Both the position numbers and the translations under genes were made by a program. 39,706 nt of DNA from positions 1-39,706 of the IMG/VR virus record IMGVR_UViG_3300045902_000325, one strand, 5' to 3'. Below the pieces are notes generated by a model that was not told the origin of the DNA, searched no databases, and saw nothing but the letters and a program-made list of their open reading frames with translations. Of this stretch, positions 1 to 39,706 are shown piece after piece (positions within the stretch are counted from its first letter, which is position 1; each line of letters starts with the position of its first letter). The DNA comes from a virus.

Positions 1-72
1 CTTCTTCGTTTGCTCAATAGGTGAGGCTTCACCAGAAACAATACGTCAATATATCCTTTCACAAAGTTAATG

Positions 73-118
73 GTCGCTTACATCCCACCCACATTCTGAT
101 GGGTGGGTTTTACGCTCC
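73..118 (-). mobile_element. IS200/IS605-family left-end hairpin
   Basis: The plus strand reads CATCCCACCCA, a short loop, then TGGGTGGG and TTTTACGCTCC. The same layout closes the higher-coordinate ends of the elements at 7624 and 28246. The stem is CCCACCCA/TGGGTGGG. The flank TTTTATATGAC beside CGCTCC is shared with the 28 kb copy. Read on the minus strand the element body would run toward base 1 and leave the window. No tnpB tail is seen in bases 1-72, although one minus frame of that stretch stays open for about 15 codons. Probably the left end of a copy lying mostly outside the window. Confidence 0.7.
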
Positions 119-192
119 GTCATATAAAATACCGTTATCATCAAACGCCCAAAAACTTTCTTTGTAATTTCTATTTAACACGCACGTTCCTT

Positions 193-774
193 TTAAATGA
201 ATGGATCGCCTATTGGCTCAAGAGTTCCGAGAAATCCTATTAATTCTCCCTTCTCGTTCTTTAACCTTTGTGCGACTCCGTGCACTTTTTGTTTTTTCCT
301 ATCAGGCAGTATAAAAGTATAGTCGTAGTCAAAGTTAGCGTCGCTAGCAACACACCTTCCCCACTCCTTAGCAACCTTTTCTTTTTCCACAACCCAATTT
401 AGCCAGTTGTCCCCTTTTAGTTCGGCTTCTGTTCTCGCTGTTATCCTACATAAGTTCTTATTAAGATCAATGAACTTTCCTTTTTCATCACTTATCCAAG
501 TTCCTATTGGAAAGGATTTTATTATTGCCGTAATTGTTTGTTGTTGAAGAGATACCTTGACCTCTATTCTATCTATAGCATCTCTCAAGCTGCTGCCTCC
601 GTTAGGTCTAAATTCCCCTGCTATGATCTGTATTTTTTGATACAAATCTGCTAATTCTTTAACCTTTGCTTTAAGCCATAGTTTCCAAATAAGCCCGCCA
701 ACTACTCCAAAAGGAGCAAGTAGTTTGAGCCAATCATTAAAAACCCCAAGTAAATCCTTTACTGTTATGTCCAA
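193..774 (-). CDS. Membrane-anchored PAS-domain protein next to the lysis cassette
   Basis: 193 residues, TTG start with GAGG upstream. Residues about 17-33 form one hydrophobic segment followed by a positively charged stretch. A short helical linker with a GGSSLRDAIDRIE pattern (about 59-71), common in small phage membrane proteins, comes next. Residues about 82-190 look like a PAS fold: IGTWISDEKGKFIDLNKNLC, then a WLNWV helix and a C-terminal IGFLGTLEPI strand. It follows the terminator behind the amidase, so it may be transcribed separately. PAS domains sense small molecules, redox or light. A role as holin-like protein or lysis-timing sensor is an inference from position only; no histidine kinase or other output domain is present. 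Confidence 0.6.
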   Translation of the reverse strand: MDITVKDLLGVFNDWLKLLAPFGVVGGLIWKLWLKAKVKELADLYQKIQIIAGEFRPNGGSSLRDAIDRIEVKVSLQQQTITAIIKSFPIGTWISDEKGKFIDLNKNLCRITARTEAELKGDNWLNWVVEKEKVAKEWGRCVASDANFDYDYTFILPDRKKQKVHGVAQRLKNEKGELIGFLGTLEPIGDPFI

Positions 775-870
775 ATTCCGTCCTCGATTTTTTTTTGGTT
801 AATAACACGCCGCCCCTACAAAAAGGCTGTGCTATAAATACAACCTCAAAATCTTAAAACTACCTATTTT

Positions 871-905
871 AAAAAAATAAGGGAATGGTTTTACTCCAAT
901 CCCTT
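871..905 (-). terminator. Rho-independent terminator after the amidase gene
   Basis: AAGGGAATGG (879-888) pairs with CCAATCCCTT (896-905) with one mismatch. On the minus strand the hairpin is followed by a run of T residues (bases 878-871). It lies 10 bases past the amidase stop, so it ends the lysozyme-amidase transcript. Confidence 0.8.
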
Positions 906-914
906 ATATTATAT

Positions 915-1622
915 CTACTTAACCTTATAATTTTGAGAGTTTTTCTCTTGAGCCTTTCTTCTCTCTTTTTCGTCAAGATGCATTTTCTGGTACTTCAAAA
1001 CTTTCAACTTAAACAAGTAAAACTCTCTATCTTCTTTAGCTTGATCCCAATTTTTTTCTGTATAAAAAAACTTTGGACAGTGCTTTCCAGTCACATCGTG
1101 GTGTCTCACTACTCTGCTTATGTCCAGCCCTTTGTTCACGAGTTGCCAACCAAGTTGTTGTGCAGTTGTTTCTATTATCAAAGAGTCGTTTCTGCCTCCT
1201 CCAAGGCACATCTCAAACGATAATGAATTATTGTTTCGTATCTTGTTTGAGAGCCAAGGTTTAGGGACAAAGCCTCTCCATTTTTTATCTCCAACAGCAT
1301 ACGCTACATTTTCTTCGTCGGTGCATTGTATTATTTCCTTGTCGTCTATACAATAGTGTGTTCCCGCACTTTCCTTATTTCGCAGGTAAGTGGCATTCGC
1401 TCTTGCATCTGCTCCTGTATTAAAGTTTGCCGTGTAGTGTACTACAAGAAATTCTATCCTATCTCGTCTCTTCTTTACTGTTTTGTCCATTATTCTATAA
1501 AAAGATACGGACATTACAAGCGGAACGACAATAAATAAAAAAAGGATAACAAACCTATACTTGTTTATCCAGCGCAACACTTTTTGATTTATGTTTGGTT
1601 TTTCTGGGGTTTCGTTTCTCAT
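915..1622 (-). CDS. N-acetylmuramoyl-L-alanine amidase (Amidase_2/PGRP fold), membrane-anchored endolysin
   Basis: 235 residues. It cleaves the bond between N-acetylmuramic acid and L-alanine in peptidoglycan. A hydrophobic segment at about 23-40 follows a basic N terminus, suggesting a signal anchor. The amidase domain spans about 55-190: zinc ligand H62 in LVVHYTA, H174 or H175 in VVRHHDVTG, and K180/C182 in TGKHCP, where the Lys is usually catalytic and the Cys usually the third zinc ligand. A lysine-rich tail follows. The start codon overlaps the lysozyme stop (ATGA), so the two are translationally coupled. The stop is TAG, with TAA two codons later. A terminator follows. Confidence 0.85.
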   Translation of the reverse strand: MRNETPEKPNINQKVLRWINKYRFVILFLFIVVPLVMSVSFYRIMDKTVKKRRDRIEFLVVHYTANFNTGADARANATYLRNKESAGTHYCIDDKEIIQCTDEENVAYAVGDKKWRGFVPKPWLSNKIRNNNSLSFEMCLGGGRNDSLIIETTAQQLGWQLVNKGLDISRVVRHHDVTGKHCPKFFYTEKNWDQAKEDREFYLFKLKVLKYQKMHLDEKERRKAQEKNSQNYKVK

Positions 1623-2221
1623 AACTCTCCTCTTGCTTTTAAGATTTGAAGGTATGCTTTTAACTTTTCTCTATTTTTTTCTGTCCTTGCCTCAATGCTC
1701 ATTATGTCATGATTCCATAATGCTAGTTCAAATTTCCTTCTAGAATTATGATGATTCCTTATATTCGCATTTGAAGAACCGCACCCCCGTGTTCCGCCAC
1801 AACAACGGCCTAACTTCGACCCGTCTTTAGTAAGCCCACAGTTATAGGAATAAAGTTGTAGGGCTACATTTTTATATGGGTCTTTATTTAGCGTTCCATA
1901 TTTTTTTATCTCTTTTAAGGTAATTTCAGTAGCTTCATCAAAAGTTACCTTTCCGTCAGCGGTGTACTGCGCTATTTCTTCTCTTCTTCTGTTGCCGAGA
2001 TCGTTCCAACCGAACCCAATAGAATAAGATTGCTTGCCTCTATTGAAACCGTCTTTGTACCACCATGACCTATAACCTTCGTTTGCTTTTATCTCCCAAA
2101 CGAGTATTTGATAGGGTGTGTACTTTGATTTAGGTATGATATTGGCGTTTAAGAAAAGAAAAAGTACGCATAGCACAAGGGATATGTGGCCTGCCTTGTT
2201 CAGGATAGTAGTTTGGTTCAT
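1619..2221 (-). CDS. Phage lysozyme-like muramidase (GH24-type) with signal anchor
   Basis: The start is placed at the internal ATG at 2221 (200 residues), because a longer 5' frame would overlap the small membrane gene at 2247-2390. A hydrophobic segment lies at about 12-28. The catalytic region resembles phage T4-type lysozymes: E48 in KANEGYRSW, D57 in WYKDG, then SYSIGFGW where the family usually has YTIGYGH, so the usual Thr is Ser67. Several Cys in the middle (GRCCGGTRGCG) hint at disulfides in the periplasm. With the N-terminal segment this could be a signal-arrest-release endolysin. It is coupled to the amidase by an ATGA overlap. Having two cell-wall enzymes with different bond specificity is unusual but known. 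Confidence 0.75.
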   Translation of the reverse strand: MNQTTILNKAGHISLVLCVLFLFLNANIIPKSKYTPYQILVWEIKANEGYRSWWYKDGFNRGKQSYSIGFGWNDLGNRRREEIAQYTADGKVTFDEATEITLKEIKKYGTLNKDPYKNVALQLYSYNCGLTKDGSKLGRCCGGTRGCGSSNANIRNHHNSRRKFELALWNHDIMSIEARTEKNREKLKAYLQILKARGEL

Positions 2222-2246
2222 AATGGTGTCTGATGCTTTAAATAGA

Positions 2247-2390
2247 TTATAGGTTAAGATGTTTTCCCAGACCTTGAATGACAATCATAACACCTAATAA
2301 TAATACACAGAGCAGTATCATAAAACTTTCGCCATTAGTTAAGAATCTGTTAAAACTACAAATAAGTAGAGAACCCAAAACTATTATCAC
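2247..2390 (-). CDS. Small two-helix membrane protein, holin candidate
   Basis: 47 residues from a GTG start. Two hydrophobic helices (about 2-12 and 23-41) are separated by a short polar loop, NRFLTNGE, and followed by a short basic tail GLGKHLNL. It sits directly upstream of the lysozyme gene in transcription order; the gap to the lysozyme ATG is 25 bases. Size, topology and location suit a class II holin or another lysis membrane protein. The frame has no stops and its amino-acid content is strongly membrane-like, but no family motif is recognisable. An antiholin or spanin-like partner remains possible. Confidence 0.5.
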   Translation of the reverse strand: MIIVLGSLLICSFNRFLTNGESFMILLCVLLLGVMIVIQGLGKHLNL

Positions 2391-2446
2391 CTAATTTTTG
2401 CGCCTTTAACGTGTTATTAACAAACATAAAACCCTACTACTGTGCA

Positions 2447-2656
2447 TCAACCAAATAAGAACCCTTTAGATGGTTTGCCGCTGTTTATGTGTTTTGAGAC
2501 CCACTCTCTAAAAGTGTCCACGCTTATTGACATCTCTACGTAGTTTGAAACGTCTTCCGGTGGAGTAGTGAGAAATTCTTTAGGACATGCACCTTCTTGG
2601 ATAAGAGCAAAGTTACTCTTCGTTACCCAGATTTTTAATGTCATCTTGTTTTCCAT
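2447..2656 (-). CDS. Hypothetical protein, 69 residues
   Basis: Short soluble protein without a recognised family. An internal Met at residue 5 (MTLKIWV) is an alternative start that shortens the overlap with the upstream gene from 44 to 32 bases. It ends in TGA. It lies in a run of overlapping small genes leading into the lysis region. Confidence 0.55.
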   Translation of the reverse strand: MENKMTLKIWVTKSNFALIQEGACPKEFLTTPPEDVSNYVEMSISVDTFREWVSKHINSGKPSKGFLFG

Positions 2657-2816
2657 TCTGGATTTCTTCTATAAGTTTAATAATCAATTCCCGCTCTTCT
2701 TTGAGGGACTCGATGTATGCTGTTGTTTTGGTAAATAAGTAATCGCACTCACCAAGTGCGCGAAAGAGATCATCTAAATTCGGCAAAATCGTCTCTGTCT
2801 TCAATTCTGTTTCCAT
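2613..2816 (-). CDS. Hypothetical acidic helical protein, 67 residues
   Basis: Mostly helical, with a charged stretch ESLKEERELIIKLIEEIQNG that could form a short coiled coil. It overlaps both neighbours (47 bases with the HNH-like gene and 44 with the next). No family is recognised. Confidence 0.5.
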   Translation of the reverse strand: METELKTETILPNLDDLFRALGECDYLFTKTTAYIESLKEERELIIKLIEEIQNGKQDDIKNLGNEE

Positions 2817-3351
2817 AGTCTGGCTTTATGTTTGTTAAATCTTTTGGAACCTTTCGTAAAAAAGACTTAGTGCTTAGGTCTCCATAGTAGAGAAAGAAGC
2901 AGTTATAGCAAACAATCTCTAAGTTTTCTTTTAAGTGATTTCTTGGGTTTGAGTCCTTAAATACAAGATTTGTGGGCGATTTATAATCTGTTATTCGCTG
3001 CTCACAAAATCCGCATATCATGCACTTGTCTTCAAATATTGCTTCATCTATTAGACGCTCCTTCAGGCGTCTCAGATTATATCCGGGGTGTTTTCCTAAT
3101 AGTATGTCATCCATAGTAGCAATGCTTTGAACATGCTTTCTTTTCTGTATTTTTTTACCAGCCTTGTTCTTGTGCAATTCATATAAATTTTTACCAGATT
3201 CGTGATCATAGTAAAGTTCAGCATATTTCTTGTATGTGGCGGCTGTGACGTGAAGAAACGCTGCTGCTTGGTTATTCGATGTTGAATTGGCCATTGCGTA
3301 TCGTATTTCAGACTCAGTCAAATTGTAAGCTGCTTTTTTCCAACGTGGCAT
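2770..3351 (-). CDS. HNH-like zinc-finger protein with N-terminal helix-turn-helix
   Basis: 193 residues. Residues about 10-50 (LTESEIRYAMANSTSNNQAA, then FLHVTAATYKKYA) look like a helix-turn-helix reading non-self DNA. The second half holds CMICGF and CYNCF, the two zinc knuckles of a treble-clef HNH fold. The expected catalytic HH or DH pair between them is replaced by VFKDSNPRN, so the nuclease centre seems to be missing. Proteins with this head are common in large Bacteroidota phages (recalled, not searched). It may be a DNA-binding regulator derived from a homing endonuclease. Confidence 0.55.
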   Translation of the reverse strand: MPRWKKAAYNLTESEIRYAMANSTSNNQAAAFLHVTAATYKKYAELYYDHESGKNLYELHKNKAGKKIQKRKHVQSIATMDDILLGKHPGYNLRRLKERLIDEAIFEDKCMICGFCEQRITDYKSPTNLVFKDSNPRNHLKENLEIVCYNCFFLYYGDLSTKSFLRKVPKDLTNIKPDYGNRIEDRDDFAEFR

Positions 3352-3352
3352 A

Positions 3353-3664
3353 TTAAGGTGTTTTGCTTTGTTCCCATACGTGCAGGAACCAAGTTATGCA
3401 AGAAAAGAATAATCCGTTCCAAAACCAAGTAACTGTATCATACCCAAGATATTTTGCAAAGTCGAACAGTAGCGGGGTTAGTATAAAACCTACCCAAACT
3501 GACGTACACAAGAAGCAAGAAATTAACTCATATAAAAACCGTGCAACCAAAGACTGTTTCCCGCTTAAATATGTCCTAAGCGGTCGGGTTATCTTTGATT
3601 CGCTTATTATCTGAGTTATTTGGTACAATACAATTACTTGAAATATTATTTTCAACAGTATCAT
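3353..3664 (-). CDS. Small membrane protein with two to three helices
   Basis: Start chosen at ATG 3664 (103 residues) because it overlaps the upstream stop as ATGA; an upstream extension would overlap the preceding gene fully. Hydrophobic segments: MILLKIIFQVIVLYQI at the N terminus, FLCTSVWVGFILTPLLF in the middle and WFWNGLFFSCITWFLHV near the C terminus. The CFLCTSVWVGF pattern resembles DUF1360-type small membrane proteins of phages and bacteria. Function unknown. Confidence 0.55.
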   Translation of the reverse strand: MILLKIIFQVIVLYQITQIISESKITRPLRTYLSGKQSLVARFLYELISCFLCTSVWVGFILTPLLFDFAKYLGYDTVTWFWNGLFFSCITWFLHVWEQSKTP

Positions 3665-3930
3665 TTCATTGATTTGTTTTCTACCTCTGCGCTTATACAG
3701 TTTTTTGCCAAAGCAGTTGTTAAGGTTCCAATCTCTTTCGTAGTCCCTTCGAGGATTAGACACCTTCCATGCCTTTCTGCATATTTCACTGCTTGTTTGG
3801 CCTGTTCCTCCGAAAAGCCCAATGACGTTGTTAAAATTTTTTTGGTTGTCTCTAAGAAGAGTTTATCCCTTTTTTGATGATCTTCTATCTTCAAATACAA
3901 TAGTAAGGTATCTTTGCAACAAGACATCAA
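3661..3930 (-). CDS. ClpS-like or L7/L12-C-terminal-like small protein
   Basis: Up to 89 residues; a TTG at about residue 14 (LKIEDHQ) would be an alternative start that reduces the 68-base overlap with the upstream gene. Residues about 26-85 follow the order of ClpS: helix TTKKILTTSLGFSEEQAKQA, helix VKYAERHGR, strand CLILEGT, helix KEIGTLTTALAKN, strand SAEVE. In ClpS the matching signature is a helix, EExA, a Gly, then a strand and a helix. The ribosomal L7/L12 C-terminal domain shares this alpha/beta fold, so the call is tentative. ClpS delivers N-degron substrates to ClpAP. A ClpP-like protease gene lies 5.6 kb away. Confidence 0.4.
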   Translation of the reverse strand: MMSCCKDTLLLYLKIEDHQKRDKLFLETTKKILTTSLGFSEEQAKQAVKYAERHGRCLILEGTTKEIGTLTTALAKNCISAEVENKSMK

Positions 3931-4063
3931 GTTTAACCTTTATGCTGTTATAAATGATTTTAATGTCGCCAATTTCACAGTGTATAGGCATGAACGTGTT
4001 TGTCATAAATCCTATATAGGCTATCCACTGATCTTTTTTCAATCTCTTAAATCTTATTTCCAC
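3863..4063 (-). CDS. Hypothetical protein, 66 residues
   Basis: GTG start with a strong AAAGGAG Shine-Dalgarno five to six bases upstream. Small, basic, beta-rich protein of unknown function. The start overlaps the end of the preceding gene by 17 bases. Confidence 0.55.
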   Translation of the reverse strand: MEIRFKRLKKDQWIAYIGFMTNTFMPIHCEIGDIKIIYNSIKVKLDVLLQRYLTIVFEDRRSSKKG

Positions 4064-4433
4064 TATTTCTCCTTTTTTCTTTTTCCTTAATCAGGAATCT
4101 CCCTATATCATAAACTGGGCTGAACCAAGATAGGTCTGGTCCTTTGTCGCCTTTGTCAGGCTTTTGTTTTTTATCATCTCCGCCATCAACTTTATCCCCC
4201 ATCTTAGCAGATAGCATGTCCAAAGTTATTATCTTGCCATTAACCTGTATCTGTTCTATTGACTGGTAACTAAATCGGTGCGTTCCTCCATATTCATCCT
4301 GTCCAATGGCATCTATTGGATCAGATAGGTCGCTCTTATCTACAATAGAATACCAATCGTGGTTTACATAGACCTTTACCTTTGCGCCAACATCTAGATA
4401 CTGTTTCAATAATACACTGTCAAATATCCTCAT
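4047..4433 (-). CDS. Hypothetical protein with a charged linker, 128 residues
   Basis: N-terminal about 70 residues are beta-rich (VKVYVNHDWYSIVD, then ITLDML). A low-complexity Lys/Asp/Gly linker (DGGDDKKQKPDKGDKGPD) and a short C-terminal helix ending KEKEKRRNSG follow. Its start overlaps the end of the small gene at 4420-4581. No family recognised. Confidence 0.55.
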   Translation of the reverse strand: MRIFDSVLLKQYLDVGAKVKVYVNHDWYSIVDKSDLSDPIDAIGQDEYGGTHRFSYQSIEQIQVNGKIITLDMLSAKMGDKVDGGDDKKQKPDKGDKGPDLSWFSPVYDIGRFLIKEKEKRRNSGNKI

Positions 4434-4581
4434 TAAAATCCTTTTTTCTTCTATTGTTGGGTTTCTTCATCTTAGAGGCTTTTTCTGCCTCGAAGTCTTT
4501 GGTTTTCTTTTTTACCAATTTCTGCTTTGTTGGAAGTTCTTCAAACTCCTCCCAATCGGTGTTGTTTACATCCAGTTTCAT
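4420..4581 (-). CDS. Small lysine-rich phage protein, 53 residues
   Basis: ATG start, stop TGA overlapping the next gene's ATG. The sequence begins MKLDVNNTDWEEFEELPTKQ and becomes strongly basic (KLVKKKTKDFEAEKASKMKK). The DWEEFEELP-then-Lys-rich pattern recurs in large Bacteroidota phages as far as I recall, with no known function. The tail may bind nucleic acid. Confidence 0.5.
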   Translation of the reverse strand: MKLDVNNTDWEEFEELPTKQKLVKKKTKDFEAEKASKMKKPNNRRKKDFNEDI

Positions 4582-4724
4582 TTTGAAATGCTTGCTTTGT
4601 TTAAGGTCGAACGATTGTTAAAAGGTAAATTGCTTACCTTTTGAATTAAATATCCTTGAATTTTCCAAGACATCTGCCCTTTCTTCGTTTATAGCCTTTT
4701 CAAGGTACATGTAGCCGTACTTTT

Positions 4725-4913
4725 TTAAGGAATGTTTCTTCCAGTAAGTAGCTTTTCTTTGTCGGTATAATTAGTTTGGGGATTAACTATTTCTATTTTC
4801 CTATTATCTAATTCATAATCCACTCCTATCTGATTCATTTCCTTCTCACAATGTTCTTCGGTGTTGCCCTGCCACAATATGTAAAAAGTTATAATATCTG
4901 GTTTTTTATCCAT
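4725..4913 (-). CDS. Hypothetical protein, 62 residues
   Basis: Start chosen at the internal ATG (MDKKPDIITFYILWQ); a start nine codons earlier would overlap the epimerase end by 52 rather than 25 bases. Contains one Cys and a mixed alpha/beta pattern. Downstream, bases 4622-4715 carry another open minus frame of about 30 codons (MYLEKAINEERADVLENSR) that may be a separate tiny gene. Confidence 0.45.
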   Translation of the reverse strand: MDKKPDIITFYILWQGNTEEHCEKEMNQIGVDYELDNRKIEIVNPQTNYTDKEKLLTGRNIP

Positions 4914-5809
4914 TGTTTTAATGTCGTGTTTGGGTGCCATCCAAGAACAAGTTTAGCGCAGGTATTATCTGCAAGTGTTGCAAAAGGTTCTATCCTTGCC
5001 GGTAGGTATTTTCTTGGATGCACTGGGTCTATCATGTCACATATCTCATTTACTGAGTGATTAACTGCGGAGCCTATGTTAAAGACCCCTTTATTGTACA
5101 CTGTATCCAGCATAGTGTCGCTCAACATTGCCAGAATATTGGCCTCTACTACATCTTTTACATAAGTAAAGTCTCTTCTTTGATCTCCTGTGCCGTATAT
5201 TGGGAAAGGTTCTCCCTTTTTATACAAGTGCATGAAATATGGCAGCATTTGAGGGTATTGTCCAGATGAAGGTTGATTATCACCATATACGTTAAAATAC
5301 CTCAGTATAATGCAATCCATGTTATATGCTTTTTTATACCACAAACACAACTCTTCTCCATGAACTTTTGAAAGTGCATAAGGAGACGCTGGCTCAAGTA
5401 TATCGTTTTCTTTATGGCCTACCTTAATAAATCCTATATGCGTTCCACCATAAACAGAACTGCTTGACGAAAACACAAACTTTCTAACTTTCCATTGTTT
5501 TGCCGCTTCCAACAAATTCAATGTGCCCGTTACATTTGTGTCATAGTATCTCATAGGGTTGTCAAAAGAAGGTTGAACCCTTGCCTTTGCAGCCAAATGA
5601 AAAATTGTGTCAACTCCGTTAAACAGCGAATGCCCCGGACTCAATGTTCTTATGTCTTGTTGGTGAAACTCAAACTCCGACTCCCAATCATTATCTGGGT
5701 CTGAATTTGAATAGTCATCAACACCGACAACTTCGTAATTTTCTTTAACCAATCTTCTTATAAGATGTCTGGCTATGAAACCATTGCAGCCTGTAACTAA
5801 AACCCTCAT
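4889..5809 (-). CDS. NAD-dependent nucleotide-sugar epimerase/dehydratase (extended SDR)
   Basis: 306 residues, normal length for the family. The Rossmann signature TGCNGFIA (residues 6-13) carries GxxGxxA, and D31 follows the second strand. The catalytic set is Ser in SSSSSVYGG (about 114-122) and Y144/K148 in YALSK. The RYFNVYG and GTGDQRRDFTYV motifs typical of UDP-glucose 4-epimerase-like and dTDP-glucose dehydratase-like enzymes are present. It would act on an NDP-sugar in the cytoplasm to supply the neighbouring glycosyltransferases. Exact substrate unknown. AGAAGG precedes the start. It follows the GT2 gene by 26 bases. Confidence 0.85.
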   Translation of the reverse strand: MRVLVTGCNGFIARHLIRRLVKENYEVVGVDDYSNSDPDNDWESEFEFHQQDIRTLSPGHSLFNGVDTIFHLAAKARVQPSFDNPMRYYDTNVTGTLNLLEAAKQWKVRKFVFSSSSSVYGGTHIGFIKVGHKENDILEPASPYALSKVHGEELCLWYKKAYNMDCIILRYFNVYGDNQPSSGQYPQMLPYFMHLYKKGEPFPIYGTGDQRRDFTYVKDVVEANILAMLSDTMLDTVYNKGVFNIGSAVNHSVNEICDMIDPVHPRKYLPARIEPFATLADNTCAKLVLGWHPNTTLKQWIKNQIL

Positions 5810-5835
5810 TTGCCTTCTCTACTAATTAATTTTTG

Positions 5836-7104
5836 TTAGCAGACAATCAACTCATTTTCATAGTGATCGAGAGCCTTTATATTAAACTTCAAATTTCCCA
5901 GTTCCATCTGACCTACTTCCCCACTGTCGGTCAGTATATCGCTTAGATAGCATATTGTGTTGAAATCGTCATGTCTAAACGTGTGTCCGTCAATCTCTAC
6001 CACTATGTCTGGTTCAGTTCCTACCTTAAACTCTGGAAGCACTCTCTTAGTTAGTTGATATTTGGTGTTAGGTTGCTCCTCTGACAAGTATTGGGATACT
6101 GCTTCATATGGTAAATCCGTTACTATGGTATCGCACCATATTTCCAGAGCAGCAAGCAATTGATAGGTGCAATTTTTTACTACAAATCCTATGTTATATT
6201 TGTGCGGTACTATTGGATGTAAGTATTCGTCGTGTCTCACCATACTGCCCCACTTCCTTATGAAGTTCCTTGTTGAGCGAAGGTTCTGTTCCTCCCATTC
6301 AGGTGAGTTCTGTCCTACCGTTGTAAGGTTTGGATTGAACCTTGACCCTCTACAAGTTAGGTGATATACAAAACCGTCCCATGTCTGGACAAACTCACAC
6401 CCGTTTAATAACAACCTGTTGAATATGTCGCTGTCTTCTTTACTTTGTGGAGCGTATAAAGGGTCGTGCCCACCTATCGCCTTAAACTCATCTACCCAGA
6501 ACGCCCAAGGAGCAAATACTCCGTTGGTAATTTTTTTTTCAATTTCTTTATTCGCCTTTCTAAATTTCAAATACTCAGCAAGTCCATTTTCATTAAAATT
6601 TTCTGGCTCAGTTCCAAAATCTTGAACAATTTTCTCTAATCCAGCGGGGTGAAGTGGAGGTTCTATTCTGGTTAGTGATATTACCCGGTTAGGTACAGGC
6701 TCTACATACCTGTGACTTCCTTGTTCATCTGTAACAGTCCCTACCGGCATTCTTGTGTCCTTATCTACCTCATACATTAACCTCTCAATCTCATCTATTG
6801 CTCCGGGGCAAAGGTACATATCGCTGTGGAATATCATCGCAGCATCTGTGTCAACTAGCTCGTTGACTATCCTATCATACATAATTGTATGACCCAACCT
6901 TTTACCAGTTGTATTTTCTATTGACTTGACAAGCGGATCAATGTCCTTAATTCCTGCTATCCAATCCTGTGTCCCGTCTGTGCAGTGGTCAATCCCATAG
7001 CAAATATGAACCTCGTGGTCTCCTTGATTCTTTCGGATCGATTCATAAGACCACCTCAAGTATTTGAGGTTGTTCCTTGTGCTCACTACTAAACTAATCT
7101 TCAT
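5836..7104 (-). CDS. GT2-like (GT-A) glycosyltransferase with C-terminal extension
   Basis: 422 residues. The N terminus MKISLVVSTRNNLKYLRWSY is the start of a GT-A nucleotide-binding fold. The metal-binding DxD equivalent is H93-S94-D95-M96 in IFHSDMYLCP. A WAFWVDEFKAIGGHDPLY segment matches the acceptor region of family 2, with E/D residues in SKEDSDIFNRL. Residues about 300-422 form an extra beta-rich domain (KYNIGFVVKNCTYQLLAALE to the end) that I do not recognise. It likely transfers a sugar from an NDP donor. It lies between an epimerase and a deacetylase/GT-B cluster. Confidence 0.75.
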   Translation of the reverse strand: MKISLVVSTRNNLKYLRWSYESIRKNQGDHEVHICYGIDHCTDGTQDWIAGIKDIDPLVKSIENTTGKRLGHTIMYDRIVNELVDTDAAMIFHSDMYLCPGAIDEIERLMYEVDKDTRMPVGTVTDEQGSHRYVEPVPNRVISLTRIEPPLHPAGLEKIVQDFGTEPENFNENGLAEYLKFRKANKEIEKKITNGVFAPWAFWVDEFKAIGGHDPLYAPQSKEDSDIFNRLLLNGCEFVQTWDGFVYHLTCRGSRFNPNLTTVGQNSPEWEEQNLRSTRNFIRKWGSMVRHDEYLHPIVPHKYNIGFVVKNCTYQLLAALEIWCDTIVTDLPYEAVSQYLSEEQPNTKYQLTKRVLPEFKVGTEPDIVVEIDGHTFRHDDFNTICYLSDILTDSGEVGQMELGNLKFNIKALDHYENELIVC

Positions 7105-7116
7105 TTTCGTGCGCTT

Positions 7117-7230
7117 TTAAAGTCTTTTGTACGGGCATATCTTTTCTTGTTTTACTGTTCTATTAGATTTACAGTAAGGGCATGTGCCGTTATTCCTGCA
7201 AAAGGGGTCAACAGACTTTGCCCCTGTCAA
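7117..7230 (-). CDS. Possible tiny cysteine-rich zinc-finger peptide
   Basis: 37 codons from a TTG start with AAAGAAAG upstream. It contains FCRNNGTCPYCKSN and a later ICPYKRL, so four Cys spaced like a small zinc ribbon. The frame is open further upstream but offers no better start. It ends 13 bases before the GT2 start. Real on composition, uncertain as a gene. Confidence 0.3.
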   Translation of the reverse strand: MTGAKSVDPFCRNNGTCPYCKSNRTVKQEKICPYKRL

Positions 7231-7274
7231 AGGCTTTCTTTTGTCTTTTCTTGTTTTATTTTTAATTTTTATAT

Positions 7275-7300
7275 AAGGGGAGACATTTCAGACTCCCCTT
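7275..7300. terminator. Hairpin after the 72-residue gene
   Basis: AAGGGGAG (7275-7282) and CTCCCCTT (7293-7300) form an 8-bp stem with a 10-base loop. T-rich sequence follows on the plus side and AT-rich sequence on the minus side. It lies 35 bases past the TAG stop of the gene at 7335, supporting TAG as a real stop there. Confidence 0.55.
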
Positions 7301-7334
7301 TTCTATCTGCACTACTAATTAACTGCCTAAATAG

Positions 7335-7553
7335 CTACTTCTGTACTACTGGATTAAAAAACTCCAACAAATGTCTGCTTGGTATGGCAACAAACTGCTG
7401 AGAGTTGTTAAAAAAGCCAGATCTAGACGTTAACTTTAAATAAATAATAGCGGTTTCTGATGGTACTGCGCCACTTTGGCCTATTATATCATATATTTGA
7501 TAATTACTGTTTGTGAACTTGTTCGTAAAGTTCTGTCCTACTGAGAATTGCAT
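7335..7553 (-). CDS. Hypothetical small beta-rich protein, 72 residues
   Basis: ATG preceded by AAGGAGG, the strongest Shine-Dalgarno in the window. Sequence is rich in Asn, Ser, Phe and beta-branched residues (MQFSVGQNFTNKFTNSNYQI). It is flanked by its own leader upstream and a hairpin downstream, so it may be an independently expressed, abundant small protein. An inverted repeat TTATGGT/ACCATAA (7591-7617) sits in the leader. Function unknown. Confidence 0.65.
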   Translation of the reverse strand: MQFSVGQNFTNKFTNSNYQIYDIIGQSGAVPSETAIIYLKLTSRSGFFNNSQQFVAIPSRHLLEFFNPVVQK

Positions 7554-7623
7554 ATTAGCCTCCTTGTTTTGGTTACACTGTGAACTGCCCTTATGGTGAT
7601 CATAATTAAAACCATAACTTTCT

Positions 7624-7897
7624 GTGAACTACCCATTTGCTAAAGACAAATGGGCTTCGGGTTTCACAGACTTGCGCTTCTTTACAGAAGTCTTATTTGT
7701 GTCTCCATCAGTGTTATTGCCAGTTCCTGACAATATTATTTTTAATCCTTCTTTGAAAATATTCTTTGCGGCATTAAGGTCACGGTCTAATATGTGACCA
7801 TTCTTGCAAGTCCTGATACTATTCGTGAGTATATCCTCAATCAGGTTAGTCGCTTACATCCCACAGGCTAAAGACCCGTGAGTTTTACGCTCCTTTT
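7624..7897 (-). mobile_element. Deletion derivative of an IS200/IS605-type tnpB element (copy A)
   Basis: About 270 bp. The low-coordinate end GTGAACTACCCATTTG, loop, CAAATGGG is the right-end hairpin; the high-coordinate end has CATCCCACAGG, loop, then TTTTACGCTCC as the left-end hairpin. Between them the minus strand encodes only the tail of TnpB: IRTCKNGHILDRDLNAAKNI, containing the last zinc-ribbon Cys and the RuvC-III Asp, then a basic tail ending in KKRKSVKPEAH. Everything from TnpB start to the zinc ribbon is gone. Copy C at 28246 shares the same internal deletion joint. It sits between a GT gene and the 72-residue gene. Confidence 0.8.
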
Positions 7898-7906
7898 ATA
7901 AATATC

Positions 7907-8842
7907 TCAAAAATAGGAATTGAATGTTTCAAGGAACTTATCTTCCCTGAAAATGTCTTCGTAAACTTTTTTTGCAAAAGATGAACAGTGATCGTAAAAT
8001 AATTTATTGTCCCTTAAATGTTGCGCTGCCTTCCTTGCTGCTTCCATGTCTCCTTCTTGAAAGGACAGTTCTGGAAAACACAACCTCTGCGTGTCCATGA
8101 AATTCCAGCCGAGACAAGGTATTCCGAGTCTTGCACAATTAAGGGCAAATGTACCCGCTGCGTAGGTCCTCATAAGATGTACGCCATACTTTCTCTTAGA
8201 CAGTTCGGCTATCCATTGTGTCCAGTTTAGATACGGGAGGTAGCTTATCTCCTCAAGGTCATCCTCGTTGTGATGCTTCCTTCCCATAGAAGGGGCGTAT
8301 ATAGGTTCATTAAATTCTTGCGCTATAAAGAACGAGTCTTGCCCTGAGTACCACTCTGTCCAGTTTCCTCCTATCATTGAACCTGAACGCTCCTCTGGCT
8401 TCGTGATGGATTTTGGAAGGGCATCTTCAATCATCAAACTCTGCAAAACTTCGACCCTTTTGCCGGGTATCAGCCCGGTGTAGTATTTCTTATCCATGTC
8501 ATTGTGACAAAATATCATGTCACAGTCATGTAGGAAGTTTATGTACTCTATTTGCTCTGCTAATGACCAGTTCTGCCAATATGTTTGATTTGCCTCTTGC
8601 ATGGTAGCCCATACCCTGCAACACTTCCTGTTAGTTTCTATACAAGAAAACGCCCGCTTAGGGTCTTTTTTAGGTACAATTATGATGCCAAGGTCATACT
8701 TATTACCTATACTTTCATTAAAGTTATGGTGAGTGGCATTAAGTGCTACCATCCAGCTTGTGTCTGTTCTGCCCGCATTGGTTCTTGATACTTTTCCTGT
8801 AAACCCATTCTCAGTGAAAAATGCTATAACCATAATATTCAA
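7907..8842 (-). CDS. GT-B-like glycosyltransferase family protein
   Basis: 311 residues. The N-terminal half reads like a GT-B first Rossmann domain (MNIMVIAFFTENGFTGKVSR, later DLGIIIVPKK and CDMIFCHNDMDKKYY). The second half has RKYGVHLMRTYAAGTFALNC and ARLGIPCLGWNFMDTQRLCF, matching the donor-binding region where GT-B enzymes contact the nucleotide sugar. No classic EX7E is clear, so the catalytic family is not assigned. It ends beside IS copy A. Confidence 0.5.
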   Translation of the reverse strand: MNIMVIAFFTENGFTGKVSRTNAGRTDTSWMVALNATHHNFNESIGNKYDLGIIIVPKKDPKRAFSCIETNRKCCRVWATMQEANQTYWQNWSLAEQIEYINFLHDCDMIFCHNDMDKKYYTGLIPGKRVEVLQSLMIEDALPKSITKPEERSGSMIGGNWTEWYSGQDSFFIAQEFNEPIYAPSMGRKHHNEDDLEEISYLPYLNWTQWIAELSKRKYGVHLMRTYAAGTFALNCARLGIPCLGWNFMDTQRLCFPELSFQEGDMEAARKAAQHLRDNKLFYDHCSSFAKKVYEDIFREDKFLETFNSYF

Positions 8843-8914
8843 AAACCTTATTAACTTTTTTTGATTTTCTTCTCAAGAAGAAACTGTAAATCAAGTGTGC
8901 TACATCAACTCAGG

Positions 8915-8936
8915 GGTAGTTTATTCTTAAACTACC
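8915..8936. terminator. Perfect hairpin in the 8843-8982 gap
   Basis: GGTAGTTTA (8915-8923) and TAAACTACC (8928-8936) form a 9-bp perfect stem with a 4-base loop. It lies 47 bases past the end of the 67-residue gene's stop in the minus direction... more exactly, it lies between that gene's 3' side (8983) and the start of the GT-B gene (8842). A T-run is weak on both strands, so termination is an inference. Confidence 0.4.
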
Positions 8937-8982
8937 TTTGCATATTAGACATGCAGACTAAGTGGCAAGTACCTTTTATTTT

Positions 8983-9186
8983 TCATTTACTGTATTTGTC
9001 GTATGGTTTAAATGTTAGCAAACTTTTCCATACAAGAAGGATATCCCTAACTTCATGTTGTGTGTGCGGTGTTTCGCTTAGGTCATTTGTAATCGTCTTT
9101 ATGTCATTCTCAATGCAATACCGTATAACATCGTTTATGTCATACATTTTTAGCTTGAACAAATTGCTCAACCTTTGATTAGTCAT
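8983..9186 (-). CDS. Hypothetical protein, 67 residues
   Basis: Mostly alpha-helical, charged, no recognised family (MTNQRLSNLFKLKMYDINDV). Starts 33 bases after the ClpP-like gene stop, so probably in the same transcript. Confidence 0.55.
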   Translation of the reverse strand: MTNQRLSNLFKLKMYDINDVIRYCIENDIKTITNDLSETPHTQHEVRDILLVWKSLLTFKPYDKYSK

Positions 9187-9218
9187 TCGGATGTCTCCTT
9201 TGCTTCCATATCAAGTCC

Positions 9219-9788
9219 TCATATAATTTCATCAACAATACCCCAGTATAAAGCCTCTTTAGGTGTCATGTACCAATCAATCTTCTTTACATTTACTTCC
9301 TTGAGTTTTGCCTTTGTTAGTTTTGTTTTTTGCAGTATAATGCTTTCAAGTAATTTTTGAACCCTTTTTGTTTCTGCAACCTTTTCCTGCATATCTGCCA
9401 AGGTTCCAAATGACCAACTGCTAACTTGATGGTATAGTGGTGTCGAATGTTTATATGCAAATCTTCTATGTCCTGCTATTAATATCATAAACCCAGCGCT
9501 CATTGCTGCTCCTGTTGAGTACGTGTATATCGGAGTCTTAGAATTGTCCATCACAGAAAGTAGACCAAGTATCTGATAAACACTTCCTCCATAAGAATCT
9601 ATGTATATGTTTATTGGCTTAGGTGTATATGTAAAGTCGTATACAGCATATAACTTTCTCAACAAATCATCACTCTCGTTTATATTAATAATCTCTTCTA
9701 CTAATTTTTTTATTGAATCTTGATCTACCTGTTCGTAGAAGTAGAGATTTCTTGCCCTAGGCAATGGCAGACTGGTTATGTCAGACAT
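9219..9788 (-). CDS. clpP: ClpP-like serine protease
   Basis: 189 residues, near the length of ClpP (about 200). The triad is complete: Ser97 in TGAAMSAGFMI, His120 in LYHQVSSW, and Asp171 in KIDWYMTPKEALYWGIVDEI, the latter matching the ClpP consensus DRFLSPxEAxEYGLVD. The oxyanion loop IYIDSYGGSV matches the family's IYINSPGGSV. In bacteria ClpP forms a two-ring barrel fed by ClpA/ClpX; phage versions are often prohead proteases or head-maturation enzymes. No scaffold or capsid gene is adjacent, and a ClpS-like domain is encoded 5.6 kb away. The start overlaps the end of the deacetylase gene by 13 bases. Confidence 0.85.
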   Translation of the reverse strand: MSDITSLPLPRARNLYFYEQVDQDSIKKLVEEIININESDDLLRKLYAVYDFTYTPKPINIYIDSYGGSVYQILGLLSVMDNSKTPIYTYSTGAAMSAGFMILIAGHRRFAYKHSTPLYHQVSSWSFGTLADMQEKVAETKRVQKLLESIILQKTKLTKAKLKEVNVKKIDWYMTPKEALYWGIVDEII

Positions 9789-10480
9789 TCTTTAAGAAGT
9801 TTTGGCGTTACTTTATACGACTGAAACAAATGCGTTAGGCTCAGGTGTAGTTGTTCATAGTTATGTTCGTTCCATACGTTGTGGTTGTGTGTCCCTGCTA
9901 TGTGGGACTGGTACATTATCATATCTCCATTGTGTATTGATATATTCTCCATCTGGATACCGTCATGCCCGTAGAAGGTCTTACAGGTCCATTCAAGACC
10001 TCTATTGTGTTCATAATGTATTGCTGCATATTTGAATAGCATCCCTTCCGTATTATCATAATATTCATTAATCCATCTATTTGTCATTTCACTACATAAC
10101 CATCCCGGATTTCTCCACCCAACAGGGATAATATCTACACTTTCCCACTCTTCTAACAAACTATGAAATCTATTATCAACCTCATGTCTATCCTGCAATT
10201 CTAAAAACTCACACTCACCGAACCTTTGTGTGTCTGATGTCATGTGATAGTGACCATGGGCGGCTAATTCGAGCCATTCAATACTTGCTAATTCCTGAAC
10301 CCACTCTTTATTCCCAGACAATGGATAAACTTTGCGGTAATTGCTTGGTATAAACAGAGTAAACCTTGCTCCAAAGTCCTCATTAAGTTTTTTAAGCCAT
10401 GTCTCTGTTTGCTCTCCTAGTATCCTATAACCTTTTTTGGGATTTACGTCATCTATCGCTATCGTCAGCCTTAGTTCCAT
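9776..10480 (-). CDS. Polysaccharide deacetylase-like protein (NodB/CE4 or DUF2334 type)
   Basis: 234 residues. The metal-binding set of the family is visible: D10-D11 in LTIAIDDVN (motif 1), H75-x-H77-x-H79 in AAHGHYHM (motif 2, normally H(S/T)xxH), R123 and P125 in VGWRNPGW (motif 3), and a C-terminal SHIAGTHNHN that could supply the last His. Family members remove N-acetyl groups from chitin, peptidoglycan or surface polysaccharide. No signal peptide, so the likely substrate is cytoplasmic, for instance a nucleotide or lipid-linked sugar made by the neighbouring enzymes. Motif 2 deviates, so activity is uncertain. Confidence 0.65.
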   Translation of the reverse strand: MELRLTIAIDDVNPKKGYRILGEQTETWLKKLNEDFGARFTLFIPSNYRKVYPLSGNKEWVQELASIEWLELAAHGHYHMTSDTQRFGECEFLELQDRHEVDNRFHSLLEEWESVDIIPVGWRNPGWLCSEMTNRWINEYYDNTEGMLFKYAAIHYEHNRGLEWTCKTFYGHDGIQMENISIHNGDMIMYQSHIAGTHNHNVWNEHNYEQLHLSLTHLFQSYKVTPKLLKECLT

Positions 10481-10736
10481 TTTTTATATCTTTTATTTTT
10501 AATCATAAACTTTTTGCACTTTGTGACAAGGTCTGTTTTTATATGATTAGTTTATCAAGGTGTGGACAATATTTTGTTATGTATGTAGTGACGGCTACCT
10601 TAAATATATTTAAAAGACTGTATTTGGATCCCCCTAACCGTTTCTAACGGTCTTTATTGTGGCATCCTTTTCACATTTTTTTAAGCCCGTGTCCCTTATT
10701 TCTGTTTTTATGGACATCTTCGGTTTTTGTGGCCGT
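10481..10736. other. Intergenic region with a possible 27-codon ORF
   Basis: No long gene. On the minus strand an ATG at 10717 opens 27 codons (MSIKTEIRDTGLKKCEKDAT) to TAG at 10634. A short palindrome ACCGTT/AACGGT lies at its 3' end. The rest is AT-rich and may hold the promoter of the deacetylase-ClpP group, but no clear element was found. Confidence 0.3.
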
Positions 10737-10979
10737 TTAGTTGTTTTTCGAGTCATAGTCTGTCCTTTTGGTGAAATCTGGCACAAGTTTTCCGTTTTCT
10801 AATTTAGTTTCAATCTCACATACTAACTGTCCTTTTATTTCACAGTACCCAAGGCCATTGTTATCGCAATACCATCGAGCATCAGCAAATGATATGCCGG
10901 GCACGTTTGGGCCTCCCCAAGTCTTCAATTCTCCATCTAAAGGATCGATGGCTTTTATCTCAGTTGTGTATAAGTTCAA
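10737..10979 (-). CDS. Hypothetical protein, 80 residues
   Basis: TTG start embedded in the upstream stop (TTGA), so coupled to the preceding gene. Contains two Cys (RWYCDNNGLGYCEIKGQLVC) and a beta-rich C terminus. No family recognised. Confidence 0.5.
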   Translation of the reverse strand: MNLYTTEIKAIDPLDGELKTWGGPNVPGISFADARWYCDNNGLGYCEIKGQLVCEIETKLENGKLVPDFTKRTDYDSKNN

Positions 10980-11209
10980 ATCTGTACTCCAGTTGCTTTT
11001 TTAAGTACATTAAATATATTGTCTTGCGAATCTCCCCAAAACATGTCACATTTCCACAGTCTTGATTTTTTAATATCAATATCTGTCTCGTCTTTCCATT
11101 CTCCCGGAATCTCAGTAAAATAAGGCTGCATCATTCCCGGTTCGGCATTAAACCTTTTGCACTTATCTCTTACGGGACATCCGTCCCCTTTGCACATTGT
11201 TATGTCCAT
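10976..11209 (-). CDS. Small cysteine-motif phage protein, 77 residues
   Basis: Begins MDITMCKGDGCPVRDKCKRF, a C-x4-C-x5-C cluster followed by RF and later a WKCDMFWG. This C..C...C-x-RF head is frequent in short phage proteins of unknown function and may bind zinc. Coupled to the next gene through a TTGA overlap. Confidence 0.6.
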   Translation of the reverse strand: MDITMCKGDGCPVRDKCKRFNAEPGMMQPYFTEIPGEWKDETDIDIKKSRLWKCDMFWGDSQDNIFNVLKKATGVQI

Positions 11210-11293
11210 ATTAGTTTAAGGTTATTAGTTTACGGTTACATCAAATATTTATTCAAACTCTTCAACAGTCGTTTTAAAAGTATGCCTGCCCTT

Positions 11294-11413
11294 TTACCAA
11301 AGGGAACAGCAAATTTGATATCTTAGAAAGCATGACGTTAATACCCCTTCATCACCTTCTAACAGATGATTGAAATCTTTCTTTAATTTTGCGTATCCTC
11401 TGTTAAAATTCAC
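11294..11413 (-). CDS. Possible small ORF, 39 residues
   Basis: A GTG start overlaps the upstream stop (GTGA), the typical coupling in this genome. The frame (NFNRGYAKLKKDFNHLLEGD) ends at TAA. A second overlapping frame (MLSKISNLLFPLVKGQAYF) continues beyond, so this may be one frameshifted gene rather than two. The rest of the gap to 11209 shows nothing recognisable. Confidence 0.25.
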   Translation of the reverse strand: MNFNRGYAKLKKDFNHLLEGDEGVLTSCFLRYQICCSLW

Positions 11414-11766
11414 TCACTTGAGTGTTTTACCTTTACTTCTTGAAACCCTTCGTTGTAAAGGTTGTTTATTTTATTCTTTACTTCAATCCTCAACTTGTTG
11501 TGATCTCTTATTTTCAAGGCTCTTCTACCTACTTCTTCGAGTCCCAACTCTCCTTCTTTTCCCTTTCTTATATCGCTCTCAAGGCTCCATATATCCCCAT
11601 TATGCTTTAACAAGTCTCTAAAAGCAGACATTATTACTTTTTGATCGTATGAAGCACAGTAGTCTCTGTAAGCGCTCTGCTCTTCCGATGTATCAATTCC
11701 GCCTCTTATTTGTTTTAGGTGGGCAATTGTCCACCTATCTATCACATCGCCAATACTTAGTTTCAA
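11410..11766 (-). CDS. Hypothetical helical protein resembling DUF6165/DUF4254-type proteins
   Basis: 118 residues, all-helical. The head MKLSIGDVIDRWTIAHLKQ and the later HNGDIWSLESDIRKG and RDHNKLRIEVKNKINNL follow the layout of bacterial proteins of the DUF6165 and DUF4254 type, where N..IW.lE.diR and N..R...k..IN.L recur. Those families are often encoded beside glycosyltransferases. The assignment is by pattern recall only. The neighbouring gene is a GT-A protein. Confidence 0.45.
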   Translation of the reverse strand: MKLSIGDVIDRWTIAHLKQIRGGIDTSEEQSAYRDYCASYDQKVIMSAFRDLLKHNGDIWSLESDIRKGKEGELGLEEVGRRALKIRDHNKLRIEVKNKINNLYNEGFQEVKVKHSSE

Positions 11767-11783
11767 GTTAAATTCTCCAAAAT

Positions 11784-12785
11784 TTAGTTTAATATTTTAC
11801 TTATTTCGTCCATCACCTGCTGTAACGGTATTGATTTTTTCTGTTGTCTAACTGTCCCAAGATTATACTTGCTCGATTCTTCAAGTATCTTCCACCACTT
11901 GCCCTTTCTATCATCACAGAACCCTCTTGCGTTATCCTCATTAAGGACGTGCGTTCGCTTCTTAGGGTGCCTTCTGTTGTGTACTCTCAGAATGTTGTTA
12001 AAGTTATATTGCCTGAATTCATGCCCCATAATTATCTTTGCCATCTGTAAAAAAGATTCGTCCTCTCCACAGTGTATTAAAGACCTTGGTATGTTAACCC
12101 CAGAACGTATCAGCTCACTTGAAATAATTAAACATGAACCGTCTGCTTTTGGCTCTGTCATTTCTACAATGTCAACCTGATCGAGAGGTATGTTGTTTAT
12201 CTCATTCATCCTCTCTAAGGTCATGTAAGCCTTTTCGCTGGCTTCGTTACCTAACACCCACTCATCAGTGTCAATGTACGGTACGTTTCTGTAAAGGGGG
12301 TGAGTAATTGGTGTCCATGTCACATCCCAGTTCTTTCTTCCAGCAAAATTAGCCACAAACTTTGGAGTATCCTCAGCAACCATTTCATGTAGTAACTCTA
12401 CGAGAATTAAGGTCTGTTTAGGGAACATACTGTCGCTCTCTCCCCATATAACATAATCAACCTTGTCACACCACTGATCGCACAGATCTCTTCTATATGC
12501 TGCTATGTTGTAGAACCCGTCTGCATCTACAACATTTTCTTTAATTACAGTTCCGTATTGCTGTAATCTTTCTATCTGTCCATCAATCTTCTCCATTATT
12601 TCGTTAAACCCTATCTCTGGCCTCTCTAAGAAAGTCTGATAACCAATTTTAAAATGAAAGGTTATATTCTCCTTATTTGCTACATCTTCTGCAACCTGTA
12701 TGCAGGAATCAATGTACTCTTTAATCATCTCAACTTCATACCATTGTACGAGTACTCCAAATACATATTTATTTTTTAGTATCAT
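11784..12785 (-). CDS. GT-A-like glycosyltransferase
   Basis: 333 residues. The central VDYVIWGESDSMFPKQT carries the putative metal-binding acidic motif E116-S117-D118-S119. An upstream NIAAYRRDLCDQWCD helix and a downstream GSCLIISSELIRSGVNI and HCGEDESFLQMAKIIMGH resemble the acceptor/catalytic region of GT-A enzymes that use a late Glu/Asp as base. Subfamily not assigned. The start (ATGATACTAAAA) overlaps the end of the preceding gene. Confidence 0.65.
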   Translation of the reverse strand: MILKNKYVFGVLVQWYEVEMIKEYIDSCIQVAEDVANKENITFHFKIGYQTFLERPEIGFNEIMEKIDGQIERLQQYGTVIKENVVDADGFYNIAAYRRDLCDQWCDKVDYVIWGESDSMFPKQTLILVELLHEMVAEDTPKFVANFAGRKNWDVTWTPITHPLYRNVPYIDTDEWVLGNEASEKAYMTLERMNEINNIPLDQVDIVEMTEPKADGSCLIISSELIRSGVNIPRSLIHCGEDESFLQMAKIIMGHEFRQYNFNNILRVHNRRHPKKRTHVLNEDNARGFCDDRKGKWWKILEESSKYNLGTVRQQKKSIPLQQVMDEISKILN

Positions 12786-13176
12786 ATCTAACTACTGCTT
12801 TTGTTGACCACTCAATCTGTACAGTGGTCTGTTTGAAATGTTCCTTTAACCGGAGTATGAATAGCTCTACTGCACCTTTCCACGCCTCTCTGGTCTCATC
12901 TTGTCGAGATTCAAAGAAACTATTTCCTGTAAGCACATAAACATCCTCTCCTCCTTTCGGGCATCCCCACTCTTCTTTGTAAACAACCTTTGCAGGTGTT
13001 ACTACTACTCCTACGTACTTTCCAGTCTCTGCGTATATCTCATCTGCTATCAGCTGAATATCAGCATACACATCGGGATGCGGAGTTAGCATGGTATCAT
13101 TGTTGTGAAAATACCCTTCGTTTATTCCTATTACAGATAGGAACGAATCGCAAATTACGAATTTATTTGTTATCAT
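12769..13176 (-). CDS. Hypothetical protein, 135 residues
   Basis: Mixed alpha/beta protein (ICDSFLSVIGINEGYFHNND; ADIQLIADEIYAETGKYVGV) with one Cys-Pro (GCPKGG). No family recognised. ATGA overlap with the upstream methyltransferase and a 17-base overlap with the downstream GT place it in a tight glycan operon. Confidence 0.6.
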   Translation of the reverse strand: MITNKFVICDSFLSVIGINEGYFHNNDTMLTPHPDVYADIQLIADEIYAETGKYVGVVVTPAKVVYKEEWGCPKGGEDVYVLTGNSFFESRQDETREAWKGAVELFILRLKEHFKQTTVQIEWSTKAVVRYDTKK

Positions 13177-13664
13177 TTGTATATTACTGAAAATTTTTTA
13201 AAATGCTGATACCGAGGTGGAACATCTCCTATGAATCTGTGCCTTACAATCCTGTTGAAAGTTGTCCTCTCTCCGGGTCTGTCTGTGTCTGTGAATACCA
13301 TTAAAAGGTCATCATCGAAAAGGTTTATGTTTTCGTAGAAACCGATCCTCCCATTACTTTCATTCCCTATCGGGCCGTCTATCAATATCATCTGATATTT
13401 GCCTCTTAGCGGTTCTAATTTCTCTTCTAATACACTTTTATCATACCATCCGTTCAACATAGGAGCATGGATGTAAGTGCTGTTATACCTGCCTACAAAT
13501 CGTTTATCGTGTTCGATGGAGATCATAGTATAGTCTTTACTTAATACCTCTGTTCCGTACCCGCTACCTAATTCTAAAATGGTTGAACCTTTGGGGAGGT
13601 TGGTAGTGATGAACCTATGTACTTCTGGCTGTATGCTCCATCCGCCTAATTTTAGCTTTGTCAT
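13173..13664 (-). CDS. Class I SAM-dependent methyltransferase-like protein
   Basis: 163 residues. Motif I is ILELGSGYGTEVLS (about 29-42), motif II the acidic end MISIEHDKRF, and motif IV YQMILIDGPIGN. It is compact and lacks a separate substrate domain. Likely target is a sugar or glycan given the neighbours, but this is an inference; a nucleic-acid target is not excluded. Confidence 0.65.
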   Translation of the reverse strand: MTKLKLGGWSIQPEVHRFITTNLPKGSTILELGSGYGTEVLSKDYTMISIEHDKRFVGRYNSTYIHAPMLNGWYDKSVLEEKLEPLRGKYQMILIDGPIGNESNGRIGFYENINLFDDDLLMVFTDTDRPGERTTFNRIVRHRFIGDVPPRYQHFKKFSVIYK

Positions 13665-13751
13665 TGTCTTAGTCTTTTATCTGCAACAACTCATGTTAGT
13701 TTAAATTCCGGTACAAATTGCAGTACAATGTTCTAAAAGTTTTGTATAGTT

Positions 13752-14561
13752 TCATAACAGATCTTTTAAAGATTTTATTCTCTTATAGCCCACGTCATAG
13801 CGCTGGTTGTGCGGCGCATCGAACAAATAGCAGCATATCCCCGCCTTGTTTAGTTCCACGAAATTGTCAAACCTGTCATCTACAAAAATATCAAGGTTCA
13901 AACTTTTAATTGTATCAACCTTGCTTTGTCCCATCTCAACTGTGTAGACTGGCCTATGAGGGTATCCATTTTTGTCTAACCACTTCTCTGTGGTTTCCGT
14001 TGAAACAGGTCTACTGGTGACATAACAGTACGGCTCAAACGGAATATCATCTGGTTTAGTTTGAGGCTCAAGGGATAGATAGAAATCATCCAGCGTGTTT
14101 GCCTCTTTCATCGCATCGAATTTCTTTAAGATGTTCCTATCAAAAAACCAAGAAGTAGGATTATTCAAGTTCCAGTATTTACACCAAGATGGCAGCCATG
14201 CTGCAAGTACCTCGTCTATGTCTAAGCCGATTTTCTTTGGGTTTAGATAATAATGTGGCCTGTCATCTCCCTCTGGATATATCTTATAGTACTCTGTCAG
14301 AAAAGCAGCATTGCACATAACGTGTGCAGAGTGCAGAAGACCGCTTTCTTTATCATAATCCTCTCCTCTCTTTATAGCCTGCAAGTGCCTTTCTAATGAA
14401 GCAAGAACCTTTGACCATGCCATACCCCTTTCCCAGTTTCTATCCGCATATTTTTCGCTGCCTTTAGTGAGTACTCTTGCATACTGTTCTTGTGCGTATG
14501 CTGGAACTAGGTCGTACCTTGTTTTCCCAGAATTAAATCTGAGTCCTTCGTCTTTTTTCAT
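13752..14561 (-). CDS. dATP/dGTP diphosphohydrolase (MazZ-like) fused to HAD-type 5'-nucleotidase
   Basis: 269 residues, two domains. Residues 1-95 match the dATP/dGTP diphosphohydrolase (DUF5664) type: LRFNSGKTRYDLVP, GSEKYADRNWERG, then HSAHVMCNAA, which in relatives such as phage MazZ hydrolyse dGTP or dATP to the monophosphate. Residues about 108-269 are HAD: D114-x-D116 in GLDIDEVLAAW, Thr/Ser in VTSR, Lys in the QSKVDTIKS stretch and D228-D229 in IFVDDRFDN, like 5'(3')-deoxyribonucleotidases. Together they could take a dNTP to deoxynucleoside. In Z-genome phages MazZ feeds PurZ, but no purZ is seen here. Confidence 0.75.
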   Translation of the reverse strand: MKKDEGLRFNSGKTRYDLVPAYAQEQYARVLTKGSEKYADRNWERGMAWSKVLASLERHLQAIKRGEDYDKESGLLHSAHVMCNAAFLTEYYKIYPEGDDRPHYYLNPKKIGLDIDEVLAAWLPSWCKYWNLNNPTSWFFDRNILKKFDAMKEANTLDDFYLSLEPQTKPDDIPFEPYCYVTSRPVSTETTEKWLDKNGYPHRPVYTVEMGQSKVDTIKSLNLDIFVDDRFDNFVELNKAGICCYLFDAPHNQRYDVGYKRIKSLKDLL

Positions 14562-14647
14562 TTAGGTTTTAATCTTGTTTAAAAATAGTTAAAAAATATA
14601 AACCTTTTTCAAATTACATATTAAGATTTTAATATGTTTTTTTGAAG
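14562..14647. other. AT-rich gap with palindrome and promoter-like sequence
   Basis: CATATTA/TAATATG (14617-14636, 6-base loop) lies next to a poly-T run. On the minus strand TTTG is followed about 22 bases on by TATTTTTA, a loose match to Bacteroidota promoters, upstream of the MazZ-like gene. Speculative. Confidence 0.3.
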
Positions 14648-14812
14648 TTACTTTGGTTTATTTTGTGAACTTCCTCCATTGTCATTTGAACCGAACACAA
14701 ACGCACCACCTTCATTTAAGGATTTTATGTGTTCTGGCGTTATTCGGTTAATAATTCTTTTTGGCTTATAGTGTTGTTGGTAGTGTAGTCTGGCATCAAT
14801 TAAATCAGACAT
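14648..14812 (-). pseudogene. Truncated 'FVFGSN' phage-domain protein, 54 residues
   Basis: ATG start. The residues RITPEHIKSLNEGGAFVFGS match the start of a known phage domain whose signature continues FVFGSNxxGxHGxGAA for a further 100 or so residues. Here the frame reads NDNGGSSQNKPK and stops at TAA. The catalytic or binding part is therefore missing. No continuation in another frame was found in the AT-rich sequence below it. Confidence 0.45.
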
Positions 14813-14833
14813 CCTGCTTCGTCGTAACTCATA

Positions 14834-15442
14834 TTATCTTATCAGTTTACAGATGTAACCTTCATCGTCTCGTAGAATTCGCTCAGGCACTCCTCCAAAA
14901 CTGTGACCTTTTTTGTGTCCTATCCCTGTAACAAATTCCATTTTCCTAATTCGAATCAACTGCAATACAGCAAACCTTACGTCAGGAACAAGACCTACAT
15001 CATCAAACACGAAATAAACATCACCATCGGCAAGGTTAAAATTTAACGCACGAGTAACATCTGACATAACAGAGTCAAAGGTGTGAACAGCGTCTATAAA
15101 AAACATTGACACAGGTTTGTGCTTGCATGTAGTTTCTATGTCGCTCTGATATAAGTCGAGACCTACATAAGAGATGTTATCAAGGTCAGCGTTTAAATGC
15201 TTTGCCTCATAGAAATGGTTGGGCAGATTAAACGTATAAACCTCCTTAAACAAGTGTGCCAATATCCTTGTTGTTTGACCTTTGTGTGTTCCGAACTCGA
15301 CACAATTTTTGTCTTGAAAACCTTGAAAAAAGTCCCATAAGTTCCTCTTGAAGAGGAAGGAAGTAGTGGACATATTATCCACCTTATCTTCCTTCACCTC
15401 CAAAAGCAACTCGTCTATTGTTTTTCCCAATTCTACTATCAC
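14834..15442 (-). CDS. SAM-dependent methyltransferase (Methyltransf_24-like)
   Basis: 202 residues. Motif I NCVEFGTHKGQTTRI (about 46-60) and the later SMFFIDAVHTFDSVMSDVTRA resemble the FIDGDHxYExVxxD signature of Methyltransf_24/CmcI-type enzymes, with Ala replacing the usual Gly-Asp. YFVFDDVG is the next conserved piece. It likely methylates a sugar or a small molecule. It overlaps the papain-like gene by four bases (TGATAG). Confidence 0.65.
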   Translation of the reverse strand: MIVELGKTIDELLLEVKEDKVDNMSTTSFLFKRNLWDFFQGFQDKNCVEFGTHKGQTTRILAHLFKEVYTFNLPNHFYEAKHLNADLDNISYVGLDLYQSDIETTCKHKPVSMFFIDAVHTFDSVMSDVTRALNFNLADGDVYFVFDDVGLVPDVRFAVLQLIRIRKMEFVTGIGHKKGHSFGGVPERILRDDEGYICKLIR

Positions 15443-16410
15443 AGTCCGAGTTTTGTTTTTACGATGTTATAGTTGTATGTGAAATTCTTACTCGCGTCTA
15501 CTGGGAGATTTAATGCCTGTCCCAACCTTATAATTGTCGGTTTCTTCACTGCGTATAGCTCACTTGCCGTTTTAAATAGCACTTTTGCCGCAGTAATCCA
15601 GTCTACTGTTGAAGGTGTTGGAGGAACGGGAGTAGTACCGCCGTTTACTTTTACCTCCTGAATACACCAGAAGTCGTCGCACTCTTTAGCGTTTAGCAAA
15701 AACGAATAAGGCATCCAAAACATGCCTTTTATGCCCCAGTCAGTTCCCCAAGAATTTTGTATAAGGAAACATTTTTTTGAGTCATCGTACCCGACGATTG
15801 TCACCGCATGTCCGCCTTGCAGCGATTCGGTTTTTTTAGGGATCGGCATTATGCCCGTTGTTCTGTCCCACGATCCAAAGAAAGAACTATATACATTGAA
15901 TCCAAAACTAATTGCCGCGCCGGACAATAAGGTTTGTTTGATCTCGGTTTCGCTTTGACCAACTGCGGCATACTTCACTGCCACATTCCCAAGCGCTTCT
16001 TTGTAAGAAGCGTCTGATGGCCTGACAGCAAAGTCGGAGGTTCTGTACGGCCATGTTTTCTCAAGGGCAAGCCCAAACTTGTTCATAGCTTTGAAGGCAT
16101 CTCTTATATAAGCCCCTGAATCTTCATTCTGCCAGCCTTGTAACAATCTTGAGTTGTAGTACTGGAACAATCGAGAAGGTTCAAAATTAAAATCTCCCTG
16201 AATCTGTGCTGTTTCAAACCTAAAGCAAGCACACGCGCTGTTTGCTGTACATGAGCCAATATTACCTTGGTCATATATAGGAATTTTTTTATCTAATTCA
16301 AAACTGGACGGAAGGACTATCGGTGCAGACAAATGTCTAACCGATTTTAAATCTCTGCTGTCTACGGGTTCTCTCTTCCAGTTAAGTTTTCTTGTTGTTA
16401 ATTCGCTCAT
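15439..16410 (-). CDS. Papain-like cysteine peptidase (family C1) with C-terminal appendage
   Basis: 323 residues without a signal peptide. Gln48 and Cys54 lie in IYDQGNIGSCTANSA, His201 in QGGHAVTIVGYDD and Asn219 in LIQNSWGTDWG, so the catalytic set is complete. The form (SRLFQYYNSR, DSGAYIRDAF, SFGFNVYSSF, MFWMPY) matches bacterial and large-virus C1 peptidases. Residues about 262-323 follow a Thr/Pro linker and form an extra domain ending in TYNYNIVKTKLGL. A cytoplasmic papain-like protease is rare in phages; possible roles are virion maturation or attack on host proteins. It is encoded in the middle of the glycan region. Confidence 0.85.
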   Translation of the reverse strand: MSELTTRKLNWKREPVDSRDLKSVRHLSAPIVLPSSFELDKKIPIYDQGNIGSCTANSACACFRFETAQIQGDFNFEPSRLFQYYNSRLLQGWQNEDSGAYIRDAFKAMNKFGLALEKTWPYRTSDFAVRPSDASYKEALGNVAVKYAAVGQSETEIKQTLLSGAAISFGFNVYSSFFGSWDRTTGIMPIPKKTESLQGGHAVTIVGYDDSKKCFLIQNSWGTDWGIKGMFWMPYSFLLNAKECDDFWCIQEVKVNGGTTPVPPTPSTVDWITAAKVLFKTASELYAVKKPTIIRLGQALNLPVDASKNFTYNYNIVKTKLGL

Positions 16411-16435
16411 TTATAGATCCTCTATTTTTAAAACG

Positions 16436-17191
16436 TTATGCTTCTTCCCATAAATAATTGTAGGTCTTATTTAACCACATAGCAACTTCACTTTCTCCTC
16501 CCGCTACTGCATTAAAATGGTAGACTCCGGGTATCTTTGTAAAGAGCATCCTGTCATCAAGGACGTTTTTTCTGGCAAGGTCTTGCATGTTAAACAGATA
16601 AGGAAGGAGTCTTACTTCAACATCATCCGAGTTGTTTACCACCATATTTATTATGGGTTGATCGGTGCCAACTCCATACTTCTGCTGCATAGCTTGTATC
16701 TTTTCCCTATTGTCCCAGTAGAAATCAAGGACTCTCTCATGTAAGAATTTGTAGTCCTTGTTTGTTACCATAAAACCAGTGTTGAAGTATGACCACACCA
16801 TTTCAGGGTTTATATTCTTAGTTTTAAACTCGAACTGGTAATTCTCAAGAGAGCGTATTAGCCAGTCATAGTCCCCATCGTTGTGTACCGCACAAAACTT
16901 CCCTTCTGTAAGGTTGAAGAAGTTCGGACATTCAGGGTGTACTATCGTGTCTGCATCTACCATGCAGATTTGATCGTATTCAATTTCTGAACCTTCGAGC
17001 AGGTCAAATACATAATGCCTCATTATGATTGGAGACATCAGTGATAGGTCAACCACTGGCTCAGTTAAAGTAAACACTTCACATCCGTTCTTCTTCGCCC
17101 AGTTTGTCCAAGACTTTATGCTCAAATCATACCCGTTGGTACGGTTTGGCTTTGCTGGGTTATGTATGTTTATTAGAAATATTATATTCAT
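16436..17191 (-). CDS. GT8-like (GT-A) glycosyltransferase, paralog 1
   Basis: 251 residues. DxD motif D79-A80-D81 in QICMVDADTIVHP, and SYFNTGFMVTNKD is the FNxG motif of GT8-type enzymes. A C-terminal GVYHFNAVAGGE replaces the usual HxxGxxKPW. It shares layout with the protein at 18518-19276 (VDxDTI, FNxG, YxxLxxxHRKNxF-like), so the two are paralogs on either side of an FAD oxidoreductase. The substrate is unknown; family 8 uses UDP-sugars with retention. Confidence 0.7.
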   Translation of the reverse strand: MNIIFLINIHNPAKPNRTNGYDLSIKSWTNWAKKNGCEVFTLTEPVVDLSLMSPIIMRHYVFDLLEGSEIEYDQICMVDADTIVHPECPNFFNLTEGKFCAVHNDGDYDWLIRSLENYQFEFKTKNINPEMVWSYFNTGFMVTNKDYKFLHERVLDFYWDNREKIQAMQQKYGVGTDQPIINMVVNNSDDVEVRLLPYLFNMQDLARKNVLDDRMLFTKIPGVYHFNAVAGGESEVAMWLNKTYNYLWEEA

Positions 17192-18228
17192 ATCTGGCTT
17201 GCAAGTTTATTTGCTATGTCAACACAAGTACCAATCTTACCGCTAAATAAAGAGTATAGATTGTCACGGTGTTTTATTATGCTACTTGGTCTTGCATCAT
17301 CATGCTCATGGTGCGGCAGCACAGTCCTAACGGTGTACATGGAACCCATATATGTTATTTCTGGCACGTCAAAATACTCACAAAACCCGTTTAATATCTC
17401 ATCAAACCTGCTCAAATCGCTAAATACTCTACCCTTGTTCAGTATGTTCTTATATCCCTCTGGCAACTCGTATGAAAGTCCAACCTTTCTATCGTGGATG
17501 GCCTCTTTAACGTGTCCTATAACTTGATAGTTTTTATTAAACCCTATTGGGTCTACACAGCAAAATTCGCCGTCTATTATGACAACGCTATTTCCAATAA
17601 AAGGTTCTGGTATCCTAACCACAGGCTTCTCACACAATTCATATTGGTATTCTATCTGACTTTCTTCTGTGAGCAGATTGTTTATGTTTGAATAGGTTGC
17701 ATTTACAACAACATCGTAATCTCCTACATCATATGTCGAAAAATGTTTGTTTGTTCTAAGGAATACTCCTGATCGTGATAACCTGTCGCTGATAGATAAG
17801 TACAATTCCCTGTAGTCAAAACCATGTTCCTCTACTTTTATTATGCTGGCTATTTTATCAGCTTTTAATAGGGGAAGGCGGTCTATTATTTTATATTCAA
17901 GGCAATTACTATCTAAAAAACTTAAATATTGGTTGGGAGTGACTAATGACCCTTCATGTGGTATTGCATAATACCTGTCAAAACCTTCTCTGCAAATTGC
18001 TGTGGGAAATTCCTCTTCAAATAACAGACTGCTATCTTTAACATACTGAACCGTTTCCTTTGATCGAGGATAGTGGTATCCTCTGTGAAGTCTATACTGG
18101 TTTATAGCAGAGGCACAGGACAGTATTGATTTCTCTTTCTCGAATAAAAAAACCTTATGCCCTGCTTCTGCTAATTTTATTGCTGCGGTGCATCCAAACA
18201 CACCCGCTCCTACTATTGCTATTTTCAA
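17188..18228 (-). CDS. FAD-dependent oxidoreductase (DAO/Rossmann type)
   Basis: 346 residues. The N terminus MKIAIVGAGVFGCTAAIKLA, then VFLFEKE, is the FAD-binding GxGxxG with the acidic end of strand 2. YDVVVNATYSN in the middle matches the D-amino-acid-oxidase-like substrate domain. The C-terminal SGKIGTCVDIANKLA fits the second FAD-binding motif. Its start ATG overlaps an upstream 3' ORF remnant, and its stop overlaps the GT8-like start. In this context oxidation of a sugar or an amino sugar is a sensible guess, not shown. Confidence 0.7.
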   Translation of the reverse strand: MKIAIVGAGVFGCTAAIKLAEAGHKVFLFEKEKSILSCASAINQYRLHRGYHYPRSKETVQYVKDSSLLFEEEFPTAICREGFDRYYAIPHEGSLVTPNQYLSFLDSNCLEYKIIDRLPLLKADKIASIIKVEEHGFDYRELYLSISDRLSRSGVFLRTNKHFSTYDVGDYDVVVNATYSNINNLLTEESQIEYQYELCEKPVVRIPEPFIGNSVVIIDGEFCCVDPIGFNKNYQVIGHVKEAIHDRKVGLSYELPEGYKNILNKGRVFSDLSRFDEILNGFCEYFDVPEITYMGSMYTVRTVLPHHEHDDARPSSIIKHRDNLYSLFSGKIGTCVDIANKLASQI

Positions 18229-18317
18229 TCATTCTCCTTCGACTACTGACAATTCTGTTGGCGTTTTTCCGAATAAATTACTTATGTGCCGGTCAATGTA
18301 AGTCCGAGCAACCTCTT
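18229..18317 (-). pseudogene. 3' remnant of an unknown gene
   Basis: An open minus frame reads LQEVARTYIDRHISNLFGKT and ends EGE-stop, with ATG of the FAD gene overlapping as ATGA. It continues upstream through the 45-bp transposon palindrome at 18318, where GTG in GGAGCGTG could serve as a start. It is probably the C-terminal end of a gene cut by the palindrome. Unknown family. Confidence 0.35.
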
Positions 18318-18362
18318 GTAAACTACCCACCCACACTTCGTGATGAGTGGTTTTCACGCTCC
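18318..18362 (-). mobile_element. Minimal 45-bp palindrome made of fused IS200/IS605 ends
   Basis: The plus strand begins GTAAACTACCCACCCAC, identical but for one base to the right-end of the copy at 39582, and ends GGTTTTCACGCTCC, one base from the left ends at 73-118 and 28511-28516. The interior is a hairpin with CTTCG loop. So it joins the two ends with no tnpB body. Comparable to palindromic repeats derived from IS200/IS605 ends. Confidence 0.65.
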
Positions 18363-18517
18363 AATATTATGAAAAATCTATCCCTCAAATAGCATCATAG
18401 ATTTTATGTCAACATATCTGCTTTATTTGGGCAGCAGGCAGTGTAAAAAACAGTACGTACAAAAGATTTTTCATAATAAGCTCTTTTTTAGGTTGTGCCT
18501 ATAAGTATCCAAATCTT
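18363..18517. other. Non-coding gap with 14-bp inverted repeat
   Basis: ATTATGAAAAATCT (18366-18379) is inverted at 18464-18477. Between the arms lies TTGACATAAAATCTATGATG on the minus strand, loosely promoter-like. One minus ATG opens only 20 codons. Nothing else recognised. Confidence 0.4.
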
Positions 18518-19276
18518 CTAGAAACTATTACTTACTATCTCCCAAGTACGCTGCATCAACCTTGTCCGATCTTCTATTGGGAACCCTGTGAAATGCCAGA
18601 TATAGGCATATTTTAGGAAATAAGGCGTATGGTCTAGGTTCAACTGCCAGTTATGTGCGAACATATTCTTTCTGTGAATGGACAGTAGGTTCCAACTTGG
18701 ATCAAGTAGTTTAACCTTTACCCTATTGTTCTGTACGACATAGTTTAATAACGTTTGCTCCTTACCCCCGCCTTTTAAGCTGTCAATGGTCTCTTGGTTG
18801 TTTAGGTATAGCGTCAAAAGGTCTTCAAATATCTTTAAATGCTTGCTTCCAAAAAACAATACCCCTGCATTAAAATACTGAGCAATATCAAGGTTAATGT
18901 TCGGGAAAAATTGCTTCCTTGCGTCTATGCTTGATAGAAGCCAGTTTAGATCACAAAGGTCTCCAACTCCACAAAAATCTTCCTCAGCGAAGAGATTAAA
19001 TATATTTGGCGCATGGGGGCTTATGATTGTGTCTGAATCTACGATCCCTATCTTTTCATACCCTTTTCCTATTTTGTATATCAATTCTTTGTTCCAAATA
19101 GGAAAAGTGAACCGAGGGTCGTGTTCTCTGTTCACTATAAAATCTACGTTGTTTTTCTTACACCAATGTTCCCAAGAAAGCAGCGAATACTGTGCGTAGT
19201 CAGAGTTCTTAAACTGGCTCTTATTGCTGTCTATGGCAACCATGTATATTAGGCTACTCTGCATCGTTTTTCTCAA
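18518..19276 (-). CDS. GT8-like (GT-A) glycosyltransferase, paralog 2
   Basis: 252 residues; start could be residue 5 or 12 (MVAIDSN). DxD at D80-S81-D82 in IGIVDSDTIISPH, FNxG at QYFNAGVLFFGS, and YIWHFTGFP at the C terminus. The 45-residue head SWEHWCKKNNVDF matches the paralog's SWTNWAKKNGCEV. It ends with TAG. It likely transfers a sugar with the neighbouring FAD enzyme in the same pathway. Confidence 0.7.
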   Translation of the reverse strand: MRKTMQSSLIYMVAIDSNKSQFKNSDYAQYSLLSWEHWCKKNNVDFIVNREHDPRFTFPIWNKELIYKIGKGYEKIGIVDSDTIISPHAPNIFNLFAEEDFCGVGDLCDLNWLLSSIDARKQFFPNINLDIAQYFNAGVLFFGSKHLKIFEDLLTLYLNNQETIDSLKGGGKEQTLLNYVVQNNRVKVKLLDPSWNLLSIHRKNMFAHNWQLNLDHTPYFLKYAYIWHFTGFPIEDRTRLMQRTWEIVSNSF

Positions 19277-19354
19277 TCCTACCTTTAATTAGTTTTCTTT
19301 CTAAATCCGCTATTTTTTAGGCATTTACAAGAAGGCTTACGCACGTAGCGAGAT

Positions 19355-19555
19355 TTAAAAACCTTGTTTTTTGTAGAGCACATCTCCATCGGTGTCTATG
19401 GATTGGAAATAGGTCTCATCTTCTTCACGAAAGATGTCGTAACAAGGCGGCTCATCCACCGATTTTTCGTTTGCCCATACAAGTATTACAGAACGAGTAA
19501 CACCTGCAGGCGGGGCGACTTGCCCTGCATCAGCATTTGGTAATTCATCTTTCAT
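19355..19555 (-). CDS. Hypothetical protein, 66 residues
   Basis: Start at the internal Met (MKDELPNADAGQVAPPAG); an upstream start is possible. Pro/Ala-rich head, then RSVILVWANEK and an acidic C terminus DREEDETYFQSIDTDGD-like. No family. Base composition here is closer to bacterial chromosomal genes than to the phage glycan genes. First member of the small-ORF cluster with shared flank motifs. Confidence 0.45.
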   Translation of the reverse strand: MKDELPNADAGQVAPPAGVTRSVILVWANEKSVDEPPCYDIFREEDETYFQSIDTDGDVLYKKQGF

Positions 19556-19594
19556 ACTTCTAGTGGTTAAAATTCCCGCCCGAACGCAAAGCAC

Positions 19595-19948
19595 TCGGAC
19601 GTTATCGTCAACAGGGCATACGCGATTCGTTTAAACATTTGTGCTAAAAATCCATACTGCCATATAGGTTTGGCAAAAAAACTACCATGTGCAAAATTTA
19701 AATTGTCATGATCCGACGATATCAAAAGTACGACAAAAGTTTCGTATATTTAAGAGTTATAAGCAAGTGGGCGACAAAGTTAGTATTTCACGTTATGAAA
19801 CTTCTCCCATAACCACTTATTCCCAACCTCCCCATAGGCTCATGGGGTATCGCCCACCAGAATTATACAGATACTACAAGTAACCTCATAGCAATGAACA
19901 CCGCACAGGCGCAAATATACAAAACGTTAGCGGCAAGTGCTACACAGT
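19595..19948. other. Non-coding stretch with imperfect palindromes and a promoter-like motif
   Basis: No long gene. GTGGGCGA (about 19769) and TCGCCCAC (about 19849) frame an imperfect palindrome with CCCATAGG/CATGGGG inside. On the minus strand CACTTGCCGCTAACGTTTTG is followed by TATATTTGCG, a TAnnTTTG -7 element, 10 bases after the stop of the next ORF. A plus-strand frame of 64 codons exists but looks spurious. Confidence 0.4.
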
Positions 19949-20203
19949 TTAATCACGACAACCCCAGTCACCATGCAAATCCTCAAAATCAGGACACATG
20001 GTATCATGATAGGCCATAGTTAATAAGTCATCAGGAATTTTAACTACATTATTTTCTGACAACCAAATAATATATGAAGGTTCTTCATCTAATATTTGAA
20101 TCAGTGTTTTGCCTTTATGTTTCCCGAATTTCATTACAAAGTTAAAACCTTCGCATGACAGCGGTTTTGCGTTATTGGGGGTTTTTGTGGCATCCATAAT
20201 CAT
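19949..20203 (-). CDS. DUF3820/ExoX C-terminal-like protein
   Basis: 84 residues. NFVMKFGKHKGKTLIQILDE followed by PSYIIWLSEN matches the small domain found at the C terminus of exonuclease X and in DUF3820 proteins, where MxFGKxKGxxLxxxPxxYLxWL is the signature. Usually bacterial. Second member of the small-ORF cluster. Function unknown; DNA binding is often proposed for the domain. Confidence 0.6.
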   Translation of the reverse strand: MIMDATKTPNNAKPLSCEGFNFVMKFGKHKGKTLIQILDEEPSYIIWLSENNVVKIPDDLLTMAYHDTMCPDFEDLHGDWGCRD

Positions 20204-20403
20204 TTATTTTTAAATTAAAATTTGTACTATTAATTAGTTTTAGTGCTGGAAATCCCCAATCATCGCAAAGCTGCAAAACATTAGCGGCAGGTGTGAACAG
20301 GATTTCTGCAATCCATTGAAGCACCTGAACTATGCTTATGTTTCGTAACCTTTTTTTTGCAATTCCTTTAATATCTTTTCTAGTTTTTTCATGTCTTTAA
20401 AAA

Positions 20404-20649
20404 TTATAATGTATGATCTATCGAGTTTTTGATCTCATGTCCCCATGATGCAGGGGATGACTTTATAGACTTTAGTCTATTTTTTACGTCGTAAAACCCG
20501 CACTTCTCGATACCCTTCTCCCATCTTACAGAGAAATAAATTCGGCAGTGCCCTCCCTTTTCCCAGAGAGTTGCTTCAACTGGGTAGTCATTTCTACCTA
20601 CAAATTCAGCGAATTCTACTGTTCCAAACGGTGTTTTTATTTGTGCCAT
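20404..20649 (-). CDS. Hypothetical protein, 81 residues
   Basis: Beta-rich (FGTVEFAEFVGRNDYPVEAT; HCRIYFSVRWEKGIEKCGFY), no family recognised. Preceded by a clear Bacteroidota-type promoter, so it is probably expressed on its own. Between it and the DUF3820-like ORF lies a hairpin CAGGTG/CACCTG with inner GGATT/AATCC, plus an 18-codon frame. Confidence 0.5.
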   Translation of the reverse strand: MAQIKTPFGTVEFAEFVGRNDYPVEATLWEKGGHCRIYFSVRWEKGIEKCGFYDVKNRLKSIKSSPASWGHEIKNSIDHTL

Positions 20650-20701
20650 GATTTTAAATTTTTGTTTGTGAATTGTTATGCCTTGCGGCTGTTTGACGGG
20701 A

Positions 20702-20731
20702 CAAAGATACGAACGATTTAAACATCTGCAA
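20702..20731 (-). promoter_or_regulatory. Bacteroidota-type promoter
   Basis: On the minus strand TTG is followed after 19 bases by TATCTTTG, a perfect TAnnTTTG -7 box. It lies 53 bases above the start of the 81-residue gene. TTG/TAnnTTTG with about this spacing is the known housekeeping promoter type of Bacteroidota. Confidence 0.65.
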
Positions 20732-20759
20732 GAACATTAACAAATCATTATATTATTTG

Positions 20760-20965
20760 GTGAACTACCCACCAACGGCAGAGCCGATGGGTTGGGCTTC
20801 GGGTTTCACAGACTTGCGCTTCTTTACAAAAGTCTTATTTAAGTCTCCACCCGTGTTATTGCCAGTTCTTGACAATATTATTTTTAATCTTTCTTTTAGA
20901 ATATTCTTTGCAGCATTAAGGTCACGGTCTAATATGTGACCATTCTTGCAAGTCCTGATACTATA
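20760..20965 (-). mobile_element. IS200/IS605 right end with tnpB tail (copy B)
   Basis: Right-end hairpin GTGAACTACCCACCAACGGC... followed by the TnpB tail in minus frame (IRTCKNGHILDRDLNAAKNI, FVKKRKSVKPEAQPIGSAVG). The left side breaks off at GCGTATATAGTATCAGG, with no left-end hairpin. The joint sequence next to it, TAACGTTTTGCG, also occurs in the small-ORF cluster, so recombination there may have truncated the element. Confidence 0.75.
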
Positions 20966-21000
20966 TACGCAAAACGTTATGTAATTGCTATTATTCCGTT

Positions 21001-21894
21001 TCAAATAAAATTCGGATGTGATTGTATTGCCTTTGGATGTTCAATATCTATGAACTGCGCCCATCGGCCTTCATCTTGTCTTGATGGTCGAATTAGAATT
21101 TTATTGTGAAATTCATTCAAGTAATTTGGTTTAAAACCTTCGCTTAAATGGCGAATTTCCTGCAATCCTTTTTCAAAATCCTCCCAATACTGCGGGTCTT
21201 TCCTCCATATCAATTCGTACCGCAACTGTCTCCAAGGCTGCGGTCGCCACCAACAGTAGTGTCGGATATAATATTCATTTGTTTTAACAAGTTTTGGATA
21301 CTGTTGTGACATAAACCCTGTTGACATTGCTTCTAAATAATTATCTATGTTGTCAAACTTATATGCAAATCTTCTGTATTTAGGGTATAATGTGTTTATA
21401 CATTCTGTGTAGTATTGCGTTTCTAAAAAATCAACATACTTGACGGATAATCCAGTGCCTATTTTCAAACCATCAAGACTGTTTTTAATAATTTTACTGT
21501 CGCTCTCCAATAAAAAAGAATCCGCCTCTAAACATATAACAACGTCCCCTATTTCTGGAATTGAGGTTTTTGTAAAACAGTTGCTTATTGAACACTTATA
21601 CGCATCAACAGCATTATCCATATCATATAAATTCCATTGATAATGAACTAATTCGCCATAATCTTTACAAATTGCAACAGTATCTGTCCAATCAAACCCT
21701 GCATTGGTATTTTCAAAACACCACCTATGTTTAAAATCTACACTCAATGTTTTCTTATTCTCTGGGCCATTTTTCATAAGACCCTCTGATATTACTATCT
21801 TATCTGGGCTTAATGTGTTAATTATGTTTGGGATAAGGTGTTTTATTAAATGCGATTCAGCAAAACTGGTTACTACTACTATAAGTTTACTCAT
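21001..21894 (-). CDS. GT-A-like glycosyltransferase
   Basis: 297 residues. The N terminus MSKLIVVVTSFAESHLIKHL, then DKIVISEG, resembles a GT-A Rossmann half. The acidic motif is E-A-D in VVICLEADSFLLES. A Trp-rich HYCWWRPQPWRQLRYELIWR region may bind acceptor sugar. No close family name is given. Its start overlaps the stop of the methyltransferase gene (ATGA). Confidence 0.55.
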   Translation of the reverse strand: MSKLIVVVTSFAESHLIKHLIPNIINTLSPDKIVISEGLMKNGPENKKTLSVDFKHRWCFENTNAGFDWTDTVAICKDYGELVHYQWNLYDMDNAVDAYKCSISNCFTKTSIPEIGDVVICLEADSFLLESDSKIIKNSLDGLKIGTGLSVKYVDFLETQYYTECINTLYPKYRRFAYKFDNIDNYLEAMSTGFMSQQYPKLVKTNEYYIRHYCWWRPQPWRQLRYELIWRKDPQYWEDFEKGLQEIRHLSEGFKPNYLNEFHNKILIRPSRQDEGRWAQFIDIEHPKAIQSHPNFI

Positions 21895-22607
21895 TTTTTT
21901 ACTAAAAGCCCAATGCCAGCCCAGTCTAAATTTGAGTTAAACTCAACGGCATCGTAATTAGGGCTATCTTTTATTTCGTTCCAAAACTTACCAACAAAAA
22001 CATTTCTATCTCTATGGCGTTTTGTGTCATTTATATCATGGAAACAAATTATTCCATTTTTTTTAACAAAAGGGGAGTACATCTCAAAGTCTTGTTTAAC
22101 TCCTTCATATGTGTGGTCTCCATCAATGAATAAAAAGTCAAAGTATTCGTGTTTATATAGTTCTATTTTACTATTGTAACCAGTATAACCCTTTAACAAG
22201 GTTGTCAACTCCTCCAATACTGAACTACTGTGACTATCGCCTCTAATGAAATGACAATTACTAAACCTTTCTGTAAACCACACGTCTCTCTTATCCATAT
22301 CTTCATCTGAGATACCTCCGTGAATACCTCCATCGCTCATATCAATTGATATACAATGTCCTGCTCCATGTTGCTTAACAAGCATGTTCCAGATATAAAA
22401 GGTTCCGCCAAACTTTGTCCCTATTTCAAGGACATTGTATGGACTTGGAACCTCCATTCCCCTTCTGCCCATGCTAACCTCTTCTATACTAACGGTCATC
22501 TGCTCACTTATGAAAGTGGCAAGTTCAGTTATTTCGTACCTGTCTTGAGGCATATATAATTTATACGCCTCTTCAACTATTTTTTCTACTTCCATCGTAT
22601 AACTCAT
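21891..22607 (-). CDS. CmcI-like SAM-dependent methyltransferase
   Basis: 238 residues. Motif I NVLEIGTKFGGTFYIW (59-74), then ISIDMSDGG for motif II and FDFLFIDGDHTYEGVKQDFE, the signature of cephalosporin-hydroxylase/CmcI-type and rhamnosyl O-methyltransferases. Those enzymes methylate sugar hydroxyls or antibiotic cores. In this setting an O-methylation of a glycan is the best guess. Overlaps a small ORF upstream. Confidence 0.75.
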   Translation of the reverse strand: MSYTMEVEKIVEEAYKLYMPQDRYEITELATFISEQMTVSIEEVSMGRRGMEVPSPYNVLEIGTKFGGTFYIWNMLVKQHGAGHCISIDMSDGGIHGGISDEDMDKRDVWFTERFSNCHFIRGDSHSSSVLEELTTLLKGYTGYNSKIELYKHEYFDFLFIDGDHTYEGVKQDFEMYSPFVKKNGIICFHDINDTKRHRDRNVFVGKFWNEIKDSPNYDAVEFNSNLDWAGIGLLVKK

Positions 22608-22680
22608 TTAACCTTTTAGTAAGTTCCTCGTAAGACAGTTCTTTTTTCATATTGACAATATCAGACAGCATTCTCTTCAT
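22573..22680 (-). CDS. Small ORF before the methyltransferase, 35 residues
   Basis: ATG start; MKRMLSDIVNMKKELSYEEL then TKRLNELYDGSRKNS, ending TGA inside the next gene. Amphipathic helices. In the same frame upstream lie 16 further codons (from ATG in VMLFFEAYNFSEIFDI) and then TAG, so a longer amber-containing reading is possible. Confidence 0.35.
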   Translation of the reverse strand: MKRMLSDIVNMKKELSYEELTKRLNELYDGSRKNS

Positions 22681-22740
22681 AGCAATGTGCTATATGTCAA
22701 AAATCTCACTAAAGTTATAAGCCTCAAAAAACAGCATAAC

Positions 22741-23739
22741 CTATGTATTCTTCCACATTTCGTAAATTCCTTCTTCTATCTCGAAGTTCTCTATGGTGCG
22801 AACCTTTCTAAGCGGTTGATTCTTAGCCCATATCCACATTTTTTCAAGTCCTTCTCTTAAACTGGTCTTGCATTCAAGTCCAAGAATCTTTCTTGCTTTA
22901 GAGTGGTCAGAATATGCGTTTCTTACTTCATGTATTGCTGGCATGAATTTCAGCCCATATTCATTGCCGCAAATTTCTATACATGCTTTTGCCGCTTCGA
23001 GTATGGTCATTTCATCATCGTTTCCAATATTTACAACCTCCCACAAAATATTTTTGTTTACGACACACTGCCAAAGAGGTTCAAGTATGTCATCTACATA
23101 AGTGAACGCTCTTTTTTGAGTTCCATCTCCATAGATGCTCAAAGGTTGTCCGTTTAAAGTTTGTCTCATCCATATTCCAAGTACATTCCTTGCTGAGTCC
23201 CACAGATTTTGATATTCTCCGTAAACCGAATGAGGTCTCACTATTGTCCATCTGAGACCGTGCGTCTCCTTGGCGGCGGCTAAATCCATTTCTACTGCAT
23301 ATTTACCCACCCCATAAGGGTCTATTGGAGCAGGTGTTTGTGTTTCTACAAATGGCGCGGGATTCCTGCCATAAACAGCCATAGAGGAGAAGTACACAAG
23401 TCTGTCAACATTGTATTTTATACAGTAGTTTATTATATTAGCGGAGTTTACAATATTGTTTGTGTAATAGTACTTTCTCCTAAAAGTAGCAGCACTTTCT
23501 GCGGCAATCGCAGCGGCGTGGTACACAAATTGAATATCATGTTTACTAAAAATGTAATCAAGATCTGTTCCACAGTCTGTAAAATACATTTCAACACAAT
23601 TTGGCACAAATTCGTAATACCCTCCAGTAAGGTCATCTATACCAACTACATTATACTCTGGATGGTTTTTACAAATCCAATGAGCAAGATTTGCTCCTAT
23701 GTGCCCTGCTATCCCTGTTATTAAAATAGATTTTTTCAT
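22741..23739 (-). CDS. NAD-dependent nucleotide-sugar epimerase (UDP-glucose 4-epimerase-like)
   Basis: 332 residues. GxxGxxG in TGIAGHIGANL (8-18), Asp at the end of strand 2 in VGIDDLTGG, Ser118/119 in YFSSMAVYG, and Y142/K146 in PYGVGKYAVE. RPHSVYGE and GDGTQKRAFTYVDD complete the extended-SDR set. It should interconvert or dehydrate an NDP-sugar. It is the second such enzyme in the window and heads the methyltransferase/GT block. Ends in TAG. The leader is A-rich without a Shine-Dalgarno, as is common in Bacteroidota. Confidence 0.85.
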   Translation of the reverse strand: MKKSILITGIAGHIGANLAHWICKNHPEYNVVGIDDLTGGYYEFVPNCVEMYFTDCGTDLDYIFSKHDIQFVYHAAAIAAESAATFRRKYYYTNNIVNSANIINYCIKYNVDRLVYFSSMAVYGRNPAPFVETQTPAPIDPYGVGKYAVEMDLAAAKETHGLRWTIVRPHSVYGEYQNLWDSARNVLGIWMRQTLNGQPLSIYGDGTQKRAFTYVDDILEPLWQCVVNKNILWEVVNIGNDDEMTILEAAKACIEICGNEYGLKFMPAIHEVRNAYSDHSKARKILGLECKTSLREGLEKMWIWAKNQPLRKVRTIENFEIEEGIYEMWKNT

Positions 23740-23845
23740 AAAATACCTGTTTATTTTTAATCTTATATTATGGATTAATTGATTTTAAGTTTAGTCTAAT
23801 TGTGTTATAGGGTATGTTTAATTTAAGATAAGCCTTCATTACTGA

Positions 23846-24222
23846 ATTATATAACACACCAAGTATTTGGCTCTGTATTCCCTGTTTGTGCTTTACTAAT
23901 GCGTTCCCTTGTTTTCTTCAAAGGAATATGTTCATTATCCTCACCGTTCCTGTGATTATAGAGATCTTTTAAGTTTATTAGTTCAAAAGTAACTACTCTA
24001 TTTTCATGGTCAGAAACTTCTTTACGATTAGGGTATTCTGCTATTACCTATTTAGTAAAGTTTTTTCTTCCATATTTTTTAATAGCACTTTTTATCGCAT
24101 TTCCAGAACCCGTGTACCCATCCTCTAACTTATTGGTTGAGTGAATGCCATAGTAGTACTTACCGTTTACAAGTTTAGTTATCTTGTAGAAGTAATTATG
24201 AGTTTTTTCTTTTTTAATCATA
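23846..24222 (-). pseudogene. GIY-YIG homing endonuclease interrupted by an amber codon
   Basis: From ATG overlapping the end of the 147-residue gene the frame reads MIKKEKTHNYFYKITKLVNG then KYYYGIHSTNKLEDGYTGSG, the GIY-YIG catalytic start (Y, Y-G-I-H, and the later Arg/Lys helix AIKSAIKKYGRKNF). One TAG interrupts at codon 58 (FTK-stop-VIAEYPNRKE), after which the frame continues for about 66 codons with the family's EVSDHENRVV and RERISKAQTG. The C terminus stops early after GNTEPNTWCV. Probably a decaying mobile endonuclease of the SegE/Hef-like kind. Confidence 0.65.
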
Positions 24223-24657
24223 CATCCCCCTGCTCTTTATGAGTTTGTGGAATAACTCGTCTATCCTGTTCTTGTTTCTTGCTCGACCTTCATTGCTCTT
24301 TCTCGTTATCTTCTCATTGACCAATATCCTGTCGAAATTAGGCGAGTCGCTGGTTATTTCTGCAAGTCTTGCTCTATCTCCTTCGCCTATGTTGATATTG
24401 TTCTTAATGAGTTCGTCTATATTTTCTACAATAGCCTCTTCGTTGAAAGTTCTTCTCTCGCTCAAATACTCATACTCTCCTTCTGAAACACACTCAAGGA
24501 ACAGATCTGATAATTTGTTTTTTATCTCCTTTACTATCTTAATCTGCTGTTCCATCTCCTCTATCTTTTCGTCTTTGCTGAAAAAGTAATACTTGATCTC
24601 TTCTACGATCAATCTGTCAATTAAGGCTGATAGCGTATCTATGTTAGTTACTCTCAA
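24214..24657 (-). CDS. Hypothetical coiled-coil protein, 147 residues
   Basis: TTG start with GGAG upstream. Residues about 20-60 are a charged coiled coil (EEMEQQIKIVKEIKNKLSDL). The middle has NIGEGDRARLAEITSDSPNF and the C terminus RKSNEGRARNKNRIDELFHK. The pattern suggests a phage structural or accessory protein but no family is named. The GIY-YIG frame begins inside its last codons. Confidence 0.55.
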   Translation of the reverse strand: MRVTNIDTLSALIDRLIVEEIKYYFFSKDEKIEEMEQQIKIVKEIKNKLSDLFLECVSEGEYEYLSERRTFNEEAIVENIDELIKNNINIGEGDRARLAEITSDSPNFDRILVNEKITRKSNEGRARNKNRIDELFHKLIKSRGMYD

Positions 24658-24699
24658 TTTAGATCTCCTTATTTTTTGCTTTTTTCAGTCCGATTTCTG

Positions 24700-25280
24700 C
24701 AAGTTACAGTTGTGATTTGAGAATCTCTATTCGAGAATCAGTTCTCTTAATGCAGTTTATCACCGCATCTTCTTTATTGGTATGCAAATTTTTTCTTTAA
24801 AGTCTTTGGAACCTATCAACATGTTGTAAATTGTACTAAAATCCTTGCACAGGTATTGCACAATTGGCACCCGCAGACGATGATGGACACTGTAATGTGA
24901 AATCCCGCAAGCTGGGCTTCAGTATCGCTGGAACGCAGTCGTTCCGACGATCCGCTCTTGATCGTCTCTGGTATTCCCTTTAAAGGTGTCAGGGCTTACT
25001 AAATATCCTCTTTCAGAGTACTTTTGGGCGACGACCATTAATACTATATATAATGTCCCGCTTTAGGGCGACGGAAGCCCCTCAACCTCCTTGTAGGAGG
25101 TCTGTTTAAGAGGAATTTTCCAACCATCCTATGTTGGAGGGATGGGAGCGAAATTTCATCCGTCTCGACACTGGCTATGATACCACTAAGTAGGAATTCT
25201 ACCATCTTCCATTCTTCTGTCTGGACGTTAGCACGTCCAGAGACAAATTGATAAATTTCATCTTATATAGGTATTTATAT
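24700..25280 (-). ncRNA. Candidate structured non-coding RNA region
   Basis: No coding frame fits in this 600-base gap, yet it carries many strong hairpins: GGAACG/CGTTCC (about 24929), GACGATC/GATCGTC (about 24946), ACCTCC/AGGAGGT (about 25085), TCCAAC/GTTGGA (about 25119) and a 9-bp TCTGGACGT/ACGTCCAGA (about 25217). GGGCGACG occurs twice. G+C is higher than in the phage genes around it. It lies downstream of the heptad-repeat gene on the same strand. I could not match it to group I or II introns, RNase P, tmRNA or HEARO/omega RNA. Strand is assumed. Confidence 0.45.
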
Positions 25281-25281
25281 A

Positions 25282-25299
25282 CCCCGCTACCCAGCGGGG
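25282..25299 (-). terminator. Hairpin after the heptad-repeat gene
   Basis: CCCCGCT (25282-25288) and AGCGGGG (25293-25299) form a 7-bp stem, loop of four, 13 bases after the stop of the repeat gene. AT-rich sequence follows on the minus strand. May also be the first stem of the structured region beyond. Confidence 0.5.
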
Positions 25300-25311
25300 G
25301 GTGGTGAAAAA

Positions 25312-26097
25312 TTAAAGGCCAGTCACATCACCGGATAGGCAGGTCACGTCACCGGAGATGTTGGTCACGTTCCCTCGAATGTAGGATACGTCGCCACAGA
25401 TGTTGGTCACGTCACCGGAGATGTTGGTCACGTTCCCTCGAATGTAGGATACGTCGCCACAGATGTTGGTCACGCCACCGGAGATGTTGGTCACGTTCCC
25501 TCGAATGTAGGATACGTCGCCACAGATGTTGGTCACGCCACCGGAGATGTTGGTTACGTCTCCGAATAGGCCGGAGGCATCTCCGTAAATGCCTGATACG
25601 TCACCGGAGATGTTGGTCACGTCGCCGATAAGGCAGGACACGTTTCCGCGAATGTTGGTCACGTCGCCGATAAGGCAGGTAACTGCACCTCGAATGTCGG
25701 TAACGTCGCCGTGAATGTTGGTCACGTCACCATAAATCCCTGATACGTATCCGATAAGGCCGGTCACGTCTCCGTGAATGTTGGTCACGTCTCCGTGAAT
25801 GTTGGTCACGTCGCCGGTAATAAAGCTAACGTCGCCTAGAAGGCCGTCAACGCTCCCGAAAATGCCGGTAACGTCTCTGTAAATTTGGGACACGTTTCCG
25901 CTTATACCTGTCACGTCTCCGCGAATACAGGATACGTTTCCCCGAATGCCGGTCACTTCGCCACAGATGTTGGTCACGCCACCTGAGATGTTGGTTACGT
26001 CTCCGAATAGGCCGGAGGCATCTCCGTAAATACCAGCGGCATTTCCCCAAATGCCGGACAGATCGCCGACTAAGTTTGAAGATTGATATAGTTCCAT
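25312..26097 (-). CDS. Protein of 36 perfect heptapeptide repeats (GDVTNIx-type beta-solenoid candidate)
   Basis: 261 residues: a nine-residue head, then exactly 36 uninterrupted seven-residue repeats of the form xGDVTxI (x = Y, S, H, R, C, I, F; Gly in nearly every second place, Val at 4 and Ile/Leu at 7). Three-repeat blocks (SGGVTNI CGDVSYI RGNVTNI) recur three times near the C terminus, and heptads 3-6 and 24-27 are near copies. No signal peptide. The period of seven differs from pentapeptide and hexapeptide solenoids, but the regular Gly and aliphatic spacing predicts a beta-helix with one face of Val and one of Ile/Leu. It has its own promoter and higher G+C. Function unknown. Confidence 0.75.
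   Translation of the reverse strand: MELYQSSNLVGDLSGIWGNAAGIYGDASGLFGDVTNISGGVTNICGEVTGIRGNVSCIRGDVTGISGNVSQIYRDVTGIFGSVDGLLGDVSFITGDVTNIHGDVTNIHGDVTGLIGYVSGIYGDVTNIHGDVTDIRGAVTCLIGDVTNIRGNVSCLIGDVTNISGDVSGIYGDASGLFGDVTNISGGVTNICGDVSYIRGNVTNISGGVTNICGDVSYIRGNVTNISGDVTNICGDVSYIRGNVTNISGDVTCLSGDVTGL
25318..26070 (-). repeat. 21-bp tandem repeat tract inside the heptad gene
   Basis: The heptads are encoded by 21-bp units such as GTCACGTC...ATGTTG on the plus strand. A 63-bp unit (three heptads) is present about three times in 25350-25550 with few changes. Such a tract can expand or shrink by recombination, which would change the length of the protein in whole turns. Confidence 0.75.
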
Positions 26098-26157
26098 TTT
26101 ATTAGGTATTTATTTACATCGATCCCAAGCGAGCGGTTGATGAACACAATTATGGTA

Positions 26158-26185
26158 TAAAGATACAACTCCACTTAAAAGTCAA
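26158..26185 (-). promoter_or_regulatory. Bacteroidota-type promoter of the heptad-repeat gene
   Basis: On the minus strand TTGAC is followed after about 17-20 bases by TATCTTTA, one base from the TAnnTTTG -7 consensus. The gene starts about 60 bases on, with an A-rich leader and no Shine-Dalgarno. Confidence 0.55.
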
Positions 26186-26227
26186 GGAATATTTTATTTA
26201 TTGACAATTTATTAACAACAAAACATA

Positions 26228-26331
26228 TCTATTTCCGATAATTCTTTTTTGAGTGTGTCAAAGTCGTTTTTTACGCCTAAGTAAAATGATATGAGTTTTG
26301 AATTAATGTCATTTATAATTGCTCTTTTAGG
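26228..26331 (-). repeat. 104-bp exact copy of an internal dam-methylase segment
   Basis: Bases 26228-26331 are identical to 27698-27801, which encode the PKRAIINDINSKLISFYLG stretch of the methylase. The copy is out of context: it abuts the broken end of the restriction gene and no start or methylase sequence surrounds it. It is the scar of a recombination or template-switch event inside this restriction-modification locus. Confidence 0.9.
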
Positions 26332-27026
26332 TATCAGCCATATTACCCTGTGCCGTTAACATTGGATTTCCAAAGTCGTCAAATTTTAAATTGGCTTTAA
26401 TTTCTCCACCGTCCAACATTGTCATTGCTCGCCAAGTATTCCACTCCAATATAAGAGGCGTATCGTAAAGTGAATTATCAAGTATTTGGTCAAACGTTCT
26501 GGAAATATCTTCAAACAGCCGGTAGTCTTTGATTGCTGCAACTTGTTCTGTTTATTTGCTCTTTTCGATTTTCTATTTGGTCTGCAAATAAGTTTTTTAG
26601 TTCTTGTAAGGTTGCAGTTGCAGAAAATTCAAGTTGCGGAAACTCTGCTGAATTTGCTGTTGGTTTGTGAAATGGAGAAGGAACTTGAAATTTGAGTAAC
26701 TGTCTTAAAAATATTTCGTCTTTTCTTCTTGAGTTTACAAGCTCTTCACCTGCTGGTGTAAGTTGAATTGTTGGGGAAAGAATTACAAAACCAAGTGCTT
26801 TTGGTGCTCTGTTTATTCTGTCTCTTGCACTAAATGCAGGGTCATTTGCACCTTCGCCATTGAAAAAGTTTTCTTCTCTCAATAGCTCCATAAAAGCCCT
26901 TTGAGTTTCGTTATTCCATCTTTGTCCTGCGAAATGGGCGTGCAAAAGCCCAATTTCAGGAATCATCTTTGCAGGTGTCCGTGGGGAAGTGGTTACAAAA
27001 ATTACTTTACTGTCAATTCTAGCCAT
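26332..27026 (-). pseudogene. AlwI-family restriction endonuclease, frameshifted and truncated
   Basis: The start MARIDSKVIFVTTSPRTPAK, PEIGLLHAHFAGQRWNNETQ and DPAFSARDRINRAPKALGFV match the AlwI (GGATC) type II enzyme family as I recall it. After NRKEQIN near 26550 the frame shifts; in the next frame the protein continues (EQVAAIKDYRLFEDIS; LILEWNTWRAMTMLDGG; GNPMLTAQGNMAD). It then stops at the junction with the 104-bp methylase copy, just where the catalytic PD-(D/E)xK core would begin. So the nuclease is lost. The start overlaps the methylase stop. Confidence 0.65.
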
Positions 27027-27933
27027 ATGAAACAGATTCTTCTTCTAGTATTAATTTTGGTTCTCTTTTTAATGCCTCGTTGCCATAGTTAGAAATGAGA
27101 ATGTGGCTCGCTTCGGACTTAAATCGGTTTCTAATATTTACCGCATAGGATTTGCCATATTCATCTACAATGTAGTCGCCATATAATTTTTCTGTTAGAG
27201 GTGTTCTACCAATAACCATAAGTGCTTTGCACTTTAGTTTTTTATATTGGTTAGCTAATTCAATATGATTTTTTTCATTGAATCCGTCTTTGTGTTCAGC
27301 ATTGCCATAATCAGAAAAAACGCAATCATATGGTGGGTCTAAAAACATAAAGTCGTCTTTAGTTGCCATTTGGAAAATCTCGGAATAGTCAAGATTATAA
27401 ATCTCTGTATTAGCAAGTAATTTGCTGTGAGAATTTGTTACCAATGAAGTATTTAGGTTTGCATATCGTCCATAAGGCACATTAAATTCTCCTTTTGCAT
27501 TGTAGCGTATCATTCCCGAATATGCAGTCTTATTTATGAAGAAATAAAGCAAAGCATCAGAGTATTTTTTTTCTGTCAGTTCATTGAACATATCTCTGAT
27601 TTGATAATAGAGGAGTTCGTTTTCATCTTCAACTCGCTTGTCAGGTGTTTTACTTTTTAATTCTTCAAAGTTTCTGCGGTTAATGGCGTAAACCCGCTCT
27701 ATTTCCGATAATTCTTTTTTGAGTGTGTCAAAGTCGTTTTTTACGCCTAAGTAAAATGATATGAGTTTTGAATTAATGTCATTTATAATTGCTCTTTTAG
27801 GCTCTAAATGAAAGAACAACGCACCACCACCAAAAAACGGTTCAATATATCGTCCGCTATATTCGGGAATGTGTTTAATCAAATGAGGTATTTCCTTTGA
27901 TTTTCCTCCTCTGTATTTTACAAGTGGTTTCAT
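27019..27933 (-). CDS. dam: Dam-type DNA adenine-N6 methyltransferase (D12 class)
   Basis: 304 residues, normal length and apparently intact. KYRGGKSKEIPHLIKH at the N terminus, the SAM motif IEPFFGGGALFF, INDIN after AII, and the catalytic DPPY in MFLDPPYDCVFSDYG. It would methylate adenine, and by location protect the AlwI-like site GGATC or part of it. Its nuclease partner is broken, so it is now an orphan. The ATG overlaps the stop of an upstream methylase fragment. TAG stop overlaps the nuclease start. Confidence 0.85.
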   Translation of the reverse strand: MKPLVKYRGGKSKEIPHLIKHIPEYSGRYIEPFFGGGALFFHLEPKRAIINDINSKLISFYLGVKNDFDTLKKELSEIERVYAINRRNFEELKSKTPDKRVEDENELLYYQIRDMFNELTEKKYSDALLYFFINKTAYSGMIRYNAKGEFNVPYGRYANLNTSLVTNSHSKLLANTEIYNLDYSEIFQMATKDDFMFLDPPYDCVFSDYGNAEHKDGFNEKNHIELANQYKKLKCKALMVIGRTPLTEKLYGDYIVDEYGKSYAVNIRNRFKSEASHILISNYGNEALKREPKLILEEESVSYG

Positions 27934-28090
27934 ACTTTGGCTGATTTACGTTTATATTGAACAATGCTTTCTGCAACCACATTTAAAATTTGTGTTGCTT
28001 CTTCCTCTTCGGCAATAATGTCGTAAACTTTGTCTGCCGACCACAAACGTATTAACTCTTTCGAGTAATACAACGTGCCAAAATTAACTA
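27930..28090 (-). pseudogene. C-terminal fragment of a second restriction-modification gene
   Basis: An open minus frame gives GTLYYSKELIRLWSADKVYD and IIAEEEEATQILNVVAESIV to a TGA overlapping the dam ATG. It looks like the tail of a coding gene cotranscribed with dam. AlwI-type systems recognise asymmetric sites and often need two methylases, so a second methylase is a plausible source. No start remains. Confidence 0.45.
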
Positions 28091-28143
28091 TCAGATTCTA
28101 TCCTTTCTGTTAATTACCGTTATGGTACTGTAAAAAATGCGCT

Positions 28144-28245
28144 TCATTTCTTCTCAAGAAACAATGTTCTTTCCTCATTTTTGTCAAACATCATTCCTCT
28201 GGTTCCGCAACAAACGTCTAATACTTTTTTTCTTCCATAATCCGA
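28144..28245 (-). pseudogene. Fragment of a SAM-dependent methyltransferase cut by the IS derivative
   Basis: A minus frame reads DYGRKKVLDVCCGTRGMMFD then KNEERTLFLEKK-stop. VLDVCCGxRxxxFDK is the motif I of a widespread bacterial and phage methyltransferase type. The frame runs straight into the right end of the element at 28246, so the element inserted in or just before its N-terminal part. The rest is missing or frameshifted. Confidence 0.55.
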
Positions 28246-28522
28246 GTGAACTACCCATTTGCTAAAGACAAATGGGCTTCGGGTTTCACAGACTTGCGCT
28301 TCTTTACAAAAGTCTTATTTAAGTCTCCACCCGTGTAATCGCCAGTTCCTGACGATATTATTTTTAATCCTTCTTTGAAAATATTCTTTGCGGCATTAAG
28401 GTCACGGTCTAATATGTGACCATTCTTGCAAGTCCTGATACTATTCGTGAGTATATCCTCAATCAGGGTTAGTCGCTTACATCCCACAGGCTAAAGACCT
28501 GTGGGTTTTACGCTCCGTCATA
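28246..28522 (-). mobile_element. Deletion derivative of an IS200/IS605-type tnpB element (copy C)
   Basis: Both ends are present: right-end hairpin GTGAACTACCCATTTG... and left-end hairpin with CCCACAGG/CCTGTGGG and TTTTACGCTCC. Between them an ORF runs across the joint: MGCKRLTLIEDILTNSIRTC then KNGHILDRDLNAAKNIFKEG and KKRKSVKPEA. Nearly the same as copy A, including the AATAGTATCAGG joint. The flank ATTTTATATGAC at the left side equals that at the 73-118 end. Confidence 0.8.
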
Positions 28523-28538
28523 TAAAATTTTAAGTTGC

Positions 28539-29018
28539 TCATGAGCTTAATTCTGAAATTTTTAAGTTATAGCAATCCACAGAAACCCTCCAATTGTTGC
28601 TTGTGTCTATGTCCCCCTTTTTTTTAAGTTCAGCCTTTTTTATAAAATCATATTTACTAATAGTTCCAAGATATTCCATAACACGTTCTCTATTATTATA
28701 GGAATAAAAGGCATATTCATCTACATTATATTCAATCTGCCTTGCTTCCACAGACACTTCATAAAAGTCTTTGCAAAAAACAGTCCTGTCTTTACATTTA
28801 ACGTCTACCCTCTTTCCTCCAATCAAGAAATCAGCGTGTCTGTCTTCGTTTGAAATCCTGACTGCTTCTGGATATCTCCTGCTATGTAAAATCTCTGCAA
28901 TGTTAGGGACAATCAATTTTCCTGCATCTTTTCTTATCGAAAACATATTGCCTTTAAAATCTGACCAATGTTTCGCTAATTCAAAAATAGCATCGTCTAC
29001 TTGTATTCTCTCTATCAT
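28539..29018 (-). CDS. PD-(D/E)XK nuclease-like protein
   Basis: 159 residues. The core ADFLIGGKRVDVKCKDRTVF has the D...DxK arrangement of the PD-(D/E)XK fold (D in ADF, D and K in DVK), followed by EVSVEARQIEY where a catalytic-helix Gln is common. Resembles small phage or restriction-like endonucleases of the Vsr/HJ-resolvase range. Target not known. It begins after the GT gene (4-base overlap region) and ends beside IS copy C. Confidence 0.55.
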   Translation of the reverse strand: MIERIQVDDAIFELAKHWSDFKGNMFSIRKDAGKLIVPNIAEILHSRRYPEAVRISNEDRHADFLIGGKRVDVKCKDRTVFCKDFYEVSVEARQIEYNVDEYAFYSYNNRERVMEYLGTISKYDFIKKAELKKKGDIDTSNNWRVSVDCYNLKISELSS

Positions 29019-29021
29019 AGT

Positions 29022-30098
29022 TTATTCTGTTTCAAAACCATCAAGTTTAGTCAACCAATCGTAAGTGTGAAGCACTAATTTTTCGAGGTTATATTGGCTT
29101 TTAAATGCGGTTCTCATGCTGTTTACGTATCCTTCCTGACAAGCGTCAAAGTCGTCCAATACAAAAGATACAAGCGACTCTAAGTCGCTATAGTCCCAGT
29201 TGCAAGACAAGTAGGTATTTTCACTGTATATGTTAGGTATTGATTGTATATGAGACATGTTCGGTTTTATCAATACCGCACCGAATTGTGCCGCTTCTAT
29301 GTCCCTTGGTGCAATTTCCCCATAACCAAAAGGAGCAATTACTATCTTTGACCTACTCATCATATAGTAGTACTGTTCTATTGGGACTTTAACCCCATTT
29401 TCTACTTTTACTATCTTGATACCGTCTGGAAGGTATTCTAACATCTTTACACACTTTTCTCGGTGTTCGTCGTAGTCTTTGCTTGTTAAGCATCCGAACT
29501 CCCAATTCTCTTTACAAGGATAGGCAAACATTGCAAATACATCAATGTCCTTGTTCAGTTTATTATAGTCGTACCATCTTGGTTGTGTGGTTGACAACCA
29601 GTTACACCCCGTAAGTACAACCTTTGAATAAAGATCTCTGTCTGACTCCATCAAAGAATATCCGAAAGTTTCTTCCGGCTTTTCGTTAGGGTTCAACAAA
29701 GGAACTCCCTCACCCCAATACATCCTTCCCATTTTCCAAGGGGTTAGATAGTCTTCAAAGGTGTTATACAGCGTATTCTTTAGCAACAGTTTTGCCCTAC
29801 TATTCTTTAGCACATCAAAACTTCCTACAAGACTTGCGCTGTCCTGTCCATCAAACAGCACATAATCACCAGATACCTCTGTGTTTAGGTAATGCAATCC
29901 TCTGGATAAACAATTTCCGTAAGTGTATGAGTTTTTCTTATCGTTGTAACTCGCCTGAGCTACCCATGTAAGGTCACATGCTCCTTCTGTTACAAACTTA
30001 ACTCCAATGTCCTCAAACAAGTTTTTGGCCATTAGATACGGCCTGAAAGTGGTTTCGTTTCTATGGCGGTATAAATCTTTTAATTTTACTCTTATCAT
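29022..30098 (-). CDS. GT-B-like glycosyltransferase
   Basis: 358 residues. The second half shows IVIAPFGYGEIAPRDIEAAQFGAVL, the donor-binding loop of GT-B enzymes with E-x3-E-like spacing, and a C-terminal helical region (ACQEGYVNSMRTAFKSQYNL). The first half is less conserved (VWDQSYNDKK-like, then GDYVLFDGQDSASLV). No family named. Start ATG overlaps the end of a small upstream ORF. Confidence 0.55.
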   Translation of the reverse strand: MIRVKLKDLYRHRNETTFRPYLMAKNLFEDIGVKFVTEGACDLTWVAQASYNDKKNSYTYGNCLSRGLHYLNTEVSGDYVLFDGQDSASLVGSFDVLKNSRAKLLLKNTLYNTFEDYLTPWKMGRMYWGEGVPLLNPNEKPEETFGYSLMESDRDLYSKVVLTGCNWLSTTQPRWYDYNKLNKDIDVFAMFAYPCKENWEFGCLTSKDYDEHREKCVKMLEYLPDGIKIVKVENGVKVPIEQYYYMMSRSKIVIAPFGYGEIAPRDIEAAQFGAVLIKPNMSHIQSIPNIYSENTYLSCNWDYSDLESLVSFVLDDFDACQEGYVNSMRTAFKSQYNLEKLVLHTYDWLTKLDGFETE

Positions 30099-30350
30099 TT
30101 AAGGTTTTTTAACTTATTGCCCAAGAACGCGCTACTTTTAGTCTCGTATTCCTGCGCCAAAAAATAAGAATATCCTAATAATCCTACATATGTTGTTTTA
30201 GTAGGTCGTTTTGTTGCACATTTATTTGAGCAATTCCTATTTTCATTTCAAATCCCTTTATCAAGCGAATCTTCCTTTTTTTATTCCCTTAATACCTTAT
30301 CTGTGATCAAAACACCACGTGTCTCACACAATCTATTCCACGACCCATTT
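30099..30350 (-). other. Gap with a probable frameshifted small gene
   Basis: A minus frame from ATG at 30247 reads MKIGIAQINVQQNDLLKQHM then stops. In another frame the sequence goes on YVGLLGYSYFLAQEYETKSS to AFLGNKLKNLK-stop, overlapping the ATG of the next gene (ATGA). Together they make a coherent protein of about 48 residues broken by one frameshift near 30188. The upper half of the gap shows nothing. Confidence 0.35.
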
Positions 30351-31085
30351 TTAGTTTCTTATTTTATCATATAGTTCGTTTTGTCTTACTTGTCTGTCTA
30401 ATTGCTTTATGTGAAATAAGCAATAATCATAAGATGCAGATGTGCCATTTTCCATACATGGTAGAGGCACATTCAAGTTTTCGATAGGTTGGCTACTTAC
30501 CAACACCTCGTGAACCTTATTTACCCACATTATCCCTTTATCCGTCCTGAATAGGCGACACTGATAATCGGGGAAGTTTATCAGTTTAATAATTCCATCT
30601 GATATACTAATGTTGTATTTGGTTAGTATGTTTATTGTGGAAGTATCTGCCTGTTGCACTGCACCGTTACTGATTCTCCAACCCCATTTGTTTATCCACT
30701 CTTGAGTTAAACCTTGGACGAGGTTCACCCTTGGTAGCGCATACCCGTTTACATCTGGGTTCTCCGTTAATATCCAATGAATGTTGTCGAGCAGTGTTTC
30801 CGATACTAACTCGTCAGCATCAATCTGAAAAATCCAGTTGTTCTTAGCATGTTTCAAGAAATTGTTCTTAAAAGTAGCGAAGTCATTATTAAGAGGGTAT
30901 TCTATGTAGGATACTAATCCTTTTCGGAATATCGGGCTGATGACCGATATAACGTTATCAGTGACGTTGCCCTGATCTCCTTGGACTATTATATCATCAC
31001 CTTCTTTTAGTCGAGGTATTAACTGGTTTAGCAACAACTTTAACTCAACACTCTCGTTACACACAGGAATTGCATAAGTTATCAT
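30351..31085 (-). CDS. GT2-family glycosyltransferase (GT-A)
   Basis: Start taken at the internal ATG 31085 (MITYAIPVCNES), which overlaps the upstream stop region (AATGAAATGATAAC); 244 residues. GT-A hallmarks: VCNES strand, DDIIVQGDQGN, the metal motif D89-A90-D91 in WIFQIDADELVSE, and DYQCRLFRTDKGIMW near the C terminus. It is in a run of coupled glycosyltransferase genes (30.3-35.1 kb). Likely transfers a single sugar residue. Confidence 0.8.
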   Translation of the reverse strand: MITYAIPVCNESVELKLLLNQLIPRLKEGDDIIVQGDQGNVTDNVISVISPIFRKGLVSYIEYPLNNDFATFKNNFLKHAKNNWIFQIDADELVSETLLDNIHWILTENPDVNGYALPRVNLVQGLTQEWINKWGWRISNGAVQQADTSTINILTKYNISISDGIIKLINFPDYQCRLFRTDKGIMWVNKVHEVLVSSQPIENLNVPLPCMENGTSASYDYCLFHIKQLDRQVRQNELYDKIRN

Positions 31086-31086
31086 T

Positions 31087-31575
31087 TCATTCTTCGTTAG
31101 ACTGGTTAACTCTTTTGTAAAACTCCATAATTGCCTCCTGAAATTCAAGCTCAGCAAATACCTTAGTAGTGCTTTCATCGAGGACTTTAAACCTATTTCC
31201 TACTTTAACAGATACAATATTAGGTTGTGGAAGGACTCCTTCGTCAAGTAAGGTGAATGAGGAAACTTTCCAAATGTCTTCGTATGTATCGCCATCTGCC
31301 TGTCTAAGGTCTGGGTTTAATACTACATCTGGTGTCATCATTATGACTTTGACCCATACATTCCCGCTTTCATCAACTACTGCTGTATTTCTTATGAGAA
31401 TGGGAGATGCTGATAGGAATTTCTCCACTATTTCAGAACCTTCTTTCCACGAATCAAATGTTTGGTACCCAGACTCCATGCAGAGTTTCATGTTCTGGTT
31501 CTTTGTGCTGTCTGGCTCAACCAAGACACACATATTCCCCGTGATAGGAGATATTTCGTCGTAATTTAGTCTCAT
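31087..31575 (-). CDS. Hypothetical conserved phage protein, 162 residues
   Basis: Begins MRLNYDEISPITGNMCVLVE and is mostly beta-rich with an acidic tail (NQSNEE). No domain named. It is coupled to both neighbours by overlaps, so it is likely part of the glycosylation operon even though it shows no catalytic motif. Confidence 0.55.
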   Translation of the reverse strand: MRLNYDEISPITGNMCVLVEPDSTKNQNMKLCMESGYQTFDSWKEGSEIVEKFLSASPILIRNTAVVDESGNVWVKVIMMTPDVVLNPDLRQADGDTYEDIWKVSSFTLLDEGVLPQPNIVSVKVGNRFKVLDESTTKVFAELEFQEAIMEFYKRVNQSNEE

Positions 31576-32885
31576 TCTGCTTTCTTTAGTTTAGGTAGTT
31601 TCAATACGCGCATAGTAGCGGTTTCTTCAAACACACCGTATTTATCAAGTATCTTTTTCAAACCTTCTGTCATCTTCTCAAAAGAGAAATTGTCTTTAGT
31701 GTACTTAGGGTGTTTTCTACTGCGTTCTAAGTATTTGTCATAATTCTCAAACATGTTATTTAAAAGCTGTCCCGCATAGGGATAACTTACTTGGAACCAT
31801 TCAGAGTCCGTTATCCACTCGTTTTGAGCAGATCGGTCAATCTTTACCATCTTTCCGGGCAACAGTTCTGAAAAATCGGGGTGCAGGAAGTCAACTGGGC
31901 CAGAATAATTAGAACATATTACGGGCTTACCGGTAGATGTAAATTCAAGCATTGGCAGCCCAAAACCTTCTCCGTGGGTAAACGACACCATTGCTTTTAT
32001 TTTATGGTGATTGTACAACTCGTTCATTTCTTCCTCGGTAAGGTCTCCGTTAAGGACGTAAACGTTTGGAAACTTCCCGTTATAACCTTTTTCACGGAAT
32101 ATGTCTTTTGTCTGTCTAACCTTGTCTATTATTTGATCCCTCTCTGCCATAGAGAACCCTGCACCTGAAGATTTCAGAACTAAGGCTGGTTTTTTCTTCT
32201 TGTTCTTAAAAGTATTTAAGAAGGTATAAACGAGCATTCCTACATCTTTTCTATCGTGTCCAAGTTGTGCATTTAACCAATGTCCTACAAATAAGTAAGC
32301 AAAATCCTCTTCTATGAAAGTATTTAAAGAGTTTGACAACTCTGTTCTTGTTACAGTGTTTTTATTGTATATGCTCGTGTCAAGCCCCTCAAAAAGCACT
32401 TCAATAGGCTTGTTGACCTTTACAACTTCATTCACCAGACCAGTCCTGCTGTCTTTTTTCTCTATTTGGGTGTTAAGCGCAACAGCCTTGGTGAACTCGC
32501 TAGGCACTATGCACATATCAACCTTGTTAAGCCCTTCTACCATGTTAACAGGCAGTAACGATGATTCTGTCAAGGCACTTATCCCAAAAGACTTCTTTCC
32601 TATTCTCTGAAACTCTGACGGTATGGTAATGTGCAAAGTCACATCAGGTTCAAAAGGAATTTGGTTGTTCGGAAACACAAGTCGCAATAAAGCTGCATCT
32701 TCCTCCTTGTCTGGGTTAAGCGCAGTGAGCGGAGTCCCGCCCCATTTTATTGATATTAAGTTAACATCATACTTGTCTGTCAACTCCGGCATAGATAGTA
32801 AAGACCTTATTATCAGCCTTGAGTGTTGTCCATATCCGCTTCTGCTCTGGAATGGTGAAATCACCACTAAACTTTTTTTACTCAT
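31572..32885 (-). CDS. GT4-like (GT-B) glycosyltransferase
   Basis: 437 residues. The GT4 motif is clear: SFTHGEGFGLPMLEFTSTGKPVICS with E-x7-E, and the first domain begins VVISPFQSRSGYGQHSRL. NGDLTEEEMNELYNHHKIKAM is the typical second-domain helix before the motif. It transfers sugars from NDP or GDP donors with retention. ATGA coupling to the next gene. Confidence 0.85.
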   Translation of the reverse strand: MSKKSLVVISPFQSRSGYGQHSRLIIRSLLSMPELTDKYDVNLISIKWGGTPLTALNPDKEEDAALLRLVFPNNQIPFEPDVTLHITIPSEFQRIGKKSFGISALTESSLLPVNMVEGLNKVDMCIVPSEFTKAVALNTQIEKKDSRTGLVNEVVKVNKPIEVLFEGLDTSIYNKNTVTRTELSNSLNTFIEEDFAYLFVGHWLNAQLGHDRKDVGMLVYTFLNTFKNKKKKPALVLKSSGAGFSMAERDQIIDKVRQTKDIFREKGYNGKFPNVYVLNGDLTEEEMNELYNHHKIKAMVSFTHGEGFGLPMLEFTSTGKPVICSNYSGPVDFLHPDFSELLPGKMVKIDRSAQNEWITDSEWFQVSYPYAGQLLNNMFENYDKYLERSRKHPKYTKDNFSFEKMTEGLKKILDKYGVFEETATMRVLKLPKLKKAE

Positions 32886-33298
32886 ATTGCTATTAAGTCG
32901 TTGTATAGGTCTATTGCTTTAGTGTAAACTATTGTTTCGGTTAAGGTGCTTAATTCCTTTAAGAAATTCTTCGTCTCGTTTCTGTCTAATTTGAACGAGG
33001 TTTTGAAGTACTCAACAGACAAGAACTCTACTGAACTTATCTCAACTATTCCCGTAATGGGATCAGATGTGTCAATATAGGCTTGCAGGTCTTCTAACAC
33101 CTTTGAGTTTTTGTCCATTAAATCAAGCCCATTGTCCACTATTATTACATTTTTATTAGGGCCGACCTTCTTCAAGATGGTTATTTTATGAGTAAAACTA
33201 TCAGGGTTCAGTGTTCTGTGAAGAGCAAGCCCTGTATCTATCTAATAGTATATCTTCGCTACGGTATTTTCTGATATTGGTATTAATTTTATTTTCAT
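32882..33298 (-). pseudogene. Small gene with an in-frame amber codon
   Basis: The true start is ATG 33298, which overlaps the stop of the preceding 52-residue ORF (ATGA) and reads MKIKLIPISENTVAKIYY, then TAG, then IDTGLALHRTLNPDSFTHKI and on in the same frame to TGA at 32882. Total 138 codons if the amber is read. Downstream of the TAG a TTG at 33175 gives 97 residues with KNVIIVDNGLDLMDKNSK. Unknown family. The conserved look on both sides of the TAG suggests a recent nonsense change, a sequence error or suppression. Confidence 0.5.
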
Positions 33299-33453
33299 AT
33301 ATCTCTTTTGTTTATGTTAGCAATTATCCGGTCAATCTTATCATCTACTGTTGGTTTCTGCAAAGACTTTTCCAAGTCTTTCAACTCTCTCCTAATTTTA
33401 TCTCGTCTATTATTTTTTACGTATTCTAAAGACAGGATTTCCTCAAGGATCAT
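33295..33453 (-). CDS. Small charged helical protein, 52 residues
   Basis: ATG 33453, MILEEILSLEYVKNNRRDKI then RRELKDLEKSLQKPTVDDKI. Strongly helical, highly charged. Ends TGA over the next ATG. A further short frame just upstream (GTG 33499, KKPEKEGFNLDILEHDP) overlaps its start and may be another tiny gene; 33500-33584 is otherwise unclear. Confidence 0.5.
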   Translation of the reverse strand: MILEEILSLEYVKNNRRDKIRRELKDLEKSLQKPTVDDKIDRIIANINKRDI

Positions 33454-33584
33454 GCTCCAGTATATCCAAATTAAATCCTTCTTTTTCAGGCTTCTTCACT
33501 TCTCGCTTTTTTATCTTCTATAACACCCATTTAACTCTACCAAGTTCTTAGAGTTATTTTTATCAAACCGTTCAATATTACTAA

Positions 33585-35093
33585 TTACCACAATGTTATT
33601 CCCATGTCGCCCATGTCTATAGGCTCAGTTACTTTTATTATTTCGTATCTTGGCTTTGGCTTGTATACATTTAAAAGGGTATCTATGCCTTGTTTAAAGT
33701 CTGAACACATCTTTACGCTGTTCATTCCGCTTTCATCGCTTAAAACCCATTTTCTGCCATCTAATCCCCTACGTTCCCTTTCTTCTTTTGTAAGGTTATA
33801 CACCTCAAATAATCGAGCGGCTCCGTCCTCAGCATCGCACACATCGTCGAAAAGATATGGAGTAGGTATTGAACCTTGTAGCTGTCTTGCCCTTGGAAAG
33901 ATAGGAAATGCCCAACTTCCATGCTTTTTATATTTACCTCTTGTATTGTTGGAAAAATCTGCGGTAAAATCTACCCATTTTCCGTCCTCATCTTCAAATC
34001 TCATTTGATCTTGTAGACCTCCTGTAACAGGTGCTATAATAGGAGTTCCAGTTAGGAGACTTTCATTAGCAGCAAGACCGAACCCTTCTGCTGAGGACAT
34101 GAACATAGTAACGTCAGAAAGATTGTAGAACCAGTTCAAAACGTTTGTAGGAAGTTGTTCTTGATTGAAAAGCACCCTGTATTTCGGGCATATTGCTTTC
34201 TTAACTGCCAGAAGGTCTGTACCGTTCTCATCTTGAATGTGAGTCTTCATAAGCAAACAACAACGTCTTGCTTGTTCTTTTGAAAGTTTATCACAAAAAA
34301 GTTTGTAGGCAAGTATAACGTCTCCCGGCTGTTTTCTACGAATATTTCTACTGTTGTAAAAAACACAAAAGTCTATGTCATTTGGCTTTAAAAAGTTATC
34401 CCTGAACTGGACATACTCGTTCCAATCAGGAGATTGTTCGGTTTCTTTGTAAAAATACTTTACAGTAGAGCCGTGAGGGAGGTACTTCAATAGCACCCCC
34501 CTTAACTCTTGCCCTTCTTCTAATTTATCTAAGTCCGTATATTCAGTTCCATGCCATCTCAGACACTCTGAGTTTACAACCTTTGTTCCTTTGTTAATGG
34601 AAAAAAGCATATCACAGGAAGCATAGTAACTCGCATTCCATAAAGGAGTGACGTAAGAATCCCAGATGTTTATGTAAACAAGGGGTATCTTCCACTCTGA
34701 TCTTATTTCATGTTCCATTAAGAAAAGCCAACCCCAGAAACGAGGGTCTGTTATGAACACAATTACATCAGGCTTTTCATAGTGCAGTACTTCTCTAAGC
34801 ACATCTGGGTTTCCGTATCCATTATGAGCGTATAAAACAACGCTTGCGTCTGATACTCCAGTTTCATTTCTCACGTCTTGACTAAGGTCAATTTTTCTGC
34901 CGTGCTCTGGATGATTAATAGCAGCTGCCAGTTGAACCCAATCATACTTGTCCACCGTTCCTACTACTATTTCACGACTAATAGTTCCGATACCTGATTG
35001 AAACCTAATATCGTCCCCAAGTATCAGCACTTTCTTTTTCTTCACTGTGTCCGAACCAATTTTTCGGAGCTTCGGAAGTTTTATGTTATTCAA
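33585..35093 (-). CDS. GT4-like (GT-B) glycosyltransferase, 502 residues
   Basis: Longest gene in the window. The first domain has VLILGDDIRFQSGIGTISRE, the second FMSSAEGFGLAANESLLTGT with the E-x7-E motif, then PIIAPVTGGLQDQM. An insertion (DGKWVDFTADFSNNTRGKYK) and a C-terminal helix extend it beyond usual GT4 length. Likely transfers a hexose. It heads the 30-35 kb glycan operon. Confidence 0.85.
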   Translation of the reverse strand: MNNIKLPKLRKIGSDTVKKKKVLILGDDIRFQSGIGTISREIVVGTVDKYDWVQLAAAINHPEHGRKIDLSQDVRNETGVSDASVVLYAHNGYGNPDVLREVLHYEKPDVIVFITDPRFWGWLFLMEHEIRSEWKIPLVYINIWDSYVTPLWNASYYASCDMLFSINKGTKVVNSECLRWHGTEYTDLDKLEEGQELRGVLLKYLPHGSTVKYFYKETEQSPDWNEYVQFRDNFLKPNDIDFCVFYNSRNIRRKQPGDVILAYKLFCDKLSKEQARRCCLLMKTHIQDENGTDLLAVKKAICPKYRVLFNQEQLPTNVLNWFYNLSDVTMFMSSAEGFGLAANESLLTGTPIIAPVTGGLQDQMRFEDEDGKWVDFTADFSNNTRGKYKKHGSWAFPIFPRARQLQGSIPTPYLFDDVCDAEDGAARLFEVYNLTKEERERRGLDGRKWVLSDESGMNSVKMCSDFKQGIDTLLNVYKPKPRYEIIKVTEPIDMGDMGITLW

Positions 35094-35109
35094 GTTTTAA
35101 CCTCTTCTG

Positions 35110-35238
35110 TTATTTTTTATGCAATTTATCATGCAGCAGCACTTTCTTACGCCCTAACTTAAAGTAAGAACCAGTGCTTGTTTGTACAACAGGATAAGCC
35201 CTCTCCTTGTAGAGAACTGCTCGTCCACGGCAGATCAT
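35110..35238 (-). CDS. Small basic protein, 42 residues
   Basis: ATG 35238, MICRGRAVLYKERAYPVVQT then STGSYFKLGRKKVLLHDKLH, ends TAA. Beta-rich with a basic tail. The IS remnant above it ends just before its start, so the remnant may have replaced its leader. Unknown family. Confidence 0.45.
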   Translation of the reverse strand: MICRGRAVLYKERAYPVVQTSTGSYFKLGRKKVLLHDKLHKK

Positions 35239-35244
35239 ATGCAA

Positions 35245-35385
35245 GGATTCGGGTTTCACAGACTTACTTCTTTACAAAAGTCTTACTCGATCCTCCATCA
35301 GTGCTGTACAACATCCAACCAGATGTTATTTTTAAACCTCCGATTACTTCAAGGTCTTTGCTTGCCATCGAACCTGACGCATCTT
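35245..35385 (-). mobile_element. Degenerate tnpB tail (copy F)
   Basis: On the minus strand an open frame reads MASKDLEVIGGLKITSGWML, YSTDGGSSKTFVKK-stop, then VCETRI. It lines up with the DRDLNAAKNIxKEGLKII...TFVKKRKSVKPE tail of the other copies, but with many substitutions and a stop. The right-end hairpin has been lost. Oldest of the copies. Confidence 0.55.
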
Positions 35386-35458
35386 GATGATTAGGTTCTT
35401 AAACTTCTGGTAATTTTTACAAGGTTGCTTTCTTTTCCATATTTTATGTTTAAATTGT

Positions 35459-35710
35459 TTACCAACTGATTACTGTTACTATTGTTTTTGCAGGATTTGT
35501 GAATGTTTCTACCCTAAACCCAGCCGTGGTTAATCTTGAATGGCAAATATCCTCGACAATCCCGTTAAATTCAATCGAAGATTTTTCCTTTGTTCTGGCT
35601 GCTACCAGTAAATCCATCACTTCTTCGTGTTTGTAAGTTTTGACGAGAAGCGCATGTTCTCCTAAGATGTTTTTTAGGTTCCTTTCAAGTCTTTGCTGTG
35701 CATCTGTCAT
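35459..35710 (-). CDS. Hypothetical protein, 83 residues
   Basis: Helical N terminus (DAQQRLERNLKNILGEHALL), then a beta-rich C terminus ending KTIVTVISW. No family recognised. Separate leader upstream. Confidence 0.55.
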   Translation of the reverse strand: MTDAQQRLERNLKNILGEHALLVKTYKHEEVMDLLVAARTKEKSSIEFNGIVEDICHSRLTTAGFRVETFTNPAKTIVTVISW

Positions 35711-35746
35711 TGTTTTTCCTTTTTGGCTATAAATATTAAATTTTTA

Positions 35747-36151
35747 TCAAACGAATACCACTTGAATACCTCTTTTTTCTGCTTTTTTTCTAATCGAATC
35801 GTACAACTTCCAATCAGCCTCTTTTTCGTTTGCTCCTATAACTAACTTATCGGTTCTCTTCAGCATCTCTTGATACCGATGTAAATAGTGGCTTGGGTGA
35901 TTTCTCTTCCCAAAGTACTCTTGTGGAAGGAAGCTGTAAATATTCCAGCCCGTATAACTTGGGTTAAACTCCTTGTACGGAAGATCGAACTCAAGTGCGT
36001 ATTTCTTTGCATCATACTCGATGCCTGTCGGGTTTCCGCCACTTAGTATGGTAGCCGTATCTCCGAACGTATTCTTTACTTTGAAGAGAAATTCCTTTAC
36101 CTTCGCAGTATAATTTCCGTCTGTGCTTCCTATTACTGCTATTCTATACAT
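35747..36151 (-). CDS. SLOG/DUF2493-like nucleotide-binding protein
   Basis: 134 residues. MYRIAVIGSTDGNYTAKVKE followed by TATILSGGNPTGIEYDAKKY matches the SLOG superfamily signature xVIGSR...vvSGGAxGIDxxAxxyA found in DUF2493/YspA proteins. C-terminal TDKLVIGANEKEADW and IQVVFV complete the Rossmann-like fold. These bind nucleotides or sugar-linked nucleotides. It abuts the Cas4/RecB-like nuclease gene. Confidence 0.6.
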   Translation of the reverse strand: MYRIAVIGSTDGNYTAKVKEFLFKVKNTFGDTATILSGGNPTGIEYDAKKYALEFDLPYKEFNPSYTGWNIYSFLPQEYFGKRNHPSHYLHRYQEMLKRTDKLVIGANEKEADWKLYDSIRKKAEKRGIQVVFV

Positions 36152-37095
36152 TACAGTGTTATTCTTTTATCACTTGGACACAAATCCTCTCTATCACGAA
36201 ATTCACAGAACCTGCAATTAAAGCAGTTCTTGCCTGTGATAGGTCTGTATTCGTATAAAAGGTTGAATGAACCGTCTGGTAAAAAACAAGCATCGAGGAA
36301 TTTTTGAAATTCCTTTTGAACTGCATTCATTGATATCGAACCTTGTGGAGGGACAAAGGTTTGTACCCTCTTTTGAGGGTATAAAGAGTCTTCGTACAAC
36401 TTTCTCTTTAGTATGAGGTAAGAACCTTCTATATCCTCTACTGGAACGTTATATTGCTTTGCAAAGTAAATCTTATACAGGATAACCTGTGACGTTTTTA
36501 CTTTATCTTCCTTATCCCACTTTTTCCACCCTTCCTTTGAAGTCTTCAAGTCGGGCATAAATATCTTGCCCGTATTCTTATCCCTCAATACTATGTCAAG
36601 GTATCCCATTAAATAAACACTGGGCTTGGTAGGGTCAGGGGATATCAACAAAGGAACCTCCGTCCCTATCAACTCCTTATTTTTCCTGTCAAAGTAAGAA
36701 ACCCTGTTCTTTCTCAGGTACTCCAAAGCAAGGACACCATCTGAAAAAAATTCTGACAACTCATCAGCGGTAGAAAAATGCCTACCCGTTTTCTCAACTG
36801 CAATTATGTACTGATCTCTCAGCTCATTGAACAACAACTCTCTAAAATCAAGTGAATTTGCCTCTTTAACTGTTGTGGTGTACAGGACTTGCAACCAATG
36901 CTGTATTACATTGTGCATCGCTGTCCCAAAAACAGTATGTATCGTATCCTCTTTGTCCTTTAACCGATCAATATAACACAGTTTCCAGTAGTGTTCGCAT
37001 TTTTTAAATGAATAAAATTGTGAAAAAGATACAAATTTTGCATCTTCTGGCTTTTCAATCTTTAAGTCGAATTTATCAACTATGTACGTAGCCAT
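36151..37095 (-). CDS. PD-(D/E)XK nuclease with Fe-S-type Cys cluster (Cas4/RecB-like)
   Basis: 314 residues. Motif I His61 in FGTAMHNVIQHWL, motif II Asp167 in MGYLDIVLRD, motif III D182-x-K184 in MPDLKTS, and motif QxxxY in TSQVILYKIYF (Q203). Cys33 in FKKCEHYWKLCYI and the C-terminal C291, C294, C297, C306 cluster (NCFNCRFCEFRDREDLCP) resemble the iron-sulphur staple of Cas4 and AddB. Phage homologs usually act as recombination or end-processing exonucleases. No CRISPR array or cas1 is seen. Confidence 0.8.
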   Translation of the reverse strand: MATYIVDKFDLKIEKPEDAKFVSFSQFYSFKKCEHYWKLCYIDRLKDKEDTIHTVFGTAMHNVIQHWLQVLYTTTVKEANSLDFRELLFNELRDQYIIAVEKTGRHFSTADELSEFFSDGVLALEYLRKNRVSYFDRKNKELIGTEVPLLISPDPTKPSVYLMGYLDIVLRDKNTGKIFMPDLKTSKEGWKKWDKEDKVKTSQVILYKIYFAKQYNVPVEDIEGSYLILKRKLYEDSLYPQKRVQTFVPPQGSISMNAVQKEFQKFLDACFLPDGSFNLLYEYRPITGKNCFNCRFCEFRDREDLCPSDKRITL

Positions 37096-37118
37096 GTTTT
37101 TGTTTTTAAATGTCCTAA

Positions 37119-37403
37119 TTATAAGATGTAATCATCCTTTTCATTTGCTTTCAATAGCTTTTTGAGTTTCTTTTCAAACTTTTTTCGCAATGATAGGTAT
37201 TGAACAGGGTATTTTTCCTTAAAAATAACCTCTATATCCTCTACTGGCTTTTCTTTGATTTTGTAATTGGGATTAAAAGAACATGTCGCATTTATTTTAC
37301 TAAAATCTCCTGATCCTGTTGTCTCAGTAGTATTCACTGTTGCATTAGAAACTTTGCTGTTTAGTGCTAAGTACCTACGATAAATCTTATAATCTCTGCT
37401 CAC
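37119..37403 (-). CDS. Hypothetical protein, 94 residues
   Basis: GTG start. Ser/Thr-rich first half (VSNATVNTTETTGSGDFS) and a lysine-rich C terminus (RKKFEKKLKKLLKANEKDD) that is helical. No family. Confidence 0.5.
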   Translation of the reverse strand: MSRDYKIYRRYLALNSKVSNATVNTTETTGSGDFSKINATCSFNPNYKIKEKPVEDIEVIFKEKYPVQYLSLRKKFEKKLKKLLKANEKDDYIL

Positions 37404-37408
37404 TGTCG

Positions 37409-37669
37409 TTACTCCTCTTTATAGTCATCGTCATCTACTGTGAACGTCTTGAACCTGCTATGTGTTGGCTTGGTTTCATGTACATCGGTAGAAGAAGGTG
37501 TTTCTTCAACTCCCGAAACATCTGTAACGGGTTCTGTGTCTGGCTTCACTACATACTCTTTAAAGTTTCTGTTTTTTACATCATCAGGTAGTTTATTATA
37601 CTCCCATTCTTCTATGATGTCGTTTGTTGGATTTCTCTTCCAACCTCTTACGCAAATAAACTTTTTCAA
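37409..37669 (-). CDS. Hypothetical acidic protein, 86 residues
   Basis: TTG start with AGGAG upstream. Short N-terminal beta part with WKRNPTNDIIEEWEYNKLPD, then a low-complexity acidic tail rich in Glu, Thr and Asp (TFTVDDDDYKEE). No family. Confidence 0.5.
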   Translation of the reverse strand: MKKFICVRGWKRNPTNDIIEEWEYNKLPDDVKNRNFKEYVVKPDTEPVTDVSGVEETPSSTDVHETKPTHSRFKTFTVDDDDYKEE

Positions 37670-37685
37670 TATATATCTCCTGCTT

Positions 37686-37988
37686 TTATACTATTAAACT
37701 GCTTTTTTGGGGTTCTTCTACTTCTGAAAGCCCTAATCCATCTTCTATGTCTTTCATTCCTTTAGGAAAGAACTGTTTCAAAGGAGTGCCGCAATCTGCG
37801 CACCTGAAACAAGGAATAGGCTGAACATAATCCTCTTGAGTTCCTGTCAATAACTTAGACCATTTCCTGAGCATTAATTGTTCTTGAAAGAATACACATC
37901 CACAGGCATCACAACTGAACCCTGTGCTATCTTCTAATTTAAGTGCAATTTGCTGAACTGGTGTTTTCGTGGATGATTTATAACTCAT
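37686..37988 (-). CDS. Zinc-ribbon phage protein, 100 residues
   Basis: FSCDACGCVFFQEQLMLRKW near the start and PCFRCADCGTPLKQFFPKG further on give two CxxC pairs of a zinc ribbon. The middle MLRKWSKLLTGTQEDYVQPI is the typical link of T4-like and Bacteroidota phage zinc-ribbon proteins as I recall. Function unknown; may be a transcription or virion-linked protein. Confidence 0.65.
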   Translation of the reverse strand: MSYKSSTKTPVQQIALKLEDSTGFSCDACGCVFFQEQLMLRKWSKLLTGTQEDYVQPIPCFRCADCGTPLKQFFPKGMKDIEDGLGLSEVEEPQKSSLIV

Positions 37989-38221
37989 AAATACCTCGCT
38001 ATTGCATAGACCTGCTCCAATGCGCTTATGAAAGTGCGCTCGTCTGTGTCTATTTTATTTTTTAATAAAAATGGAGAACCAACTTCCCTTCGTATAAAGC
38101 AGTCATTCTTCGGGTTAAACGGGTTAATATAAACGCATGTCCAGCACTTGTTTTCTTTGTCTGTTTTTACGAAACAATTAAAGGTCTTACCGTGTATCGT
38201 GTAGTCTACTTTGAAATACAT
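37985..38221 (-). CDS. Hypothetical protein, 78 residues
   Basis: Beta-rich, three Cys (FNCFVKTDKENKCWTC, PKNDCFI) that are not clearly paired. ATGA overlap with the zinc-ribbon gene and directly after the GT-B gene. No family. Confidence 0.55.
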   Translation of the reverse strand: MYFKVDYTIHGKTFNCFVKTDKENKCWTCVYINPFNPKNDCFIRREVGSPFLLKNKIDTDERTFISALEQVYAIARYL

Positions 38222-39313
38222 TTATTTCAATGCTCCTCGCAACTCTTTTAAGGTTTCTACGAACCTTTTGTTTGAATAATATTTTTCTTTTATTAGCTCT
38301 GAGTCTTCGTGTAGTTGTTGTATATTGTCCTCGTATGTCTCCATGCACTGCTTCACGTAATCAGCCATTTGAAACCTATTTCTCAATAAATATAAAAATT
38401 TATTGTTTTTTGCAGATGACAGTTCTTTTGGGTAATGATATCGCTCTGGAAACACATAATAATACATCAACTTTCCCGGAACCATTGGAACTACTCCATT
38501 AACCATAGCCTCCCATATCACCACCGGATTCGCCTCTGCATCCCTCCCACAAAATAATGCCTTGCTTTTTCTAAGCAAGTCAAGATACAGCATCCTGTTA
38601 TTGTGATGTTCCTGAGCATAAACGAATTCATACTGAGTAAGTTCACTGCTTATCCCTTGAAATACTTTAACCTGTAAATCACTGTTTATTTCATAAGGGA
38701 ACAGGACTATATCACTCTTGACTTTTCTAATGACCCTCTTAGAAATATACTCAAACGGAAAGCCAGTTACTTTCCAGTTTTTGTGGTGCTTCAACCTCGG
38801 ATATTTGTTGAAGAACAAGGTACTATGTTCCTCGCATAAAAAACAGTTCATGTCGTAACTTTGAAACAACGAGTTCTCAAAGTGCCTGCCCCAAGTCTTG
38901 TATTTCCGCTTGAACCTTTGCCACATCGGACTTTCTTGGTTGAACAATGCGTTCCCCCAAAAACCTACTATCTTTATGTCTAACCCATACTCGTCCTTAA
39001 AATAAGAGAGAGGGACAGCAACAAAGTTCCAAGCATTTACAAACACAAACACATCCCCGTTCTTGATCTCTCCTCTAAGTATCATATTCATAATAGTATT
39101 CAATTGGGTGTTCTTATAGTAAGTGTCTGCCCAAAGAAAGGAGTCATGGCTTACATGGCTCCCATCTATTACGTTGACCTTGTATTCAGAGAAATCTTCG
39201 TCTCGGAAACAGTCTTTCCAATAGGTTTCTATGTGAACTTTCCTATTGTACTCAGTTACGACATGAAGTGTAGGTTTATGCACGTCCGCTATCCGCCCTA
39301 TCTGCTGCCTCAA
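38222..39313 (-). CDS. GT-B-like glycosyltransferase, 363 residues
   Basis: First domain: DVFVFVNAWNFVAVPLSYFK and IKIVGFWGNALFN. Second domain: RKSKALFCGRDAEANPVVIW then EAMVNGVVPMVPGKLMYYYV, which is the NPVVxxEAMxxGxVPM-like donor region of GT-B. C-terminal helix ends LKELRGALK. The His/Tyr-rich YKTWGRHFENSLFQSYDMNC stretch could contact acceptor. The start ATG overlaps the end of the DUF4494-like gene. Confidence 0.65.
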   Translation of the reverse strand: MRQQIGRIADVHKPTLHVVTEYNRKVHIETYWKDCFRDEDFSEYKVNVIDGSHVSHDSFLWADTYYKNTQLNTIMNMILRGEIKNGDVFVFVNAWNFVAVPLSYFKDEYGLDIKIVGFWGNALFNQESPMWQRFKRKYKTWGRHFENSLFQSYDMNCFLCEEHSTLFFNKYPRLKHHKNWKVTGFPFEYISKRVIRKVKSDIVLFPYEINSDLQVKVFQGISSELTQYEFVYAQEHHNNRMLYLDLLRKSKALFCGRDAEANPVVIWEAMVNGVVPMVPGKLMYYYVFPERYHYPKELSSAKNNKFLYLLRNRFQMADYVKQCMETYEDNIQQLHEDSELIKEKYYSNKRFVETLKELRGALK

Positions 39314-39503
39314 GTACTTTGACGTACTTGGTCTCAGTCACAGACACCAACTCCCAGTCAAAGGTCGAACCTTTATACTCTTTATTTATCTGTGCTTCCA
39401 CACCGCTTATTGCCTCGTCCTGAACTAGGAACGAGACTATTGTTTTTTTGATTGATCCGGAATCTGTCTCATGTGATTCTCTTACTTTTGCTGTGTAATA
39501 CAT
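39276..39503 (-). CDS. DUF4494-like small protein
   Basis: 75 residues. MYYTAKVRESHETDSGSIKK with TIVSFLVQDEAISGVEAQIN and ELVSVTETKYVKVLE matches the DUF4494 pattern (xxCKVRxEK..., PYLVxAxSFxEAE, xIxxxKYxEI), a family known mostly from Bacteroidota and their phages. Function unknown. Useful as a host-range hint. Confidence 0.55.
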   Translation of the reverse strand: MYYTAKVRESHETDSGSIKKTIVSFLVQDEAISGVEAQINKEYKGSTFDWELVSVTETKYVKVLEAADRADSGRA

Positions 39504-39541
39504 GTTGTTTTGTTTTTAACTGTTTTAAATTTATACTTATT

Positions 39542-39581
39542 GAATGCGCTTTTCAAACTCCTGTGCCGTCCTTAAATTTTT
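39542..39581 (-). pseudogene. C-terminal stub of a gene cut by IS copy D
   Basis: Directly beside the right end at 39582 a minus frame reads NLRTAQEFEKRIQ and stops at TAA. It looks like the last residues of a coding gene continued beyond the element. Too short to name. Confidence 0.35.
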
Positions 39582-39706
39582 GTGAACTACCCACCCACGC
39601 CAGAGGCGATGGGTTGGGCTTCTGACTTCACAGACTTATGCTTCTTTACAGAAGTCTTACTTGTGTCTCCATCAGTGTTATCGAGCGTCCCACCCGATAT
39701 TATTTT
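39582..39706 (-). mobile_element. IS200/IS605 right end with tnpB tail (copy D, continues out of window)
   Basis: GTGAACTACCCACCCACGCC..GATGGGTTGGG is the right-end hairpin. Above it the minus frame encodes KIISGGTLDNTDGDTSKTSV, KKHKSVKSEAQPIASGVGG-stop, the TnpB C terminus whose last codons overlap the hairpin. The rest, possibly an intact tnpB, lies outside the window. Confidence 0.75.

Follow-up and report, generated by a model that had tools for sequence, protein, structure and literature searches.

The window, by which we mean the whole 39,706-nucleotide stretch of viral DNA analysed here, encodes on its minus strand a protein made of a short head and 36 uninterrupted seven-residue repeats. 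Judging from sequence, this protein is part of a family common to phages and some bacteria and archaea, uncatalogued and sometimes capped at its ends. The window protein is predicted to be a strictly periodic beta-solenoid, at middling model confidence. As an overall explanation we tentatively propose, at slightly less than an even chance, a rod-like solenoid that was horizontally acquired, binds a host or defence protein inside the cell and evolves by block duplication. The heptad-repeat family, its spread over cells and phages and its huge expansion in one contig appear to be undescribed in the literature and databases searched.

The preliminary description had counted exactly 36 tandem heptapeptides behind a nine-residue head, ending at a repeat boundary. 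Translation bears this out: the 261 residues equal 9 + 36 × 7 with remainder 0, no gap or extra residue interrupts the register and the last residue closes a unit (Table 1). The strand on which the gene lies is a refinement of that earlier observation. Glycine occupies unit position 1 in 35 of 36 heptads (YRDVTGI being the lone exception), while position 3 is V/A/L and position 6 is I/L throughout. The longest run of strict units is 26, compared with a maximum of 2 over 5000 residue shuffles and with 1 in the window's other ORFs.

Table 1. Coordinates of the repeat gene and of features in and around it (window positions).
Feature	Position	Strand	Remarks
Heptad-repeat gene, 261 aa	25312..26097	-	head of 9 residues + 36 heptads, consensus x-G-D-V-T-[N/G]-I
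N-terminal cap signature	26014..26097	-	MELYQSSNL VGDLSGI WGNAAGI + start of YGDASGL; resembles 'NLxGDxxxIWG[DN]AxGIxGDA' of relatives
Tandem duplication, 63 bp (three heptads)	25342..25559	-	3.5 copies, 98% match, recent
147-bp (seven-heptad) periodicity	25448..26031	-	units 3-5 vs 24-26: DNA nearly identical
ATAAATACC motif	26105..26113 and 25270-25278	-	shortly before the start codon; second occurrence downstream of the repeat gene
Perfect 7-bp inverted repeat	25282..25299		CCCCGCT-ACCC-AGCGGGG; beyond the stop codon, read directly
Decayed restriction-modification locus	26140-27933		upstream of the repeat gene; D12 adenine methyltransferase (PF02086), then broken AlwI-type endonuclease

Is this a selected protein, or merely an open DNA repeat? 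Among the 36 units, synonymous variation is high and non-synonymous variation low at Gly1 (pS 0.73, pN 0.035), Val3 (pS 0.63, pN 0.11) and Ile6 (pS 0.72, pN 0.16), which shows the protein to be under selection. At position 7 (x) and position 5, pN reaches 0.64 and 0.53, respectively, that is, near-free change. The 63-bp and 147-bp repeats show that the array was enlarged through in-frame block duplication. It is conceivable that we are looking at a selfish or decaying repeat gene whose product does not fold; the recent 63-bp duplications and the gene remnants in the surrounding region would suit such a history. Yet synonymous divergence is strong while Gly1, Val3 and Ile6 stay fixed, and not one frameshift occurs across the 36 units, so we judge this highly improbable.

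Relatives were sought with a degenerate DNA pattern covering three heptads, which returned 49 stretches in viral contigs and 21 in cellular genomes. Two of the cellular matches (L059, L063) have the appearance of ordinary coiled coils and were set aside, leaving about 19, from Patescibacteria, Heimdallarchaeota (an Asgard archaeon MAG) and others. Heptad counts range from 3 to 74. Across 1670 family heptads, core positions 1, 3 and 6 hold G in 98.5%, V/A/I in 95% and I/L in 98%; unit spacing is exactly 7 in 1657 cases, and short insertions are few and lie for the most part between positions 4 and 6. Many phage members have in common 'MKK.L...YYYKDG..I.GVH..I' at the N-terminus and 'G[DN][VIL]D[DE]CEITDEER..GI.I.DLI' at the C-terminus, the latter cap being absent from the window protein. 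Several Patescibacteria possess a single chromosomal copy of about 190-200 aa, in most cases a conserved 'LHKI' followed by 20 heptads, which in some of them adjoins housekeeping genes; the gene is nevertheless a rarity among Patescibacteria, carriers amounting to 2 of 287 sampled genomes, the starting genome being one of the two. As a lone query against viral contigs the window protein found no relative, and the phage collection searched held no near relatives of this phage region. Pfam, NCBIfam and PHROGs contain no family describing the heptad protein, giving only repeat and coiled-coil cross-matches, and the literature search found no relevant description of the motif, the two matches to its letter string being due to chance.

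The nine residues before the first unit had been described as a head. Their length stands, but they are no plain leader: together with the first units they form a family signature. The protein start, NLVGDLSGIWGNAAGIYGDASGL, matches the subgroup pattern 'NLTGDxxxIWGDAKGIxGDASNI', and "NLxGDxxxIWG[DN]A" is also found at the starts of relatives. A cap-only pattern returned 5 stretches on 3 contigs out of 2.9 million viral contigs. The four that were read (L011, L026, L039, L048) all encode repeat proteins, L100 being the L048 contig again, and the head is therefore a mark of the family.

The most extensive use of the repeat is in DYJL01000023.1 (L097-L099), a 48.7-kb contig of 28% GC that is filed as a Nitrospira MAG and looks like a phage from its gene content. 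Its minus-strand ORFs (1 to 21.6 kb) look, from their sequence and order (read, not searched), like genes for terminase, portal, capsid and lysis proteins. On the plus strand, opposite to these apparent structural genes, about 16 nearly consecutive heptad genes of 133-552 residues extend from 23.5 to 42.5 kb and occupy about 40% of the contig's length.

What fold could such a sequence adopt? Structure prediction, one of the checks proposed in the preliminary description, gave periodic strands and not disorder once the family was supplied. From the single sequence AlphaFold2 reached a pLDDT of 43, an unreliable model without helix that was set aside as too poor. With a 62-row family alignment over residues 3-177, mean pLDDT was 73 and pTM 0.59, and five-residue strands alternated with two-residue turns, unbroken over 175 residues and free of helix, although an alignment made of repeats may through its depth inflate periodicity. 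Stacked short-repeat strands, the hallmark of beta-solenoids, are thus found here by prediction. Foldseek alone retrieved nothing from the PDB at E <= 0.001. VIA-align, applied to Foldseek candidates, placed the entire model on beta-helices, best on Ag43 (Z 14.9, rmsd 3.2 over 174 residues), followed by TibA (14.2) and the P22 tailspike (about 11.3); for repeats such Z scores may reflect a common arrangement alone, and they show no kinship. The 175 model residues matched a span of about 386 residues in P22. Over that span the tailspike makes about 13 turns, and 12-13 turns for 175 residues would therefore mean about 14 residues, most likely two heptads, per turn. A 21-residue coil of three heptads, prompted by the 63-bp duplications, was rejected, since the family has no period of three and the aligned spans favour two heptads per turn. 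Across the family, heptads show no lag-2 or lag-3 periodicity; the sequences have no period of coil length, which tells against the proposed two-heptad turn. The position of the turn is in conflict: in the AlphaFold2 model it is at Gly-Asp, but the hydrophobic pattern and the insertions seen in the family point to Thr-Asn, suggesting the latter as the true turn.

Among the window's genes are those for an endolysin and for a head protease resembling ClpP. The protease (9219-9788) is the nearest recognised structural gene, about 15 kb from the repeat gene, which stands alone between gene remnants. Upstream, in the restriction-modification locus, the methyltransferase looks intact, the AlwI-type restriction gene, matched by pieces of PF09491, is split over two frames, and the methyltransferase gene is partly repeated in a short second copy. 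Elsewhere in the region, 28251-28487 holds what is left of the C-terminus of a TnpB-like transposon protein (with a Cas12f1-like TNB domain scoring below the Pfam cut-off), and a short ORF at 24048-24221 reads like the start of a GIY-YIG endonuclease, with no Pfam match. ATAAATACC occurs 3 times in the window against 0.58 expected, and on either flank of the repeat gene it comes with a similar short leader before an ATG. The inverted repeat behind the stop codon lacks a T-run and is hence no canonical terminator, nor did the terminator scan list it. Short complementary runs (e.g. CCTCC/GGAGG) in the intergenic stretch 25000-25250 may belong to a structured RNA, for which Rfam gave no match.

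GC3 of the repeat gene is 0.63, as compared to 0.38 +/- 0.056 in 32 other window genes, and the gene looks imported for this reason, though the unit's own codon constraints may contribute to the difference. The best reading is a horizontally acquired accessory gene, probably not a virion gene. Among phage relatives, named neighbours are a helicase, an Erf annealing protein and a primosomal-type protein, with exonuclease and repressor families also in the tally, and in MW202691 an SSB gene lies about 1.6 kb upstream of the heptad gene. Most phage neighbours are without known function, so this argument draws on few loci; as far as gene content goes, the neighbourhood favours an accessory role inside the cell rather than a part of the virion.

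How might the protein work? Each heptad would contribute one short strand and a tight turn, some two heptads completing a 14-residue turn of stacked parallel strands, to give a thin rod with Gly1, Val3 and Ile/Leu6 in its packed core. The residues at 5 and 7, and to some extent those at 2, would face solvent, where they vary almost freely. The most probable role is that of a rigid intracellular scaffold whose changeable face would bind and block a host or defence protein (our guess at the target), and duplication of heptad blocks would alter both length and surface. Of the functions first suggested, a scaffold would be compatible with this picture, as would a binding surface. Counter-defence or host take-over is the role that we favour, though at well below an even chance, and the single chromosomal genes beside housekeeping genes do not suggest counter-defence in Patescibacteria.

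Several other readings have to be weighed against such a rod. With V and I at 3-4 spacing, the heptads could form the a/d core of a trimeric coiled coil similar to those of phage tail needles and fibritin, and the window protein does have the hydrophobic a/d pattern. Sequence matches in Pfam, PHROGs and the PDB are indeed mostly coiled coils: the profile search proposed at the outset was run with the family profile against the PDB, where its notable matches were of this kind, e.g. the tail needle gp26 (4lin, E 2.4e-12), and the strongest PHROGs match was the minor head protein phrog_19577 (E 8e-22). The 3-4 spacing itself, however, accounts for the PDB matches, and the match to phrog_19577 is likely one of periodicity as well; the one Bacillus phage 'minor head protein' that was read, from Goe3, is a Lys/Ala/Asp-rich coiled coil with 4.5% Gly and unlike the window protein. 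Gly makes up 20% here versus 3% in true coiled coils and is present in 98.5% of family units, Ala is at 2%, mean helix propensity is 0.625 kcal/mol versus 0.44-0.46 in the matched coiled coils, and AlphaFold2 gives strands alone with or without an alignment. A coiled coil is thus very improbable.

A virion fibre, spike or adhesin, the first function to have been suggested, would be an extracellular rod whose length is set by repeat number. Its length variation (3 to 74 heptads) and its top structural look-alikes, adhesin passengers and tailspikes, would agree with this. Reading of the 261 residues from the head MELYQSSNL onwards, however, reveals no obvious signal peptide, outer-membrane anchor or receptor-binding tip, the named neighbours are replication, recombination or regulatory genes, the 48.7-kb contig carries its array on the strand opposite the apparent structural genes, and Patescibacteria have chromosomal copies. 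Gene context thus disfavours the suggestion, as does the absence of any evident signal peptide or anchor, and we consider it quite unlikely. The same list had included a DNA mimic, that is, an acidic solenoid occupying a DNA-binding enzyme in the way of pentapeptide MfpA and Qnr. For the window protein this is in line with a net charge of -18, a pI of 4.05, Asp at unit position 2 in 22/36 heptads and the adjoining broken restriction-modification locus. The family, however, averages just -0.34 charges per heptad and includes neutral and basic members; with pI values from about 4 to 8.6, DNA mimicry is not general, and we regard it as unlikely.

Returning to the intracellular rod, the broadest version of our proposal is that intracellular heptapeptide solenoids constitute a new family of modular, length-variable phage binders of host or defence proteins, block-duplicated and filling ~40% of one contig; in this general form we consider it somewhat unlikely. 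If the surface does bind host proteins, the family would represent natural, evolvable repeat binders, the counterpart of designed repeat-protein binders, and the giant array of the phage-like contig makes the idea directly testable. The uncatalogued seven-residue unit would also join the short list of minimal beta-solenoids, with fixed core and free surface cleanly separated.

How does the predicted solenoid compare with known ones? Most repeats of 6-10 residues fold into beta-solenoids, and for a PPE pentapeptide solenoid two units per coil have been predicted (PMC9663297). Bacterial beta-solenoids with short units likewise include the pentapeptide-repeat proteins (MfpA, Qnr, AlbG), some of which act as DNA mimics (PMC8145042), but their unit is five residues as opposed to seven throughout here, and the window protein has no Pfam match to PF00805. 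The passenger beta-helices of Ag43 and TibA align best with our model, yet they are right-handed, three-sheeted, longer in the coil and part of autotransporters. Similar in layout are the YadA/BpaC adhesin heads, whose 14-residue (double-heptad) beta-roll layers have a Gly in each half, conserved at layer positions 1 and 8, and which also form long arrays grown by block duplication (PMC9543794). They differ as left-handed beta-rolls of secreted, anchored trimeric adhesins; the structural matches of our model are right-handed helices, which does not fix its own handedness. The YadA-type head PF05658 is absent among the Pfam families listed to E 10, filters discarding most weak matches. Grass ice-binding proteins are beta-rolls with coils of 14-15 residues (PMC7383708). 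In contrast to the Val/Ile core of the heptad family, the ice-recrystallisation-inhibition domain of Lolium perenne (3ULT) has Asn/His ladders; heptad relatives are not specific to the cold (one is from a mine contig), and the grass proteins are not among the 60 PDB chains listed for the family profile, although the fold could still be shared. The preliminary description had called a pure heptapeptide solenoid little described. Family-alignment structure prediction and position-specific constraint favour such a solenoid, and its repeat family is indeed uncatalogued in Pfam, NCBIfam and PHROGs; as a fold it is not new, since double-heptad beta-rolls in YadA/BpaC heads (PMC9543794) and the 14-15 residue coils of the grass proteins (PMC7383708) already represent its class.
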